From Flavobacteriales bacterium (GTDB taxonomy: Bacteria > Bacteroidota > Bacteroidia > Flavobacteriales > Schleiferiaceae): a stretch of 64,000 nt of DNA. Shown here piece by piece: positions 1 to 64,000 of this stretch (its first letter is position 1; every line of letters starts with the position of its first letter). The translations under genes and the position numbers were made by a program. Location: the NCBI GenBank assembly GCA_017795025.1, contig CP051243.1, positions 3,062,897-3,126,896 on the forward strand, given 5' to 3'. The notes beneath the pieces were generated by a model. It searched no databases, had not been told where the DNA came from, and was given only the letters and a program-made list of their open reading frames with translations.

Positions 1-638
1 TCTACCCCTGTTTCGGCCAGTCGGTAATCGAGGTCGATTCGATTTGGCATTCCCAGACTGATGAGCGCCCAGTACAGAGGATAAATTCCGATGTCTAACA
101 AGGAGCCGCCTCCCAGCTGCGGATTAAAGAGACGTTTTTGCGGGTCAAAGGCGGGCTTAAAGCCAAAGTCGGCTTTGAGCTTAGTTATTTCGCCCCATTC
201 GCCTCTGTTTAAAGAGTCAAGATATCTTTCGGTAATAGGGATAAAGCGCGTCCAGATGCCTTCCATTAAAAAAGTATGCTGCGCTTGCGCCTTAGCTACT
301 AGGGCTTCACTTTGTTGTAGGTTGAGGCCCATAGGTTTTTCCACCAAAACGGCTATTCCGGCTTCTATCCCTAAGGAGGCGTGCTCAAAGTGAAAACTGT
401 GGGGGGTAGCGATGTAAATAATGTCTAGCTCTGGATCCGCGCAAAGTGCTTCGTAGGAATCATAGGCCTTTTCGGCCTCATGCTCCTCTGCGAAAGCGAC
501 TGCCTTTGCCATGGAGCGGGAGGCTACGGCCAGAAGTTTAGCGCTTGGCACTAGGGCTAAATCATGGGCCATTTTATGGGCTATTTTCCCTAATCCGATT
601 ATCCCCCAGCGGTAGGTTTTTAAATGGGCTCCTGTCAT
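1..638 (-). CDS. Gfo/Idh/MocA family oxidoreductase (3' end cut by window edge)
   Basis: Translated from the ATG at 636-638, the frame stays open to the window edge, giving the first ~212 residues. The N-terminus has a Rossmann nucleotide-binding start (WGIIGLGKIAHKMA), and an EKPMGLN motif follows near residue 100, where this family has its EKP signature. Family members are NAD(P)-dependent sugar or inositol dehydrogenases or related oxidoreductases in the cytoplasm; the substrate cannot be told. The start codon overlaps the stop of the Kazal lipoprotein gene as ATGA, so translation is probably coupled. The C-terminal substrate domain is mostly outside the window. Confidence 0.9.
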   Translation of the reverse strand, partial: MTGAHLKTYRWGIIGLGKIAHKMAHDLALVPSAKLLAVASRSMAKAVAFAEEHEAEKAYDSYEALCADPELDIIYIATPHSFHFEHASLGIEAGIAVLVEKPMGLNLQQSEALVAKAQAQHTFLMEGIWTRFIPITERYLDSLNRGEWGEITKLKADFGFKPAFDPQKRLFNPQLGGGSLLDIGIYPLYWALISLGMPNRIDLDYRLAETGV

Positions 639-853
639 TTACAAGGCTCGTCTTTATCTACTTTAATGCCTTGCGAGTTGGCGATGCATTCGTTGCAATA
701 GGTTTTGCCATCACAGCCACAAACCCCGGGGCAATCTTGCGGACAAATACCGGAATGGGCGGCTTCCATTTGGGCGTCGTAGCAATCGGATGAGCAAGCG
801 CCTAAAAAGCTAAAGCTGAGGATTAGAATAGAACGAAGAAGGAGCTGATGCAT
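635..853 (-). CDS. Kazal-type domain lipoprotein (72 aa)
   Basis: A short protein starting at the ATG at 851-853. It has a hydrophobic leader ending in a lipobox (LGAC, Cys ~19), then a Cys-rich domain with Kazal spacing (CPGVCGCDGKTYCNEC, then a Gly-Ile and a final Cys). Kazal domains usually inhibit serine proteases; inhibition here is inferred from family. A longer reading begins at 904 but overlaps the upstream gene and puts 17 residues before the signal peptide, so the 853 start is preferred. It lies 7 bp after the T9SS gene and overlaps the oxidoreductase gene by 4 bp. Confidence 0.8.
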   Translation of the reverse strand: MHQLLLRSILILSFSFLGACSSDCYDAQMEAAHSGICPQDCPGVCGCDGKTYCNECIANSQGIKVDKDEPCK

Positions 854-860
854 AGGATAC

Positions 861-1814
861 CTAGATAAGTTGAATCTTGTGCATATAACTGCTGCCATTT
901 TCAAATCGTATTTCCAAAAGGTAAAGTCCAGGTTTTAAATCCAATTTTAAGCTTTGGGTGGGGGCAAAGCTTTGGATGGAGCGTCCTTTAAGGTCGCGGA
1001 TTTCAAGCGAAGCTATTGGTGTTTCTGATTCGATTTGAATTTCGCCCGTACTGGGTTGGGGGTAAACCGTAACGGTATGGACCTCGAGTTCTTCAAGGCC
1101 GATTTTAGAAAAATAGTCGCAGTCTCGGTTGGTGCGGTTAAAACTTATTTGCTGATTTTGAAAGCAGCGCAAACTGTGAGAGGCCAAGCTAAAGGAGCTG
1201 CCATCGCATAAATTTGGAATCGCTTCAAAAAGGCTTACCGCTCTTAAAAAACTAAAGGCCGGGTAAATCCGGTTGGGTAAATAAACACCGCAACTGGGCT
1301 GGTAATTTACCGTGGAACCATAATACACACTGTCCATCGGCATGGAAATATCAATATAGTCTACGGTGCTGCCATTGATTATTTCCGTTCCTACCGCTTC
1401 TACGGTGGCAATAGGAGTGTCCATGCAGGCAGCCGTGGTATCGAGCGGGGCAAATTGCCAGCTATCACCCACATTGGGATTTAAGCGGAAAAGTAAATAG
1501 GGACTGCCGTTTAATAGCCTAAAAACCGAATCATTCCTGGTGGCCACATAGGTAAAGCCCCAGTCGCGAGCGGTATCTTGCACAAAATCGTTGGGGCCCG
1601 GCCCGGTGCGCAATTTACTTGCACCGGTAATCGAAAACTTTAACCAGGTCATGCCATGCATGTTGGTGTCGCCCACATGCTTTACTTCCTGATAGCCGAC
1701 GGGACCAAAGGCATGCCAGTCGTAATGCCAGGTAGCATTTTCACCAAAGGCTTGTTGCGCTTGAGAAAAGAAGGAGAGCAGGCTAAGGCCCAGAATTAAG
1801 AATCGAAGCTTCAT
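861..1814 (-). CDS. Secreted protein with T9SS type A sorting domain
   Basis: 317 residues with an N-terminal signal peptide (cleavage after about SQAQ) and a C-terminal ~75-residue domain ending in the pattern of T9SS type A sorting signals (VYPQPSTGEI, LEIRDLKGRSI, LKPGLYLLEI). The central ~220 residues have no domain I recognise; five Cys suggest disulfides after export. The family route is export by Sec, then passage through the outer membrane by T9SS and attachment or release. It is the first gene of a probable three-gene run with the Kazal lipoprotein and the Gfo/Idh oxidoreductase. Confidence 0.85.
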   Translation of the reverse strand: MKLRFLILGLSLLSFFSQAQQAFGENATWHYDWHAFGPVGYQEVKHVGDTNMHGMTWLKFSITGASKLRTGPGPNDFVQDTARDWGFTYVATRNDSVFRLLNGSPYLLFRLNPNVGDSWQFAPLDTTAACMDTPIATVEAVGTEIINGSTVDYIDISMPMDSVYYGSTVNYQPSCGVYLPNRIYPAFSFLRAVSLFEAIPNLCDGSSFSLASHSLRCFQNQQISFNRTNRDCDYFSKIGLEELEVHTVTVYPQPSTGEIQIESETPIASLEIRDLKGRSIQSFAPTQSLKLDLKPGLYLLEIRFENGSSYMHKIQLI

Positions 1815-2027
1815 GAGGCAGAGTACTAATGGTTTCGACCAAGTTACAAAATAGTAAGGAGGGCTTTTAGGGATTTGGCTGATGCAAGGAATGGATCGCT
1901 AAATGAAGCTTTCTATCAAGAGCGGAAAAGATTTCAATTTAATCTTACAGGAGATTGTTCTTTGCAGTCTCTAGGAAATTTATCGGTATACGCTTGCGCG
2001 TTTTTAACCATTGCTCTGGATCTCTTA

Positions 2028-2513
2028 TCAACCCTTTGCCTCAAAGGCGGATTCCAATCCATTGCCCGAATCGAAGGTCCAAACCAGGCTCATTATCCAC
2101 CATCTGCCATCTGAATACACAAATTGATAACTATTAATGCCCTGAACCTCCTGGCCAGCGGCAGCCTGTCCGCGGAAGGCTTGCCAAATTGTAGCAATTC
2201 CTTCAAAATGATGTACCGTTTTTCGAAGTTCCCATTCCTTAAAGCCCTCTTCATAGCTAGGGTCGGTGAGGAATTCTAGAAAAGCATTGAGCTGGACCGA
2301 TTCTAAATGACCATCATTAGGGTTTAAAACTGAAATGATGGCCTTGGGGTGAAACAAACCGCGCACCATAGCCGTATCGATTTTTTCCCCTGGCGCTACG
2401 GTTACTGCTTTTAGAAGATCATCGGCAAGGGTCTCGAAGCTTTGTGCTTGTAAACTGGTGAAGCCTAAGTTTAGGCAAAGGCTAAATAGACTTAGTGCAG
2501 GTAGGAGCTTCAT
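2028..2513 (-). CDS. Secreted NTF2-like (SnoaL/DUF4440-type) protein
   Basis: 161 residues with a signal peptide (cleavage near SLQAQ). The rest matches the small cone-shaped NTF2-like fold in size and pattern: an N-terminal helix, a mid-protein FHPKAIISVL strand and a C-terminal WWIMSLVWTF strand. Such proteins act as small-molecule binding or scaffold domains; no catalytic residues can be assigned. The start codon overlaps the stop of the upstream MscS gene (ATGA), so the two are probably co-translated and this may be an accessory periplasmic protein of that channel (inference). Confidence 0.75.
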   Translation of the reverse strand: MKLLPALSLFSLCLNLGFTSLQAQSFETLADDLLKAVTVAPGEKIDTAMVRGLFHPKAIISVLNPNDGHLESVQLNAFLEFLTDPSYEEGFKEWELRKTVHHFEGIATIWQAFRGQAAAGQEVQGINSYQFVYSDGRWWIMSLVWTFDSGNGLESAFEAKG

Positions 2514-4420
2514 GGCTTCCCGTCTTTAGTTTGATCCTTTGCGATCTCCACCTTGAAGCCACCACTTTTGTAGCCGGGCGGGATATATTGCGGGGGAATA
2601 GTTAAAACATTAGCATCGCGAGCGGCGCGGTAGTGGGGAGATAAGATTTCGATCCCAGCCTCATTAAAGGCATCCTGAATATTACTATGAATTTCCGAGT
2701 AAATTTTGGCTGCTCCTTTGGCTTGCTTGGTGTAGGCGTTGAGTTGATAGCTCACATAAAAATCATCTAAACTGGTTTGCAAAACAAAAGGTGGAGGGTC
2801 ACTTTCAATAAACTGGGCTTTGCGAGCCGCAGCAATAAGAAGTTCATGCACCTTGGGCCAAGGAACATCATAACCGATGGTTACAGTGGTGTTTAAGATT
2901 AAGCCCAAAGCCTCAGCGCTTGAACTGTAATTTACCGTACTACCATTAAGAATGGACGAATTGGGGATGGTAACATCTTCATTTTTAATGGTGCGCAAGC
3001 GGGTAACCAACATGGTTTTTTCGATTACATCGCCCGAGGTATCCCCAATTTTTACGCGATCCCCAATTTTAAAGGCGCGCATATAGGTAATCACCAATCC
3101 CGCAATAATGTTGCTTATCGCAGATGAGGAGCCAAGCGAAATCAATAAACCCAAGAAAACACTAACCCCTTGAAAAACGGGGGATTCGCTGCCCGGTAAA
3201 TAGGGGAATATCATCACAAAGGCAAAGGCGTAAATGATGATTTTTAAGAGGTTAAAGGTAGGTCCGGCCCAATCGGGGTAAAAGCCCGGGATTTCCAATT
3301 TCCCTTCCGCCACTTCCGTAGATAGGAATTTAAGGAAGCGCACAAAGTAGCGGGTAAGGAAGGCAATAAGGATAATGGTAATCAGCTCCGGAATGTAACT
3401 GATGATGGATAGGCCAAAGGATTTTAGGGGGTCTAAAACATAGCCAATTAGGGTGCCGGCAATGCCAGCCGTGGCTGGGAAAATGCTAAATAATACCGGT
3501 AGCGATAAATAAAGAACCAAAAGGATGAGCAGCCATTTAAGGATGTTTAACACCCAGGCGATAAGCTGTTCTTCCCGCTCTTGAGAAAGCACTTCGTAGT
3601 CCTTAATCTTTAGGCCATTGATGAAGGGTTCCCCCTTCTTTAAAAACCAATCAATAAAGCGGCTAAAGCCTCGATTTAAATAGCGAATGCCAAAAAAGAA
3701 ACCGGCAATTACCAAAAGGAGCAGAGCAATCCGCTTTAAGGTAGACCACAGGCCGGTTCGTGATTTATAATCTCGGATACTCCTTTGAGCCGCTTCCAGA
3801 TATTGAGCCGCAAGCTCGGCCCGAGAACTATTCTGCCAAAAGGCATCGCGGTCGGTTACACTAAAAACGATGATTTCTTCATGCATTAAATCATGACTTT
3901 CCTCCCCCGCGAAAACCTGCATCAGATCTTCGCGGTAAAGATTTTCCTCCACCAGCATTTCCAGCTTATTCATAATGTTTTGGGCCCGATCACTCGGGCT
4001 AAAAGGACCCAGTTTGGTGTAGATGTAAAAGAGGGTGTCGCCAAAGAGCACCACGGGCATACCAGCGGTATTAGCTCTTAAGGAATCTACCTGCTTTCGA
4101 ATGCGATTCTCGCGAAGACTCTTGGCTTTTTGTAAAGAATCTAATTGGGCTTGCAGGGCCACTTTTTCCTTAGCCTCAGAACTTTGTAGGGCGGCAATAT
4201 TGGCTTTTAAAGTGGCCTCGGCAATACTATCCGCGGCCTGGATAGAGTCTGCTTGTCGAAGTAGGCTCTTCGATTCTTTTTGTTGGACTGCAAGCAAACT
4301 GTCTTGAAGAGCATTCTGGCTGCTATCTACCTGAGCAATTAGGGAGAGGTTCAAACAAAAATTAAAAGCAAGGAGAAGCCCAAGGCTATTATTAAACCGC
4401 ATGGAAGAAAGGAAAGACAT
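2510..4420 (-). CDS. Large MscS-family mechanosensitive channel (636 aa)
   Basis: A signal-like hydrophobic N-terminus (1-29) is followed by a charged Ala/Gln/Lys-rich coiled-coil stretch (~35-120) and a periplasmic region. Several membrane segments come next (about 225-245, 285-315, 335-360, 390-445). The MscS core follows: a Gly/Ala-rich pore helix (~415-445), the RAFKIGDRVKIGD beta-domain entry near 448, the IPNSSILNGSTVNYS strand pair, and a C-terminal alpha/beta vestibule to ~600. Channels of this type open under membrane tension to release solutes in osmotic downshock. The long N-terminal addition resembles the MscK/YbdG-like group rather than minimal MscS. Confidence 0.9.
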   Translation of the reverse strand: MSFLSSMRFNNSLGLLLAFNFCLNLSLIAQVDSSQNALQDSLLAVQQKESKSLLRQADSIQAADSIAEATLKANIAALQSSEAKEKVALQAQLDSLQKAKSLRENRIRKQVDSLRANTAGMPVVLFGDTLFYIYTKLGPFSPSDRAQNIMNKLEMLVEENLYREDLMQVFAGEESHDLMHEEIIVFSVTDRDAFWQNSSRAELAAQYLEAAQRSIRDYKSRTGLWSTLKRIALLLLVIAGFFFGIRYLNRGFSRFIDWFLKKGEPFINGLKIKDYEVLSQEREEQLIAWVLNILKWLLILLVLYLSLPVLFSIFPATAGIAGTLIGYVLDPLKSFGLSIISYIPELITIILIAFLTRYFVRFLKFLSTEVAEGKLEIPGFYPDWAGPTFNLLKIIIYAFAFVMIFPYLPGSESPVFQGVSVFLGLLISLGSSSAISNIIAGLVITYMRAFKIGDRVKIGDTSGDVIEKTMLVTRLRTIKNEDVTIPNSSILNGSTVNYSSSAEALGLILNTTVTIGYDVPWPKVHELLIAAARKAQFIESDPPPFVLQTSLDDFYVSYQLNAYTKQAKGAAKIYSEIHSNIQDAFNEAGIEILSPHYRAARDANVLTIPPQYIPPGYKSGGFKVEIAKDQTKDGKP

Positions 4421-4579
4421 TAACTAAGCATAAAGATGCTTAAATTAAATGAGATTCGAAGCTCGGATTTCCAGACCTTAAGAATTTACAAAAGATTTGG
4501 ATAGTTGAATTAAGCCTTGAATGGAACATGGCAGCTCCCGGGCTATTTTGTCAATTCAGCTTAGCGCTAGAATAGTTTT

Positions 4580-7429
4580 CTAATTTCGAACTATCCTTTG
4601 CTGTGAACTCCAGTCTTTCCCATTTAATTTTAGAAGGTATACTCCTTTAGGTAATCGCGGACTTAATTCAATTCTTTGGGTATTAGAATATAGCTTGCAA
4701 AGAATTTGTTTTCCTTGCATGTCTATTATTTGTAGCTCAACTCTGCTTTGCTCAGCTGGAAATGCAATCTCAAAACGCTCGCTAAAAGGGTTAGGGTAAA
4801 CCTTCAAACCATCTATTTCGGATTCCAACAGATTAACATCGGCCACCACAACGCAAGTCGATGTATCAACGCAATTGTTCAAGGTAATTTCTACGGCATA
4901 CAGCCCATTTTCTATGGGCTGGAAAGTCTGAGCTGTAGCGCCGCTAATGGGAGTGTAGCCAGCATCGCAATCCAGCCACTGATATTGACCCATACTTTGA
5001 TTACTAGTTAATTGTCCGGGTCCAACAGCTAGGCTAGTATCAATCTGAGTCCGATTGAAGTCTATTACTAAAACGCTATCGCAGGCTTCGGAGGTTGAAA
5101 GCGTATCGTTATAAAAACCACTTTGGCTGTAGGTATAGCGACCGCTAGGACTGCTAATTTCATCACAGCTATTGATACTTACAGTATCGAGGCTGCTGTA
5201 ATTAACTTGCAATTGAAAGCGAATAATACTGTCGCATCCATTTGAGGTACTCAATGTATCAAAGTAGGTTCCACTATTTGTCCAAAGGTAATTACCGGAA
5301 GGCGAGGGGTAGGCATCGCATACCGTATCTTGAATAAAATAGCTTGCAGAGTTGAATAGGGTTAGATTGGTGTAAACAATGCTATCGCAGCCATCGAGGC
5401 TTTGGAGGCTGTCTAAATAGAGACCATTAACTGATCGCCAATTTCCATTGGGGCCTTGTATACTATCGCATGCGAAGATGTTAAAAGTGTCGATGCTACT
5501 AAAAGAAAGATTGAGGTCGATATACAGCAAGCTATCACAACCATTTACAGTTTGCAGGCTATCCACGTAAAATCCACTGTTGAGATAAAGGTGGTTACCA
5601 CTAGGCGAACGCAGGCTGTCGCAAGCGTTGATAACTAAAGTGTCTCGTGTACTGGGATATATAATGAGGTTTAAAAGGATAATACTGTCGCATCCGCTGA
5701 TTCTGCTAAGGGTATCACGGTACACCCCAGAGCTGTTTAACCACCCTAAACTACCGGGCCCCAAAATTGAATCGCAAGCGGTTAAGCTTAAGGTGTCTCT
5801 GGCAATACTACGGATTGTTAAATTTATAGTGATTATACTATCGCAACCGTCCTTATTGATTAAGGTGTCAGTATAAATACCACTTTGACTCCAAACTTCC
5901 CTAGCACTAGGCGCAATCAAAGAATCGCAAGCGGTATCAGAAATACTCGAGAAGCTCGGGGTACAGGGAATCATTTTATGAATAAAAATATCTTCCACCC
6001 CGAAAGGGGTAAGATTTAAAGAGTCGTTCGCTCGGGGGTCGAAGTCGCATAACCAGTTAAAAGTTCCGGTGCTGTAAATATTTCCGCCTTTATCAACGGC
6101 TATTCCTCGTGAAAACTCATTGCCCACGCTGCTAGTAATTTGCCTTACCGAGCGATACCGCCCATTATGATCATAAATCCCAATAAAGGCATCAACTCCA
6201 CCTCTTGCGGTGATGCTTGCCTGCGAAGGTCCCGGGTCGGCATCTAAGGTTTGGGTAAATTCACCTGTTATGTAGACATATTGATTTTGATCTACTGCAA
6301 TGGCGGAAGCTCGACCGGTATTGTTACTTATGAGAGCACCTCCCCAACGGTGAATTCCGGCCGAATCGAGGGAGGTGAAGTAGCCCTCAGTGTTAACGAC
6401 CCCTAGTAGGCTATCTACCCCTTGTCCTGGGTCGATGTCAAAAAAACCGTTAAAGCTTCCTGTGAGATAAACATTGCCCTTGTGATCTGTCGCCATATCG
6501 CTTAAAAAGCGATCGGCGGTACCAACAAACTGTCTCAGCCAACTTATGTTACCTTGAGAATTGAGCTTTGTTAAAAAGAGGTCATCCTTAAAAGTAGAGG
6601 AGACTAAAATGAGGCTGTCGGGACCACCATCAAAATCTTGGGTTCCTTTAAACTGACCGCCAACCAGCACATTTCCAAAGGGGTCCGCAGTTACAGAATT
6701 AACACGCATCGACTGACTGTGCTCCCCTCCAAATTTTCGGCCCCAAACATAATTACCATTGTTGTCGAACTTCGCTGTAAAGCCAATTTCGGTAAATGAA
6801 AATGAGCCTGGACCTCTAAAAAAAAGATCTAAACCGGGGCCTGGGTCTAAATCTACAGTATCGGTGAAATAACCTGCTATATAGATATAGTCATCCGCAC
6901 CAACCGATAAACCAAAAGGAGACACTACGGCGGAACCACTACCAATGTTTTTAGCCCAAGCTAAGGCGCCAGTACTATCTAGTTTAATAATAAAGGCGTC
7001 TACTACACCAGAGTCTTGAAGATTGAAGATACCTGTATCTGGGTCTGCGTCCATACTACCAATAAATAGTCCGCAGATGTAAACATTTCCATATCTGTCC
7101 GTTGCGATTTTACGGCCCAATTCATAATCAAGATTAGAGCTAAAACTGTATGCCCATAATAGATTGCCACTAGAATCGTGCTTGCTCACATACATATCGG
7201 CATTGCCATTTGCACTTAAAATCAGGCTTTCAATGGGGTTTGGGTCAAAGTCGATGGTGCCACGGAAGGTGCCTATCGTATATACATTGGCAGCGCTGTC
7301 TACGGCTAGGTCAAAGCTTATACAGCGATCTTGATCACCTAAGTGATGAACCCAATCTAGATTTTGTGCTCGGCTAAAGCCGCTGAGAAATAGAGCGAAC
7401 AGGAATAAGGGACCATACTTTAACCGCAT
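4580..7429 (-). CDS. T9SS type A cargo with seven-bladed SBBP propeller and six Cys repeats
   Basis: 949 residues, signal peptide at the N-terminus (cleavage near SRAQ). Residues ~25-485 form seven repeats of ~65 residues, each with a D-x-D-P-G-like motif (variants DFDPNP, DADPDTG, DLDPGPG, DFDGGP, DIDPGQG, DADPGP, DFDPRA) and a strand like LTKLNSQGNISW. This is the SBBP-type beta-propeller pattern. Residues ~495-790 hold six ~50-residue repeats of the form CDSxxSPSG...SGxYxDTLxxxxGCDSI. A further Cys-rich module (~795-860) ends in NNCVDTSTC, and a type A sorting domain (YPNPFSERFEI, PKGVYLLKLNG) closes the protein. Likely a cell-surface or secreted adhesive or structural protein; no enzyme motif seen. 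Confidence 0.9.
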   Translation of the reverse strand: MRLKYGPLFLFALFLSGFSRAQNLDWVHHLGDQDRCISFDLAVDSAANVYTIGTFRGTIDFDPNPIESLILSANGNADMYVSKHDSSGNLLWAYSFSSNLDYELGRKIATDRYGNVYICGLFIGSMDADPDTGIFNLQDSGVVDAFIIKLDSTGALAWAKNIGSGSAVVSPFGLSVGADDYIYIAGYFTDTVDLDPGPGLDLFFRGPGSFSFTEIGFTAKFDNNGNYVWGRKFGGEHSQSMRVNSVTADPFGNVLVGGQFKGTQDFDGGPDSLILVSSTFKDDLFLTKLNSQGNISWLRQFVGTADRFLSDMATDHKGNVYLTGSFNGFFDIDPGQGVDSLLGVVNTEGYFTSLDSAGIHRWGGALISNNTGRASAIAVDQNQYVYITGEFTQTLDADPGPSQASITARGGVDAFIGIYDHNGRYRSVRQITSSVGNEFSRGIAVDKGGNIYSTGTFNWLCDFDPRANDSLNLTPFGVEDIFIHKMIPCTPSFSSISDTACDSLIAPSAREVWSQSGIYTDTLINKDGCDSIITINLTIRSIARDTLSLTACDSILGPGSLGWLNSSGVYRDTLSRISGCDSIILLNLIIYPSTRDTLVINACDSLRSPSGNHLYLNSGFYVDSLQTVNGCDSLLYIDLNLSFSSIDTFNIFACDSIQGPNGNWRSVNGLYLDSLQSLDGCDSIVYTNLTLFNSASYFIQDTVCDAYPSPSGNYLWTNSGTYFDTLSTSNGCDSIIRFQLQVNYSSLDTVSINSCDEISSPSGRYTYSQSGFYNDTLSTSEACDSVLVIDFNRTQIDTSLAVGPGQLTSNQSMGQYQWLDCDAGYTPISGATAQTFQPIENGLYAVEITLNNCVDTSTCVVVADVNLLESEIDGLKVYPNPFSERFEIAFPAEQSRVELQIIDMQGKQILCKLYSNTQRIELSPRLPKGVYLLKLNGKDWSSQQRIVRN
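5055..5940 (-). repeat. Six tandem Cys-rich ~50-residue coding repeats
   Basis: Within the 949-residue T9SS protein, six divergent copies of a unit start at CDSLIAPS, CDSILGPG, CDSLRSPSG, CDSIQGPNG, CDAYPSPSG and CDEISSPSG. Each ends in a GCDSI-like motif followed by a beta strand. At DNA level the copies are diverged, so this is an old protein-repeat array, not a recent tandem duplication. The same unit occurs three times in the T9SS protein at 14581-17268. Confidence 0.8.
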
Positions 7430-7554
7430 TGAAATGTTTTTTTATAAAGCCAGGTAGCTCTGCCGCTTGACTCAAAATCAAACGATTAACCTCTATTTGA
7501 ATAAAAGGTTTAGGCTTGACTCAATTTTTCATTCGGGAAGTGGATTTAGCTTTT

Positions 7555-9408
7555 TTAAGGTCTCCAAACAATTTCTACCCGACCGTTTACTTCTGGATTG
7601 GATCGCAAGGAGACTTTATGATTGCGAATGCCATCACTAATAATAAGAGCGGTAGTAGCCGGAGGGATGCTTCCTTCATCTAAAGCGAACATCTCAAAAT
7701 AATTCACTTCTCCCGGCTTCACTTTTAGCTTTAGAATTTTAGGGATGGCGGTTAAGCTGTAATCCCGTAGTACCCATTCCCCATTAAATTTAAGGGAGAT
7801 AATATCGCCGTCCACCTCTTGGTCGTCCCAAAGGCTAATGCTAATATCCTCGCGAAACACCTCAATTTGATGCTGGGTTTCGGCAGGGCGCTGTTTTAGG
7901 CTGTCGGGGATTTCTGCGATGAGGCTGTCTTTTTCTTCCTCGACCTCCGTAGATCCCAATCGCACGAGAATGGCGTTAAACTGACCACTCTTTCCAACAT
8001 CGAAACGCTCCCCCGCCAGCATCATACTGTAATGAAACCAGCCACCAGCATAACCTTGTCCATCCTTCACAGCCACGCAATTGGCTCGACCTACTTCCCA
8101 ATGCTCGATGTTTTCCACGAAGCCATTTTGGACATGGAGTCGCAGTACTCCTGCCCCCCACATTCCTGTTTTATTGTAATTCACATCGTCTACCCGCAGT
8201 TTACTTCCCGAAATCAAAGCGGCGGCATAAAGCTTTTTACCGTCAAGGTGTAAGTCGTCGATATGATCGGCACCGGGAGAGTCAAAAGACTTATACCATA
8301 TACATTTCCAGTTTCGATCTAACTTCACAATGGCCATAGTGGTATTGCCATAATCAGGAACAACCTTGCCGCCTATGTATAAGTCCTCTCCATAGAGGTT
8401 AAGAGCAGCGTAAATATTCCCCTGGGCATCGGCAGTAATAGCCGTGACATTATTCATTTTGCTATTGCCATAGATGTGAACGTCAAGAGCTTCTCCCGTG
8501 TTGGGGTCGTATTTCCCAATAAAGGCCTGAATGTTGCCATGGCTTCCCGAGACCTGTTTTACTCCATTTCCAACCGCCCCAGCGGAAATTTTAGTCTCTA
8601 TTTTGACATCCTTTTGCGGTCCTTCTACACGTTCGTCGGTAATATTGGGCACATCCATATAGCGGAAGTTGCCGCATATAAGCAAGTTGCCCTCGGCGTC
8701 AAAGGTGATGTCCGAGGCGGTGATTTTTCCGCCAGGACCGCCAATGGATTTTGCCCAAAGTGGTTCGCCTTTTTCATCAACCAAGCCAATGTATTGGGAG
8801 TATTGCCCGTCGCCCCCTGCGGGCAAGGTAGAAGGGCCAAAGTTTCCTCCACCATGGTTAGCAAGGATATAGCATTTACCATCCGCTCTGGGTAAAACAT
8901 TGTAAAAGTGCACCCGAGTTCCCAGGCCACTATAGGCTCTGGCCCAAATTAAATCGCCATTAGGATTAAGCTTAGCCACCATAATCCCCATTTGGGGAAG
9001 ATAGTGGGTGCGGCCATCCATGAAAGTGATATTTCCCTCTACGCTCGCGCTGAGGTAGATGTTATCCTCCTTATCGAGTTTTAGGTCACTCACATAAACA
9101 CCTTCATCAGCAAAAGCAACTTGCTTTACCCATTTAAGGGATTTATTGGCGGCCACACGACCAATGTAGGCAGAGGTTTTGGTAGAGCCAGAACTGCTGC
9201 GGTGGCGTGGACCGCGAAACTTAAAATCTCCAAAAGAGACTAAGCTATCATGCGACCCACAAAAAATGCCATCCCCGTTTTTGGCAATCGCAATTTCACG
9301 TATTTCCGAAAGGTGATTGGTTTTGCCTTGAATAGCCCAGGCGATAGAATCTTGGGCCGCGAGTTGCTTAACCGTAAACAGGAAAGTTAAGAGGAGGATG
9401 CTGCGCAT
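7555..9408 (-). CDS. Secreted beta-propeller protein of unknown function
   Basis: 617 residues with a signal peptide (cleavage near QLAAQ). Residues ~20-480 contain propeller-like repeats with the D-x-x-G-N-[IL]-Y/L turn (KEDNIYLSA, DAEGNLLICG, DAQGNIYAAL) and W-hydrophobic strands (KSLKWVKQV, GDLIWARAY, GEPLWAKSIGG), similar in style to the neighbouring SBBP protein. The C-terminal ~110 residues, after an acidic linker, form a separate beta-rich domain (ISLWDDQEVDGDIISLKFNG). No type A sorting domain is evident at the C-terminus, so it may stay in the periplasm or use another signal. It is 13 bp from the next gene downstream of 9886 on the same strand. Confidence 0.75.
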   Translation of the reverse strand: MRSILLLTFLFTVKQLAAQDSIAWAIQGKTNHLSEIREIAIAKNGDGIFCGSHDSLVSFGDFKFRGPRHRSSSGSTKTSAYIGRVAANKSLKWVKQVAFADEGVYVSDLKLDKEDNIYLSASVEGNITFMDGRTHYLPQMGIMVAKLNPNGDLIWARAYSGLGTRVHFYNVLPRADGKCYILANHGGGNFGPSTLPAGGDGQYSQYIGLVDEKGEPLWAKSIGGPGGKITASDITFDAEGNLLICGNFRYMDVPNITDERVEGPQKDVKIETKISAGAVGNGVKQVSGSHGNIQAFIGKYDPNTGEALDVHIYGNSKMNNVTAITADAQGNIYAALNLYGEDLYIGGKVVPDYGNTTMAIVKLDRNWKCIWYKSFDSPGADHIDDLHLDGKKLYAAALISGSKLRVDDVNYNKTGMWGAGVLRLHVQNGFVENIEHWEVGRANCVAVKDGQGYAGGWFHYSMMLAGERFDVGKSGQFNAILVRLGSTEVEEEKDSLIAEIPDSLKQRPAETQHQIEVFREDISISLWDDQEVDGDIISLKFNGEWVLRDYSLTAIPKILKLKVKPGEVNYFEMFALDEGSIPPATTALIISDGIRNHKVSLRSNPEVNGRVEIVWRP

Positions 9409-9421
9409 AGAAGGCTAACGG

Positions 9422-9886
9422 CTAAGCTTTGATTTTCGTGAATACCTTACTGATGATTTTCCATTCGCCCTTAATCTTATAAAGGGCAATGAAATCGGTA
9501 TAGGTATGCATTCCGCCTTCAAAATAGTGGAGCTTAACCATCGCTACATCATCTTCAATATCTATACTTTCGAAAGTACCGCTAACCTTCTTGCTTTCGG
9601 CTAAGGGCAGTTCTCCTTGGGCCTTGCGTTCTATTTTACTTTGGCGCCACTCTTTAATAGGGTAATGCCAGAGCTGCTCGGCCTTATTCCGACCTATCAT
9701 TACAAATTGAGGGTGAAATCCCGCGTCAATTTTTAGCGTATCCCCCTCGTTTTGCAATCCTTGGAGGTAGGCTTCTTCTACCACTTCTTTAATGGCTTGC
9801 TGTTCTTCGTTTAAAGGGGCTTCAATTTTAGGGAGGATCCAAAGTGCAGTACTTAGGATAGCGATTAAAGGGACAATCTTTTTCAT
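9422..9886 (-). CDS. NTF2-like putative lumazine-binding family protein, exported
   Basis: 154 residues. A hydrophobic N-terminus without a clear cleavage site (KKIVPLIAILSTALWIL) suggests an anchored or exported protein. The body follows the 'putative lumazine-binding' NTF2-like pattern: an E-x-x-x-I-K-x-V-V-x-x-A-Y helix, a central FHPQFVMIG strand, DVAMVKLHYFEGG, and a final YKIKGEWKIISKVFTK strand. Members are small secreted proteins of unknown role. It sits 13 bp upstream of the propeller gene on the same strand and is probably its operon leader. Confidence 0.75.
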   Translation of the reverse strand: MKKIVPLIAILSTALWILPKIEAPLNEEQQAIKEVVEEAYLQGLQNEGDTLKIDAGFHPQFVMIGRNKAEQLWHYPIKEWRQSKIERKAQGELPLAESKKVSGTFESIDIEDDVAMVKLHYFEGGMHTYTDFIALYKIKGEWKIISKVFTKIKA

Positions 9887-10004
9887 GCTAGCAATTTACG
9901 CATCCCTGAAAACAGGGAGGAGGCATTTTGGCTATTCTCGGTGATTTCTAGCATTGGTGGCAAACGCACCTTTGTACCAGTTGTTTAATCAAAAGAATCA
10001 CATC

Positions 10005-10400
10005 ATGAAAAAGTTAGTTTTTAGCCTCCTGTTTTTTGCCTTTAGCTTTAGCCTTATCGCCCAAACCAATGCCAACACACCCCGTTTAAGTATGGCCATT
10101 GTAGAAGGTAGCTTGCAATTACAATGGGAGCTCAGTCGGGAGATCAATACCAGTTACTTCGTGGTCGAAAAGTTGGTGGCGGGTAGCAATGACTATGAGC
10201 CCATCCACAGTGAGAAGGCCAATGGATATAGTCATTTTAAAACCAGCTACGATTTTGAAGAATACCTTATCTCGGCTCAAAATAAGTATCGTGTGGTCCT
10301 CGTGATGATGGACGGAACCCGAGTTTATTCTAATGTAATTGTAGTGCCCCAGACGGACTTAAAGCCAATAGACACAGCTAGCAGTATCGTGACTAAATAA
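10005..10400 (+). CDS. Small secreted protein, fibronectin/Ig-like (131 aa)
   Basis: The ATG at 10005 begins a signal peptide (KKLVFSLLFFAFSFSLIAQ); an upstream in-frame TTG at 9954 would place 17 polar residues before it and is rejected. The mature ~110 residues are beta-rich (LSMAIVEGSLQLQWELS, TSYFVVEKL, NKYRVVLVMMDGTRVYSNVIVV). This is the strand layout of the short fibronectin-III-like modules seen in Bacteroidota extracellular proteins. Function unknown. It precedes the 228-residue unknown and a two-component pair on the same strand. Confidence 0.7.
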   Translation: MKKLVFSLLFFAFSFSLIAQTNANTPRLSMAIVEGSLQLQWELSREINTSYFVVEKLVAGSNDYEPIHSEKANGYSHFKTSYDFEEYLISAQNKYRVVLVMMDGTRVYSNVIVVPQTDLKPIDTASSIVTK

Positions 10401-10455
10401 TTAAAAGCCTAACTTACAGCTCCACAATTCTTATCAACCAAACACCCATAATCCC

Positions 10456-11142
10456 ATGTCAACCTCCTCAAGTTTTAAATGCCTCGAAGTTCCAACTACC
10501 GGTCAAGATGCCATAAAAGCCTATTTCTTCTTATTTGAATTGCCCATATCTGGAACCGTAGATTTTACAATTACCGACTATACCGCTCCCGCAGGAGAAA
10601 CCAAGGGCTTACTTAAAGTAAGCTATGATGCCAACACGGGCAGCAGTACTTCGGTTATGATGATGATTCGCGATCAAAACATTAGCATCGATGGAACGAG
10701 CACTCCTGTAGATTTTTCCAATACCGAACTAGAGCTTTATAAGCAGGGAGGGGACAAGCCTAAAATCAAGGGTAAAATTCAAAGGCAAACTACCACTAAG
10801 CTTTTCGAAGATGAGGATGCCGCTATTGCGGATGATGAATTGCGCTATAAAGTGGTGAACTATCAAGATAGCGAGGAGCAGTCCAATTACTTTTTACTTT
10901 TTGCCAGCCGAACCAGTCAAGAAGAACATTCCAACCTCTTTAAAGTGTCTAAGAAAGCTTCCGACCCAACAGTTTTGGAATGCGGCTATCAACCGGCCTC
11001 TGGGAACTACCCTGAAGGTTCCAAGGTGGCTGCCATTGGTTTTAAACCATCACCCAATAAAAAATTTAAGAAAGCCGAAATCAAAGGGGTTAGCGGTAGC
11101 AGTCAAACCATTGACTATACCAATGGCGTGGTGAATTGCTAA
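10456..11142 (+). CDS. Unknown 228-aa protein upstream of a two-component system
   Basis: I do not recognise this protein. It has no signal peptide or membrane segment and is rich in Ser, Thr, Asp and Lys. Two similar strand motifs (AYFFLFELP near residue 22 and NYFLLFASRT near 142) hint at two related beta domains. The C-terminus carries FKKAEIKGVSGSSQTIDYTNG. The gene ends 4 bp before the histidine kinase start, so it is almost certainly in the same transcript and may be a ligand, partner or target of the kinase (inference from position only). Confidence 0.7.
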   Translation: MSTSSSFKCLEVPTTGQDAIKAYFFLFELPISGTVDFTITDYTAPAGETKGLLKVSYDANTGSSTSVMMMIRDQNISIDGTSTPVDFSNTELELYKQGGDKPKIKGKIQRQTTTKLFEDEDAAIADDELRYKVVNYQDSEEQSNYFLLFASRTSQEEHSNLFKVSKKASDPTVLECGYQPASGNYPEGSKVAAIGFKPSPNKKFKKAEIKGVSGSSQTIDYTNGVVNC

Positions 11143-11146
11143 AGTG

Positions 11147-13018
11147 ATGAGGAAGATCATCATTTTGATGTTCTTAGTGCCTTGCTTAAGCAGGCAAGGT
11201 TTTGCGGCGCAAATAGATAGTGCGGCTCTGGATGCTCTGATATACCAAGCTTACGAGCTCCAGTTTGAAGACGCGGATAGTGCCGAGGTAGTGGCAAGAC
11301 TGCTTTTAGAGAAATCAAGAAAAGCAGACTACCAAAAAGGGATCTCGGCCGCTACCATGCGCTTAGGTAGCCTTTACCATTTAAAAGCGCAATACGATTC
11401 GGCCATTTATTTTACCAAGCAGGCCTATCGAATCCGCAAAGCGAATGCCTGGCACTCCAGTGCGATTGATGCGGCCAATCAGCTCAACACTATTTATCAA
11501 GCGGCCGCGCAGCCCGATTCCTCCTTTTGGGTTTTATACGATGCCCTGCACTTGGCCCAAGAAATTAACGACTCCCTAGGCTATGCTTATTTGTACTATA
11601 ATTTGGCTTATGCCCATCTGGAGTTTGGAGATGTGGATACGGCTTTTCACTATTTCGAGCAGGCTTTAAACATTGGGGAGATCTTGAACGATCCTACATT
11701 GTTACGCATGACCAATTCGGGAATGGGGGATTGGTATTATCGAAGGAACAAGTTTCAACAGGCCTTGGAATATTTCCTGCGAACCGATTCCCTTAGCGAA
11801 GAGGAGATGTATCTAGCCTCGGCCCGCAGTTACAACAATATTGCCGCTTGCTACGATCAATTAGGAAGATTTCATCAGGCGAAAGCCTATTACCAAAAAG
11901 CCCTAGCCCTACACAGAAAATTAGGTTCCCTTGGCGATATTGCCTCCAGTCTTAATAGCCTCGGGGCTTTGTTTTACAGGCAAGAGGCCTACGATAGTGC
12001 CCGTAGCTATTTTGAAAAAGTAGATCAGTTTTTAGGCCCTAATTTGAATCGCGCTTTAAAGGTGCAAAACCTACTCGAGCTTTCAGAAACTGAGGCGGCC
12101 TTGGGGAATTATTCATCGGCCCTAAATTATTTTCGTCAGCATAATGCTTGGCGCGATAGTCTTTTCGAAGCGGAGAAAATAGCCAGTATCGCCCAAATGC
12201 AAACCATTTACGATACCGAGCGCAAGCAAAAGCAAATCGAACTACTCAATGCGCTCAATCAACAAAGGCTGGCCGAACGTCGTTTTTTAATAGGTGGCTT
12301 GGCCTTTTTATTAATCGTAAGCTTGGCGCTGATGGCCTTTTTACGGCAGCGGCAATTATTAAACCGTCGTAACCAGGAATTAGCCCAAGAGCGCATGCAA
12401 GGCTTAATGCAAAAGCAAGAGGCCAAGGCTTTAGAAGCCATGCTGCAAGGGCAAGAAGAAGAGCGGCAGCGGATTGCGATGGATTTACATGATCGATTAG
12501 GCGCTTTGTTATCGACCGCGAAATTGATGGCGGATGAAAAATCGAAACTGGCCCAGCAAATTGATGACTCAGTACGGGAATTACGTCGGGTTTCACACAA
12601 CCTCAGCACTGGGCATTTGGAAAGTTTCGGTTTAGTTACGGCCCTACGAGACTTGAGCGCACAAATCACCGCACATACCCAAATTAAATGCGACTTTCAA
12701 GTATACGACTGGCAAGATCGCTTAGATCGCGCCTTGGAAGTAGACTTATACCGCATTAGTCAAGAAGCTATAAACAATGCCCTGAAGTATTCGGAAGCTT
12801 CGGAAATTACCATTCAATTATACCGACGGCCAGAGGAGCTCAGCCTAAGTATAGAGGATAATGGCCGAGGGTTTAATCCCAAGGATCAATTGAAAAACGG
12901 GATTGGTTTAAGCAATATCAAACTGCGATTAGAGAAGTGGCAGGGCCAATTTCATTTGGACAGTAGTCCGGGAAGAGGCAGCCTTTACATTATTGAAATA
13001 CCACTGCATGAAAACTAA
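11147..13018 (+). CDS. TPR-repeat sensor histidine kinase (HisKA_3 type)
   Basis: 623 residues from the ATG at 11147. A signal peptide leads to ~8 TPR units (about 30-375; for example AFHYFEQALNIGEIL, AKAYYQKALALHRKLG, ARSYFEKVDQF), which lie outside the membrane, then one transmembrane helix (~379-401) and a short coiled coil. The DHp helix has EEERQRIAMDLHDRLGALLS with the phosphoacceptor His near 449. The ATPase domain has NNALKYSE (N box), DNGRGFNP and GIGLSNIKLRLEKWQG. This is the common Bacteroidota TPR kinase that pairs with NarL/LuxR regulators. Its stop overlaps the regulator start by 11 bp. Confidence 0.93.
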   Translation: MRKIIILMFLVPCLSRQGFAAQIDSAALDALIYQAYELQFEDADSAEVVARLLLEKSRKADYQKGISAATMRLGSLYHLKAQYDSAIYFTKQAYRIRKANAWHSSAIDAANQLNTIYQAAAQPDSSFWVLYDALHLAQEINDSLGYAYLYYNLAYAHLEFGDVDTAFHYFEQALNIGEILNDPTLLRMTNSGMGDWYYRRNKFQQALEYFLRTDSLSEEEMYLASARSYNNIAACYDQLGRFHQAKAYYQKALALHRKLGSLGDIASSLNSLGALFYRQEAYDSARSYFEKVDQFLGPNLNRALKVQNLLELSETEAALGNYSSALNYFRQHNAWRDSLFEAEKIASIAQMQTIYDTERKQKQIELLNALNQQRLAERRFLIGGLAFLLIVSLALMAFLRQRQLLNRRNQELAQERMQGLMQKQEAKALEAMLQGQEEERQRIAMDLHDRLGALLSTAKLMADEKSKLAQQIDDSVRELRRVSHNLSTGHLESFGLVTALRDLSAQITAHTQIKCDFQVYDWQDRLDRALEVDLYRISQEAINNALKYSEASEITIQLYRRPEELSLSIEDNGRGFNPKDQLKNGIGLSNIKLRLEKWQGQFHLDSSPGRGSLYIIEIPLHEN

Positions 13019-13652
13019 AGTCCTTTTAGCCGACGATCATAAGATATTTTTAGATGGCTTGCAGGCCTTGTTGGAGGCGCAAAGCGAAGTTGAGGTGCTG
13101 GCAACCGCCGAAAACGGGCAGGTACTTCTGGATAAGATGAAGCAGCATCCGGCCGAAGTGGTTTTATTGGATTACAATATGCCGGGCATGGACGGATTGG
13201 AATGCACACGATTGCTAAGGGAGCGCCACCCAGAAGCGAAGGTTTTGGTTTTATCGATGCACAATACCCCTGGGCATATTCAAAAAATTTTGAAGGCAGG
13301 AGCCCATGGTTACCTGCTAAAGAACACCGGTAAAGAGGAATTGCTAAAGGCGATTGCTACCGTTAAAGAGGGAGGAGTATACTACAGCGCCGAAGTTACC
13401 GAGACCATCATGCAAGGTTTGCAAAGGAAAGAGGCCCAGGCTACAAATTATCAAATAGGAAGCCTTACCGAGCGCGAAAAAGAAGTACTCATTTTGATTG
13501 CGGAGGAAAGAACCAGCCTCGAGATTGCCGAGGAATTGCATATTAGCAAGCATACCGTTGAAACACATCGTAAAAACCTGATTAGCAAATTGCAGGTTCG
13601 CAACGTGAGTGGATTAGTGAAGTATGCGGTGCAGCAGGGATTGGTGGATTAG
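13008..13652 (+). CDS. NarL/LuxR-family response regulator
   Basis: 214 residues from the ATG at 13008, inside the end of the kinase gene; an upstream TTG at 12993 is less likely. The receiver domain has the acidic pair D9-D10, phospho-acceptor D55 in VVLLDYNMPGMDG, the Ser/Thr position in VLVLSMHN and Lys in YLLKNTGKEEL. A C-terminal LuxR helix-turn-helix follows (LTEREKEVLILIAEERTSLE, then ISKHTVETHRKNL). It is the partner of the adjacent TPR kinase and binds DNA after phosphorylation; its targets are unknown. Confidence 0.95.
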   Translation: MKTKVLLADDHKIFLDGLQALLEAQSEVEVLATAENGQVLLDKMKQHPAEVVLLDYNMPGMDGLECTRLLRERHPEAKVLVLSMHNTPGHIQKILKAGAHGYLLKNTGKEELLKAIATVKEGGVYYSAEVTETIMQGLQRKEAQATNYQIGSLTEREKEVLILIAEERTSLEIAEELHISKHTVETHRKNLISKLQVRNVSGLVKYAVQQGLVD

Positions 13653-13660
13653 TTTGGAAG

Positions 13661-14461
13661 CTACTGATGATCATAAGGCTTGGCCGCTAGGGCGTGAAAT
13701 TTATATTTCTTTTCAAAGCCTTCCCCTTCAATGGTCATCTTCAGCCAAAAGAGCTCGGCCGAATAGCGAGACTCGAAAAATGCAAAGCCACCGAGGTAGA
13801 AGGTGTCTTGAAGGTCGGTAGGGAAAGTATTCGTTAGCACTGTATAGTTTCCATTCGGATGGTCTCTTTCCTCGCGACTTTGATACCAACAATCGCTTTT
13901 TTGTTGGGAGAATAACACCTCGCCATAAACGAATGCGTCGCCCTTGCGGTAGTGGGTGGGGAGGTAATTATAATAACCCATTCGGGAAAAGCTGTCTTGG
14001 GCTGATGAGCAATTGTACCCGGTCATCCGATTGTAATAGGTGGCCTTGCCTGTGTCATCATAGCAAACAAAAACCGAGTCTTTCAATTGCTCTTGTGAGG
14101 CAAACAAGCAATTGTGCCGGCTAGTGTCTATTTTGGTTCTTACGGTAAATTCGTCGTAGATAATCGAATCGGGACTACCATTAAAACGGATTTTATTAAA
14201 GATTTCGAAGCGGGCCTTGTTGTCAAGGTCAATCTCGATTATCAAACTCGATTTAAAGGTATTGGGGTCTAAAAATTGCCCCTGTGCTTTTGGACCTACT
14301 TCAAGCGGGGGATTGAATTCCTCGTAATAATCGTAGCTATCGTGGTAGCCAATTTTAAAGATTTCGTCGGGTAGGCTTTCGAGGGGAGCATTTGGTTTTT
14401 CCTCGCTACAGGAAAAAAGCAGTGCAAGGATGGGCAAGCTAAGCAGGCGAAGCAATTTCAT
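13661..14461 (-). CDS. Lipoprotein of unknown function (266 aa)
   Basis: The N-terminus is a lipoprotein signal (LPILALLFSC, Cys ~18) followed by SEEK, an acidic start like the Bacteroidota surface lipoprotein export signal. The rest is soluble, Tyr/Phe-rich, with a Cys pair around YNCSS and SDCWYQ. No domain recognised. It converges with the response regulator gene, with only 8 bp between stops and no terminator visible between them. Confidence 0.7.
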   Translation of the reverse strand: MKLLRLLSLPILALLFSCSEEKPNAPLESLPDEIFKIGYHDSYDYYEEFNPPLEVGPKAQGQFLDPNTFKSSLIIEIDLDNKARFEIFNKIRFNGSPDSIIYDEFTVRTKIDTSRHNCLFASQEQLKDSVFVCYDDTGKATYYNRMTGYNCSSAQDSFSRMGYYNYLPTHYRKGDAFVYGEVLFSQQKSDCWYQSREERDHPNGNYTVLTNTFPTDLQDTFYLGGFAFFESRYSAELFWLKMTIEGEGFEKKYKFHALAAKPYDHQ

Positions 14462-14529
14462 TATTCAGATTTGAGAGCAATTTAGGAATTTACTTCCTTG
14501 GAGAAGGCTTTAACATTTTAAGAGAATAA

Positions 14530-14559
14530 AAAACCGCCCCAGTCTCTCGAGGCGGTTTT
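14530..14559 (-). terminator. Rho-independent terminator of the 895-aa T9SS gene
   Basis: Arms AAAACCGCC (14530-14538) and GGCGGTTTT (14551-14559) pair perfectly around a 12-nt loop. On the minus strand the stem is followed by a T run. It lies 21 bp after the stop of the gene at 14581-17268. Confidence 0.85.
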
Positions 14560-14580
14560 AATTTTAAAAGCTTCTTGGCG

Positions 14581-17268
14581 CTAATTCTGCACGATAAATC
14601 GTTGAATGGCCCTTTGCCCTTTATCGTTAAGCATTTGTAAGGTGTAAACCCCAGCGGCTAAGGGAAGGCTTAGAACTTCATCCTCTAAAACACCGGCCGC
14701 CACCCGTACTCCGCTGGCATTGTAAACTTCGTAATAGCGGAAATCGGTAGCCGAAAGGTTTTGAATCTCAAAGGTCCCCTTATTAGGGTTGGGGAAAAGC
14801 CGTATAGGCTTTGTGTCTGTTTCGCTTAAACTAATGTCCTGAACTAAGGTGCACGCGCTGGTATCTACACAATCACCAATGGTAATCTCAACCGCATAAT
14901 AGCCATTGGTTATTGGCTGGTAGAGCTGGTTAGTGTCATTAGGTAAGCGTATAAAAGTTCCGTTAAAACAAGAAAACCACTGATATTTAGCATTTACTTG
15001 GTTGGCAAGCAATCCTGTGCCATTGAATACATAGGTAATGCTATTGCTGATGTTGACTAAATCCAAGTTGTAGCTTCTGATGGAATCGCAATTGGCCCTA
15101 TTACTTAAAGTGTCTAGGTAAAAGCCCGATTGGGTCCATACTTGACCTGAAGCACTTGTATAACTAGAGCCGCAATGTTGAATATCTATAGTATCATTTG
15201 CTTGAAAGCTGCTGCCTGTAGAAAGATCTATGTAGAAAATAGAGTCACAACCATTTTGGTTAATCAAAGTATCGAAATAAACTCCTGCCTGACTAAGAAG
15301 GGTTCCTGAGGGGGAAATGTAAGGCACTCCATCACAAGACTGAATGAAAAGGCTATCGAGACTATTGACTCCAATGTTGGCGTAGATAGTGATAATGCTG
15401 TCACAGCCAGATGCTGCAATCAATGTGTCTGAATAAATCCCGGATTGAGTGTAGGTGTAAAGTCCGCTAGGTGAAATAATTGCTTGTCCATTGCAATTGC
15501 TCAGTTGAAGAGTGTCGTATTCTGGCGGGCAGAAATTACCAGCTGGCTTCATTCTTAGCGCAAGATGAGGCGATTCGAAGGTGCGGTTTGTGAATCCACT
15601 ATACCAATTGCCATCGGCTAACTGCATTACGGATGATATACCTGGCTGATCGAAGGTATTAGAGTTGCTAACCCGAATAAGGCCACCTGCTGCATTTGGG
15701 AAAAAGTTCACAATTAAGAGATAAGAACCGGTGTTTAAAGCCAAAGGAATAGTGTCCGTTGGAGTAATGGTTTCAAATGAAAAGAAAGACCGCTGCCCAA
15801 TTAAATTTGAATTCAAAGTGAAGTTTTTAGTGAAAATGGGCGTGCTCCCAACAGGGAAACCATTATTAAAAGCAAAGCCTGCGGTGTCATATATAGCGAA
15901 CTGTAGCTGTGCTGTACTGTCTGATGCCGCTGAGAGTTCCATTTCGGCGCCATGTATATAATTTTTACCAAGACCAGCGCTGTCAGGGTCTTCATTTTCC
16001 AAGCTGAATAAGGACCCTATGCTTATCATGTTGGGGTTTGCACTATTGGTACCAACAAAATTGCCATAGACTCCATTATCTAAACTGTAAATTCGATCGC
16101 TAACCCTTAACTGGAAGGTGTCGGTGCTAACCAAGGCATTACTGCCCTGCATAGAGTCGGAACTTACCCTATAAATTAGGTCGTATTCTGCATTTTGATT
16201 TGGTGGTGTCCAATTATTAGTTTGTAATTCGTTCCAAAAGCAAGTGTCTCCTGGGATAAGGCTATTGCATCCTAGGACGGAAGAGAGGGTAGTAACAAGT
16301 TGTCCGGTATTGCGATCGATTACCTCTATGTCTAAGCTAACATTGGTTTGCGTGGCGCTGCCGTCATTGGTAACGGCTAGGTTTCCTTCAATGGACACCA
16401 GCTGATTATCGAGCATGGTGCCATATTTTGGATAATTAGGATCCGAATTAAAAATTAAATCTTGGGGGATTTGATTGTTTGTAGCGACAGTTCGCATGCT
16501 ATGTGGAGATGCCCCTTCAATTCTGATATCATCTATCATCCAGAAATAATAACCATTACCGTTAGCATTCCCAGGCGTGCCGTCGAATAGGAACATAAGA
16601 CGTACCGAGTCTTGCCCTCCAGCAATATTTGAAATATTAAAGGTGCTTTTTACCGCATTAGTAGTTGAGCCATTTATGCCTACTACAGAGAGGGGGAAAA
16701 GCTCTATTGTATCGCCATAACTTTGACCACCATCAGTAGAAATTGCAATATAAAATTCAGAGTAAAAGCGACGGGCATAGGATTCCAGGCTTAAACTCAC
16801 ACTAGGATGATTGCTGAGGTCAATATTATCGGTAATGAGTCTTCCCAGATGTGGTGAAGGCGCGGTCCCACTCCCAAAACTGCTCGTACCACCATTGTCT
16901 AAATATCCTGAGTCAAAGATTATAAAGCCGTTGGAAGCAGTAGGAGAAGCTAGAGGGGCGTTTGTGGGTGGGTTGTTATTAACGCCCGAGAAGTTTCCAC
17001 GGGATCCACTGGTATTACTAGGGGTTGTGTTTGCCCCTCTGTATTCCCAGATCGCCGTTGCCACACTTCCTTGTTGCGTCCAAGTTGAAGGGATACCATT
17101 ACTAAAATCCTCTGACCAAATAAGACTTTCGGGACCCGAAACGCTTCTTATTTGACTACTTGATGTAGGGTAAACCAAGTTATTTTCACTAAGGATTGGC
17201 TCAGCTTTCTCCTGAGACCATAGACAGATAGGGAAGAGGACTATTAAAGTCCTTAAGAGATTTCGCAT
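14581..17268 (-). CDS. T9SS type A cargo with MAM-like N-terminus and three Cys repeats
   Basis: 895 residues with a signal peptide (cleavage near CLWSQ). Residues ~45-260 begin with WSEDFSNGIPSTWTQQG and contain a jelly-roll/choice-of-anchor-like region (GFIIFDSGYLDNGG, YFWMIDDIRIEG). A long beta-rich region follows, then three ~50-residue repeats (~585-740) of the CxxSPSGxxSQxGxYxDTLxxxxGCDSI type, a module ending GDCVDTSACTLV, and a type A sorting domain (LFPNPNKGTFEI, LAAGVYTLQMLN). The repeat and penultimate module are shared with the protein at 4580-7429, so the two are related surface proteins. No catalytic motif seen. Confidence 0.9.
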   Translation of the reverse strand: MRNLLRTLIVLFPICLWSQEKAEPILSENNLVYPTSSSQIRSVSGPESLIWSEDFSNGIPSTWTQQGSVATAIWEYRGANTTPSNTSGSRGNFSGVNNNPPTNAPLASPTASNGFIIFDSGYLDNGGTSSFGSGTAPSPHLGRLITDNIDLSNHPSVSLSLESYARRFYSEFYIAISTDGGQSYGDTIELFPLSVVGINGSTTNAVKSTFNISNIAGGQDSVRLMFLFDGTPGNANGNGYYFWMIDDIRIEGASPHSMRTVATNNQIPQDLIFNSDPNYPKYGTMLDNQLVSIEGNLAVTNDGSATQTNVSLDIEVIDRNTGQLVTTLSSVLGCNSLIPGDTCFWNELQTNNWTPPNQNAEYDLIYRVSSDSMQGSNALVSTDTFQLRVSDRIYSLDNGVYGNFVGTNSANPNMISIGSLFSLENEDPDSAGLGKNYIHGAEMELSAASDSTAQLQFAIYDTAGFAFNNGFPVGSTPIFTKNFTLNSNLIGQRSFFSFETITPTDTIPLALNTGSYLLIVNFFPNAAGGLIRVSNSNTFDQPGISSVMQLADGNWYSGFTNRTFESPHLALRMKPAGNFCPPEYDTLQLSNCNGQAIISPSGLYTYTQSGIYSDTLIAASGCDSIITIYANIGVNSLDSLFIQSCDGVPYISPSGTLLSQAGVYFDTLINQNGCDSIFYIDLSTGSSFQANDTIDIQHCGSSYTSASGQVWTQSGFYLDTLSNRANCDSIRSYNLDLVNISNSITYVFNGTGLLANQVNAKYQWFSCFNGTFIRLPNDTNQLYQPITNGYYAVEITIGDCVDTSACTLVQDISLSETDTKPIRLFPNPNKGTFEIQNLSATDFRYYEVYNASGVRVAAGVLEDEVLSLPLAAGVYTLQMLNDKGQRAIQRFIVQN

Positions 17269-17421
17269 TAGTGTGCAGATTAATAAGATTAGACCTCGAA
17301 AGTAGGGATAAAGGTAGGTTTGAGAAAAGGGTTTTGCTCTTAATGAGTTAAACGAGGGAAAATTGATTGAACGAGGGGAAGCTGCTCATTGTAGCTTGGC
17401 TCTTGCCTTTGGGTTAAAACC

Positions 17422-17453
17422 AAAAAAGCGCCCTCTTTTAAGAGAACGCTTTT
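17422..17453 (-). terminator. Terminator after tRNA-Leu
   Basis: On the minus strand, AAAAGCG and CTCTT pair with AAGAG and CGCTTTT around an AAAA loop, with a two-base internal mismatch, followed by a T run. It begins directly after the encoded CCA of the tRNA. Confidence 0.8.
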
Positions 17454-17537
17454 GGTGCCCAGGACCGGAGTCGAACCGGTACGCCCGAAGGCACAGGTGT
17501 TTGAGACCAGCGCGTCTACCAATTCCGCCACCTGGGC
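17453..17537 (-). tRNA. tRNA-Leu (anticodon CAA, CCA encoded)
   Basis: The minus strand folds as a class II tRNA: acceptor GCCCAGG with CCTGGGC, D-arm with AATTGGTAGAC, a long variable arm with a GCC-TTCG-GGC stem, and T-arm ACCGG-TTCGACT-CCGGT, then A and genomic CCA (17453-17455). The anticodon loop CTCAAAC gives CAA (17501-17503), reading UUG leucine codons. The anticodon stem has a T-T mismatch at the 28-42 position. Confidence 0.95.
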
Positions 17538-17609
17538 AATTCTATATATGCAGTTTCTACTAGAGAAACCTTTAACCCGCTTGCGCGGAGCTTCCGAATT
17601 AACGGGCGG

Positions 17610-17617
17610 CAAATATA
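17610..17617 (-). promoter_or_regulatory. Candidate -7 promoter element for tRNA-Leu
   Basis: TATATTTG on the minus strand matches the Bacteroidota -7 consensus TAnnTTTG and lies 73 bp upstream of the tRNA 5' end. No clear -33 TTG was found. Confidence 0.5.
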
Positions 17618-17642
17618 GAAACTATTTTAATTGAGCTCCGTA

Positions 17643-18020
17643 TTAAATCAGCTCTTTTTCTTGCATGCGTTTAATGCCTTTGGCAATCATATCCTGCACT
17701 TCAGCCTTTAAGGAATCGTCTAATCGCTTAATGTGAAAACAGGATTTCCCCTTCAGCATTTTTTGCATTCCTTCCGATAGGCTAAAGATCTCGGGATCGG
17801 TGTAAATGGGGAAAAAGTAAAAGCGGATATCCTTGGGCTTTTCCACCGTAGAGGCGAAATAATGCCCAGCCACTTTTTGCTTGCCCTGCATTACTTCCTT
17901 AGTGCCGGTAACTTCTAAACCATTAGGGCCTTGCTTGTTTACCTTTAGGGGCGGACAAGCCGCTTTGAGACTGTCTTCTAAAAAGCTACGAATCTCAAGG
18001 AGGTCTTTTACTTCACTCAT
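17643..18020 (-). CDS. DUF1801-like conserved hypothetical (125 aa)
   Basis: The ATG at 18018-18020 sits 1 bp after the stop of haaO and is preferred over longer readings that overlap haaO. The sequence has a Bacteroidota-common pattern (FYFFPIYTDPEIF, then MLKGKSCFHIKRLDDSL) that I associate with DUF1801-like small cytoplasmic proteins; function unknown. Its tight linkage to haaO and the helicase suggests it ends a four-gene operon. Confidence 0.65.
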   Translation of the reverse strand: MSEVKDLLEIRSFLEDSLKAACPPLKVNKQGPNGLEVTGTKEVMQGKQKVAGHYFASTVEKPKDIRFYFFPIYTDPEIFSLSEGMQKMLKGKSCFHIKRLDDSLKAEVQDMIAKGIKRMQEKELI

Positions 18021-18021
18021 C

Positions 18022-18552
18022 TTAATCGGTAAATCGTGGATCGGTTTCCATTTGGTGTCCGCAATTGGAGCAAGTGCGCTTTTCCTCCGAGCCATAGTAT
18101 TCCTTAAAACGCGGTAAAAAGTCTTTCTCAATATTGCTCAAATGGAAATAGGTTTCATGCAATTTATGATTGCAATTATCGCAAAACCACATTAAGCCAT
18201 CTTGATGGTCTTCTTCGCGAACGCGTTCTACCACTAAACCTACCGAACCTTCACTACGCATGGGAGAATGCGGCACCTTAGGCGGGAGTAAAAACATATC
18301 TCCTGGACCTAAATTGATGTCTACCGGCTGACCTTCATCCTGAATGCGTACGGTAATATTCCCTTCCAATTGATAGAAGAGTTCCTCCGTTTCATTGTAG
18401 TGATAGTCTTTGCGAGCATTGGGTCCCCCCACAATCATTACAATGTAATCTTCACCCGCCGGATAAAGGTTTTTATTCCCAACCGGGGGTTTTAATAAAT
18501 CTCGGTTTTCTTCAATCCACTTTTGCAGATTGAAGGGTTTCGCTACGGCCAT
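18022..18552 (-). CDS. haaO: 3-hydroxyanthranilate 3,4-dioxygenase
   Basis: 176 residues, the usual length of the bacterial enzyme, also called nbaC. This cupin opens 3-hydroxyanthranilate to an unstable aldehyde that becomes quinolinate, linking tryptophan breakdown to NAD synthesis. The Fe(II) ligands are present in YHYNETEELFY (H51, E57) and VPHSP (H95). The C-terminal rubredoxin-like metal site is complete (CDNC at 124-127, CSNC at 161-164). No other kynurenine-pathway gene is in the window. It follows the cold-shock gene by 45 bp on the same strand, an unusual partner set. Confidence 0.95.
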   Translation of the reverse strand: MAVAKPFNLQKWIEENRDLLKPPVGNKNLYPAGEDYIVMIVGGPNARKDYHYNETEELFYQLEGNITVRIQDEGQPVDINLGPGDMFLLPPKVPHSPMRSEGSVGLVVERVREEDHQDGLMWFCDNCNHKLHETYFHLSNIEKDFLPRFKEYYGSEEKRTCSNCGHQMETDPRFTD

Positions 18553-18597
18553 AGAATAATTGTTTGCAACGAAGATACATTAAAGCCGCACTAATTT

Positions 18598-19041
18598 TTA
18601 GCGCTGTACTTCCACATTAATCGCCGATGGTCCTTTTGGTCCTTTTACCGTTTCGTAGGTCACCAATTGACCTTCCTTCACCTCTTCCTTACATTGATTA
18701 ATATGTAGGAAAACGCTTTGGCCGGTTTTCTTATCCTTGATAAAACCAAAGCCCTTCGAATCATTGTAAAAGGTGATGGTTCCTTTGCGAACGTCATCTT
18801 CATCTTCTTCTCCAGCCTGACGCTCCGGAATGCCGATTTCAATGTTCTTGGCCTTTACTTTCTCTGCGGCTTCCGGTGGAGTATCGTGGAAATTTCCATA
18901 CACATCCATATAAGTGATGTTATCGCCCTTATCCCCGGAATTAGCCTTGCGCTCCTCTTTGCGACGCGCTTTTTCTTCTTTCTTTTTAGCGCGTTTCTTT
19001 TCGCGCTCTTTTTTCCCAAAGGTTTCTTGTGATTTACCCAA
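18598..19041 (-). CDS. Cold-shock-domain protein with basic N-terminal extension
   Basis: 147 residues. The first ~35 are almost entirely Lys/Arg/Glu (KKEREKKRAKKKEEKARRK), followed by an acidic linker and a C-terminal cold-shock domain (~85-147). That domain has the RNP1-like KGFGFI and RNP2-like VFLHI motifs that bind single-stranded RNA or DNA. The basic tail is typical of Bacteroidota CspA-like proteins. It starts 9 bp after the DEAD-box helicase gene, which fits a joint role in unwinding RNA structure, for example in the cold. Confidence 0.9.
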   Translation of the reverse strand: MGKSQETFGKKEREKKRAKKKEEKARRKEERKANSGDKGDNITYMDVYGNFHDTPPEAAEKVKAKNIEIGIPERQAGEEDEDDVRKGTITFYNDSKGFGFIKDKKTGQSVFLHINQCKEEVKEGQLVTYETVKGPKGPSAINVEVQR

Positions 19042-19050
19042 GTGTGTTAC

Positions 19051-20274
19051 TTATTTAGATTCTACAAAAGTGTAAGCGATACCGGATTTTCCAGCACGCC
19101 CGGTCCGTCCAACCCGATGGATATAACTGTCCATGGTTTTCGGGATTTGATAATTAATTACATGACTTACATCGTCTACGTCAATTCCTCGTGCCGCCAC
19201 ATCGGTGGCAATAAGGCATTGTAGTTTTCCGGCCTTAAAGGAGTTTAAAGCTTTTTGACGATAATTTTGGCTTTTATCACCGTGAATTTCATCGGTTTTG
19301 ATGCCAGCCTGACGAAGCTTGCGGTTAACTTTGGATACCCAGCGCTTGGTTTCGGCGAAGATGATCACCTTATCCATTTGTGGGTTTTCCAACATTTTTT
19401 TGAGCACCTCAATTTTTACATCCCCCGGGGCTAAATGAATAAGCTCCTGTTGGACGTGATCATTGCTTAAATCACCACTGCTAATTTGCAAGCGAACGGG
19501 ATCGTTTAAAATTTCGGCAATCTTGCGTTCCTGACTTTTATCCAAAGTCGCAGAGAACAGTAAGTTTTGGCGCTCGATAGGGAGCGCATCTAAAATTTTG
19601 TTGAGGTCACGCTCAAAGCCCATGTCGAGCAGACGGTCGAACTCATCAATTACTAAAACTTTTAAATGCTTAAAGCTGATGGCCCGGCGTTGATATAAGT
19701 CGAGTAAACGTCCGGGGGTGGCCACAATAAGGTCGGTAGGACGACTTGCTTTTTGCAGGTCCTTATTCATATTAGTACCGCCAATATAAACCTCACTAAA
19801 TAGTTTGAGACCTTTATTTAAGCTGCGGTACTCTTGTTCAATTTGTACGGCCAGCTCCCGGGTAGGAGCTAAAACGAGCGCTTGATGTTTCCCGGCAATT
19901 TGCTGTTGCAAGATGGGGAGTAGGAAGGCCGCTGTTTTTCCGCTTCCGGTTTTGGCAATACCTAATAAGTCGCGACCAGCTAATAGGGCCTCCAAGCTTT
20001 TTTCCTGTATTTCGGTGGGTTTTTGATACCCTTTTTGCTGGAGGAGCTCCTTCAATTTAGGATGAAGTGGACTATCCGCAAAGTCGAAGCTCGCTTCAAA
20101 ATGTTGTTCTTCCCGAGGGAGGGCTTGGTTACGAAGTTCCTGAGGGTCGAGCTTGCTCTGATTGCGCGCTTTTTCGTTTCCCCTTCCGTTGCGGGCGGGC
20201 CTTGGTTTATGGTTCTTGGTATTGGAAGGTTTCCTTCGCTTAGCGCGAGGACCTTTTGAATTTTTTGTTTGCAT
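19051..20274 (-). CDS. DEAD-box-family ATP-dependent RNA helicase (DEFD variant)
   Basis: 407 residues with both RecA-like domains: Q motif near PTEIQEKSL, motif I TGSGKT (~107-112), motif Ia PTRELAVQ, motif II VIDEFD (~207-212), motif III SAT, motif V ATDVAARGIDV and motif VI HRVGRTGRAG. Motif II reads DEFD in place of DEAD, which is common in this lineage. A basic ~45-residue N-terminal tail likely binds RNA. It is the first gene of the run to the cold-shock gene. The 320 bp upstream could hold a long 5' leader (candidate promoter at 20476-20483). Confidence 0.93.
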   Translation of the reverse strand: MQTKNSKGPRAKRRKPSNTKNHKPRPARNGRGNEKARNQSKLDPQELRNQALPREEQHFEASFDFADSPLHPKLKELLQQKGYQKPTEIQEKSLEALLAGRDLLGIAKTGSGKTAAFLLPILQQQIAGKHQALVLAPTRELAVQIEQEYRSLNKGLKLFSEVYIGGTNMNKDLQKASRPTDLIVATPGRLLDLYQRRAISFKHLKVLVIDEFDRLLDMGFERDLNKILDALPIERQNLLFSATLDKSQERKIAEILNDPVRLQISSGDLSNDHVQQELIHLAPGDVKIEVLKKMLENPQMDKVIIFAETKRWVSKVNRKLRQAGIKTDEIHGDKSQNYRQKALNSFKAGKLQCLIATDVAARGIDVDDVSHVINYQIPKTMDSYIHRVGRTGRAGKSGIAYTFVESK

Positions 20275-20597
20275 AATAGATGTTAAGAGCCCCTAAAGAT
20301 TACAGCCAAAGCCATAGGCGTTTGCAGGTTGAACTTTTCGAACCTGATTATTAAAACTGTATGAGTAGTTGGGACTTGTGATAAGTACTTTTTGTTCTCT
20401 TTTTAAATGGTGAATAAGCTATGTTCCTAGCCTAATCACTGAAGAAAACAAATACTTGTCGCTAAGAAGATGCGGCAAAAGTACGGAGAATAAATGGATT
20501 AGCACTTTATCCTATAGCCATGATCAGGACTTAGGCAGCCGCTAGCGGCAAGGAACGAGGGGGAATTTGCGTGCTAAGCTTTGACCTAATGGACGCA
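20275..20597 (-). other. Non-coding stretch between helicase and marC-family genes
   Basis: No convincing gene here. It holds a candidate minus-strand -7 element TACTTTTG at 20476-20483, which would give the helicase mRNA a leader of roughly 190-200 nt. It also holds a perfect 12-bp palindrome GCCGCTAGCGGC at 20538-20549. The marC-family gene ends at the right border without an obvious T-tailed terminator. Confidence 0.5.
20476..20483 (-). promoter_or_regulatory. Candidate -7 element for the helicase operon
   Basis: TACTTTTG on the minus strand fits TAnnTTTG. It is ~200 bp upstream of the helicase start. No clear -33 TTG was found at the usual distance, so support is moderate. Confidence 0.4.
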
Positions 20598-21173
20598 CTA
20601 AGCCATTGCGAATAAACGCACGGCATTTTCGCTAAACAACTTCACGGCAATAGCCAGTAGGATAACTCCAAATACTTTGCGCAATACATTTAGGCCGCCA
20701 TCTCCCAGTACCCGCTCCAGCCAAGCGGCGCTTTTTAGAACTCCATAAACCAAGATGGAGTTTAGGATAATGGCGATTACAATATTAATGGCTTCAAACT
20801 CGGCTCGAATCGAAACGATGGTAGTCATAACTCCCGCTCCGGCAATAAGCGGAAAGGCGAGGGGAACGATAGAGGCCGATTTAGGTTCTTCATCCTTAAT
20901 AATGGTTATACCTAAAACCATCTCTAGGGCAAGAATTAGCAGAACCAAGGCCCCAGCCACGGCGAAGGAATTAATATCAACCCCAAAGTATTTTAGAATT
21001 CGCTCGCCCACAAAAAGGAAGGCAATCATAATAGCCGCCGCTACAATACTGGCCTTTTCACTCTGAATATGGCCGACCTTTTTTCGCAGGGAAATAATGA
21101 GGGGAATGCTGCCCATAATGTCAATCACCGCAAATAGAATAAGCGTAGCCGAAAGGATTTCTTTAAGATCCAT
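20598..21173 (-). CDS. MarC family integral membrane protein
   Basis: 191 residues from the ATG at 21171-21173; a TTG five codons upstream is less likely. Six hydrophobic segments and family-typical sequence are visible (LFAVIDIMGSIPLI in the first helix, LAFPLIAGAGVMTTI in the middle). The MarC/UPF0056 family are six-helix inner-membrane proteins of unknown transport function; the old link to multiple antibiotic resistance is not supported by later work on the family. It diverges from the DUF3109 gene across a 770-bp non-coding region. Confidence 0.9.
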   Translation of the reverse strand: MDLKEILSATLILFAVIDIMGSIPLIISLRKKVGHIQSEKASIVAAAIMIAFLFVGERILKYFGVDINSFAVAGALVLLILALEMVLGITIIKDEEPKSASIVPLAFPLIAGAGVMTTIVSIRAEFEAINIVIAIILNSILVYGVLKSAAWLERVLGDGGLNVLRKVFGVILLAIAVKLFSENAVRLFAMA

Positions 21174-21441
21174 TGATGAGTTTTTCAAAATCGGCGCGAA
21201 ATTACTGCTATTTCAGCGGGCGGCAATCGGTAGAAACCCTCCGTTTATCGAATTTATTCTAGCCTTAACATGGCTCTTGGTTTTGATTCTGGTGGATTGG
21301 TTTACTTCTAGTTTTACGATACACGATAGATGCACTAGAATTAAAAAATCCTTCTATCATGACCAGTTTTAAATGAGGGGGTTATCCGGCCTAGGAAGGG
21401 TTTCCGAGAAAATGGAAGTAGGCGACTAGCTGAGTTTTTAC

Positions 21442-21470
21442 GATACTTTTTTCATTGCCAAAAAAGTATC
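21442..21470. repeat. Perfect 11-bp inverted repeat
   Basis: GATACTTTTTT (21442-21452) and AAAAAAGTATC (21460-21470) are exact reverse complements around the loop CATTGCC. It lies between two divergent genes, so it is not needed as a terminator for either. Similar 'GATACTTTTTT..GCCAAAAAAGTATC' blocks are, from memory, frequent between genes in Bacteroidota. Confidence 0.8.
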
Positions 21471-21930
21471 CAAAAAGGCTAGGCCTTTCCCTAGGTGATT
21501 TTCGCCTCACTTCAATCGGCAAAACTGTTCGGCCCTAATCGCTCCATGCTTCTTCCACCCGAGGCGGACGCAATTACGCTCAGGTCCTCACGATCACTGG
21601 GGAAAGCCCGGATGCTTCCATAGGTAAGTTTTGGAACCTAAGACCATGTTTAAGGATTAAAAAATGGGGATAGTCGTTTCCCGCCTGCCACAGCCAGTTA
21701 TGGCGGGGACGGTTTTTTCGTTTTTTATCAAGAAGAACGAAAGAAAAGAATTGTTAAAGTGAACGATACTAGCTTACCAAAAAAGCAATCTACCTCGTGC
21801 ACCGAAGCAGGAGACTACAAACATTTTAGAGGCGAACCTTCCAAGCCTTGATATTTTAGATCCTATTTAGAGCAATCAAAACCAATTCACCAATCCCCCA
21901 TTTCCCCAACCCACCAATCCCCCAAACCCC

Positions 21931-21938
21931 TAACTTTG
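21931..21938 (+). promoter_or_regulatory. -7 promoter element of the DUF3109 gene
   Basis: TAACTTTG matches TAnnTTTG and ends 4 nt before the ATG at 21943, so the transcript would be leaderless or nearly so. The upstream 40 bp are C-rich and lack a clear -33 TTG. Confidence 0.6.
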
Positions 21939-21942
21939 CCCC

Positions 21943-22518
21943 ATGATTTCAATTGACAAAACTTTGGTTTCGGATGAAGTGCTTTCGGAGCAGTTCGTTT
22001 GTGATTTACAGAAGTGTAAAGGAGCTTGTTGTGTAGAAGGCGATGCGGGTGCTCCCCTGGAAAAGGAAGAGGTGAGTATCCTAAAACAGGAATACCCAAA
22101 GTTTAAGTCCTATTTAAGGGCGGAGGGAATTGCCGCAGTTGAAAAGCAAGGAACTCATGTTATTGATCCGGTAGATGGGGAGCCAGTTACGCCCTTAGTG
22201 CATGGTGCGGAATGTGCCTATGTTGTTTTTGATGAGAAAGGCACCACTCTCTGCGGTATTGAAAAAGCTTGGCGCGATGGTAAAACGGATTTTAGGAAGC
22301 CGGTTTCCTGTCATTTATATCCCATCCGGATTCAGCGCTATAAATCTTTCGACGCTGTGAATTATCACCAGTGGCAAATTTGTTCCCCGGCCTGTGATTT
22401 AGGAAAGGAACTTAAAGTACCGGTTTATCGCTTTGCAAAAGACGCTTTACTGCGTAAATACGGGGAAAAATGGTATACCGAATTGGAAGCAGTGGCGGCC
22501 CATTTAAAAGACCGCTAA
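21943..22518 (+). CDS. DUF3109 family protein (Cys-rich, YkgJ-like)
   Basis: 191 residues. The pattern FVCDLQKCKGACCVEGDAG near residue 22-40, followed by CAYVVF, TLCGIE, SCHLYPIRI and ICSPAC, matches DUF3109 and the related YkgJ-like Cys clusters thought to bind zinc or an iron-sulfur cluster. At least eight conserved Cys are present. The biological role is unknown; the protein is cytoplasmic with no signal peptide. Confidence 0.9.
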   Translation: MISIDKTLVSDEVLSEQFVCDLQKCKGACCVEGDAGAPLEKEEVSILKQEYPKFKSYLRAEGIAAVEKQGTHVIDPVDGEPVTPLVHGAECAYVVFDEKGTTLCGIEKAWRDGKTDFRKPVSCHLYPIRIQRYKSFDAVNYHQWQICSPACDLGKELKVPVYRFAKDALLRKYGEKWYTELEAVAAHLKDR

Positions 22519-22925
22519 GCCCCTGAATCTCAGTATTTAGTTCTTAAGTTAATGATAATCAGCATTCTGCGAAAATCGACTTTTAAACCGCTCGGTTCTT
22601 TGTTACGCAGTTGTTAACAATCGGTGTGGATTATTTTCGGAAAAATCGCCGAAAATCAAGTTGGATTTTTTTTAACTCCCGCCATTCCTGCCTTTGCGGA
22701 TTTTCCACTGTTAAGGGCTTGTTAATAAATGAAGGCAAATGTGAAAAAGTAGGCGTTGCTAAGCCTTGACCCATTAGCCATATTTGTATAGCAAGCTACC
22801 CTACCTAGGGACGGGGACATCTCTACTTACAATTTTAATTTATTGAAATTCAAGGGGATATAAAATTTTCTCTAGGACTAATGGCCCCTAAAACAGGCGT
22901 TTAACTAAGAAAAACAAAGGATAAC
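22519..22925 (+). other. 407-bp region upstream of nrdB
   Basis: No gene seen. It holds a TGTGGATTA at 22625-22633, one base from a DnaA box in reverse, and a perfect 8-bp inverted repeat ATTTTCGG/CCGAAAAT (22633-22640 and 22649-22656). A CATATTTG at about 22779-22786 resembles the -7 element, with a TTG some 22 bp upstream. If that promoter is real the nrd mRNA has a leader of ~130 nt. No NrdR-type boxes or cobalamin riboswitch were recognised. Confidence 0.45.
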
Positions 22926-23903
22926 ATGTCGGAAGCAGTAGAACCCATTTTAGCAGAGAACAAGAACCGCTTTGTGCTTTTCCCAATCGAGCACCATGAT
23001 ATTTGGGAGTGGTATAAAAAGCAAGAAGCCAGTTTTTGGACTGCCGAGGAAATCGATTTACAACAAGATATTTCAGATTGGAATAGTAAGTTGAATGATG
23101 ATGAGCGTTATTTCATCAAACACATTCTGGCTTTCTTCGCTGCTTCAGATGGTATTGTAAATGAAAATCTAGCCGAGAACTTTGTTAATGAAGTTCAGTA
23201 TACCGAGGCGAAGTTCTTTTATGGTTTCCAAATTATGATGGAGAACATCCATAGCGAAACCTACAGCTTATTGATCGATACCTATATAAAGGACCGCGAG
23301 GACCGCAATCGCTTATTCCGCGCCATCGAAAATTTTGATGCCATTAAGCTTAAGGCGGAGTGGGCTCTCAAGTGGATTGAAAGTGACTCCTTTGCGGAGC
23401 GCTTAATCGCCTTTGCTGCCGTAGAAGGAATTTTCTTCTCTGGCGCTTTCTGCTCCATCTTCTGGTTAAAGAAAAGAGGTTTGATGCCGGGCTTAACCTT
23501 CTCCAATGAGTTGATTTCTCGCGATGAGGGCATGCACTGCGACTTTGCGGTGCACTTGCACAACAATCACTTAATCAATAAAGTACCGGAAGAGCGTATT
23601 AAGGAAATCATTATCAATGCCTTGGATATTGAGCGTGAGTTTATCACCGAGTCTTTACCCGTGAAGTTGATTGGTATGAACTCCACTTTAATGACCCAAT
23701 ACCTAGAGTTTGTGGCCGACCGTCTATTAGTAGAGTTAGGTTGCAGCAAGGAGTATAATGTTGAGAATCCCTTCGACTTTATGGAAATGATCAGTCTGCA
23801 AGGGAAAACCAACTTCTTTGAAAAGCGCGTTGCCGAATACCAAAAAAGCGGCGTAGTACAAGGAAGCCAGTCGAATGCGATTGAATTTGACGCCGACTTT
23901 TAA
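22926..23903 (+). CDS. nrdB: Class Ia ribonucleotide reductase, small (radical) subunit
   Basis: 325 residues, the length of eukaryote-like R2. The di-iron/radical region reads [20 protein letters not shown] near 100-120, matching the eukaryotic R2 motif whose Tyr carries the radical. The second metal half has [14 protein letters not shown] and [10 protein letters not shown]. The protein stores the tyrosyl radical and passes it to NrdA for reduction of ribonucleoside diphosphates. The C-terminal tail ends in acidic residues and Phe (EFDADF), as needed for docking to NrdA. nrdA follows after 60 bp. Confidence 0.97.
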
Positions 23904-23963
23904 ACCAACCCACACACCAAAATATAATTGCTTCTTTCCTGAGGCAGCCCCAAAACAAGATCT

Positions 23964-26459
23964 ATGTACGTAATAAAAAGAGATGGCCACAAAGAGGCCG
24001 TGAAGTTTGACAAAATCACGGCCCGGATTCAGAAACTGTGCTACGGACTGAGCAGCTTGGTAGACCCTACCAGTGTAGCAATGAAGGTAATCGAGGGTAT
24101 TTACGAAGGTGTTACCACCTCCGAATTGGATAGCCTAGCCGCCGAGGTAGCGGCAAGTATGACTACCCGTCACCCAGATTATGCCCAGCTAGCCGCACGA
24201 ATCGCGGTAAGCAACCTTCATAAAAACACCAAGAAGTCGTTTAGCGAAACCATGCGCGACCTATTCGACTATGTGAATCCACGCACCGGGAAGCACGCTC
24301 CCCTAATTGACAAGGAAGTGCTTGAGATTATTGAGAAGAATGCCGCTCTTTTGGATTCTACCTTAATTTATGATCGCGACTTTGGTTATGATTACTTCGG
24401 CTTTAAAACCTTAGAACGCTCCTACCTCTTACGCACTGGTGGTAAAATTGCCGAACGTCCTCAGCATATGTTGATGCGCGTAGCCATCGGAATCCATTAC
24501 GAGGATTTAGATGCCGCCATCGAGACTTACGACTTGATGAGCAAGAAATACTTCACGCATGCTACGCCAACCTTATTTAATAGTGGTACACCCAAGCCAC
24601 AAATGAGTAGCTGCTTCCTCATCTCTATGAAGGATGATAGTATTGATGGTATCTACGATTCCTTAAAGCAGTGTGCGCGTATTAGCCAAAGTGCCGGCGG
24701 AATTGGTCTTAGCATTCACAATGTAAGAGCAACAGGATCCTACATTCGCGGAACTAATGGTACCTCAAACGGTATTGTACCGATGTTGCGGGTATTTAAT
24801 GATACCGCTCGTTATGTAGATCAAGGTGGGGGTAAGCGTAAAGGTTCCTTTGCCATTTATGTGGAGCCTTGGCACGCAGATATTTTTGACTTCCTCGATT
24901 TGAAAAAGAATCATGGTAAGGAGGAATTGCGGGCGCGTGATTTGTTTTATGCCCTTTGGATTCCAGATTTATTTATGAAGCGCGTCAAAGAGGATGGTGA
25001 ATGGACCCTCATGTGTCCAAACGAATGTCCTGGACTTTACGATGTACATAGCGAAGAGTTCAATAAGCTTTACCTGAAGTACGAGAAAGAAGGAAAAGGC
25101 CGTAAAACCATCAAAGCCCGTGAATTATGGGGTAAAATTACCGAGTCGCAAATCGAGACCGGTACACCTTATATGCTCTATAAAGATGCGGCTAACGCTA
25201 AGAGTAATCAGCAGAATTTAGGAACCATTCGCTCCTCTAACCTCTGTACTGAGATTATCGAGTATACTAATGAAGATGAGGTTGCGGTATGTAACTTGGC
25301 TTCTTTAGCCTTGCCCATGTTTATTAAAGATGGCAAGTTCGATCACCAAAAATTGTATGAGGTAACCTATAAGGTGACCAAAAACCTAAACCGTATTATT
25401 GATCGCAATTACTATCCCGTTCCCGAGGCACGTAATTCGAACATGCGTCACCGTCCGGTTGGATTAGGAGTACAAGGTTTGGCCGATACTTTTATCAAAC
25501 TTCGCCTACCATTTACTAGCGATGAAGCCAAGGCCCTTAATAAGGACATTTTCGAAACTATTTACTTTGCTTCCCTTGTGGCTAGTAAAGACGAAGCTAT
25601 TCAAGATGGTCCTTATGAAAGCTATGAAGGCTCCCCTATTAGCCAGGGTAAGTTCCAATTTAACCTTTGGGGTGTAGAAGAAAACAGCTTAAGTGGTCGT
25701 TGGGACTGGTCGGCCTTACGCAAGGACATTAAGAAGAACGGCGTGCGTAACAGCTTAATGTTAGCGCCTATGCCTACGGCTTCTACCAGTCAGATTTTAG
25801 GTAACAACGAATGCTTTGAGCCTTACACTTCTAATATCTACACCCGTCGTGTATTAAGTGGTGAGTTTATCGTGGTAAACAAGCACCTCTTGATCGACTT
25901 GGTTCGTTTGGGTCTTTGGAATGATGAGCTTAAGAATGAAATCATTCGCAACAACGGTTCTATTCAGAATATCGACATCATCCCAGAGAACATTAAGGAG
26001 CTTTATAAAACAGTTTGGGAGCTAAGTATGCGAGACATTATCGATATGAGTGCCGAGCGTGGATACTTTATTGATCAGTCTCAATCCTTAAACTTGTTTA
26101 TGGAGAACGCCAATGTGGCTAAGCTTACCTCTATGCATTTCTATGCTTGGGAAAAAGGTTTGAAGACCGGTATGTACTACCTACGTACCAAGGCAGCCTC
26201 CGATGCCATTAAGTTCACCGTTCAAAAGCAAACCAAATCGGAAGTAGAACCGGTAGTGAACAGCAAGCAAACCGAGAAGATTTCGGATGAAGCGAAAATG
26301 CAAGAGATGAAGAAGAACATGGAGAAAGCCGCCGAGGTGGGTGAAATTCGTGCTTCTGAACTTGCGAAAAAGGTAAAAGAACAAGCGGAAATGACTCCGG
26401 AAGAGCAGTTAAGCTGCAGTCTGGATAACCCTGATGATTGTATTGCCTGCGGATCTTAG
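23964..26459 (+). CDS. nrdA: Class Ia ribonucleotide reductase, large (catalytic) subunit
   Basis: 831 residues. An N-terminal ATP-cone (~1-90) gives allosteric control. The catalytic barrel has the first redox Cys in MSSCFLIS (~215), the SSNLCTEI motif with active-site N, C and E near 425-430, CNLAS, and [13 protein letters not shown]-like phosphate binding (here [13 protein letters not shown]). The C-terminal tail CIACGS supplies the second redox pair reduced by thioredoxin. The sequence is of the eukaryote-like subclass, matching NrdB. A strong terminator follows. Confidence 0.97.
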
Positions 26460-26482
26460 AATCCTTTCTTTAGAAATAGTGG

Positions 26483-26511
26483 AAAAGTCGGTACTTTGTG
26501 CCGACTTTTTT
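26483..26511 (+). terminator. Terminator of nrdBA
   Basis: AAAAGTCGGTAC (26483-26494) pairs with GTGCCGACTTTT (26498-26509) around a TTT loop, with one G-T pair, and a T run follows. It lies 23 bp after the nrdA stop and just before the next ATG at 26513. Confidence 0.9.
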
Positions 26512-26512
26512 T

Positions 26513-26989
26513 ATGCTTCGAATTGCCATCTTCATATTAATCGGTCTTAGTGCTTTTGGTCAGGAAATGACCGGCGATGAGGCTATTGCCAAAGTGTATC
26601 GGGTTTTATCTTTGCAGGAGAAATCCATTCCTCAGGAGGCTAAACGAGACACCTTGTTACGAGGTGGTCCTTGGGAAGCTTTGGCTTATATCGATGCCAG
26701 TCGAACTTTTCAACCTACCGAGGAGGATTTAAATGAAGCAGTACCCGATTATTATCGGTTTAGTGCCCAAGGTTTGCTCTTTAAGTTAATTAATCCCGAA
26801 GACCATAACCAATACGGTTACGAAGGGCAATTACAATATCGTTGGGAGGGTAAAACTTTGGTGGTGCTATCTAAGGATGGTAAAACCGTTAAAGATCGCT
26901 GGGAGTTACTGTATTTAGACGCTAATTACCTCGCTTTAAAGATGGGCGACCTGCGGGTGTTTTTTACCCATACACGTCCACAAGAGTAA
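26513..26989 (+). CDS. Exported hypothetical protein (158 aa)
   Basis: The ATG at 26513 starts a signal peptide (LRIAIFILIGLSAFGQ); an alternative TTG at 26498 lies inside the nrdA terminator stem and is rejected. The mature part has no domain I know; it ends with strands (YRWEGKTLVVLSKDGK, WELLYLDANYLALKM) like a small lipocalin-like beta barrel, which is only a guess. It starts 2 bp after the terminator's T run, so transcription must either read through or begin within the terminator. Confidence 0.65.
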   Translation: MLRIAIFILIGLSAFGQEMTGDEAIAKVYRVLSLQEKSIPQEAKRDTLLRGGPWEALAYIDASRTFQPTEEDLNEAVPDYYRFSAQGLLFKLINPEDHNQYGYEGQLQYRWEGKTLVVLSKDGKTVKDRWELLYLDANYLALKMGDLRVFFTHTRPQE

Positions 26990-27005
26990 ATTAAAATAGA
27001 ACAGC

Positions 27006-27410
27006 ATGAGTGCTGAGAGACAAAACTTAGAAATTGCCAAGTTACAACGTGACATTGAGGCCCACCTGGGGCTGGGGAGTACCCAAATGATTTTTGATTA
27101 TCGCGAAACAGGTCGAGGAATGAGGTTAGATGTAATCACCGTTAACCCTCGACACAACCAATCCTTCCTATTCCATCATAGTACGGGATACGATCGGCTC
27201 GATGCTTTACAAAAGGTGCATACCTATGTTATGGACCATTATGAAAAGCAAAATTCCTATACCGTGCAATGGAGTGCTCGAGGGCTCAATGAATTACACA
27301 CTTCTTACTTCAGGGCCAAGGATATTCCTGAGGCATTGGATAAGTTAAATTTTGGTCGTGATCCTAATAGTTTGACCATTTTCAGCGTTGTATTGAACCC
27401 GATTAGTTAA
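27006..27410 (+). CDS. Conserved hypothetical cytoplasmic protein (134 aa)
   Basis: No signal or membrane segment. Features seen: an N-terminal helix (NLEIAKLQRDIEAHLG), strands around MIFDYRETGRGMRLDVITV, a central helix (DRLDALQKVHTYVMDHYE) and the final strand TIFSVVLNPIS. I do not recognise a family. It lies 16 bp after the exported hypothetical and 17 bp before the next small membrane protein, so the three look co-transcribed. Confidence 0.7.
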   Translation: MSAERQNLEIAKLQRDIEAHLGLGSTQMIFDYRETGRGMRLDVITVNPRHNQSFLFHHSTGYDRLDALQKVHTYVMDHYEKQNSYTVQWSARGLNELHTSYFRAKDIPEALDKLNFGRDPNSLTIFSVVLNPIS

Positions 27411-27427
27411 GCTGAAATTAGTACCTT

Positions 27428-27625
27428 GTGAAAGAACAGGGTATTAACAGGGAAAAAATTATGGATAGAGATCGACGAGAAGCCGTACGACGACGAGCAA
27501 AACAAATTAGAAAAGCGCAAAAGGTAGAGTTAACCACCAGAGACTATATTCAGCGAGGTTTAGTAGTGCTTATTATTCTTTTAATTCTTGCCGGCGCACT
27601 CTTTGTTTACGAGAACTTAACCTAG
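27428..27625 (+). CDS. Small single-pass membrane protein (54-65 aa)
   Basis: A basic N-terminal half (DRRDREAVRRRAKQIRKAQ-like) is followed by one transmembrane helix (GLVVLIILLILAGALFVY) and a short tail, suggesting an inner-membrane protein with its N-terminus inside. The start may be GTG at 27428 (65 aa) or ATG at 27461 (54 aa); a TTG/GTG-rich -7-like element overlaps the former, so the ATG is quite possible. Function unknown. Confidence 0.6.
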   Translation: MKEQGINREKIMDRDRREAVRRRAKQIRKAQKVELTTRDYIQRGLVVLIILLILAGALFVYENLT

Positions 27626-27674
27626 CATCGAAAGCCTGCAGAGATTATAAAATGTAGGTTTTACACTAAGTATT

Positions 27675-27703
27675 TTGCATTTAGCTGATTTTTAGTATAT
27701 TCG
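27675..27703 (+). promoter_or_regulatory. Promoter of the 32-aa membrane peptide gene
   Basis: TTG at 27675-27677, an 18-bp spacer and TATATTCG at 27696-27703 (one mismatch to TAnnTTTG) form a near-complete Bacteroidota promoter, ending 25 bp before the ATG at 27729. Confidence 0.6.
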
Positions 27704-27728
27704 AGTCACTAACTAAACAGGGAAAGTT

Positions 27729-27827
27729 ATGGAAGAAGTTACTAGCAAGAATTCTGACATGGCGCAAAAAGTGGGAATCGTTCTAATCATCTTGGCCATT
27801 GTGGCCTTAGCCCTTTCAATTACATAA
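27729..27827 (+). CDS. 32-aa single-helix membrane peptide
   Basis: ATG at 27729 opens a 33-codon frame: a polar N-terminus (MEEVTSKNSDMAQK) followed by one hydrophobic helix (VGIVLIILAIVALALSIT) and stop. It has its own promoter-like sequence and fills the gap before the convergent regulator gene, overlapping its end by 8 bp. Too short for most annotation pipelines. It could be a regulator of a membrane complex, like other bacterial small membrane proteins, but nothing shows which. Confidence 0.5.
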   Translation: MEEVTSKNSDMAQKVGIVLIILAIVALALSIT

Positions 27828-28842
27828 AGGGATTTGTAGACTCGATTTTGCTTTTAAGCTGGTCGATTCGGTTTTTAATCCGAATGAAAAATTTATTCCT
27901 CTCTTTTTCAGAAATATTGCTGATAAGAGAGGATTTTTCTATTTGGGCCCCCAGGTATTCGGCCAGGTTTTCGGTTAATAAGGGGTCATTAGTATTTAGA
28001 TAATTAAGCTCGGCATAAGGCATAAAGTAAGTGCGCTTATTGTGGTCGAGCTCCGCCAAAATGTGATTGTCCATGATGAGGATTTCATGGTAGTACATTT
28101 TATAGTCGGCGGTACTAAACTCATTTAGGTTTCGCGGATGCGCCTTCTTGCCCCGTAAAGCTTGTTGGTAAATGAGTTTCATTAAATCCTGGTACTCCTC
28201 GCAGATGGCGATGGCTTCTTCTTTCGAATTCAGGAGGCCAGACTCATAGTAATACTCCAGCTGACTTAGTAGACTAAGTATGGTGGTGTCGTTCCAAATC
28301 TCGACACTATTAATTTTGGCATATTCTTGCCAAATCTCTTTGCCAAGTTCTAAAAGATCGGCTGGAATCATGTCCAGCTCATAATGGAAGCCTTCCAAAC
28401 GGTCTACCCCATAAAAGGACTTTAGCCACACAAACATCTTAAAGGCACTCATCTTGGGAAACCGAAACTGATAATACAGTGGGAGGTCTTTTGCCTGATA
28501 AATGAGTTGATGTCCTTTATGATTTTGAATGCTGCGCAAGTGCAATACCGTATTTTGAAGATGCTTGCGGAAATCATCCAGGCTACGTATAAAGCTTTCC
28601 TTTTGGAATACGACCGAATTGGCGCTCTGGCCAATCAGATGATTTAATGGAATTCCAAAGTGCCGAGCAATAACAACGGTGTCATTAAGGCTTAGGTCAG
28701 TGGTGCCTCGAATTCTCCGATAGGCCGAATCTCGACTGCAATGCAATAAGTCGGTGATTACATCAACCAGAATTTCGTGATCATTCACCCGATCGCGAAC
28801 CATGTCGAAAAAGGTGCGCTGAAAGTTGTTTGGATTCTTCAT
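27820..28842 (-). CDS. BetR-like helix-turn-helix regulator (340 aa)
   Basis: The first ~70 residues form an HTH of the BetR/Xre kind (DVITDLLHCSRDSAYRRIRG, then LNDTVVIARHFGIPLNHL). The remaining ~260 residues are helical with no known enzyme motif and look like a sensor or dimer domain. Such proteins are frequent but little studied in Flavobacteriia. The gene is divergent from the DUF962 gene. A tandem 21-bp repeat lies 50-91 bp upstream of its start codon, a good place for an operator (see separate entry). Confidence 0.75.
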   Translation of the reverse strand: MKNPNNFQRTFFDMVRDRVNDHEILVDVITDLLHCSRDSAYRRIRGTTDLSLNDTVVIARHFGIPLNHLIGQSANSVVFQKESFIRSLDDFRKHLQNTVLHLRSIQNHKGHQLIYQAKDLPLYYQFRFPKMSAFKMFVWLKSFYGVDRLEGFHYELDMIPADLLELGKEIWQEYAKINSVEIWNDTTILSLLSQLEYYYESGLLNSKEEAIAICEEYQDLMKLIYQQALRGKKAHPRNLNEFSTADYKMYYHEILIMDNHILAELDHNKRTYFMPYAELNYLNTNDPLLTENLAEYLGAQIEKSSLISNISEKERNKFFIRIKNRIDQLKSKIESTNPFM

Positions 28843-28891
28843 AATACTGAGGAAGTAAAATTATGATAAAACCTTATTTTCAGAAACTTAT

Positions 28892-28933
28892 ATTGTATTC
28901 ATAGGCGCCAGAATTGTATTATTTCGCGCCAGA
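28892..28933. repeat. Two tandem 21-bp direct repeats, probable operator
   Basis: Copies at 28892-28912 and 28913-28933 share ATTGTATT at the start and GCGCCAGA at the end, 17 of 21 bases being identical. The 21-bp period equals two helical turns, so both sites face the same side of the DNA. A possible minus-strand -7 element (TAAGTTTC, one mismatch) lies just downstream towards the regulator gene. Confidence 0.65.
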
Positions 28934-29072
28934 GCGCTTCACCGATTGCGGAAATACGGGTTTCAACTAGTCTTGGGGTCGCTCATTTGCATTTTTTGCC
29001 AAAGGTCTAAAGAGCGCTCTGCCGAAATATTCTAAAATGGAATTTTATAGATTAGAGTCAAGAATTTCAAGA

Positions 29073-29384
29073 ATGGCTGAAGAGAAGAAATATCAATCTT
29101 TACAGGAGTTTTACCCTTATTACCTTAGTGAGCACCAGAATACCACTTGCCGGATATTGCATTTCATTGGCACGGGCTTGGTGATCGTCAGTTTCCTCCT
29201 CTTTTGGATAACATTCGATTATCGCTTTCTAGTCGCTATTCCATTCTTAGGCTATGGCTTTGCTTGGGTAGGACATTTTTTCTTCGAACAAAATAAACCG
29301 GCCACCTTCCAATACCCGGGTTATAGCTTAGCGAGTGATTTCATTTTGTTTTGGGATTTGCTAAGAAGGAAGGAGCGGTTTTAA
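29073..29384 (+). CDS. DUF962/Mpo1-like membrane protein
   Basis: The family pattern is clear: SLQEFYPYYLSEHQNTTCRILHFIGT near the N-terminus, two to three hydrophobic segments, and the Gly-rich YGFAWVGHFFFEQNKPATFQYP with its conserved His. Yeast Mpo1, a member, is an Fe-dependent dioxygenase in fatty-acid alpha-oxidation; the bacterial role is not established. The start could be the ATG at 29037; I prefer 29073 because homologues begin shortly before the FYPYYL motif. Confidence 0.85.
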   Translation: MAEEKKYQSLQEFYPYYLSEHQNTTCRILHFIGTGLVIVSFLLFWITFDYRFLVAIPFLGYGFAWVGHFFFEQNKPATFQYPGYSLASDFILFWDLLRRKERF

Positions 29385-29394
29385 GTGAGAGTAA

Positions 29395-29437
29395 TTCCAA
29401 ATATGGGATTAATTAGCTTTGTTTTCCAAATATGGGA
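29395..29437. repeat. Two copies of a 14-bp site upstream of the LruC gene
   Basis: TTCCAAATATGGGA occurs exactly at 29395-29408 and 29424-29437, 29 bp apart start to start. The second copy extends into an imperfect palindrome TTTCC..GGGAAA. They lie 99-141 bp upstream of the LruC gene ATG in AT-rich DNA. Confidence 0.7.
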
Positions 29438-29535
29438 AATTATAAAATATTTAAAGTATTGATAATCAAAGTAATATTATTTTGGTACCATTGTGGCTCT
29501 AATAGTGGCACAACTACTAATCTAACTTTTTTAAA

Positions 29536-31737
29536 ATGCATTCTTTAAAGAAATCCCTTTTTGCTCTAAGTCTCATAGCCGCCTTAGGCGCCTGTAAGGA
29601 AGACGAGCCTGCCAGTCAAGCAACGCCAATTAACACCGTGGCTTCAACCATGGACTTAAACGTTCCGGTAGACTTCAACTTTGAAACCACCGAACAGGTT
29701 AACTTGGATTTGAATATTGAAGATGCTCCTTTGGCAAGTAAGTACTTATTAAAAGTGTATACAACTAATCCATCGGCAGCCGCTTCACCTGTTTTTAGTT
29801 CATTCATTGATAATGGCGCAAACTTGCAAACCGCTATTTCAATTCCAAGTGGCGTTTTACAGCTGTATTTAGTAATGCAAGCTCCTGATGGTTCAAGCTT
29901 TTTAACCATTCTACCCAAGACCAATACCATCAGCCATACTTTCTATCAAGCCAAGTATAAAAACCAAATTGAGAGCTTCGGAGGACCTGATTGTAATAAT
30001 GGTTGTGACAATAGCATGACCCTTACCAGCAATTTACAAGCCGATGATGAAGAAGATGTTTATTGTATCACTGGAACCTATAATGGTAATTATAGTATCA
30101 CAGTAAAGGACGAGGCCATCGTGCGTTTATGTGGTACTGGTAATATTCCTAATATTACTATCAATGAGGGCGAAGTTCAAATTGTGTCTGGAGCAGATGT
30201 GGTGGTAACCAATTTTAACATCAATAGCGATAGCGACAATGAGTTGGTAGTATATCAAGGAGGTTCCCTTACTATTACTAACTGGTTTTCGCCTAATGCT
30301 GATGTAACAAATTATGGTACCATGAACGTGGCCGCTTTAAATGTAAACAGCAATTGTGATTTAGAGAACTACGGTACTTTCACCGTAACTACCACCAATT
30401 TTACCACCTTTAATGGTGATGTTGAAAACCACGGAACCTTTACGGTTTCGGGTAATGCCTCAATTAATGGAGGTAGTGACTTTAAAAATTATTGTGGTCT
30501 TTACTTTAATGGTAATCTTCAACATAATGGCGATATCGAATGTCGCGCTTACACTAAAGTAGGAGGCAAGTGGACGATTAATGGCGGCGCTAAGCACAAA
30601 ATGAAAGATGGTGCAATGGCGGTTTGTGAGGACCTACTTTTAAATGGTAGAATTGAAGGTAGTGGAAGTACTTCACTCTTTAAAGTGCTGGATAGAACTG
30701 ATGCTAACGGTGGCGCTCAAGTAAAGAAGAACGTGGAGTTTTGCGATGCTAATGGAATTGAAACCCAACCTAATAATTTATTCCGCAATGGGGCGACCGA
30801 GTCCTGTAGCTTAGTTTTACCGGTGGATGCTTGTAATCCAGAAGGAAATGGTCAACCTCAAGTGCAGGATGCGGATTCGGATGGTGTAGCTGATGAATTA
30901 GACGCCTATCCTAATGATGCAAGCCGTGCGGCCGATTCCTACTTCCCATCTGAGAATACCTATGGAACTTTAGCTTATGAGGATCTTTGGCCTGCATTTG
31001 GTGACTATGATTTTAACGACCTGGTAGTAGATTACCGCTATCAGCAGGTATTGAATGCCAATAATGAGGTAGTTGATTTAAAAGCGCGTTTTGTTACCCG
31101 GGCAATGGGAGGTTCCTTAGATAATGGCTTCGGTATTGAGTTAGATGTAGCTCAAAACGTAGTGAGCTCCGTAAGCGGTACACGTGATTTCAACGGCATA
31201 ATTACCACCAATGCTAATGGCACAGAGAGCGGTCAGTCTAAAGCAGTAGTGATAGTTTACGACGATGCTTCTCAAGTATTGGTAAACACCACCGGACAAG
31301 CATTTGTGAATACCGTAAATGGAAATCCTAGCATTGATCCTGATACCGCAGATATCACCATTAACTTCTCTACACCACAAACCATAGTTAGTTTGGGTAC
31401 CGCACCTTACAATCCCTTCATTTTTGTGGATCAAACCAGAGGGAGAGAGGTTCACTTAGCTGGGGAAGCGCCTACCGACTTAGCTGATGCTAGTTTGTTT
31501 GGAACTATTGATGATAATACAAACCCGAACGGCGATTTCACCTATAAGAGCAGCAACAATTTGCCATGGGCAGTGCATGTAGTAGGTGGCTTTGATTATC
31601 CTGAAGAAAGAACGGATATTTCTCAAGCTTACAATTTCTTCAGTGTTTGGGCACAGTCAGGTGGCGTGTCATTCCAAACTTGGTACGATGATCAGCCTGG
31701 ATATATTAATGCCTCAGATCTTTATATTGCCCAATAA
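29536..31737 (+). CDS. LruC domain-containing surface lipoprotein (733 aa)
   Basis: The N-terminus is a lipoprotein signal (LSLIAALGAC, Cys ~20) followed by KEDE, matching the acidic export signal of surface lipoproteins in this phylum. Residues ~140-400 are a repetitive Asn/Gly-rich beta-helix-like stretch (NYGTMNVAALNVNSN, ENHGTFTVSGNASING). A Ca-binding-like DADSDGVADELDAYPND segment (~450-468) leads to the LruC/DUF4842 domain (YEDLWPAFGDYDFNDLVVDY). Probably a cell-surface structural or adhesive protein. A strong terminator follows. Confidence 0.92.
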   Translation: MHSLKKSLFALSLIAALGACKEDEPASQATPINTVASTMDLNVPVDFNFETTEQVNLDLNIEDAPLASKYLLKVYTTNPSAAASPVFSSFIDNGANLQTAISIPSGVLQLYLVMQAPDGSSFLTILPKTNTISHTFYQAKYKNQIESFGGPDCNNGCDNSMTLTSNLQADDEEDVYCITGTYNGNYSITVKDEAIVRLCGTGNIPNITINEGEVQIVSGADVVVTNFNINSDSDNELVVYQGGSLTITNWFSPNADVTNYGTMNVAALNVNSNCDLENYGTFTVTTTNFTTFNGDVENHGTFTVSGNASINGGSDFKNYCGLYFNGNLQHNGDIECRAYTKVGGKWTINGGAKHKMKDGAMAVCEDLLLNGRIEGSGSTSLFKVLDRTDANGGAQVKKNVEFCDANGIETQPNNLFRNGATESCSLVLPVDACNPEGNGQPQVQDADSDGVADELDAYPNDASRAADSYFPSENTYGTLAYEDLWPAFGDYDFNDLVVDYRYQQVLNANNEVVDLKARFVTRAMGGSLDNGFGIELDVAQNVVSSVSGTRDFNGIITTNANGTESGQSKAVVIVYDDASQVLVNTTGQAFVNTVNGNPSIDPDTADITINFSTPQTIVSLGTAPYNPFIFVDQTRGREVHLAGEAPTDLADASLFGTIDDNTNPNGDFTYKSSNNLPWAVHVVGGFDYPEERTDISQAYNFFSVWAQSGGVSFQTWYDDQPGYINASDLYIAQ

Positions 31738-31767
31738 GGCATAGCAAGTAGGATATTTTAAAGGATG

Positions 31768-31799
31768 AAAAAGCCGACCGTTCAACGGTCGGCTTTTTT
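31768..31799 (+). terminator. Terminator of the LruC gene
   Basis: GCCGACCG (31773-31780) pairs with CGGTCGGC (31786-31793) around TTCAA, flanked by an A run and a T run. Strong and possibly bidirectional. Confidence 0.92.
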
Positions 31800-31821
31800 C
31801 ATTTCGTATTAAAGGGAATAA

Positions 31822-31860
31822 AAAAAGTCTTCTGAACCATGGAGGTGCAGAAGACTTTTT
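31822..31860 (-). terminator. Terminator of the acyl-CoA dehydrogenase gene
   Basis: AAAAAGTCTTCTG (31822-31834) and CAGAAGACTTTTT (31848-31860) are perfect arms. On the minus strand a T run ends the stem, 22 bp after the dehydrogenase stop. Confidence 0.85.
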
Positions 31861-31881
31861 AAATAACGGCTTCAAATTTTC

Positions 31882-33060
31882 TTACTTAAAAGCAGGTATT
31901 CCAGTGATGTCCATACCCGTAATAAGCAAGTGAATATCGTGAGTACCTTCGTAAGTAACCACCGACTCTAGGTTCATCATATGACGCATGATGCTGTAAT
32001 CGCCAGTGATTCCCATACCTCCTAAAATTTGACGGGCTTCACGGGCAATTTTTAAGGCGATTTCTACACTGTTTCGCTTGGCCATACTAATTTGAGCAGT
32101 AGTAGCTTTTCCCTCATTCTTTAGCGTTCCCAGGCGCCAAACCATCAACTGAGCCTTGGTGATTTCTGTAATCATCTCGGCTAACTTCTTTTGCTGAAGC
32201 TGGAAGCCGGCGATCGGGCGATCAAACTGAATACGCTCCTTGGCATAACGTAAGGCGGTATCGTAGCAATCCATTGCCGCACCTACCGCTCCCCAGGCAA
32301 TACCATAACGGGCGCTATCGAGGCAACTTAGTGGTGCTCCTAATCCGCTGCGTCCCGGAAGTAAGTTTTCTTTAGGCACCTTCACATTATCAAATACCAA
32401 TTCACCGGTGGCGCTGGCCCGTAAACTCCATTTATTATGTGTTTCGGGAGTGGTAAATCCTTCCATTCCACGCTCCACAATTAAGCCGTGGATACGACCT
32501 TCTTCATTTTTGGCCCACACTACGGCCACATCCGCAAAAGGTGCATTGGAGATCCACATTTTGGCTCCATTTAAAAGATAGTGGTCGCCCATATCTTTAA
32601 AGTTCGTAATCATCCCGCCCGGGTTAGAACCAAAGTTGGGTTCGGTAAGTCCGAAGGAACCCAAAAACTCGCCACTGGCTAATTTGGGTAAAAACTTTTG
32701 CTTTTGTTCCTCACTGCCATAAGCGTAAATCGGGAACATCACTAAAGAGGATTGCACCGAGCAAGTAGAGCGAACGCCTGAGTCCCCTCGTTCAATTTCC
32801 TGCATCATTAAACCATAGGAAATTTGGTCTAATCCGGCACCACCGTATTCCTCAGGAATGTAAGGGCCAAAAGCTCCTACTTCCGCTAATCCTTTAATAA
32901 GTTGGGTGGGGAATTCTGCCTTCTGGGCATAATCTTCAATAATGGGGCTAACTTCCTTCTTCACCCAATCACGGGTGGCGGTACGCACTAATTTATGCTC
33001 CTCGCTAAGAAGGTCGTCGATATTATAATAATCTGGAGATTCGAATAAATCACTTGCCAT
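31882..33060 (-). CDS. Acyl-CoA dehydrogenase, glutaryl-CoA dehydrogenase-like
   Basis: 392 residues from the ATG at 33058-33060; a TTG further upstream lies beside the promoter motif and is rejected. FAD-dependent oxidation of an acyl-CoA. The sequence follows glutaryl-CoA dehydrogenase closely: STCSVQSSLVMFPIY, FGLTEPNFGSNPGGM, WISNAPFADVAVVWAK, SLRASATGEL, and the catalytic Glu in VTYEGTHDIHLL near residue 371. The pathway would be lysine or tryptophan breakdown through glutaryl-CoA to crotonyl-CoA. Substrate is inferred from similarity; no pathway neighbours are present. Confidence 0.92.
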   Translation of the reverse strand: MASDLFESPDYYNIDDLLSEEHKLVRTATRDWVKKEVSPIIEDYAQKAEFPTQLIKGLAEVGAFGPYIPEEYGGAGLDQISYGLMMQEIERGDSGVRSTCSVQSSLVMFPIYAYGSEEQKQKFLPKLASGEFLGSFGLTEPNFGSNPGGMITNFKDMGDHYLLNGAKMWISNAPFADVAVVWAKNEEGRIHGLIVERGMEGFTTPETHNKWSLRASATGELVFDNVKVPKENLLPGRSGLGAPLSCLDSARYGIAWGAVGAAMDCYDTALRYAKERIQFDRPIAGFQLQQKKLAEMITEITKAQLMVWRLGTLKNEGKATTAQISMAKRNSVEIALKIAREARQILGGMGITGDYSIMRHMMNLESVVTYEGTHDIHLLITGMDITGIPAFK

Positions 33061-33075
33061 GAAATCAATTTTCCA

Positions 33076-33083
33076 CAAAAATA
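33076..33083 (-). promoter_or_regulatory. -7 promoter element of the acyl-CoA dehydrogenase gene
   Basis: TATTTTTG on the minus strand fits TAnnTTTG exactly and ends 15 nt before the ATG at 33060. Confidence 0.55.
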
Positions 33084-33134
33084 GTTATACCTGAAGGAGA
33101 TAAAGCCATACTTTTAGAACAAAATACCTATAGA

Positions 33135-33938
33135 ATGAAGAAAAAATACTTTTTGTACCTCAGTTTAGGGCTGAGCATTTTTTTAGCGCACAATGCCTAT
33201 ACCAATAGTGGTGGTGCTCCCTCTGGAAACTCAGGCTCTCCCGCTAGTAATGGTAATGGCTGCGATCGGGCTGGATGTCACAATGGACCAGCTGCTGCCG
33301 GTCAAACCGTTACTATTAGCACCAATATCCCTTCCGCTGGTTTTAAAGAGGACTCTATTTATGAGATTACTATTACCGCTGATAATAATGGTACGGGAAC
33401 TGATCGAATGGGTTTCTCCGCCAGTGTAGAATCAGCCAGTGGGCATGAGGGAACTATCACTATTAGCGATGCGGCAAGAACCCGGAAATTGCAAAATTAT
33501 ATTACCCATACTTTCTCGGGAATTAGCGGGAGCTCTGGAGTTAATACCTGGTCTTTTGATTGGAATGCGGGACAGGCACCAGATCAAACTACCGTTTACG
33601 CATCGGTTAATTTCGCCAATCAAAATGGGAATACTTCGGGCGATGTAATTGTGAATCAAAGCTTAAGCTTGGATAAAAATCTGGGTATAGGTACCGGGGA
33701 GCTGGATATTGTGAAGGTAGCGGCTTACCCTAACCCTGCAAGCGATATCGTTTATTTGGCTTCAGATCAAAAGCTGGAGCTGCCCATAAGCGCCATTTCC
33801 GGTAATGGTCAAGTTTTTGAACTAGAAGCTAAAGCCATAGATGCTCAGCATTACAGCTTAGCCATATCAAACCTGCCCAATGGGGTTTATTTAATTCGCG
33901 ATGCCGCCAATCATCAAGTGCGCATCACTAAGCAATAA
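33135..33938 (+). CDS. T9SS type A protein with choice-of-anchor V-like domain
   Basis: 267 residues with signal peptide. The mature N-terminus has SGGAPSGNSGSPASNGNGCD and then GCHNGPAAAGQTVTI. This is the layout of 'choice-of-anchor V' (reelin-like) secreted proteins, which carry a heme-like Cys-Cys-His motif before a beta domain (~45-175). Here the motif is CDRAGCH (four residues between the Cys) instead of CxxCH. A type A sorting domain ends the protein (AAYPNPASDIVYL, LPNGVYLIRDA). Function unknown; the Cys/His motif could bind heme or only form a disulfide. Confidence 0.85.
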   Translation: MKKKYFLYLSLGLSIFLAHNAYTNSGGAPSGNSGSPASNGNGCDRAGCHNGPAAAGQTVTISTNIPSAGFKEDSIYEITITADNNGTGTDRMGFSASVESASGHEGTITISDAARTRKLQNYITHTFSGISGSSGVNTWSFDWNAGQAPDQTTVYASVNFANQNGNTSGDVIVNQSLSLDKNLGIGTGELDIVKVAAYPNPASDIVYLASDQKLELPISAISGNGQVFELEAKAIDAQHYSLAISNLPNGVYLIRDAANHQVRITKQ

Positions 33939-33940
33939 AT

Positions 33941-33948
33941 TACCTTTG
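33941..33948 (+). promoter_or_regulatory. -7 promoter element of the DUF4271 gene
   Basis: TACCTTTG begins 3 bp after the T9SS gene stop and ends 4 nt before the GTG start at 33953, which predicts a leaderless mRNA. No clear -33 TTG. Confidence 0.6.
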
Positions 33949-33952
33949 TGCC

Positions 33953-34603
33953 GTGGGCACCGAATTAAGTCAACGCGCAAGCGATTGGATAATCATAGTA
34001 AGTTTAGCCGCCGGAACCTTAGTGGTTCTGGCGCGCTTTTTTAATGCCCAAAGGGTTCCTGATTTTTTGAAATTTCCCTGGCAGTCGCGGGCAGATGAAT
34101 TTGCCATTTCCTTTAGTGCAGGTAAATTGGCATTAAACGCTGATCGGATTCTAATTTTAAGTGCTTGGATATTCTTCCCCGTTTTGGTTACTGCCTTAAA
34201 GATGGAGGGCGATGCCAATCTGATTATTCAATATGATTGGGCCTCCTATTTCCGGATTTTGCTTTTGGGAGGCCTTTATTTAATTTTAAAATTGTTGGTT
34301 GCTAGTGCGGTAGGCTATGCTTTTGAAAGAGAGGAAGATTTATGGCAGGGCCAGAATTTAGCGCTTGCTCATTTCTCGTGGTTAAGCCTTGGCGGAGGCT
34401 TATTGGCTTTTGTATTTCATTTCTTACCGGCAAGCCCGCTCTACTTTTATATACTGCTCGTGCTCTTTATTCTATTAGCGCTTTTATTCCTTTTTAGGGT
34501 TCTGAGTTTTTGTCTACGACAGGGCTTCAGTCCGAGCTATATATTTTTATACATTTGCGCGCTGGAAATCATCCCTTTGGTTTACTTGTATAATTTGGTT
34601 TAG
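33953..34603 (+). CDS. DUF4271 integral membrane protein
   Basis: 216 residues from a GTG start, chosen because an exact -7 promoter motif lies 4 nt upstream. Six or so hydrophobic helices, a conserved FPVLVTALKMEG-type segment in the first third, and FLYICALEIIPLVYLY at the C-terminus are as in DUF4271. The family is found next to hemD in Bacteroidota, as here, which suggests a link to tetrapyrrole or envelope functions (inference). A 12-bp palindrome follows its stop. Confidence 0.88.
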   Translation: MGTELSQRASDWIIIVSLAAGTLVVLARFFNAQRVPDFLKFPWQSRADEFAISFSAGKLALNADRILILSAWIFFPVLVTALKMEGDANLIIQYDWASYFRILLLGGLYLILKLLVASAVGYAFEREEDLWQGQNLALAHFSWLSLGGGLLAFVFHFLPASPLYFYILLVLFILLALLFLFRVLSFCLRQGFSPSYIFLYICALEIIPLVYLYNLV

Positions 34604-34608
34604 AATTA

Positions 34609-34620
34609 AGTCAATTGACT
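34609..34620. promoter_or_regulatory. 12-bp perfect palindrome between DUF4271 and hemD
   Basis: AGTCAATTGACT is self-complementary and lies 33 bp upstream of the hemD start codon. It could bind a dimeric regulator; it has no T run, so a terminator is unlikely. Confidence 0.35.
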
Positions 34621-34652
34621 GTAACTCAAAAGGGTAAAAAACACTTTGCGCT

Positions 34653-35399
34653 TTGAAGGTAAAATCCATTTTAGTCTCACAACCGGAGCCTCAAACTGAA
34701 AACTCGCCCTACTTTGATTTGGCCGAGAAGTATAAGTTGAAGGTAGACTTCATTCCTTTCATTCACGTGGCGGGGGTCGATGTAGCGGATGTGCGCAAAC
34801 AAAAGATAAACTTGGCCAATCATACGGCGGTGATTCTCACCAGCCGCAATGCAGTTGATCACTTTTTCCGTATTGCCGAGGAAATGCGTTTTCCGGTACC
34901 AAACGATATGAAGTACTTCTGCACCAGCGAGGCCATTGCTTACTATCTTCAGAAGTACGTAGTGTACCGAAAGCGTAAGATTTACTTTGGTAAGAGCAAA
35001 TTCCAAGACTTAATTCCTTTGTTTAAAAAGCATAAGGGGGAAAAGTACTTATTGCCTACCTCAGATATCCTCAAGCCTCAAGTGCCCGAAACTTTAGAAG
35101 AGTGCGGGGTAGATTATACTCGCGCTGTATTTTACAATACGGTGAGCAGTGACCTTTCGCATCTAGCCGATGTGAAATATGATATCTTGGTTTTCTTCAG
35201 TCCTTCTGGTATCAAGTCCCTATTCGAAAACTTCCCCGACTTTGAACAAGGGAATACGCGAATAGCTGGATTTGGAAACACCACCCATAAAGCCATCGAA
35301 GAGGCGGGATTAACGGTTAACATTAAGGCGCCAAGTCCTAAGTTACCCTCCATGACCATGGCCATTGAGCACTACATCAAAGAAATGAACAAGAAATAA
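34653..35399 (+). CDS. hemD: Uroporphyrinogen-III synthase family protein
   Basis: 248 residues from a TTG start. No ATG is near, and the N-terminus KVKSILVSQPEP with SPYFDLAEKYKLKVDF is, from memory, the usual start of the family in this phylum, so the TTG is accepted. The enzyme closes and inverts hydroxymethylbilane to uroporphyrinogen III in heme synthesis. Family features: IILTSRNAVDHFF, KYLLPTSDILKP and ILVFFSPSGIKSLFENFP. Followed by a strong terminator, then rnpA. Confidence 0.88.
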   Translation: MKVKSILVSQPEPQTENSPYFDLAEKYKLKVDFIPFIHVAGVDVADVRKQKINLANHTAVILTSRNAVDHFFRIAEEMRFPVPNDMKYFCTSEAIAYYLQKYVVYRKRKIYFGKSKFQDLIPLFKKHKGEKYLLPTSDILKPQVPETLEECGVDYTRAVFYNTVSSDLSHLADVKYDILVFFSPSGIKSLFENFPDFEQGNTRIAGFGNTTHKAIEEAGLTVNIKAPSPKLPSMTMAIEHYIKEMNKK

Positions 35400-35416
35400 G
35401 GTATTTTTATACTTTC

Positions 35417-35454
35417 AAGGCCGTCTAGGTTTATAGCCAGACGGCCTTTTTTTG
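35417..35454 (+). terminator. Terminator of hemD
   Basis: AAGGCCGTCT (35417-35426) pairs with AGACGGCCTT (35439-35448), followed by seven T. It ends 4 bp before the rnpA ATG. Confidence 0.9.
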
Positions 35455-35457
35455 TTT

Positions 35458-35817
35458 ATGGACCAATCCTTTAAAATAGAAGAGCGCTTAAAAAGCGCTC
35501 AGCGAATAAGCGAGGTTTATGCCTCTGGCACGAAGCTGAAGCGCGCTTATCTATTGCTTTTTTTTCTGCCCTCTGAAGCTCCTCAACATCGAATTGCTTT
35601 TGCCGTACCTAAAAGGAAGTTGCCATCTGCCCCCGAGCGCAATCGGGTAAAACGCTTACTGAGGGAAGCCTACCGCTTAAATAAGGACTTGCTTCCAAAG
35701 GAAGGAAGTTACGATTTGGTACTCCTTTTTTTAGGGGATAAAGCACCGGAATTTGCTAAGCTGGAAAAGACCTACCAAAAACTCTGGGAGAAATGGCATA
35801 ATATCCCGCCTTTGTAG
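35458..35817 (+). CDS. rnpA: Ribonuclease P protein component
   Basis: 119 residues from the ATG at 35458; a TTG two codons upstream lies inside the hemD terminator's T run. The protein binds RNase P RNA and helps process tRNA 5' ends. The family signature is present as ERNRVKRLLREAYR (~58-71), and the N-terminus has KIEERLKSAQRISEVYASG. In many bacteria rnpA sits beside rpmH near dnaA; here it is between hemD and an S41 protease, as in other Flavobacteriia. Confidence 0.95.
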   Translation: MDQSFKIEERLKSAQRISEVYASGTKLKRAYLLLFFLPSEAPQHRIAFAVPKRKLPSAPERNRVKRLLREAYRLNKDLLPKEGSYDLVLLFLGDKAPEFAKLEKTYQKLWEKWHNIPPL

Positions 35818-35853
35818 CGGTTTTACCTAAATTAGCGACTTTAGTTCTGCCCC

Positions 35854-37497
35854 ATGAAGAAGATGTTTCCAAGGCTGGGCCGCTGGCTAGGATTAGTCCT
35901 ACTCCTGGTCTTTAGCTTTGCCTACCGACCGGATTATTTCGAAATAAGTAAGCAGCTGGATATCTATGCCAGTGTATTTAAGGAAGTTAGCCTTTATTAT
36001 GTTGATGATACCGATCCGGGTGAGTTAACCCAGGAGGCCATCAACTCTATGTTGGCGGGCTTAGATCCCTACACCAATTACATTCCCGAAGAGGCGGTTG
36101 AAGATTTCAAAATTCGCCGGACGGGGAACTACGGAGGGATTGGCGCTTCGGTAGGTAATCTAAATGGTGATCCAGTAATCACTTCGATTTACGAAGGTTT
36201 TGGGGCCGAAAAAGGTGGATTGAAAGTTGGCGATATTATCCGCGCAGTGGATGGCAAGTCTGTTGCCGAATACAGCGAAGAGGAACTTTCCGAAATTTTA
36301 AAGGGAGCTCCAGGAACCGGCTGTGAGGTAAAAGTGGAGCGAGCCGGAAAGCAAATTGATTTAAAGGTGCTGCGCGAGGAAGTGCACCTTAATGCGGTTC
36401 CTTATGCTGGCCTGGTGAAGGATGGCTATGGATATATTTATTTAAATGCCTTTACTCAAAATGCCAGTGGAGAAGTGTTAAAAGCTTGGCAAGAACTTAA
36501 GGCTAAGGGACCCTTAAAGGGTTTGATTCTCGATTTACGAAATAACCCTGGTGGATTATTGAATGAAGCCATCGCTCTTACCAATTTATTTATCCCTAAA
36601 GATAAGCCAGTGGTACTTACCAAAGGGAAACTGGAGGAATGGCAGCGGACCTATAAAACGCCTAAACAAGCCTTTGATAAAAATATCCCCGTGGCAGTTC
36701 TAATTAATTCATCCAGTGCCTCGGCCTCCGAAATTGTGGCGGGTACCATTCAGGATTATGACCGTGGCATTATTGTAGGTCGTCGTTCCTTTGGTAAAGG
36801 TCTGGTGCAAGAGTCAAGAATGCTGCCCTACGGTGCCCAGTTAAAGGTTACCATAGCAAAATATTATACCCCCAGTGGTCGACTCATTCAGGCGATTGAC
36901 TACGCCGAAAGAGATGAAGATGGTTCGGTAGCTAAGATTCCCGATTCCCTAAGGAGCGAATTTAGAACCCAAAATGGTCGCCTCGTACTCGATGGTGGAG
37001 GGATTGATCCCGATGTGCAAACGCCCAGTGAAAAAGCCAGCGATTTGATTTTGGCTCTCTTCCAGCAGTTTCACATTTTCGATTATGCTACCGACTATTA
37101 CCGCCAAAACCCCAGCATCACTTCAGCAACGGAGTTTAAGGTGGATGAGGCGATTTTTCAGGACTTTAAGTCTTGGCTGCAAGAAAGAGATTTTAACTTC
37201 GATACCCGCACGGGACGCCTTTTGGAACGTTTGGAGGAATCGGCGCAAACCGATGGGTATTCCGATGCACTAGAGCTTGAAATTGCGGCTCTCCGCCAGG
37301 CATACGAGTCACAGAAAATGACTGAAATTGAAAAGCAAAAGGAGGTCATCATGGAGCTTCTACAAGAGGAAATTGTCGCTCGGTATTATTTTGATAGTGG
37401 TCGCTTAGCCAATGCCCTTGGGCACGATAAGGACATTGCCACCGCCCTTGAGTATTTGGAAGACTCCACCAAATATCAAAAGATCTTAAAGCCATAA
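35854..37497 (+). CDS. S41 family C-terminal processing peptidase
   Basis: 547 residues with an N-terminal membrane anchor or signal (LGLVLLLVFSFAY). A PDZ domain (~85-170; GIGASVGNLNGDPVI, AEKGGLKVGDIIRAVDGK) precedes the protease core (FTQNASGEVLKAW, DLRNNPGGLLNEA). The Ser/Lys dyad is visible: Ser in NSSSASASEIVAG (~286-294) and Lys in RRSFGKGLVQ (~315). It likely trims periplasmic or membrane proteins. The O-antigen-ligase-like gene starts 1 bp after its stop, so the transcripts are probably joined. Confidence 0.95.
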   Translation: MKKMFPRLGRWLGLVLLLVFSFAYRPDYFEISKQLDIYASVFKEVSLYYVDDTDPGELTQEAINSMLAGLDPYTNYIPEEAVEDFKIRRTGNYGGIGASVGNLNGDPVITSIYEGFGAEKGGLKVGDIIRAVDGKSVAEYSEEELSEILKGAPGTGCEVKVERAGKQIDLKVLREEVHLNAVPYAGLVKDGYGYIYLNAFTQNASGEVLKAWQELKAKGPLKGLILDLRNNPGGLLNEAIALTNLFIPKDKPVVLTKGKLEEWQRTYKTPKQAFDKNIPVAVLINSSSASASEIVAGTIQDYDRGIIVGRRSFGKGLVQESRMLPYGAQLKVTIAKYYTPSGRLIQAIDYAERDEDGSVAKIPDSLRSEFRTQNGRLVLDGGGIDPDVQTPSEKASDLILALFQQFHIFDYATDYYRQNPSITSATEFKVDEAIFQDFKSWLQERDFNFDTRTGRLLERLEESAQTDGYSDALELEIAALRQAYESQKMTEIEKQKEVIMELLQEEIVARYYFDSGRLANALGHDKDIATALEYLEDSTKYQKILKP

Positions 37498-37498
37498 A

Positions 37499-38764
37499 AT
37501 GCCAAACATCAAAGGGTATTGGTCGGTTTTATTTTTTGCCAGTTTAAGCTATTATACCCTGCTTTTACCTTGGCAAGTGCAATGGATACCGGTAACCTTG
37601 GGAATCATGCTTTCGGGCTTATTTTGGCTACTCGATATGGGTTTCCGCGAGAAGCTACGGCAGCTATCTGGTAATAAGTATGCCGCCCTCTTTTTTGGAA
37701 GTTACCTCCTAGTGGCTTTGGGGGCGAACCACAGTTCGGAGGAAGTTCAGGCTTCGAAAGAATTGTTTTCCAAATTACCTTTTTTGGTTTGGCCCCTGAT
37801 GTTGGGAAGCTTGCCAGCCTTTAGTAAAAAGAAGATTGATCAAATCTTGCGGTTTTTTATTCTCTCGACCGCTGCCTTGGTCTTGGCCTCCTTTGCTTAC
37901 GCTGTTTATCGCTATTCTATTTCAGGCGAGGCCTTTGTGTTTTATTTCGCGGATTTACTGATTCTCTCGGGTGTGCCACCTCATTACCTGGGGATGTATG
38001 TAACCTTTGCCTATGGAATTTTGATGTACCGATTGGTTCAAGGCCGCCCCCTTCTAAAAAGCCTCAGTCTTAATGCCTCTATTTTAGTCCTTTTCATTCT
38101 AGCCATAATCTTCATTTGGGTTAGGATGCAATACTTGCTCTTTATCATGGTGAATGCCTTTTTGGTGGCCCAATACTTTAAAGCCAAACAAGGACGGAAA
38201 ATGGCTATCGGCGCTTTTGGGGGCCTAGTGGCCGTTTTCGTAGTATTGTTATTAAGCATTCCGGGCAGTCGAAAGCGTTTGTTAGATACCTATAATGAAC
38301 TGCGCTCTTTCGAGCAGATGATTGAGAATAAGCAAACCAATCCTCGCAAGTTTCTTTGGCGAGAAGGGCTCGGCGTTATTGCCGATAATTTTTGGTGGGG
38401 CGTAGGAACTGGTTCGGAGAATACCGCTCTCAATAACCGTTTAGAGGAGGTCGATGCTATATTCTGGGATGGCCGCAATACCTACCAGTTGTACGAAATG
38501 CGCTTTAATTACCACAATAGCTTCTTACAAACCTTTGCGGCTAATGGAGTATTTGCCTTTTTAATTCTGCTTACTTTATTTATTTATCCTTTCTTCGACT
38601 TAAAGCGGCATCCCTTTCGAACGGAGGTGCATTTGTTTTTGGGGATTTGCATCTTCAGCTTTATGACCGAAAGCATGTTACAAAGACAAGCCGGGGTGCT
38701 CTTCTTTACTTTCTTCTACGCCTTATTGTTATGCATGCCGCATCAAAGCCCAAAGGCCGAATAG
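37499..38764 (+). CDS. O-antigen ligase/polymerase-like membrane protein (first of two)
   Basis: 421 residues with ~10 hydrophobic helices. The large loop after the middle helices has NFWWGVGTGSENTALNNR and then FNYHNSFLQTFAANGVFAFL, the H-N-x-[FY]-L motif of the WaaL/Wzy family that handles lipid-linked glycans at the periplasmic face. Whether it ligates or polymerises cannot be told. A second protein of the same type is at 47379-48677. It follows the S41 protease by 1 bp. Confidence 0.8.
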   Translation: MPNIKGYWSVLFFASLSYYTLLLPWQVQWIPVTLGIMLSGLFWLLDMGFREKLRQLSGNKYAALFFGSYLLVALGANHSSEEVQASKELFSKLPFLVWPLMLGSLPAFSKKKIDQILRFFILSTAALVLASFAYAVYRYSISGEAFVFYFADLLILSGVPPHYLGMYVTFAYGILMYRLVQGRPLLKSLSLNASILVLFILAIIFIWVRMQYLLFIMVNAFLVAQYFKAKQGRKMAIGAFGGLVAVFVVLLLSIPGSRKRLLDTYNELRSFEQMIENKQTNPRKFLWREGLGVIADNFWWGVGTGSENTALNNRLEEVDAIFWDGRNTYQLYEMRFNYHNSFLQTFAANGVFAFLILLTLFIYPFFDLKRHPFRTEVHLFLGICIFSFMTESMLQRQAGVLFFTFFYALLLCMPHQSPKAE

Positions 38765-38767
38765 GAC

Positions 38768-39604
38768 TCAGTCTTTAAGGTCTTGCTTTTGCTGCAGAGC
38801 TGCCTTATTTATACGGGCTCGTTCGGCATCTAAAAACCATCCGTACTTATTAAAGTATTGCACCGCCGATTTGAGGTGGAGCTTCAGGGCTTTCCAATTT
38901 CGGTACGATCCTTTTTGATAGTGATGAATAATGGATACCTCTGGCCAGTACAAATTTATGCCTTGCAAATTGAGTCGGCGCGACAAATCCACATCCTCCA
39001 TATAAAGAAAGAATCGGGGGTCGAAACCCTGACATGCCTTTATTGCTTCGCTACGGCAAAACATAAAGCAACCGCTTAAAACCGGGACCCTCATTTCCAA
39101 ATCAGGATTTAGGCCCAGGAGCTCATAGTCTTGGGTCTGTTTGCGGAATACAGATTTTAAAGGTGCTGGAAGGAATCTCCGGACGAATAAATCGCTAGGG
39201 CGAGGTAATAACTTTCGTAAGCCCTGATCATCCCCATTGGGGTAGATGATCTTCGGCATTAACAGGGCTACCTCAGGCGATTGCTCCATTTTGGCGTATA
39301 TCGCTTCTATCTGAACGGCCTTAAATTCGATGTCGACATTGGCAATAAGGTAATATTTTGCTTGCCACTGGCGGGCATTTAAAACCAAATTATGCCCCTT
39401 TCCATAGCCCAAGTTCTGCTCGCTAGCTATGTACTTGGTGCCTTTCGGCAGATGCGTGAAATCAAAATTAGTTTGCCCAGGAGCATTATCTACAAATACC
39501 AAAAGGTAGTTCAAGCGCAAGCCATCGAGCCCCTTTAAAAGAGTTTCAATTTCCTGTTTCTTATTGTGATACAAAACCACGGAAATGATGAGGTCGTAGG
39601 TCAT
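38768..39604 (-). CDS. Glycosyltransferase family 2 (WbbL/rhamnosyltransferase-like)
   Basis: 278 residues with the GT-A fold: ISVVLYHNKKQEIETLL at the start, FVDNAPG, EQNLGYGKGHNL, the D-x-D-like NVDIEF (~88-93), GCFMFCRSEAI and FFLYMEDVDLSRRL. Soluble or membrane-associated transfer of a sugar from a nucleotide donor onto the glycan. It is on the opposite strand to most of the locus, divergent from the flippase gene, and converges on the ligase-like gene with 3 bp between stops. Confidence 0.9.
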   Translation of the reverse strand: MTYDLIISVVLYHNKKQEIETLLKGLDGLRLNYLLVFVDNAPGQTNFDFTHLPKGTKYIASEQNLGYGKGHNLVLNARQWQAKYYLIANVDIEFKAVQIEAIYAKMEQSPEVALLMPKIIYPNGDDQGLRKLLPRPSDLFVRRFLPAPLKSVFRKQTQDYELLGLNPDLEMRVPVLSGCFMFCRSEAIKACQGFDPRFFLYMEDVDLSRRLNLQGINLYWPEVSIIHHYQKGSYRNWKALKLHLKSAVQYFNKYGWFLDAERARINKAALQQKQDLKD

Positions 39605-39702
39605 AGATGGAATTGGCCCCTAAGAGTGAACTATTTTTTGTTTTTCCAAGAGGCCTTAAAATTATACTTTGTTCCTTTACGCTCAATTTTCAAGCTCAAA
39701 TC

Positions 39703-40962
39703 TTGCAGCGATTATCCCGCAATATTGGCTATATGGGATTATCCCAAGCCGCAAATTACCTATTGCCGCTGGTTACCTTGCCCTATATTACTAGGGTAGT
39801 AGGTCCTTCTAACTATGGATTAATTGAATTCGCTTCGGTTACCACCGTGTACTTTTCGGCCTTAGTAAGCTATGGTTTTGTGTTTACCGCTACCCGCAAG
39901 GTGGCTGAGCTGCAAAACCGCTATAATCGAATCTCTACTATCTATTCGGTGGTACAGCAGACCAAGTTAATTTTATTGGTTTTAGCGGCCTTATCCTTTG
40001 CCATTTTACTACTTACGGTACCCCAATACCGAAATGAGTTACGGCTCATGTTGTGCGCCTTTCCCTTTGTGATTGGCTGGGCTTTATATCCGGATTTTCT
40101 TTTTCAAGGTCGACAAGACCTGGGGGTAATTGCCCTCGCCAATTTGTTGGTAAAGTCTCTGGGGGCGGTGCTCATTTTTGTGCTCTTGCAAGAGCCAGAG
40201 CAGTTTTACTTTGTATTGGCAATTAATTCCTCTACCCAATTAGCCGCGGCGGCAGTTACCATCCTATATGCCCGTAAAAAATATCCTTGGCTAAAATTTA
40301 GTTGGCAAAGATGGCGCTTGGTAAAGGCTTACTTGTTTAGCGGCTTCTACATGTTTGCCTCTATGTTTTTTACCCGCCTCTATGTTTTCGGGAGTATTTT
40401 GTTTTTAGGCTTTTTATTGCCGCCTGCTCAATTGGGGCTTTTTGCCGCCGCATTAAAACTGATTACGGTAGCGCAGAATTTCCTTGTTATGCCGCTCGGT
40501 AATTCGCTTTATCCCCATTTATCCAATTTATTAAAAACCGATTCCAGCAAGTACCTAAGCGAACGCAAGCGCTTTCGAAATTATCTAATTGCCGCCGGGG
40601 CCTTAGCGGCCTTGGTTACAGTGGTAGGAAAGGATTTGTTAATTGGGCTCTTCTTTGGCGAGGACTATGCCGATGCCGCGCCTTTATTGGCTTTAATGGC
40701 GCCGGTATTTATTTTCACCGCCATTGGTCATTTTAGTTTAAAACAAGGCTTAATGGTTTTAAAAGCGGATAAAGAGAACCTAAGTGCGGTGCTTATTACC
40801 GGGGCTTTATCGGTAATCTTAAATTATCTTTTAATCCAATGGCAGGGCCTTTACGGAGCGGCTTGGGCTAAAATCGGTTTAGAACTATTGCTTGCGGCAC
40901 TGGGCGTTCTGTACTTTAAAAAGGCCCTAGCTAAGCGCGGCTTAACTAAAGTAGCGGCCTAA
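39703..40962 (+). CDS. Polysaccharide flippase (Wzx/MATE-like)
   Basis: About 419 residues and 12 hydrophobic helices. QRLSRNIGYMGLSQAANYLLPLVTLPYITRVVG-type residues open the typical flippase N-terminus, with VGPSNYGLIEFA next. I prefer the TTG at 39703, which begins where homologues do; the ATG at 39607 would add 32 atypical residues and leave 2 bp to the divergent glycosyltransferase gene. The protein moves lipid-linked glycan units across the inner membrane. The gene end overlaps the convergent gene by 21 bp. Confidence 0.88.
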   Translation: MQRLSRNIGYMGLSQAANYLLPLVTLPYITRVVGPSNYGLIEFASVTTVYFSALVSYGFVFTATRKVAELQNRYNRISTIYSVVQQTKLILLVLAALSFAILLLTVPQYRNELRLMLCAFPFVIGWALYPDFLFQGRQDLGVIALANLLVKSLGAVLIFVLLQEPEQFYFVLAINSSTQLAAAAVTILYARKKYPWLKFSWQRWRLVKAYLFSGFYMFASMFFTRLYVFGSILFLGFLLPPAQLGLFAAALKLITVAQNFLVMPLGNSLYPHLSNLLKTDSSKYLSERKRFRNYLIAAGALAALVTVVGKDLLIGLFFGEDYADAAPLLALMAPVFIFTAIGHFSLKQGLMVLKADKENLSAVLITGALSVILNYLLIQWQGLYGAAWAKIGLELLLAALGVLYFKKALAKRGLTKVAA

Positions 40963-41973
40963 CTCCTCTTTGGTTTTAACATCCTCAAAACCCCAAAATT
41001 GGGCGGTTGCTTCCCACTGCTCGGGGCTAATATCCTCCCTTAATTCTCGATAGAGATTGATGAAGAATTTTCGTTCTTCAGCCACAGCTTGTTTGGCATC
41101 CCCAGCGGCTCCGGCAACTTGCATGCGCTTTAACTCTTTGAGGTTAATAGGTTGTTGCTCAATTTCCTGTTTATAGATGTAATGAGGCTTTTTTAGGTAT
41201 ACACAAAAGCCAGTATGGGTGCCCATGGTGTTGCTCATGGTTAAATCGGCCAGTTCGATATGGGTGCGCTGTCGAGCCACAAAATGACGATCAAAGCGAT
41301 GACCATTGGTTACAACTTTAAAGCCTTCCGATTCGTAAGCCGCCACTTTTTCGGGATCCCGAGCATCGAGGTAATACAAACAAATGAGCACGGTGTCAAA
41401 GTCCTTGGCTACCCGCTTTATCTCACGAATAAAGCCATCTTCATCATAGGCGATTTTAATATGCTTAGCACTGTGAAAGGGGTATACCAAAAGGGTTTTT
41501 CCTAGGCTTTTCTTCAGTGTTTTCATTTCCTCTGCCTCGAGCAGGGCCGATGCGTAATGAAGATAGGGGCCAATAGCAATACTCTCCTTCTGGGGGATTT
41601 TGGATTTTAAAATTTTACGCCTCGCCTCACTCATGGTAATGATGCGTGGAAAATGCCAATGGTATTGATCAGGATGAACAATACCCCCTAAAAACAATCC
41701 GTGCTCTAGGTAGGCTTTTAAATCTTGCTCTAGGCCGGCGTATTTTTTTAGATAGGAAGCATAACCGTAAAGGTTATTGTCGATTACGCGTTCTTCTGGT
41801 CCATAGGGAATTTCAGCCGATAGCTGCTGGTAATCAAAGATGCTTAGCTTTTTGCGACGTTCAATTTCGGCCGCCACCGAACTTCCGTTTTTCAGCCTAT
41901 AGGCTTGATACATGGCTTGTTCTAAAAGGGGCTGGGAGGCGGCGAGACGTTTTAAACGATCCTTTAACGACAA
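40942..41973 (-). CDS. Unrecognised polysaccharide-locus protein (343 aa)
   Basis: Soluble, with no signal or membrane helix. Features: VIDNNLYGYASYLKKYAGLEQDLKAYLEHGLFLGG-type N-terminal motif, YPFHSAKHIKIAYDEDGF near 165, FDTVLICLYYLD, KVVTNGHRFDRHFVARQ and SNTMGTHTGFCVYLKKPHY. The arrangement suggests two Rossmann-like halves and a GT-B style glycosyltransferase, which is an inference. Its position between the flippase and a sugar-modifying operon supports a role in the same glycan. Confidence 0.65.
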   Translation of the reverse strand: MSLKDRLKRLAASQPLLEQAMYQAYRLKNGSSVAAEIERRKKLSIFDYQQLSAEIPYGPEERVIDNNLYGYASYLKKYAGLEQDLKAYLEHGLFLGGIVHPDQYHWHFPRIITMSEARRKILKSKIPQKESIAIGPYLHYASALLEAEEMKTLKKSLGKTLLVYPFHSAKHIKIAYDEDGFIREIKRVAKDFDTVLICLYYLDARDPEKVAAYESEGFKVVTNGHRFDRHFVARQRTHIELADLTMSNTMGTHTGFCVYLKKPHYIYKQEIEQQPINLKELKRMQVAGAAGDAKQAVAEERKFFINLYRELREDISPEQWEATAQFWGFEDVKTKEELGRYFS

Positions 41974-42038
41974 TGGAAAAATTTTTGGGCAAGATACAGG
42001 GGATTCTTGACTTCTTTCTTCTCCTTAGCGCAATTCCC

Positions 42039-42065
42039 TTGGCCCGAGGCTTCTTCGTACCTTTG
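42039..42065 (+). promoter_or_regulatory. Promoter of the nonulosonate operon
   Basis: TTG at 42039-42041, a 16-bp spacer and TACCTTTG at 42058-42065 match the Bacteroidota promoter pattern, 17 nt upstream of the ATG at 42083. The seven downstream genes touch or overlap, so this could drive all of them. Confidence 0.6.
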
Positions 42066-42082
42066 CCCTCTCAGCTTTGGAA

Positions 42083-42628
42083 ATGAGTCAACTGCGTAAG
42101 CATTTAAAATTCGGCCTCCCTCAAAAATGGCGTGCCTTTCGGCAGAGATTACGCCTTGGAGCATTAGGTAAAGGTGTTTGGATTGAAAAAAGGGTAGAGC
42201 TCCTGCGCTATCCTAAGAACATCTTTATTCATAGTGATGTGGTGCTTAAGGAAGGTACTAAGATTTGCGCCTGTAATGCCCAAGCCCAAGTGAAGATTGG
42301 CGAGAGAACCACTATCGGTTACCATAATTTCATTTTCGCTAGTGCCGGAATTGAAATAGGCGACGACTGTTTAATTGCGCCTTTTGTGTACATCGTTGAT
42401 TCCGATCATGGAATAAAACGTGCTGAATTAATCAATCGTCAGCCCAATCAAACCGCAGCGGTAAAAATTGGCAATGGGGTGTGGATAGCCAGCAATGTAA
42501 CCATTCTTAAGGGGGTGAATATTGGCGAAGGTGCCGTAATTGCGGCCAACTCCGTGCTTAATCAAAATGTACCGCCCTACGAAATTTGGGGAGGTAGCCC
42601 GGCCAAAAAAATTGGAGAACGTGAGTAA
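42083..42628 (+). CDS. Hexapeptide-repeat acyltransferase (first of two)
   Basis: 181 residues from the ATG at 42083. The left-handed beta-helix is visible as [LIV]-G-x-x-x-x hexads (VKIGERTTIGYHNFI, IGDDCLIAPFVYIVDSDHG, VKIGNGVWIASNVTILKGV, IGEGAVIAANSVL), ending in the usual GSPAKKIG. The catalytic His is in DSDHG. Likely O- or N-acetylates a sugar of the glycan with acetyl-CoA. The stop overlaps the next start by 8 bp. Confidence 0.9.
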   Translation: MSQLRKHLKFGLPQKWRAFRQRLRLGALGKGVWIEKRVELLRYPKNIFIHSDVVLKEGTKICACNAQAQVKIGERTTIGYHNFIFASAGIEIGDDCLIAPFVYIVDSDHGIKRAELINRQPNQTAAVKIGNGVWIASNVTILKGVNIGEGAVIAANSVLNQNVPPYEIWGGSPAKKIGERE

Positions 42629-43322
42629 TTCGGTGGGTATTGTTATTCTTGCTCGCTTGTCATCTACACGCTTGCCGGGCAAAGCTTTAAAGGAAATTGC
42701 CGGTAAAAATGTATTGACCCATATCCTAAACCGCCTGCAAGAAGTAGTTCCCAGCCATCAGATTCTCCTCGCTTGTAGTACGGAGACTTCCGACGATGCC
42801 CTTGAGCAATTCGCTGCAAGGCAAGGCATAGGATGCTATCGAGGGAGTTTGAGCCGAGTGGGGGAGCGATTTTATGAGGCGGCCCAATCTTTAAATTGCC
42901 AGTATGCCGCTCGGATCAATGGCGACAATCTATTTCTGGATCCGGCGGTGCTGCAGCAGATGGTGCTAAAGGCCCAAACAGGTGCCTATCGCTTTTTATC
43001 CAATGTACAAGGCCGCACCTTCCCAAAGGGAATGAGTGTCGAAATTGTGGATATGGAATATTACGGGCTTAAGCTTGATCAAATTAAGCAGGATGCCTAT
43101 TGTAACGAACACGTGATGGTTTGCCTTTATCAGGACCCAAAACCCGAAGATCATTATTATCTGAAGAATGAGATTTTGCCCGAAGCTGCAGGAATTCAAC
43201 TAGCCTTAGATACCCCAGAAGATTTTGCCCGCAGTAAATTTATGCTGGAGCAGATGCCAACTGGGCAATACGATTTGAAAACCACATTTAAGTATTACCA
43301 GAAGTATGAAGCAGAATTTTAA
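42621..43322 (+). CDS. SpsF-like cytidylyltransferase
   Basis: 233 residues from GTG at 42621; homologues begin right at VGIVILARLSSTRLPGK, so the earlier ATG at 42540, inside the acyltransferase, is rejected. The nucleotide-binding R-x-x-S-T-R-L-P-G-K signature is intact, followed by LACSTETSDDALEQFA, CYRGSLSRVGERFYEAA, ARINGDNLFLDP and FPKGMSVEI. The family (SpsF, NeuA relatives) activates sugars with CTP. It overlaps neuB by 17 bp, so its substrate is probably the product of that enzyme or a related sugar. Confidence 0.9.
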   Translation: MSNSVGIVILARLSSTRLPGKALKEIAGKNVLTHILNRLQEVVPSHQILLACSTETSDDALEQFAARQGIGCYRGSLSRVGERFYEAAQSLNCQYAARINGDNLFLDPAVLQQMVLKAQTGAYRFLSNVQGRTFPKGMSVEIVDMEYYGLKLDQIKQDAYCNEHVMVCLYQDPKPEDHYYLKNEILPEAAGIQLALDTPEDFARSKFMLEQMPTGQYDLKTTFKYYQKYEAEF

Positions 43323-44322
43323 AGGAAAGCATGGTCCTCTCTTAATCGCCGAAATCGGCGGAAATCATGAAGGGGACTTCGAATATGCCAAGAAACTCTG
43401 CCAACTGGCAATCGATACCGATGTAGACATGGTGAAATTCCAAATCTATACGGGCGACTCGCTGGTTTCACGCCTGGAAAGTCCGGTTCGTAATAAGCAC
43501 TTCAAAAAATTCGAATTAAGTAAGGAACAGCATATTGAACTGGCCCAAATGGTTAGCGAGGCCGGACTTATGTACACCTCATCCGTTTGGGATTTGCAAG
43601 CCATGGAGTGGATAGACCCTTACATCCCGATTTATAAAATTGGCTCCGGCGATTTAAATGCCTATCCGGTAATAAAGGAAACCGCTGCTACTGAGAAACC
43701 CCTCATTCTTTCAACGGGTTTATCTACTGAGGCCGAGGTGCTCGATGCGGTAGCTTACATTCAAAGCTGTAATCCTTTGTATAAGGACCCCAATATGTTG
43801 GCGGTTTTACAATGTACTAGCATGTATCCGATTAATCCAAGCGATGCCCACCTGAGCGTGATGAAAAGCTTTAAGGAGAAAACCGGTTTAACCATCGGTT
43901 ATTCGGATCACACCGAGGGAAGCAAGGCGCTTCAATATGCGGTGGCTATGGGGGCAGAGGTTTTGGAGTTTCACTTCACCGACCAAAGGGAGGGAAAAAG
44001 CTTTAGGGATCATAAAGTTTCCTTGATGCCCGATGAGGTAAAAGCCTTGATTGAGGAAATTAAGCTTATAAAAGCTTACCAGGGAAACCCATTAAAGAAT
44101 CCCACAGCGATAGAAATAGAGAATGGCCATGAATTGTCATTTCGCAGAGCCGTTTATCCATTAAAGGACCTAAAGGAAGGCACTGAGCTAAAGGAGGAGC
44201 ACCTCACTGTTTTACGACCTAACCACGGTATTGACGCCCGCGAGTATGATCGGGTCTTGGGTAAAAAGCTAAAAGTGGCCGTAAAGGCGCATCAAAAATT
44301 AACCTGGGACATTTTAGAATGA
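43306..44322 (+). CDS. neuB: NeuB-family nonulosonic acid synthase
   Basis: 338 residues with two domains. The TIM-barrel synthase (~1-270) condenses an N-acetyl-hexosamine with phosphoenolpyruvate (IAEIGGNHEGD, MVKFQIYTGDSL, KIGSGDLNAYPV, ILSTGLSTEAEV, GYSDHTEG, EFHFTDQREGK). A SAF/antifreeze-like domain follows (~280-338; AVYPLKDLKEGTELKEEHL). The product could be neuraminic, legionaminic, pseudaminic acid or a relative; the sequence does not say which. No epimerase, dehydratase or aminotransferase for making its sugar substrate is in the window. Confidence 0.92.
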   Translation: MKQNFKGKHGPLLIAEIGGNHEGDFEYAKKLCQLAIDTDVDMVKFQIYTGDSLVSRLESPVRNKHFKKFELSKEQHIELAQMVSEAGLMYTSSVWDLQAMEWIDPYIPIYKIGSGDLNAYPVIKETAATEKPLILSTGLSTEAEVLDAVAYIQSCNPLYKDPNMLAVLQCTSMYPINPSDAHLSVMKSFKEKTGLTIGYSDHTEGSKALQYAVAMGAEVLEFHFTDQREGKSFRDHKVSLMPDEVKALIEEIKLIKAYQGNPLKNPTAIEIENGHELSFRRAVYPLKDLKEGTELKEEHLTVLRPNHGIDAREYDRVLGKKLKVAVKAHQKLTWDILE

Positions 44323-44942
44323 TTGGCGTACAGTACTTTCTTCGTGATTTTCGTCCGCGCTTTTACGGATATCTTACCAAGCTTATCTACGCTGCGAAAA
44401 ATGTTCGGATAGGACCTGACTTTCGCTGTGATAGCATTCCAAAAATATTGATTGATAAAGGGGCTCGGTTGCAAATCGGTACTTCGGTGGAATTGCGACG
44501 GAATGTTGAAATTCGCGTTCACGGAAGCTCACAAACCAGTATTGGGTCTAATGTTCGGATTGATAGAGGGGTACGTATTTTATCGGCTAACCAAAGTCAA
44601 ATAAATATTGAAGACGGCGTGCGAATTGGCCTCTACAGCGTACTTAATGGTGGCGACAACATTAGAATTGGTGCCAAGAGCTTGGTTTCGGGTTTTGTTT
44701 ACTTGCAAACTAGTATGCACGGTTTTAAAAATAAGGCGGTTAGGGTACAGGAGCAAGGCTATAACCATGCTCCGGTTATTTTAGGAGAAGACTGTTGGCT
44801 AGGTACACATGTAGTAGTTTTACCCGGTGTAAACCTTGGCAAGGGCAGCGTAGTGGGCTCGAATGCCGTAGTAAACAAATCGGCAGAAGCCTATAAAGTA
44901 TTAGGCGGTATCCCCGCAAAAGAATTAAAGGAACGAACATGA
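44319..44942 (+). CDS. Hexapeptide-repeat acyltransferase (second)
   Basis: 207 residues. A long left-handed beta-helix with hexads (LQIGTSVELRRNVEI, IGSNVRIDRGVRI, IEDGVRIGLYSVL, IGAKSLVSGFVYL) and a C-terminal GSVVGSNAVVNKSAEAYKVL and GIPAKELK. The catalytic His is in TSMHGF. It overlaps the neuB stop (ATGA) and its own stop overlaps the next gene (ATGA), so it is translated with them and likely modifies the same sugar. Confidence 0.9.
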   Translation: MIGVQYFLRDFRPRFYGYLTKLIYAAKNVRIGPDFRCDSIPKILIDKGARLQIGTSVELRRNVEIRVHGSSQTSIGSNVRIDRGVRILSANQSQINIEDGVRIGLYSVLNGGDNIRIGAKSLVSGFVYLQTSMHGFKNKAVRVQEQGYNHAPVILGEDCWLGTHVVVLPGVNLGKGSVVGSNAVVNKSAEAYKVLGGIPAKELKERT

Positions 44943-46327
44943 GCAGCATGGAACCCCTAGTTTCGGTATACATCACCAATTACAACTACGAACGTTTTAT
45001 TCGTGCTTCTATCGAAAGTGTATTGGCGCAAAGCCTACAGGACTTTGAGTTAATCATCATTGACGATGGCTCTAAAGATGGCAGTAGAGCTATTATTGAG
45101 GAGTATCGGGAGCACGAAAAGGTCACCATCATTTACCAGCAGAATAAAGGTCTTAACATTACCAATAATGTGGCGATGCGGGTGGCCAAGGGGAAGTACC
45201 TTATGCGGCTTGATGCCGATGATTATCTGGTTCCAGAGGCTTTAGAAAAGATGACGGCCCTTTTAGAGGCCGACGACAACTTGGGTTTGGTGTTCCCCGA
45301 CTATTATTATGTGGATGCAGACGGGAATATCACTGGGGAAGAAAGACGCCATAATTTTGAGAAGGAAGTAAGCTTATACGATCAGCCGGCACATGGGGCC
45401 TGTACGATAATACGCTTGGCTTTCCTTAAAAAGATTGGCGGTTATAATGAAAGTTTTACCTGCCAGGATGGTTACGATTTATGGCTAAAGTTCATCATCC
45501 ATTACTCGGTAATGAATATCAATGAACCTTTGTTTTATTACCGTCGGCATGGGTCTAATCTAACCACTAATGAGGAGCGCATCCTAGAAACTCGCCGGGC
45601 TATAAAAGAGACTTTTTTAGACCTCAGTAGTATCGAAAAAAGTACCATTGCGGTAGTTCCAGTGCGGAATACGAAGATTAAGGGACAGTCTATTCCCTTG
45701 TTCCAATGGGGAGAGGAAACGCTCTTGTCAGCAAAGGTAAATGCCCTATTAGAGGCACGTAGTGTTTCGCAAGTCTACTTAATTTCTGAAGACTTGGATA
45801 TCCTGAGGTATGCCCAAGAAAAATTTGGTTCGAGGCCTGAAGTAAGCGTTTTGGAACGAGAAACCCGTTTGGCGGGCCCTAACCAAACCTTGGCGGCAAC
45901 GGTGCAAATTGCTACTGAACATGCAGCTTTCCAAAGCAGTGATTACCGTTTTGTGATGATTGCGGCTTTAGAATACCCTTTTGTGACCTCCGCTATTTAT
46001 GACGATGCGGTTAATACGGTCGAGTTGTTTAAATCCGACTCCGCTTTAAGTGTACGACCCGATAATAAGGCTTATTACCGTCATACGGGTCACGGTCTTC
46101 AGCCCATTTTGGATCAAGAGAAGTTTACCCGAATTGAACGGGAGGCTCTATATAGAGCGGCCGGTGGTATAATGGTGGCTACTCGAAAAAGTTTCCAAGA
46201 ACATGGAAAGATAAACGCGGGAAGGATGAGTCATATAATTGTTGATGAAACCACTGCTTTTGGTATTCATTCGGACTTTGACTTCAGTATTTTTAAAGCC
46301 ATGGAATTAAACCAAATTGAAAGCTAA
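44939..46327 (+). CDS. GT2 glycosyltransferase fused to a CMP-sugar-synthetase-like domain
   Basis: 462 residues in two parts. Residues ~5-225 are a GT2 transferase (VSVYITNYNYERFIRASIES, IIDDGSKDG, D-x-D as LDADDY near 90-95, CQDGYDLWLKF, YYRRHGSN). Residues ~235-455 have the NeuA-like nucleotidyltransferase plan (STIAVVPVRNTKIKGQSIPL, VNALLEARSVSQVYLISED, VMIAALEYPFVTSAIYDDAV, a late DFSIFKAME). The CMP-NeuAc synthetase RGGSKRxPxKN loop is replaced by VRNTKIKGQS, so activity of this half is uncertain. The reading frame is continuous, with no sign of frameshift. Confidence 0.85.
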   Translation: MSSMEPLVSVYITNYNYERFIRASIESVLAQSLQDFELIIIDDGSKDGSRAIIEEYREHEKVTIIYQQNKGLNITNNVAMRVAKGKYLMRLDADDYLVPEALEKMTALLEADDNLGLVFPDYYYVDADGNITGEERRHNFEKEVSLYDQPAHGACTIIRLAFLKKIGGYNESFTCQDGYDLWLKFIIHYSVMNINEPLFYYRRHGSNLTTNEERILETRRAIKETFLDLSSIEKSTIAVVPVRNTKIKGQSIPLFQWGEETLLSAKVNALLEARSVSQVYLISEDLDILRYAQEKFGSRPEVSVLERETRLAGPNQTLAATVQIATEHAAFQSSDYRFVMIAALEYPFVTSAIYDDAVNTVELFKSDSALSVRPDNKAYYRHTGHGLQPILDQEKFTRIEREALYRAAGGIMVATRKSFQEHGKINAGRMSHIIVDETTAFGIHSDFDFSIFKAMELNQIES

Positions 46328-47431
46328 ATGGCGAATCTGGTAGAGGAACTAATGATTCAATATGCAGCTTATTTGGCGCCTGTATTGGCATTTGTGGTTA
46401 CCTATTTTTCAATACCGGCTATTATTCGACTTAGCCTAGTTAAGAAATTATACGACCAACCCGACGAGCGCAAGAAACACAATACCCGTATTTCACCTTT
46501 AGGGGGCATGGCCATCTTCGGGGGGATGATTATCAGCTTTGTTTTTAGCACCGCACACTTGGCGAATCCTGCCCTTAATTCGGTACTAGTGGCGCTTTTT
46601 GTGCTGTTTATAACGGGTGTTAAAGATGATTTATACCCCCTGGTTCCTTATAAAAAGTTATTGGGACAGCTGATTGCTGTGGGGGTGGTGGTTATCCAGG
46701 GCGATGTGCGTTTGGTTAGTTTTTATGGTCTCTTTGGCGTGGGGGAGCTTCCTTATTTTGTGAGTGTCCTATTGAGTTTGTTCTTCTTCTTAGCCATTAT
46801 CAACTCCTTTAATTTTATTGATGGGATTAACGGTTTAAGTGCTGGTATAGGGGTGGTGATTAGCCTAACTTATGTTTTGGTATTCAATTACCTCCACTCC
46901 GAATTATTTCAAATCTTAGCCCTAAGTATTGTTGGATCTCAATTGGCCTTTTTGCGCTTTAATTTGGTGAACGCCAAAATATTTATGGGCGATTCGGGCT
47001 CCATGATTCTTGGCTTCCTAGTGGCTTTGTTGAGCATCTCCTTTTTGCAAATAAATGAGCTGCGAGAAAACTTCCTGCTTGAGAAGATTGATGCCATGGT
47101 TTTTGCCTTTGCGATTATCATCATACCGGTAGTGGATACCATTCGGGTGGTGTTTATCCGCATTTTTATTTTGAAGCGTTCCCCCTTCTCCGCCGACCGG
47201 AATCATATTCATCACACCCTATTGGATATCGGCTTAAGTCATGTGCAGGCTAGCTTGAGCTTAATGGCCGTAAACATTGCATTTGTAGTCTTAGCCTTTT
47301 ACTTAAACGACTACCTGCGGGCCACCTATTTGTTGATAAGCCTATCTTTGTTGGCGCTGCTACTTTCGCAGCTACCTTTTGTTATTAAAAGCCAACAAAA
47401 ACGCCTTGGGAACTATAAACCTCAGAACTAG
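46328..47431 (+). CDS. MraY/WecA-family phospho-glycosyltransferase
   Basis: 367 residues, ~11 transmembrane helices. Family motifs are intact: GVKDDLYPL (~98-106), NFIDGINGLSAG (~160-171), IFMGDSGSMILG (~218-229) and DRNHIHHTLLD. The enzyme starts glycan assembly by moving a sugar-1-phosphate from a UDP-sugar to undecaprenyl phosphate, WecA-like. The ATG follows the previous stop with no gap, and the C-terminus overlaps the ligase-like gene. It may initiate the glycan decorated by the nonulosonate genes (inference). Confidence 0.93.
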   Translation: MANLVEELMIQYAAYLAPVLAFVVTYFSIPAIIRLSLVKKLYDQPDERKKHNTRISPLGGMAIFGGMIISFVFSTAHLANPALNSVLVALFVLFITGVKDDLYPLVPYKKLLGQLIAVGVVVIQGDVRLVSFYGLFGVGELPYFVSVLLSLFFFLAIINSFNFIDGINGLSAGIGVVISLTYVLVFNYLHSELFQILALSIVGSQLAFLRFNLVNAKIFMGDSGSMILGFLVALLSISFLQINELRENFLLEKIDAMVFAFAIIIIPVVDTIRVVFIRIFILKRSPFSADRNHIHHTLLDIGLSHVQASLSLMAVNIAFVVLAFYLNDYLRATYLLISLSLLALLLSQLPFVIKSQQKRLGNYKPQN

Positions 47432-48677
47432 TCTGCAAAGCAATTCCGGACGATTTCGGCTGCTCATTAGCCTTTTGGTTTTTAGTTTGCCTTTAGGGCA
47501 GATGGCCTTCAGTAACATTATCTTATTGCTGCTTTTTATTCAAAGTCTAATCGCTTTTCGTTGGAAAGATTGGCGTTTGGGATTTAGGGAGCCCCTGTGG
47601 TGGACCCAAGCGGCCTTCTACCTTTTTTTAACCGCTAGCCTGCTTTGGGCCGATAATGTGGATTATGGGCTTCGGCAATTGGAAACTAAAACTTCATTTT
47701 TTTTAGCCCCACTTTTTCTACTTGCTGGCCAGGAACTTTATCCGAAGAATAGTCGCACTTGGGCATTAAAAGCATTTTGGTGGGCCTGTTTGGCGGCCGT
47801 ATTTATAGCACTGGCCTATGCGGCATACCGTTCATTTATGGCCGGTGGTTTTTATGAGGAAAGTCCTTTCGGTAGACGCTATTTTTTCGCCTATACCCAT
47901 CTCGCGACTCCCTTAATGCACCCTGGGTATTTAGCAAGCTATCTAGCCATTGGCCTATTCGCAGCCATTGAACTTCAGCATAGCGAAACAAAGAAGGCGC
48001 AGGTTTGGTATTACCGAATCTCCATAGTACTCTTCCTAGGCTTTATGCTGATGTTGCAGGCGCGAATTAATTTATTGGCCCTATTCGGGGTAGTGGTTAT
48101 TGCGGCGTTATACATCGCTTGGAAACGTAAGGCGTACTTCTGGTTGGCCTTGCCCCTTATTCCGGTTTTGGCCTTGGGCTTGTTTTTTAGTTTGGCTTCA
48201 CCAGAACTTAAAGAGCGGTATTTTCAATTACCCAATTTCGAGTATGATATTGAGGGGAGCGACTTTAATAGCGCCACGTACCGTTTGGCCGAATGGAAGT
48301 GTGCTTCAGATGTGATTGCCGAAAACTTTTGGTTTGGAACTGGTATTGGAGATAATCAGCAAGCTTTGTTTGAAAGCTACCGACAAAACCGTTTTTGGGA
48401 AGGAGTAGAGAAGGAATACAATGCCCATAATCAGTATTTGGAAACTATGATTGCCGGAGGTTTTGTTGGGCTTTTGATACTTTTAATTTCGATTGCATAT
48501 ACCATGTGGCGTGCCTGGCGGCAGATGGATTACCTCGCCCTGTGCACGCTTATCTTTCTTGTAATTGCCATGCTCACCGAATCGATGTTCGAGCGGATTT
48601 GGGGGGTGCTTATCTTCACGATCTTTATTCCCTTCCTCCTCCAGCAGCCTAAAGAATCCGATTCAAACGCTTATTAA
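47379..48677 (+). CDS. O-antigen ligase family membrane protein (second of two)
   Basis: About 420-432 residues, 11 hydrophobic helices. The periplasmic loop has AENFWFGTGIGDNQQALFES and YNAHNQYLETMIAGGFVGLL, the same H-N-x-[YF]-L motif as the protein at 37499-38764. The start is uncertain: TTG at 47379 or 47406, both inside the WecA-like gene; no ATG is available before the first helix. The end overlaps the dnaG end by 29 bp, tail to tail. Likely ligase or polymerase of the glycan. Confidence 0.82.
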   Translation: MLLKANKNALGTINLRTSLQSNSGRFRLLISLLVFSLPLGQMAFSNIILLLLFIQSLIAFRWKDWRLGFREPLWWTQAAFYLFLTASLLWADNVDYGLRQLETKTSFFLAPLFLLAGQELYPKNSRTWALKAFWWACLAAVFIALAYAAYRSFMAGGFYEESPFGRRYFFAYTHLATPLMHPGYLASYLAIGLFAAIELQHSETKKAQVWYYRISIVLFLGFMLMLQARINLLALFGVVVIAALYIAWKRKAYFWLALPLIPVLALGLFFSLASPELKERYFQLPNFEYDIEGSDFNSATYRLAEWKCASDVIAENFWFGTGIGDNQQALFESYRQNRFWEGVEKEYNAHNQYLETMIAGGFVGLLILLISIAYTMWRAWRQMDYLALCTLIFLVIAMLTESMFERIWGVLIFTIFIPFLLQQPKESDSNAY

Positions 48678-50613
48678 TTTCAATCTTGAGCTTGGTGAGC
48701 TGTTGGGCGGTAGCAAGGGCATCGGGGTTTAGGTTTTTCCCCGACTTTAAATCGTCCTGAATTTGGGCAATCAACTTGCCGGTTTTCTTCTCCTTAAATC
48801 GCAAAACGGATTCGATGGTGTAATTGCGTAGATAGGCATCCTTATCGGGTGGGTAAATACGTTTTCGCTTCCAGTCGTGAAGCTCCGGTTCATCCGAGAT
48901 TAAATCAACCACCAAATGCATGCGCTCCGGGTTTTCGCCCCTTAAGAACTCCTCTGCTTTAGCAATGCGTTCCTCTTCATTAAATACCTTGATGAAGTGA
49001 TGCAGAATAGACCTTAGCTGGGGGTGCTCAAAGTCGAGTTCATCGTGAAGTAATTCGGTGAGGATATATTCGCAAATACTCTCTTCTTCGACGGTTTCGC
49101 TGGGCTCCTCCTCATAGTTTGTATCATCAAAGTCTGGCGAAAAATTGAAGCTGGTTTCACCATGATTGAGTAAAAGTCCAGTGAGGGCGCGTTCCTGAAC
49201 AAAAAGAATGTCATCTTCTAATTGTGGTGCTGCCTGTTCCACCACTTTCATTACTTCATCCTGCTTTAGGCCGCGCTCCTCTCGTTTGCGTTGCTGATTC
49301 TCTTTTTCCAGCTTACCAGCTCTAATTTGACCGAGTTCACTAAAGAGGATGCGCTCCTCCATGTCTAGCATGCGCGCGGTTTCTTGGATATAGGCCGTGC
49401 GTTCTAGTTCATCTGGAATAAGGGCGATACTTTGCACCATTTCCCTGGCGGCCTTGGCTTTCGCTAGGGGGTCGCCATGGGTGTCACTAAGTAAAAGCTC
49501 CGCTTTAAATCGCAGGAAATTATGTTTTTCCTCTTGTAGGAAATCAGTAAGTTCTTTTTGAGAATTGGACCTGGCAAAAGAGTCAGGGTCTTCTCCTTCG
49601 GGAAAGAGCACAGTTTGGACATGCATGCCCTGCTCAAGAATGAGGTCGATGCCACGCAGGCTGGCTTTTATACCGGCCGGATCACCATCATATAAAAGGG
49701 TGATGTTTCGAGTAAAACGCTTTACGAGCAAGATCTGATCAACCGTAAGGGCAGTTCCTGAGCTAGCCACTACGTTTTTAACTCCGGCTTGATGCAAACT
49801 AATAACATCGGTATAGCCTTCCACTAAAAAGCATTCGTCGGCCCGGGCAATAGCTTGTTTGGCTTGAAACACCCCATAAAGGATTTTACTTTTATGGTAG
49901 ATGTCACTTTCGGGGGAGTTTAAGTACTTGGCCGTTTTCGCATCCTTGCGTAATACTCGGCCACCAAAACCCAGGACTCTTCCGGTATGACTTAAAATGG
50001 GAAACATCACTCTACCGCGAAAGCGATCCATTTTACGTTCACCATCCACCTTAGTCAGGCCTACTTGTTCGAGGTACTCCAACTTATAGCCCTTATCTAA
50101 AGCGTGCTGGGTAAACACCTCATAGCCCTCATGACTGTAACCTAGTTGGAAATCCCGAATGGTTGCTTCTGTAAAGCCACGCTCCTTGAAATAGGACAGG
50201 CCGATGCTGCGTCCCGTTTCATTATTCCAAACTTGGTCTTGGAAGTATTCGTTGGCAAATTGATTTACCAGAAATAGACTTTCCCTTGCGTCGCGCTTCG
50301 CCTTTTCTTCGTCGCTTTGCCCGGTTTCTACAATCTCGATATTGTATTTCTTGGCTAAAAAGCGTAGGGCCTCTGGGTAGGTGAACTGCTCATGCTCCAT
50401 GAGGAAGGTAACCACACTTCCGCCCTTACCACTACTAAAATCTTTAAATATCTGTTTGGCTGGCGAAACCATAAAAGAGGGGGTTCGCTCATTAGAGAAA
50501 GGACTCAAGCCTTTAAAATTACTCCCCGCCTTTTTTAGGGTAACGAAATCCCCAATCACCTCTTCAATACGAGCGGTGTCCATAATTTTTTGGATGGTTT
50601 CTTGGGTAATCAT
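48649..50613 (-). CDS. dnaG: DNA primase without zinc ligands
   Basis: 654 residues. The N-terminal CHC2-type region aligns by sequence (NFKGLSPFSNERTPSFMVSP, FKDFSSGKGG), but the four zinc ligands are Ser, Ser, Asp and Ser, so the domain cannot hold zinc in the standard way. The TOPRIM core is intact (LVEGYTDVISLHQAG near 262-276 with its catalytic Glu, LLYDGDPAGIKA near 307-318). A C-terminal helicase-interaction domain follows after an acidic linker. The enzyme makes RNA primers for replication. Confidence 0.95.
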   Translation of the reverse strand: MITQETIQKIMDTARIEEVIGDFVTLKKAGSNFKGLSPFSNERTPSFMVSPAKQIFKDFSSGKGGSVVTFLMEHEQFTYPEALRFLAKKYNIEIVETGQSDEEKAKRDARESLFLVNQFANEYFQDQVWNNETGRSIGLSYFKERGFTEATIRDFQLGYSHEGYEVFTQHALDKGYKLEYLEQVGLTKVDGERKMDRFRGRVMFPILSHTGRVLGFGGRVLRKDAKTAKYLNSPESDIYHKSKILYGVFQAKQAIARADECFLVEGYTDVISLHQAGVKNVVASSGTALTVDQILLVKRFTRNITLLYDGDPAGIKASLRGIDLILEQGMHVQTVLFPEGEDPDSFARSNSQKELTDFLQEEKHNFLRFKAELLLSDTHGDPLAKAKAAREMVQSIALIPDELERTAYIQETARMLDMEERILFSELGQIRAGKLEKENQQRKREERGLKQDEVMKVVEQAAPQLEDDILFVQERALTGLLLNHGETSFNFSPDFDDTNYEEEPSETVEEESICEYILTELLHDELDFEHPQLRSILHHFIKVFNEEERIAKAEEFLRGENPERMHLVVDLISDEPELHDWKRKRIYPPDKDAYLRNYTIESVLRFKEKKTGKLIAQIQDDLKSGKNLNPDALATAQQLTKLKIEINKRLNRIL

Positions 50614-50651
50614 TACAGATTATAAAAATATTAAATGACGGCTAAAAAGGG

Positions 50652-50685
50652 GTTGGGCCAAAAGCGATTCGCTGTTTGGCCCAAC
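50652..50685 (-). terminator. Long hairpin, probable terminator of the ispB-like/mscS run
   Basis: GTTGGGCCAAA (50652-50662) pairs with TTTGGCCCAAC (50675-50685); AGCG and CGCT extend the stem inside with one bulged G. On the minus strand it is followed by CCCC and five T. It lies 54 bp beyond the mscS stop. A second, weaker AGGCAC/GTGCCT hairpin is at 50702-50722. Confidence 0.7.
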
Positions 50686-50738
50686 ACTAAAAGATTTGCT
50701 TAGGCACTCGTGTTTGGTGCCTTTCCTAATGCAATGTT

Positions 50739-51566
50739 TTAAGACTTGGTTGTATCCTCCACCAAATGCAGGTCCATCTGTGGGTATGGAATGCCAACAT
50801 CAGCAGCATCGAAGGCCTTCTTAACTTTTTCGTTTAGGCCATTTAATACATCCCAATAATCACCGGTAGTAGTCCATCCGCGCAAGCGAATATTAACGCT
50901 GCTGTCGGCTAAGGCTTCTACGAAAATTAAAATTCCTTTATCATCCAAGAAGCGTTTTTCTTCGGCGGCTAGCTCGTGTAAAATGCCTTTGGCTTTATCG
51001 ATATCATCTCCGTAACCGATGCCGAAGGTCATATCCAAACGGCGGGTAGGGTTAAAGTTGTAGTTCACAATAGAGTTGTTGGAAAGGCTGCCATTAGGCA
51101 CCATAATTTCCTGACCGGTAGGCGTGGTTAAGAAGGTGTAAAAAATTTGAATCTCACGAACGGTACCCGAAACGCCCCCGCCTTCGATAAAATCACCCAC
51201 CTTAAAGGGTTTAAGGATAAGGATGAGCACCCCGCCCGCGAAGTTGGAAAGTGAGCCTTGTAAAGCTAAACCAACCGCTAAACCAGCCGCACCTAAAACC
51301 GCTACGAAGGAGGTCATTTCGATTCCGACCATTCCGGCCACTGAAATTACCAGCATCACCTTTAAGGCTGCGTTTATAAGGGTACTTAGGAAGGGGATTA
51401 AGCTTTCGTCAACCTCCCGCTTTTGCATGGTTTTCCGAAAAGTTTTGGTTATTCGTTTAATAATCGCCAAGCCAATAATCAAGGCTAAAATGGCGAGTAC
51501 TAATTGACCGCCATACGTAATAATGAGGTCCCAGCTTTGTGCTAAGAATTTCTCTGCTTTTTCCAT
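50739..51566 (-). CDS. Small MscS-family mechanosensitive channel
   Basis: 275 residues, the size of E. coli MscS. Three transmembrane helices, the last being the Gly/Ala-rich pore helix (FVAVLGAAGLAVGLALQGSL), then the beta domain (KPFKVGDFIEGGGVSGTV, IMVPNGSLSNNSIVNYN) and the alpha/beta vestibule ending in VGIPYPQMDLHL. It opens under turgor in hypo-osmotic shock. It follows the polyprenyl synthetase gene by 15 bp. It is far shorter than the MscS protein at 2510-4420. Confidence 0.95.
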   Translation of the reverse strand: MEKAEKFLAQSWDLIITYGGQLVLAILALIIGLAIIKRITKTFRKTMQKREVDESLIPFLSTLINAALKVMLVISVAGMVGIEMTSFVAVLGAAGLAVGLALQGSLSNFAGGVLILILKPFKVGDFIEGGGVSGTVREIQIFYTFLTTPTGQEIMVPNGSLSNNSIVNYNFNPTRRLDMTFGIGYGDDIDKAKGILHELAAEEKRFLDDKGILIFVEALADSSVNIRLRGWTTTGDYWDVLNGLNEKVKKAFDAADVGIPYPQMDLHLVEDTTKS

Positions 51567-51581
51567 GATTGGTTTTTTTGG

Positions 51582-52556
51582 TTATTTATTTCGCTGAATC
51601 ACATAATCAGCAAGTTCAAGTAAGGAATTTTTTGCCTCACTTTCGGGATAGGCGTTTAAAATATTTAGCGCCTTTTGGTAGTATTCGTTCATCTTTTGCT
51701 CTGCATACTCAATTCCTCCCGAATCGCGCACCATGGCCATAACTTGTTCTACTTTCTCCCGATCATGATTATGTCGTTTTACGACGCGAATCATAAACTT
51801 TCGGTCGGTACTACTTGCTGTTCGCAGGGCATAAATTAAGGGCAAAGTCATTTTTTGCTCCTGAATGTCGATACCGGTAGGTTTACCAGTTTTAGCGGTC
51901 TTTTGAAAGTCGAAAAGATCATCTTTAATCTGGAAGGCAATTCCCAAGTATTCGCCAAAGAGGCGCATGGCTTCTATTTTTTCCTCGTCACTTTGAACGG
52001 ATGCTGTGCCCACGGCGCAACAAGAAGCAATGAGGGAAGCGGTTTTTTTGGTGATGATGTCGAAATATACTTGCTCATCAATATCGAGGCGACGGGCCTT
52101 CTCAATCTGCAAGAGCTCGCCCTCGCTCATTTCACGAACCGCCGTGCTGATTAATTCCAATAAGCGAAATTCTTTGTTTTCTACCGATAAAAGTAGCACT
52201 CGCGAGAGTAGATAATCGCCAACTAAAACAGCAATTTTATTCTTCCAAAGCGCATTGAGGGAGAAAAAGCCACGGCGCATATTGGAATCATCCACTACAT
52301 CATCGTGCACCAAGGTGGCCGTATGCATAAGTTCAACCAAGGCGGCTCCTCGATAGGAAGAATCCCCAATTTCACCATGCAGCTTAGCGCTAAGGAAAAC
52401 GAGCATGGGGCGCAATTGCTTTCCTTTCCGTTTAACAATGTAATAGGTAATGCGATCGAGCAAGGCCACCTTGGAAGCCATATAGTCGCGAAACTTAGGC
52501 TCAAAAGCCTTCATTTCGTCTTGGATCGGCGCTTGTATCTTTTTGAGGCTCGACAT
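51582..52556 (-). CDS. Polyprenyl diphosphate synthase (octaprenyl/IspB-like)
   Basis: 324 residues from the ATG at 52554-52556. It builds long isoprenoid chains for quinone side chains from isopentenyl diphosphate. The first Asp-rich motif is LVHDDVVDDS (~84-93), the second FQIKDDLFDF (~208-217). Other family parts: RKGKQLRPML, KKTASLIASC and GKPTGIDIQEQKMTLPL. The side-chain length cannot be read directly. A -7 promoter motif is 9 nt upstream. Confidence 0.95.
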   Translation of the reverse strand: MSSLKKIQAPIQDEMKAFEPKFRDYMASKVALLDRITYYIVKRKGKQLRPMLVFLSAKLHGEIGDSSYRGAALVELMHTATLVHDDVVDDSNMRRGFFSLNALWKNKIAVLVGDYLLSRVLLLSVENKEFRLLELISTAVREMSEGELLQIEKARRLDIDEQVYFDIITKKTASLIASCCAVGTASVQSDEEKIEAMRLFGEYLGIAFQIKDDLFDFQKTAKTGKPTGIDIQEQKMTLPLIYALRTASSTDRKFMIRVVKRHNHDREKVEQVMAMVRDSGGIEYAEQKMNEYYQKALNILNAYPESEAKNSLLELADYVIQRNK

Positions 52557-52565
52557 TGTGGGTTT

Positions 52566-52573
52566 CAAAGGTA
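52566..52573 (-). promoter_or_regulatory. -7 promoter element of the polyprenyl synthase gene
   Basis: TACCTTTG on the minus strand, 9 nt upstream of the ATG. It overlaps one arm of the inverted repeat at 52572-52607. Confidence 0.55.
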
Positions 52574-52607
52574 CATTTTGCCCGGCAATCGCCTAAGCCA
52601 AAATGTA
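52572..52607. repeat. Inverted repeat between rlmN and the polyprenyl synthase gene
   Basis: TACATTTTG (52572-52580) and CAAAATGTA (52599-52607) are exact reverse complements with an 18-nt GC-rich centre. It starts 3 bp after the rlmN stop and overlaps the downstream promoter motif, so it could act as rlmN terminator, operator or both. Confidence 0.5.
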
Positions 52608-52610
52608 AAA

Positions 52611-53666
52611 TTAGGCCTCACTTAATAGTTCATTTTTATTAGCAAGCTGTCCGCAGGCAGCGTCAATGTCTTTTCCCCGACTCCGTCGAATGGTCGCCAC
52701 AACGTCAACTGCCTGTAAAGCATCTTGGTAAGCCTTTACAGCCTCAAAGTCGGCTTGCTGAAATTCGCCATCATCAATTGGGTTGTATTCAATCAGGTTA
52801 ACCTTTGTGGGCACTTGCTTGCAGAAATTTACTAAGGCTTCAATATCCTCTGGCTGGTCGTTAATATCGCGCCATACTACATACTCTAAAGTCACCCGAC
52901 TTTTAGTTTGCGCATACCAGTATTGGAGGGCGTCAATTAAATCGGCAACCGGATTTTTGAGGTTAATCGACATAATTTTATCGCGCACTTCATCTCGTGC
53001 CGAATGTAAACTCAGGGCCAGCTTAAACTTGGGGTTTTCATCGGCTAACTTCCTAATCATTTTAGCCAAGCCAACCGTGGAAACGGTAATCCGCTTGGGT
53101 GACATTCCCAATCCCTCAGCTGAGGTGATTTTCTCGATGGCTGCCAACACATTATTGTAATTCATGAGGGGTTCCCCCATGCCCATAAAAACGATATTGG
53201 TGAGTGGCCGACCGTAAAAGGACTCAGCCTCATTTTGGATGGCTACCACCTGGTCGTAAATTTCGTCGGGGTTCAGGTTTCGCATCCGCTTTAAGCGACC
53301 CGTAGCGCAAAAGTTACAATCTAAACTACAGCCAACCTGCGAGCTGATACAGGCCGTAATGCGCTTATCCGTGGGGATTAAAACCGATTCTACCACCTTG
53401 CCATCGTAAAGCCGAACGGCGTTTTTAATGGTCCCATCATCGCTCCGTTGCATTTCGTCGACCCGGATATGATTGATCACGAAATCCTCCTTCAAACGCG
53501 CTCTCAGCGAAAGCGAAAGGTTGGTCATTTCATCAAAATCCTTGGCCCCCTTTTGCCAGAGCCACTCATAAACTTGCTTAGCGCGAAATTTAGGCTCGCC
53601 TATTTCTTCGAAATAACTTTGAATTTGCTCTCGGCTTAGGGCACGAATGTCTCTTGGTGTATTCAC
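52611..53666 (-). CDS. rlmN: Dual-specificity RNA methyltransferase RlmN
   Basis: 351 residues from the GTG at 53664-53666, selected because a perfect -7 motif ends 4 nt upstream and NTPRDIRALSREQ is a sensible N-terminus. Radical SAM enzyme that methylates C2 of A2503 in 23S rRNA and A37 in some tRNAs. The cluster motif CSLDCNFC (~122-129) is intact, as are FMGMGEPLMN, LSLHSARDEVR, VNLIEYNPI and the catalytic Cys near AACGQL at the C-terminus. Confidence 0.96.
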   Translation of the reverse strand: MNTPRDIRALSREQIQSYFEEIGEPKFRAKQVYEWLWQKGAKDFDEMTNLSLSLRARLKEDFVINHIRVDEMQRSDDGTIKNAVRLYDGKVVESVLIPTDKRITACISSQVGCSLDCNFCATGRLKRMRNLNPDEIYDQVVAIQNEAESFYGRPLTNIVFMGMGEPLMNYNNVLAAIEKITSAEGLGMSPKRITVSTVGLAKMIRKLADENPKFKLALSLHSARDEVRDKIMSINLKNPVADLIDALQYWYAQTKSRVTLEYVVWRDINDQPEDIEALVNFCKQVPTKVNLIEYNPIDDGEFQQADFEAVKAYQDALQAVDVVATIRRSRGKDIDAACGQLANKNELLSEA

Positions 53667-53670
53667 TTTG

Positions 53671-53678
53671 CAAAGGTA
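53671..53678 (-). promoter_or_regulatory. -7 promoter element of rlmN
   Basis: TACCTTTG on the minus strand ends 4 nt before the GTG start, so the transcript should be leaderless. Confidence 0.6.
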
Positions 53679-53717
53679 GGCAGAATCCACAGCTAAGCAG
53701 AACTTGCTTTTTGCTAC

Positions 53718-54194
53718 TTAGAGACTATCTATTACAGGAATTGCTTCGGCACTATCTATGGGAATGGAGTCGGTTGCGGTGCTGTCCACTGCAGTTTCCG
53801 TAGTTGCAGGCAAATAGTGCTGCATCTGCGGTAGGCTAAGGGAGTTCTGATAAATCCTAAAACCAATAAATCCTACAAAAACCAAGAACCCTAGGGCTAT
53901 GGCATTGCTAGCCCAACGCCAATTCCGCTTTTGAGCAGCGGGTTCCGTTTTGCGGCGACGACGACGTAGGTAGGAATAAGTGATAAGGAAGGCCACACAG
54001 ATGCTAAAAATGCCAATCCAATGGTCCTTTAGGTTTAGGTTAAAAAGATGGCTGGAAATTAAGTCGAGCAAAACTTGAATAATGAGATAGCTAGCAAGCA
54101 GCATTACTATTGCTACCATCAGGCTTATAACCAAGTGCAGGCCTTGAGGTATGCCCTTCGGCTTAGCTGCTTCCTTCTCTTTCTTCTCTGCCAT
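53718..54194 (-). CDS. Membrane protein of unknown function (158 aa)
   Basis: A Lys-rich N-terminus, then about three transmembrane helices ([53 protein letters not shown]) with a very basic loop (RRRRRK) between the second and third, and a Ser/Thr/Asp-rich tail. No family recognised. A candidate -7 element GATATTTG lies just upstream of the ATG at 54194. It diverges from the 50-aa gene at 54279. Confidence 0.65.
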   Translation of the reverse strand: MAEKKEKEAAKPKGIPQGLHLVISLMVAIVMLLASYLIIQVLLDLISSHLFNLNLKDHWIGIFSICVAFLITYSYLRRRRRKTEPAAQKRNWRWASNAIALGFLVFVGFIGFRIYQNSLSLPQMQHYLPATTETAVDSTATDSIPIDSAEAIPVIDSL

Positions 54195-54278
54195 TCTGTT
54201 ACAAATATCGCAAGCCTTGCCCGTATTCCAAGCGGATAAATTTTTAACTTCAGCCTAAATCAACCAAAAGCACAAATT

Positions 54279-54431
54279 ATGAAACGGATTGTGGCCATTA
54301 TTTTAATGATTCTTGGAGCCTATATGATTTACCTCAGTATGCCTGGTGATGGTAGTATTATGCGCCCACCCATGGTGAGTGGCCTAGCTTTTATCTTAAT
54401 TGGAGTGGTGTGGCTTAGTCCCAATCGTTAA
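54279..54431 (+). CDS. 50-aa two-helix membrane protein
   Basis: ATG at 54279 opens a 51-codon frame. It encodes two hydrophobic helices (IVAIILMILGAYMIYLSM and MVSGLAFILIGVVWLS) joined by a polar Gly/Pro loop, ending in PNR. A strong hairpin terminator starts 9 bp after the stop, which supports a real gene. Function unknown; it is too short for the usual length cut-offs. Confidence 0.65.
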   Translation: MKRIVAIILMILGAYMIYLSMPGDGSIMRPPMVSGLAFILIGVVWLSPNR

Positions 54432-54440
54432 AAAAGAAAA

Positions 54441-54470
54441 GCCCCTTGAATACGATTCAAGGGGCCTTTT
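54441..54470. terminator. Bidirectional terminator between the 50-aa gene and queA
   Basis: GCCCCTTGAAT (54441-54451) pairs exactly with ATTCAAGGGGC (54455-54465) around ACG, with an A run before and a T run after. It serves both convergent genes. Confidence 0.92.
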
Positions 54471-54490
54471 AAATTTGCTGTTTTAGCTGA

Positions 54491-55546
54491 TTAAATAATC
54501 AGCATGGCGTCTCCATAGCTTAGGAAACGGTATTTTTCTTTTACGGCCACCTTATAAGCTTCCATTAAAAGATCGTAACCCGCGAAGGCTGCGGTCATCA
54601 TCATTAAAGTACTTTGAGGAGGGTGGAAGTTGGTGATCATCCGATCCGCAATTTGGAATTCATACGGAGGGAAGATGAACTTATTCGTCCAACCATCAAA
54701 AGGTTTCAAATGGCCATCAGTACTTACGGAGCTTTCCATAGCACGCATAGAAGTGGTACCTACGGCACATACTTTTTTACGCGCATCAATCGCCTTATTC
54801 ACTGTTTCTGCAGTATGATCGTAAATCATATACTGCTCTGAATCCATTTTATGTTTGCTAAGGTCTTCCACTTCAACCGGACGGAAGGTTCCCAAGCCTA
54901 CATGCAAAGTAAGTTCAGCAAAGCTTACTCCTTTAATTTCAAGACGCTTTAAAAGCTGCTTACTAAAGTGTAAACTCGCAACTGGTGCAGCAACCGCACC
55001 CTCATGCTTGGCAAAAATAGATTGATAGCGATCTTCGTCATCTTCCTCTGGTTCGCGATCAATATACTTTGGAAGTGGTGTTTGTCCTAGCTCCTTTAGT
55101 TTGGCGCGGAACTCTTCGTAAGAGCCATCAAAAAGGAAGCGTAACGTTCTACCACGTGAGGTGGTATTGTCAATTACCTCTGCTACCAGACTATCGTCTT
55201 CACCGAAATATAATTTGTTACCAATACGGATTTTACGAGCAGGATCTACCAAAACATCCCAAAGGCGACTTTCGGCATTTAATTCACGGAGAAGAAAAAC
55301 TTCGATGCGAGCACCAGTTTTTTCCTTGTTTCCATACATGCGAGCTGGGAAAACCTTGGTGTTATTGAGGACCAAAGCATCTCCTTCATCGAAATAATCG
55401 ATAATCTCGTTAAACATTTTGTGTTCGATAGTGCCTTTTTCACGATTGATTACCATGAGGCGACTGTCATCACGATGGGTGGTGGGATACTTCGCGATAA
55501 GTTCTTGTGGCAACTTATAGCTGAAGTGCGAGAGTTTCATTTTCAT
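54491..55546 (-). CDS. queA: tRNA preQ1(34) S-adenosylmethionine ribosyltransferase-isomerase
   Basis: 351 residues. QueA moves the ribosyl part of SAM onto preQ1 at tRNA position 34, making epoxyqueuosine. Family motifs are clear: [20 protein letters not shown] at the start, [67 protein letters not shown] and [15 protein letters not shown]. The start may be 55546 or the ATG two codons later at 55540. Confidence 0.97.
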
Positions 55547-55634
55547 AGCTTACGGGCTTTGAAAGAATTATGTTAATACAAAAATTGAGGGCCGCGAAAA
55601 TACAAAAAAATGCGAGGGAATGAGAGGGCGTTGC

Positions 55635-56348
55635 CTACCAGTCCTCCCCAAATCGCTTCTTAATCAAATTAATGAGGCGTTCCTCGTAGGGCTTTTTATC
55701 CTCCCAGTCGTAATCAGGCTTTACCAAGTTTTCGATAAAATACATGGACTCCAAATAGGTGTCGAGCGTGTTAAGCTGGGAAAGGACGCGGTTAAAGTCG
55801 GCCTGGGAATCATTAAAAAGATGCTTCACAAAAGCAATGCGGTCGTTTAAGCCCACCTGGATGGAGCCCTTAGCTAATTGGTCGTTTACCGATTTGGGTG
55901 CTTGATGCCCATCGTTTAAATCACGACGTTCCTCGGGTTCCACGCTTTCCTTTTCGCTCTTATTTGCTTCGGGGTTTTCCGGACTTGCGAGGTCTTCTTT
56001 CGGCGCTTCGGGTTTTGGGGAGGCTTCGGGTTTAATTGATGGTTCGGGGCTCGGCTCAACTTCCACTTTTTCAGCAACTTCCTGGGGCCTTGGGCTACTC
56101 ACTTCCTGAGGCGGAGGATTTGGGCTTGCTGTTTTTACTTCTTGAGCAGGTTTGACTTTGCTTGGACCTGCACTGGCGGAGCCCTTACTTTGCTTTTCGG
56201 CTTCTACTTCCTCCAGATAGTTAAGCACTAAAAGGCGCTCATAAAGCATTTGAACGCGAGTGAGCTGTTCGGGTCGTGAAAGAGCGTTATTGTTTTCAAT
56301 TATAAAGTAACATAATTCCTTTAGTTCCTTGCGAACATTGTCTTTCAT
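55635..56348 (-). CDS. Hypothetical protein with acidic Pro-rich linker (237 aa)
   Basis: The N-terminal ~50 residues form helices (KELKELCYFIIENNNALS, QLTRVQMLYERLLVLNYLEE). A ~90-residue Pro/Glu/Ser/Lys linker follows, probably disordered. The C-terminal ~75 residues are again ordered (GLNDRIAFVKHLFNDSQADF, YLESMYFIENLVKPDYDW). I know the pattern as a recurrent unknown in Bacteroidota, with no function. It diverges from tdk. Confidence 0.7.
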   Translation of the reverse strand: MKDNVRKELKELCYFIIENNNALSRPEQLTRVQMLYERLLVLNYLEEVEAEKQSKGSASAGPSKVKPAQEVKTASPNPPPQEVSSPRPQEVAEKVEVEPSPEPSIKPEASPKPEAPKEDLASPENPEANKSEKESVEPEERRDLNDGHQAPKSVNDQLAKGSIQVGLNDRIAFVKHLFNDSQADFNRVLSQLNTLDTYLESMYFIENLVKPDYDWEDKKPYEERLINLIKKRFGEDW

Positions 56349-56368
56349 CGAACGGCGTGTTTATTCCT

Positions 56369-56376
56369 TAGTTTTG
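56369..56376 (+). promoter_or_regulatory. -7 promoter element of tdk-murF/alr
   Basis: TAGTTTTG matches TAnnTTTG and ends 18 nt before the tdk ATG at 56395. Confidence 0.55.
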
Positions 56377-56394
56377 TGCTGTAATTAAGCAAAA

Positions 56395-56991
56395 ATGTTC
56401 CTCGAAAATACAGTAAATCATCAAATGCCTAGCGGCTGTATTGAAGTAATCTGCGGAAGTATGTTTTCTGGCAAGACCGAGGAGCTTATTCGCAGGCTTA
56501 AACGGGCGCAATTTGCTCGTCAGAAAGTGGAGATCTTTAAACCCATTGTTGATACGCGCTACAGCGAGGAGGAAGTGGTAAGTCACGATAACAACGCCAT
56601 TCGTAGTACCCCGGTGGAAAGCAGTTCCAATATTTTACTTCTAGCCGATAACGTTGAGGTAGTGGGCATTGATGAGGCGCAATTTTTTGATGATGGTATC
56701 GTGGAGGTTTGCAATGAATTAGCGAATCGCGGCTGCCGCGTTATTGTGGCGGGATTGGATATGGACTTTCAGGGCAAGCCTTTTGGACCGATGCCCTATT
56801 TAATGGCCACGGCCGAGTATGTAACCAAAGTACACGCTGTTTGCATGCGTACCGGAAATCTTGCGCATTATTCGCATCGTACCACGGCCGATCAAAAACG
56901 GGTATTCCTAGGTGCAAAAGAGCAATACGAACCCTTAAGCAGAGCGGCCTTTAATAAAATTCGTGCGGAGGAGGCGAAAAGCGCCAAGTGA
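56395..56991 (+). CDS. tdk: Thymidine kinase (type II), zinc site reduced
   Basis: 198 residues. Phosphorylates thymidine with ATP in the salvage pathway. The P-loop [13 protein letters not shown] (~19-31), the HDNN motif, GIDEAQFF (~92-99) and [13 protein letters not shown] lasso region are present. The zinc-binding knuckle CxxC reads CMRTG here and the second pair near the C-terminus is also missing, so the protein probably lacks zinc. Its stop overlaps the murF-alr GTG start by 4 bp (GTGA). Confidence 0.95.
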
Positions 56992-59450
56992 TAGCCGATA
57001 GCAAGAAAATAGCCGCGGCCATTGGAGTGCAACATCCGAATGTAAAGGCCCAAATTGTAAAACGAATTTTATTCGATAGCAGGCAATTTAGTCATGGCGA
57101 TGGCCAGATCTTTTTCGCTTTGGTGGGTCAGCATCACGATGGCCATCAATTCATTTACGATCTATACCAAAAAGGGCTTCGGGTATTTGTAGTAGAACGT
57201 ATTCCGGATGAGGATTTGGCAGATGCCATTTTTCTGAAGGTGAATCACAGCTTAGGCGCCTTACAGCGTTTAGCAAGCAGTATTCGGGATCAGATCAACC
57301 CAGCGGTAATTGCTATTACCGGGAGTAACGGTAAAACCGTTGTAAAGGAGTGGCTTTATCGTTTGCTTGCCCCTCAAACCAAAGCCTATCGCAGTCCTAA
57401 AAGCTTTAATTCACAAATAGGGGTTCCCCTTTCCATTTGGGCCATGCCGGAAGATACCGAATTAGGGATTTTTGAGGCTGGGATTTCCTTGCCCAATGAA
57501 ATGTCCGCGCTGCAAAAAATGTTGAAGCCCAAGGCTGGAATTTTCACCAATATCGGAACGGCCCACGGAGAGAACTTTGAAAGTCAGGAGCAAAAGATTG
57601 CCGAGAAACTGGAACTTTTTAAGGAGGCGGAGTTTTTAGTCTATCCCGCTGATCAGGAGCCGCTTCATCGACTACTGCCAAACTTCGCTGCAAAGAACTC
57701 GATACGTTTACTCGACTGGTCCTTTCAGGAGGGGAAGGCAGGCGCTTGGTTCAAGATCGAGGAATGTAGGGCCAATTATTGTCGTTTTCATTTTCAATCA
57801 CCGGAAGGTAGTTTACAGGCCGACTTACCTTTTGGCGATGAGGCCTCACTACAAAATAGTGCCAATGCGATATACCTGGCCATAGCCCTAGGCTTTGACC
57901 CGGATCAATTGAGGCAGCCGCTTCAAAATTTGAATCAGGTTGAAATGCGGCTCGAAATGAAGGAGGGCCACAATAACACCTTACTTATAAATGACGCCTA
58001 CAATTCGGACCTCGAGTCCTTAAGGGTAGCCTTGCATTTTTTGCAAGAGCATGGTAAGGACCGGCCGCGGGTTTTAGTTTTAAGTGATATGCTGCAATCT
58101 GGTTTATCGGTTGATGAACTTCGATTGGCGATGTCCGAAATCATTAGTAGTCAAAATTTAGAGGCTGTTTTTGCCATCGGACCTCAGTTAAAGTCGCAAT
58201 CTTTAGAGCTTCCCATGCCGGCACATTACTTCCCCTCTACCGAAGAATTTATCGAAAGCATGAGCCGCTATAACTGGCAGGCCCGTGCTATTTTGCTAAA
58301 AGGATCCCGACCTTTTGCCTTTGAGCGGATCGATCGATTATTGGCACGGCAACGTCATGAAACCGTTTTGGAAGTGCATCTTAATAGACTAGTGCACAAC
58401 CTTAACTATTACCGCTCTCGCTTGCGGGGAGGTACCAAATTAATGGTAATGGTTAAGGCCTTTGCCTATGGTGCTGGGAGCGAAGAAGTAGCTCGGGTTT
58501 TAGCTTTTCATGGTGTAGATTACCTCGCCGTAGCTTACGCTGATGAAGGAGTAGCCCTCCGTAAGGCGGGAATAAAACTACCGATCATGGTTCTTAACCC
58601 CGAGCGTAGTGCCTTGGATTCTTTTTTTGAGTATGATTTGGAGCCGGAGGTATACAGCTTAAGGCGCTTGCAGGATTTTAAAGAATTAGCAGAACAACGC
58701 AAGGAAACCCTTAGCATTCACCTTAAATTGGAAACGGGCATGAATCGATTGGGTTTTGTGGAAGAAGAACTAGAGCAATTGATGGAGGAGCTAAGGACCA
58801 GCTCGTATTTGCATTTGGCTTCCGCTTTTTCGCACCTGGCAGCATCCGATGATCCTAAGCAAGAGCGCTTCACCAAAGGGCAAATTGCCAGCTTCGAGCA
58901 AATGACTATGCGCTTAAAGGCTAAATTAGGAACAGATTTTTTACGGCATATCGCCAATACCGGAGCGATAGAGTCTTACCCTGAAGCCTATTTTGATATG
59001 GTTCGACTGGGTATTGGCCTCTATGGGGTTGCGGCTCATTCGGAAGAACAAGATCAGTTATTGCCAGTAGCAGAACTAAAAGCCACAGTATCTCAGGTGA
59101 AGCCGGTGCAAGAAGGGGATACCGTAGGTTATGCACGAGCTTGGGCGGCAAAAGAGAAGGGGCGCATCGCTATAATCTCCATTGGATATGCAGATGGTTT
59201 TCATTGCTCCCTTGGTAATGGAAAAGGCAAGGTGCTTATTAAAGGGAAACAGTATCCGGTGATTGGCCGGGTTTGTATGGATATGTGTATGGTTAATATT
59301 GGCTCGGATCCGATTGAGGAAGGAGACGAAGTTTTAATCTTTGGTACCCAACTTCCGGTACAAGAAATGGCCAAGGCTATGAATACCATCGCCTACGAAG
59401 TTTTAACCGGAATATCCCCAAGAGTAAAACGCGTTTATTTTATGGCCTAG
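56988..59450 (+). CDS. murF-alr: Bifunctional MurF ligase / alanine racemase fusion
   Basis: 820 residues from GTG. Residues 1-~450 are MurF, which adds D-Ala-D-Ala to the UDP-MurNAc tripeptide (ATP site [11 protein letters not shown] near 109-119, [12 protein letters not shown] substrate loop). Residues ~455-820 are a PLP-dependent alanine racemase that makes D-Ala. Its PLP Lys is K490 in [12 protein letters not shown], and the second-strand motifs [21 protein letters not shown] and [13 protein letters not shown] are present. The fusion is the normal form in many Bacteroidota. The Alr motif KAFAYG differs from the textbook KADAYG. Confidence 0.96.
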
Positions 59451-59517
59451 GGCATTTGTACCAAAAGCGCATTCCAAACTTGAGATTCTAGTTATTTTTC
59501 CTACAAATGCAGGATTG

Positions 59518-59564
59518 AATGGGATTTAGCTGGCGAATAGATTCGCTTCTAAATAAATCCCATT
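59518..59564 (+). promoter_or_regulatory. Perfect stem-loop ending at the start codon
   Basis: AATGGGATTTA (59518-59528) and TAAATCCCATT (59554-59564) are exact reverse complements; the next base is the A of ATG at 59565. Inside, GCGAAT (59533-59538) and ATTCGC (59541-59546) form a second perfect stem with an AG loop. In RNA this would bury the ribosome-contact region. Confidence 0.7.
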
Positions 59565-60176
59565 ATGAAAAGACTATTTTTTATCCCCTTACTTGTACTT
59601 GGTTTAATCTCCTGCGAAAAGGAAGACACGAGCACGGATGACCCCAGCGGAAATAACAATAATCCCGGCACGTCCAACTTAAGCAACAATACCCTTATCG
59701 TTGGGGATTCCAGTACTAGCCTTAATATGTATTCTGCCTTTCAGGCTACAGACGTGAATACTAACAAACCGTATTACGACATCTTTATTTTTAAGGATAA
59801 TGTGGCCGACCGTAAGCAGTATTTGCTCATTCACCTCACTGAAATTCCTAGCAGTAGCAAGACCTTAAATTGGCAAGCTAACGGTTCCGCTCCGGGCGAT
59901 ATTTCTGCAGATGAGTTTGTCGTATTCCCTAAATTGAATGACCGCCGCTGGTATGGGGAGTACACCACCGATGGCTGGGCTAATACCGGCACCATGAACG
60001 CTGTGGTGAATGGCGGGAAACTCACGCTTTCTTTTGAGAACATCGAGTTGGCAGATAATTTCCTTACGCCCAATGTGGCCGAACGGAAGGACTGCAGCGC
60101 TAAGGTGACCTTTAATTTAGCCGACCTCCAAAATTTAGATACCCGACCAGTAATGTTTAGCCTTTCCGATGAGTAG
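59565..60176 (+). CDS. Surface lipoprotein of unknown function (203 aa)
   Basis: Lipoprotein signal (LLVLGLISC, Cys ~17) followed by EKED, an acidic sequence like the export signal for surface lipoproteins in this phylum. An Asn/Gly/Ser linker (~25-42) leads to a ~160-residue beta-rich domain (YYDIFIFKDN, YLLIHLTEIP, NAVVNGGKLTLSFENIEL) that looks like a small carbohydrate-module-type sandwich, but I do not recognise a family. A perfect stem-loop ends directly at its start codon, a strong hint of translational control. Confidence 0.75.
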   Translation: MKRLFFIPLLVLGLISCEKEDTSTDDPSGNNNNPGTSNLSNNTLIVGDSSTSLNMYSAFQATDVNTNKPYYDIFIFKDNVADRKQYLLIHLTEIPSSSKTLNWQANGSAPGDISADEFVVFPKLNDRRWYGEYTTDGWANTGTMNAVVNGGKLTLSFENIELADNFLTPNVAERKDCSAKVTFNLADLQNLDTRPVMFSLSDE

Positions 60177-60230
60177 GATCTCGCTTTAATGTTTTGCCGG
60201 ACAAGATTTAAGCTGGCACTAATGGGAAAT

Positions 60231-60250
60231 CCCGGCTTTGGCCGGGTTTT
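60231..60250 (+). terminator. Terminator of the 203-aa lipoprotein gene
   Basis: CCCGGC (60231-60236) and GCCGGG (60241-60246) pair around TTTG, followed by TTTTCTCTTTT. Confidence 0.8.
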
Positions 60251-60263
60251 CTCTTTTAAAGCA

Positions 60264-60297
60264 AAAAAAAACCTCCCGATTAAGGGAGGCCTTTTTT
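60264..60297 (-). terminator. Terminator of the M1 peptidase gene
   Basis: CCTCCC (60272-60277) and GGGAGG (60284-60289) form the stem; the flanking A run gives a long T run on the minus strand, 18 bp after the peptidase stop. Confidence 0.85.
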
Positions 60298-60314
60298 CAA
60301 TAGTTCTTTGGGGA

Positions 60315-62195
60315 TTACCCTTCCCAGCCGAGTAAGTCATCCATCGTTTCCCTGCTTACCGCATGGTAATTAGGACGAGCTTTGGCGTAGATGTCTCGCG
60401 CTAACTGATCCTGTTTAGCACCTAGGAGTGCTTTATAGGTGGGAGTTAAAAACTTCCGACGACCTACTGAGGTAAGAAAGCTTTCCACTTTGGGGTAAAC
60501 CGCTTCGTAACCTGCTGCAATGGTTGGTTGGAACCAGGCAGCAGAAATTTCGGAGTTTCCACTTTGGCTCAATCCATAGGCTTCATCAAGTGCGGTGAGC
60601 TGTTCCAGGTTGATGGTTTCGGGCAAACTATTAATAAAGTGTAGCCATTCGTGGGTGGTCCAGGCTTCGGTTTGCTCCGATGCAGGGAGTTTTCCCGTTT
60701 CCATGAAACTGGCTAAAGCGGCATCCACCTTTTTAAAGCGGTCACTCTCCACAACTGGTAAATTATCAGGGATACCCGTTTCGTAAATCCACTCATCCAC
60801 TCGAATTTGTGCGTATTCTTCTTCACTCAAAAGGTTTTCCTTTAAATAAGCTAAGAACTCCTCGGTGGTCATTACCTGGAATTTATGCCCTTGGAAATAG
60901 TTTTTCAAGAAATCATCAAAACGCTCACGACCAACTGTTTCTTCCATTAACCGTAAAAAGAAATAGCCTTTGTCGTAAGGAATGCTTGTCACACCATCAT
61001 CCGGGTTTCGTCCCTCCAAATCGAGCTTTAATTTAGTGTCGTTCGGCATTTCCTCCAGCATTTCTGCCGCGGCTTCTAAAAGACCAGCGCGGGTTAAGCT
61101 GGCTAACATTTCCGAATACTCACGTCCGTATACCGCTTCCATAATACGCTGCTCAAAGTAAACGGTAAAGCCTTCATTTAACCAAAAATCGTCCCAAGTG
61201 GCATTGGTTACCAAGTTACCACTCCAGCTATGCGCCAGCTCGTGGGCCACCAAGCTTACTAATGAACGGTCGCCCGCCAAGATAGTAGGTGTGGCAAAAG
61301 TTAAGCGTGGATTTTCCATTCCACCGAAGGGGAAGGAAGGAGGCAGGACAATAAGGTCATAACGACCCCAGGCATAGGGACCATAAAGGGCTTCGGCGGC
61401 TTGGACCATTTTTTCCAAATCCGCAAATTCATAGGCTGAAGTATCTAATAGGGAAGGCTCGGCATACACGCCAGTGCGATCGCTAATGGCTTCAAAGCGA
61501 ACATTACCAACGGCCATGGCCAAAAGGTATGAGGGAATAGCTTGAGGCATCTCAAATTTATAGCTGCCGTCATCCGAAAGCTCCATGGGGTTAGAGGCAC
61601 TCATTAAAGCCATCATATCTTTTGGAACATTCACCTTGGCATCATAAGTAAAGCGAATACCAGGGCTATCCTGAGTAGGTACCCAAGAACGGGCTAAGAT
61701 AGCCTGACTTTGGGTGAATAAAAATGGATGTGATTTATCGGCAGTTTGGCCGGGGTCGAGCCATTGTAAGGCGCGGGCATCATCTCCCGTACTATAGTAA
61801 ATGCTTACTTGCTTTGCGCTTTCGCTGATGGGAATGCGTAAACCTTGGCCTAGGTGTTCATCAAAGGGACTTAAGGCGTAGTTAGTGTTTGCACCATCCA
61901 CCAATACCGAATCAATTTGCAAGTCGTAGATGTCGAAATAGATGTCCGTGGCTCCGCTTTGGGTTTCGATGGTCCAATTGGCGACGGCCTTAATTTTTTT
62001 GTTATCAAAATCCACATCCGCTATCCAATTTAGGTGACTCACCTTAGCGTCCGCTTTGGCGTAGGAATGGGGGTCTTGACCTGTTTTCATGGCTTCCTCG
62101 GTGGGGCTCATTGTTTGCTTTTCTTTGCTGGGATTGTTAGTACAGGAAACAATTGCCAGTGCTAAAATACCTGGCAAAAAAGATCTCATGCTCAT
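60315..62195 (-). CDS. M1 family zinc aminopeptidase lipoprotein (LTA4 hydrolase-like)
   Basis: 626 residues, lipoprotein signal (LPGILALAIVSC, Cys ~18). The M1 layout is complete: a beta domain with GARALQWLDPGQT-like substrate region (DDARALQWLDPGQT), the substrate motif PFGGMENPRLTF (~288-299), the zinc site HELAHSW (~316-322) with the distant Glu in LNEGFTVYFE, and a helical C-terminal domain of the leukotriene A4 hydrolase type. Removes N-terminal residues from peptides, most likely in the periplasm (no acidic export signal after the lipidated Cys). The ATG two codons downstream is an alternative start. Confidence 0.95.
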   Translation of the reverse strand: MSMRSFLPGILALAIVSCTNNPSKEKQTMSPTEEAMKTGQDPHSYAKADAKVSHLNWIADVDFDNKKIKAVANWTIETQSGATDIYFDIYDLQIDSVLVDGANTNYALSPFDEHLGQGLRIPISESAKQVSIYYSTGDDARALQWLDPGQTADKSHPFLFTQSQAILARSWVPTQDSPGIRFTYDAKVNVPKDMMALMSASNPMELSDDGSYKFEMPQAIPSYLLAMAVGNVRFEAISDRTGVYAEPSLLDTSAYEFADLEKMVQAAEALYGPYAWGRYDLIVLPPSFPFGGMENPRLTFATPTILAGDRSLVSLVAHELAHSWSGNLVTNATWDDFWLNEGFTVYFEQRIMEAVYGREYSEMLASLTRAGLLEAAAEMLEEMPNDTKLKLDLEGRNPDDGVTSIPYDKGYFFLRLMEETVGRERFDDFLKNYFQGHKFQVMTTEEFLAYLKENLLSEEEYAQIRVDEWIYETGIPDNLPVVESDRFKKVDAALASFMETGKLPASEQTEAWTTHEWLHFINSLPETINLEQLTALDEAYGLSQSGNSEISAAWFQPTIAAGYEAVYPKVESFLTSVGRRKFLTPTYKALLGAKQDQLARDIYAKARPNYHAVSRETMDDLLGWEG

Positions 62196-62202
62196 CTTTA
62201 CT

Positions 62203-62210
62203 TAAATTTG
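62203..62210 (+). promoter_or_regulatory. -7 promoter element of the holin-family gene
   Basis: TAAATTTG matches TAnnTTTG and ends 23 nt before the ATG at 62234. Confidence 0.5.
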
Positions 62211-62233
62211 GATTTGCAAGTTAAGCCTTAGCT

Positions 62234-62602
62234 ATGAGAAGTATCCTATTAAGATTACTAGTAAATACTCTAAGTGTATTCTTTACCGCCTGGATTTTAG
62301 GTGATGCGGTATACTTATCCGGGTTTACTACTGCGATAGGGGTGGCTATTGTTTTAGCCCTCCTAAATTTATTTATTAAACCACTTTTGGTAGTATTTAC
62401 CTTGCCTGCAACCGTGTTCACCTTCGGACTATTCCTATTTGTGATCAATGCAGTGGTAATTATGCTGGCCGATTCTTTAGTTACTGGATTTACAGTTGCG
62501 AATTTCTGGTGGGCCTTACTGTTTTCTTTTGTCCTCAGTATTATCAGTTCACTTCTCCGCAACTTAGGGGATCAATCGTCCGAAACGGATCGGAGATATT
62601 AA
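62234..62602 (+). CDS. Phage-holin-family / YvlD-like membrane protein
   Basis: 122 residues, four hydrophobic helices with the family layout (LLRLLVNTLSVFFTAWIL, ALLNLFIKPLLVVFTLPATV, FGLFLFVINAVVIMLADSL, a last helix before SSLLRNLG). The N-x-F-I-K-P-L-L motif is the usual signature of this family (Pfam PF04020). Despite the name, no phage is nearby, and the role of these proteins in the inner membrane is unknown. Confidence 0.85.
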   Translation: MRSILLRLLVNTLSVFFTAWILGDAVYLSGFTTAIGVAIVLALLNLFIKPLLVVFTLPATVFTFGLFLFVINAVVIMLADSLVTGFTVANFWWALLFSFVLSIISSLLRNLGDQSSETDRRY

Positions 62603-62711
62603 TTGGTGAGCATTTAGGTCTTGGTTTTACCTGGTAATAAACAGTTGATTACGAGGCTATTAAATCGCTATTTGCTTAAATATATGACCTCCCTATGTTA
62701 TTAAAGCCTGG

Positions 62712-63497
62712 TTACAGCATAAACCGAAAACCGAAATGCCATTCAAGTTTCCGAGCATCACCATTGTAATTAGTACGGTCGTTTAAAAAGGCCGCTTCAA
62801 AGCCGGTGTACAGCCCCCATCCACTAACAAGGTGCGCGGAAAAAAAGCTTTGATGAGGCATTGGATGTTCTGGGGCGTCTTCGCCGTAGGTTAAAGGTAC
62901 CGGATTGCTAATGTGAAAGGTGTAGTCCACTTGCATTTCCAAGAGAAGAAAATCATTGATTAGAAAATCAGCCATTAAACTGGGGCCTCCTCCTAAATAC
63001 CATCCATGGGGTACGGGGGTAAATTGACTTATTCCAGAACTGAGGGAGTCTTTAACTAGAAAGGTACTTCCCACAATAAGATCATTCAGGTTAAAGCCTA
63101 AGGCTAGGGCCCAGCGATCTCTAAGTAAAGTGTTCCAGGTAAAGGTGTGCGAGCCTAAGAGGAAATTACTAAAGGTGCTGCCTTCTTGACGAACTACTTC
63201 ATCGAAGTTTTCCCCAAAACCGTAAAAAATTTCACCAATCACTTTGTTGCGCATGATGTACCGAAAGCCACCTGGCTCCATATTGGTGCGATATAGGAGC
63301 CAATCGCCGGTCCAAACAGTCATTTGATGGTTTTCGGGAGGGATGGCATTGGGAAAGGCCAAGTTGCTGTTTCGCAGAGAGACACCGAGGTAAAGCTCCT
63401 CGGCGAAATAATCTTCGCCGAGGTATTGAAATTTACTCAGTTGCGCCTGCAATCCGAAAGCAAAGAGGCATAATGCTATGATTAACCTAAAGTGCAT
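62712..63497 (-). CDS. Outer-membrane-type beta-barrel protein (261 aa)
   Basis: A signal peptide (ALCLFAFGLQAQ) and alternating aromatic/hydrophobic strands (LLLEMQVDYTFHI, SAHLVSGWGLYTGFEAAFL) ending in a C-terminal Phe-rich strand (LEWHFGFRFML), typical of outer-membrane barrels. No family recognised. It is 6 bp after a related barrel-like gene, and the two are likely co-transcribed. Confidence 0.7.
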   Translation of the reverse strand: MHFRLIIALCLFAFGLQAQLSKFQYLGEDYFAEELYLGVSLRNSNLAFPNAIPPENHQMTVWTGDWLLYRTNMEPGGFRYIMRNKVIGEIFYGFGENFDEVVRQEGSTFSNFLLGSHTFTWNTLLRDRWALALGFNLNDLIVGSTFLVKDSLSSGISQFTPVPHGWYLGGGPSLMADFLINDFLLLEMQVDYTFHISNPVPLTYGEDAPEHPMPHQSFFSAHLVSGWGLYTGFEAAFLNDRTNYNGDARKLEWHFGFRFML

Positions 63498-63503
63498 CGC
63501 TTA

Positions 63504-64000
63504 TTAATGATTCCATTTAACAAGGGTTAAGCCAAATCCGGCACTTAAGTACCAACCGATATAAGGGCGGTAGCCGGCTTCGTAATTAACCGCCATTCCG
63601 AATTTCTTACCGGTTCGATCTTTCTTTTCAATTTGAAAGGTGTTTAAGCCAACCCGAAACCCAATAGGTAAACTGCCAATGGCATCTTTAGCGGCGTCCT
63701 CATCAAAAACTAAAGTCGCCGGATCCTCATAGGGGTCACTTAAACTGGCACCGGCAAAAATGGCATCGATGTACAACAGGCGACCTTGTGAATTAAATTG
63801 ATCTCCAAACTGATCGGTTTTGATATATACATTTCGAAAAGTGCGAATGCCTATACCCGCATATAGCCCGTTTAAGGAAGCTCCTCCAATGTTATCGGCG
63901 AAGATCTTAGCATCGTTGGCGTCCGTTACATCATCAACAGTTAAAGGGCTCGAAAGGTGGTAGAAACCGCCTCGTGCTAAAAAGTCGCGACGGTTTTTGG
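63504..64000 (-). CDS. Partial outer-membrane-type protein (5' end outside window)
   Basis: The frame is open from the right edge to the stop at 63504 (~165 residues). Beta-strand-rich sequence (GGASLNGLYAGIGIRTFRNVYIK, here split by turns; GFRVGLNTFQIEKK; GMAVNYEAGYRPYIGWYLSAGFGLTL) fits the last strands of an outer-membrane barrel. The start lies beyond the window. Function unknown. Confidence 0.7.
   Translation of the reverse strand, partial: KNRRDFLARGGFYHLSSPLTVDDVTDANDAKIFADNIGGASLNGLYAGIGIRTFRNVYIKTDQFGDQFNSQGRLLYIDAIFAGASLSDPYEDPATLVFDEDAAKDAIGSLPIGFRVGLNTFQIEKKDRTGKKFGMAVNYEAGYRPYIGWYLSAGFGLTLVKWNH

Follow-up and report, generated by a model that had tools for sequence, protein, structure and literature searches.

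A putative family 2 glycosyltransferase fused to a degenerate NeuA-like domain in predicted nonulosonic acid gene clusters

Introduction

The window analysed here, a stretch of 64,000 nucleotides from a Flavobacteriales bacterium, contains a gene whose product combines a family 2 glycosyltransferase (GT2) with a half resembling NeuA, the CMP-sialic acid synthetase, in which the CTP-binding loop is altered. The gene lies close to genes for a NeuB-family synthase and a separate cytidylyltransferase, which raises the question of what a degenerate cytidylyltransferase would do when attached to a transferase. The first-pass annotation offered two answers, a single protein able to activate a sugar and then transfer it, or one in which the NeuA half has become a donor-binding domain, and regarded either as a new arrangement. 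According to a paper from 2020, no bacterial enzyme had by then been reported to transfer legionaminic acid to cell surfaces (PMC7439481), and Maf enzymes, described since, put nonulosonates on flagellins (PMC11339370). The fusion family is a further concrete candidate for nonulosonate transfer to cell surfaces.

Results and Discussion

The fusion gene and its neighbours

The cluster comprises the following features, all on the forward strand:

42077..42628, +, hexapeptide (LbH) acyltransferase upstream of SpsF (PF00132)
42540..43322, +, SpsF-like cytidylyltransferase with the loop RLSSTRLPGK; the true start is uncertain, at about 42620
43306..44322, +, NeuB-family nonulosonic acid synthase (PF03102, E 7.2e-61) with a SAF domain
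44319..44942, +, hexapeptide (LbH) acyltransferase between NeuB and the fusion (PF00132)
44939..46327, +, GT2 - pseudo-NeuA fusion gene, ATG start, 462 aa, single uninterrupted frame
44939..45622, +, N-terminal GT2 (GT-A) domain of the fusion, D92-A-D94-D95 and Q176-D177 intact
45632..46324, +, C-terminal pseudo-NeuA domain (pNeuA) of the fusion, assigned by family profile, AF2 model, residue alignment and tree
46328..47431, +, downstream neighbour, Glycos_transf_4 (WecA-like) glycosyl-1-phosphate transferase (PF00953, E 1.2e-35)

The two halves are joined in one continuous frame, as had been proposed. Residues 9-146 of the protein matched PF00535 in Pfam with an E of 7.4e-30, and the D-x-D metal motif that the first-pass annotation had described as intact is present as D92, D94 and D95, which were invariant among 46 aligned sequences together with Q176 and D177. 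The GT-A fold of this half was indicated by Foldseek matches to 6p61, K4CP and SpsA, and UDP-sugar and dTDP structures were among its best solved GT2 relatives. From these intact motifs, catalysis is predicted to reside in the GT2 half of the protein.

The ends of the SpsF-like, NeuB, hexapeptide acyltransferase and fusion genes overlap and the SpsF-like protein, which matched PF02348 across 42627-43319 with an E of 1.9e-25, keeps its signature R-L-S-S-T-R-L-P-G-K, in agreement with the operon that had been suggested. The NeuB gene is the sole PF03102 match in the genome. The genome contains two CTP_transf_3 genes, one of which is the SpsF-like gene of the window, while the other (173.7 bits) is probably a putative KdsB. 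A Pfam scan of positions 37499-48677 of the window recognised no dedicated nonulosonate precursor genes, and two Epimerase_2 genes of the genome lie outside the fusion locus. On the opposite strand, a gene at 40942-41973 adjoins the cassette and encodes a 343-aa protein that has no Pfam or NCBIfam match; it was considered as a core partner and rejected because its family occurred in 6 loci including the window.

Distribution of the fusion

The suggested search for the same fusion in other genomes was productive. In a seed-based scan of genome contigs 48 distinct loci were kept, and in 45 of these public loci the fusion aligned over at least 400 residues. The three left out were L055, where the halves occupy two frames, L056, with only a GT2 near a contig end, and L057, a partial gene that begins at a contig end. 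As 45 further fusions were obtained among 48 loci, the joining of the halves is not a chance event. Twenty-three of the 45 fusion loci were from Bacteroidota, 6 from Pseudomonadota, 3 from Omnitrophota and 2 each from Bdellovibrionota and Nitrospirota; Bacillota, Thermodesulfobacteriota, Elusimicrobiota, Actinomycetota and Woesearchaeota each contributed one locus and 4 were unplaced. The single placements are possibly binning errors, as most loci are from metagenome bins. Cultured carriers include Marivirga sericea DSM 4125 and Flavobacterium aciduliphilum DSM 25663. The fusions form a cross-phylum protein family that connects GT2 enzymes with genes for nonulosonic acids.

The C-terminal domain is rare. 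A search of its own genome found one copy, and among 88 genomes of its own family a match was found in 9 at E<=0.001, with 7 (own genome included) at E<1e-79. In the phylum sample only the own genome, 1 of 247, gave a match at E<=1e-35. A relative on a plasmid of Azospirillum argentinense is 30.5% identical and is labelled in RefSeq only as 'glycosyltransferase family 2 protein', leaving the second half of the fusion unnamed in an annotated record. Its gene cluster includes a member of the N-acetylneuraminate synthase family, and it adjoins an NTP transferase gene that has the SpsF-type loop. The claim of a new arrangement holds to the extent that no description of the fusion was found in open-access full text, among the matches listed, and fails in that the fusion is not unique to this genome.

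NeuB was found near the fusion in 44 of the 45 loci, counting L039, where it is broken up into short fragments lying in several frames. A further cytidylyltransferase, either separate or fused to NeuB, was present in 41 of 45; the exceptions were L049 and three loci with short flanking sequence on at least one side (L024, L034, L038). The loci contained 48 matches above 100 bits to the SpsF profile, comprising 41 with the SpsF-type loop RxxSxRxxxK and 7 with a NeuA-type loop. Of the 23 Bacteroidota loci, 14 share with the window an unbroken gene order that runs from an acyltransferase through SpsF and NeuB to a further acyltransferase or a methyltransferase and then to the fusion, with methyltransferases called from one representative per cluster.

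Descent of the C-terminal half

Kinship with NeuA is not demonstrable from the window sequence alone, because its C-terminal 230 residues drew no match at E<=1 from either Pfam or NCBIfam; a search of the PDB with the same residues returned one unrelated chain (E 0.032) and nothing else. A set of 47 C-terminal domains was therefore assembled from the window, the 45 fusions and L055, of which 46 are different since those of L021 and L023 are identical. The profile of this set matched CMP-sialate and related synthetases in the PDB with E values of 3.7e-18 to 1.1e-11, led by 9t4z (3.7e-18), 6ifd (1.8e-17) and 1eyr (2.1e-15). At E<=0.1 a match to PF02348 was obtained for 35 of the 47 domains and to TIGR03584 (PseF) for 39, the window member having neither.

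The AF2 model of the window C-terminal half had a pLDDT of 93.6. Superposition of this model on VcCMAS (6ifd_B) gave a Z of 24.6 and an rmsd of 3.0 over 225 residues, while 9t4z_A and 1eyr_A gave Z values of 23.9 and 23.3, and the Foldseek TM scores against 9t4z_A, 1eyr_A, 6ifd_B and 6ifd_C were 0.77-0.83. When a tree was built from 72 rows, a branch with 100/100 support separated the 47 pNeuA domains from the rest, which fits a single origin of the degenerate domain. The 12 SpsF-like rows grouped apart from pNeuA, and the 13 NeuA rows did not form one clade; several long branches meet in the tree. Judged by the family alignment and the predicted fold, the C-terminal half is a NeuA by descent that keeps the NeuA fold over the whole domain. 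The relationship to NeuA and the cytidylyltransferases put forward in the first-pass annotation was thus borne out by the family profile and the predicted structure.

Loss and retention of active site residues

Residue positions were transferred from NmNeuA and VcCMAS through an alignment that included 11 controls, which were stand-alone NeuA-like proteins from the loci, two of them nearly the same. Two more NeuA-like proteins, those of L050 at 14838 and L055 at 15737, were not used as controls, and the divergent L018 and L019 were kept. L008 and L009, two weak matches from the 88 genomes of the same family as the window genome, retain the NeuA loop and were used as controls, not as fusions.

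In the available parts of the published reports Arg71 of NeuA reads cytosine and Arg165 binds carboxylate (PMC2901514, PMC6580227), Arg12 of VcCMAS touches the beta-phosphate (PMC6580227), and K21A abolishes the activity of the E. coli enzyme (PMC2901514, PMC6580227). The first of these also reports that in NmNeuA D209A leaves no measurable activity and D211A lowers kcat 15,000-fold (PMC2901514). The window C-terminal half has the loop VRNTKIKGQS at the CTP-binding position, exactly as first described, and retains R243 (Arg12), R307 (Arg71) and R398 (Arg165). Lys16, Lys21 and Asn22 are replaced by I247, I252 and P253, the Ser15 position is K246, and Gln104, Asp209 and Asp211 are replaced by A343, G442 and H444.

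This pattern extends through the family. The equivalent of the cytosine-reading Arg71 is arginine in all 47 domains and that of Arg12 in 43, and the carboxylate-binding Arg165 position is basic in 44 (R 26, K 18), although the pairing of this last residue is uncertain, the HMMER alignment with 1EYR giving R401, after the invariant Glu, and MAFFT giving R398. The P-loop residues are largely lost (Ser/Thr15 in 10 domains, Lys16 in 0, Lys21 in 1, Asn22 in 0), Gln104 is absent from all 47, and Asp209 and Asp211 are found in 2 and 4 domains but never together. In the controls R12, S15, K21, N22, R71 and D211 were each present in 11 of 11, followed by K16 (9), R165 (8), Q104 (7) and D209 (5), so that Lys21, Asn22 and Asp211 divide pNeuA from the controls almost cleanly, while Asp209, Gln104 and Arg165 are not constant among the controls either. 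The idea that one protein activates and transfers the same sugar is unsupported, because the CTP and Mg residues are lost across the 47 aligned domains.

Conservation was also found at positions specific to the family, with E400 and H432 present in 47 of 47 domains and D367 and H382 in nearly all, which argues for a reused site rather than decay. The mean pairwise identity was 32% for the C-terminal half versus 57% for the GT2 half. The putative dimerisation arm (Nm 132-178, an assignment made here) had a mean entropy of 1.71 versus 2.57 for the P-loop.

Proposed function

From the protein families, motifs and gene order, a nonulosonic acid would be made by NeuB, activated by the SpsF-like enzyme and decorated by the acyltransferases, and the fusion would work in the transfer step. 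Within this operon the C-terminal half is very probably a dead NeuA domain, from which the residues that bind CTP-Mg and serve the pyrophosphate chemistry have gone, with the fold, the cytosine arginine and the basic carboxylate position kept. It may quite plausibly have a role in ligand recognition, as a non-catalytic module that would hold for the transferase half either a CMP-nonulosonate or the nonulosonate alone. Recognition of the CMP-sugar or sugar is the most likely role because Arg71 is retained in 47 of 47 domains and the carboxylate position is basic in 44 of 47. These residues are compatible with the donor-binding domain of the first-pass annotation, while the absence of the ribose-binding Asn22 (0/47) and the phosphate-binding Lys21 (1/47) speaks against it and means that a normal CMP pocket is not intact. 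Arg12 is a further argument against recognition by analogy with VcCMAS, where its contact is the beta-phosphate, a group absent from a CMP-sugar. The fusion as a whole is tentatively assigned as a putative glycosyltransferase of nonulosonic acid surface glycan assembly with a repurposed pseudo-NeuA domain. The more specific proposal that pNeuA captures CMP-nonulosonate from the neighbouring SpsF and feeds it to the fused GT2, making this a GT2-based nonulosonate transferase outside the known sialyltransferase families, is rather unlikely. Sialyltransferases usually have no DxD according to the available part of one report (PMC7439481), and as the GT2 half does have this motif a CMP-sugar may not be its donor. 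If the repurposing is real, the family would exemplify the conversion of a nucleotidyltransferase to a recognition function.

The main rival is a dimerisation or scaffold domain that binds no small ligand and either pairs transferases or docks to the SpsF-like or NeuB protein, which is less probable than a recognition role without being far-fetched. NeuA enzymes are described as dimeric, their active site being formed where the subunits meet (PMC6580227), the putative arm ranks with the better conserved segments of pNeuA, and the phosphate and ribose contacts are lost; the conservation of Arg71, a pocket residue in NeuA, and of Arg12 argues the other way, although either might serve the structure. 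It is also conceivable, with a low probability, that the GT2 half takes an ordinary NDP-sugar, as its DxD and its UDP-sugar and dTDP relatives would suggest, and that pNeuA recognises a nonulosonate already on the acceptor through the basic residue at the carboxylate position. Such an arrangement gives no obvious reason for an invariant cytosine-reading Arg71.

The two remaining explanations are both very improbable. A decaying remnant that has no function would account for the lower conservation of the C-terminal half, but both halves share one frame in 45 of 48 loci (the others being the overlapping frames of L055 and the contig ends of L056 and L057), and invariant and family-specific residues are present. 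The dN of the C-terminal half in four close pairs, at 0.23-0.45, was also weighed against decay, although dS took a value, 2.7, in only one of 8 comparisons and was undefined in the other 7. Least probable is an active cytidylyltransferase that uses other residues, so that the protein would both activate and transfer its sugar. The NeuA fold and the fusion itself would suit such an enzyme, four of the 47 members have D/E/N at the Asp209 place with D/E at the Asp211 place, and 4 of 45 loci have no other cytidylyltransferase in the sequence covered. Against it, the complete Asp pair, Lys16, Asn22 and Gln104 are each absent from every member, the two aspartate substitutions in NmNeuA were severely damaging in the part of that study available (PMC2901514), and another cytidylyltransferase is nearby in the other 41 loci.

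Comparison with known systems

A fusion of a glycosyltransferase to NeuA is also found in Cj1143 of Campylobacter jejuni, where CgtA, from another transferase family, is joined to NeuA and both halves are active; no confirmation of this precedent was found in open-access full text, among the matches listed. In Cj1143 the NeuA is active, unlike pNeuA, and a NeuA half with intact CTP and Mg residues is absent from the window protein and from its family. The sps legionaminic acid cluster of Bacillus subtilis has a putative cytidylyltransferase, SpsF, and a GT2 gene together with the nonulosonate pathway, as here. There SpsA is reported to be dispensable for Leg transfer, and the available part of the text makes no mention of a pseudo-NeuA domain (PMC7439481). 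In contrast to that cluster, no aminotransferase, dehydratase or hydrolase families were found among the Pfam-scanned genes at 37499-48677 of the window. GT2 enzymes such as SpsA share the GT-A fold and DxD-type motif with the fusion, which differs in carrying pNeuA and in lying beside NeuB in nearly all loci. NeuA/CMAS (1EYR, 6IFD) and the CMP-Kdn synthetase 9T4Z resemble pNeuA in fold (Z 23-25), in Arg71 and Arg12 and in the basic Arg165 position; pNeuA differs from them in having neither the P-loop Lys and Asn, Gln104 nor the metal Asp pair, and in being fused to a GT2.

Other frames observed in the loci

In L055 (7998-9370) the GT2 and pseudo-NeuA are in two overlapping frames, with a TTG overlapping the TGA stop; this may be a real gene split or an assembly frameshift, and was therefore not taken as evidence for modularity. 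NeuB and a cytidylyltransferase share one frame in L035, L037, L044, L046, L047 and L050, and in reverse order in L045 and L048, where the cytidylyltransferase has a NeuA-type loop. The NeuB of L013 (6128-8002) lies in an unusually long frame of 625 codons and is probably joined to the following acyltransferase. A degenerate NeuA-like stretch was found at the N-terminus of a different frame of 499 codons in L052 (3134-4630), and in L049 (4865-6355) a second, very divergent GT2 and NeuA-like frame, approximately 21% identical to the window protein, lies upstream of the first fusion.
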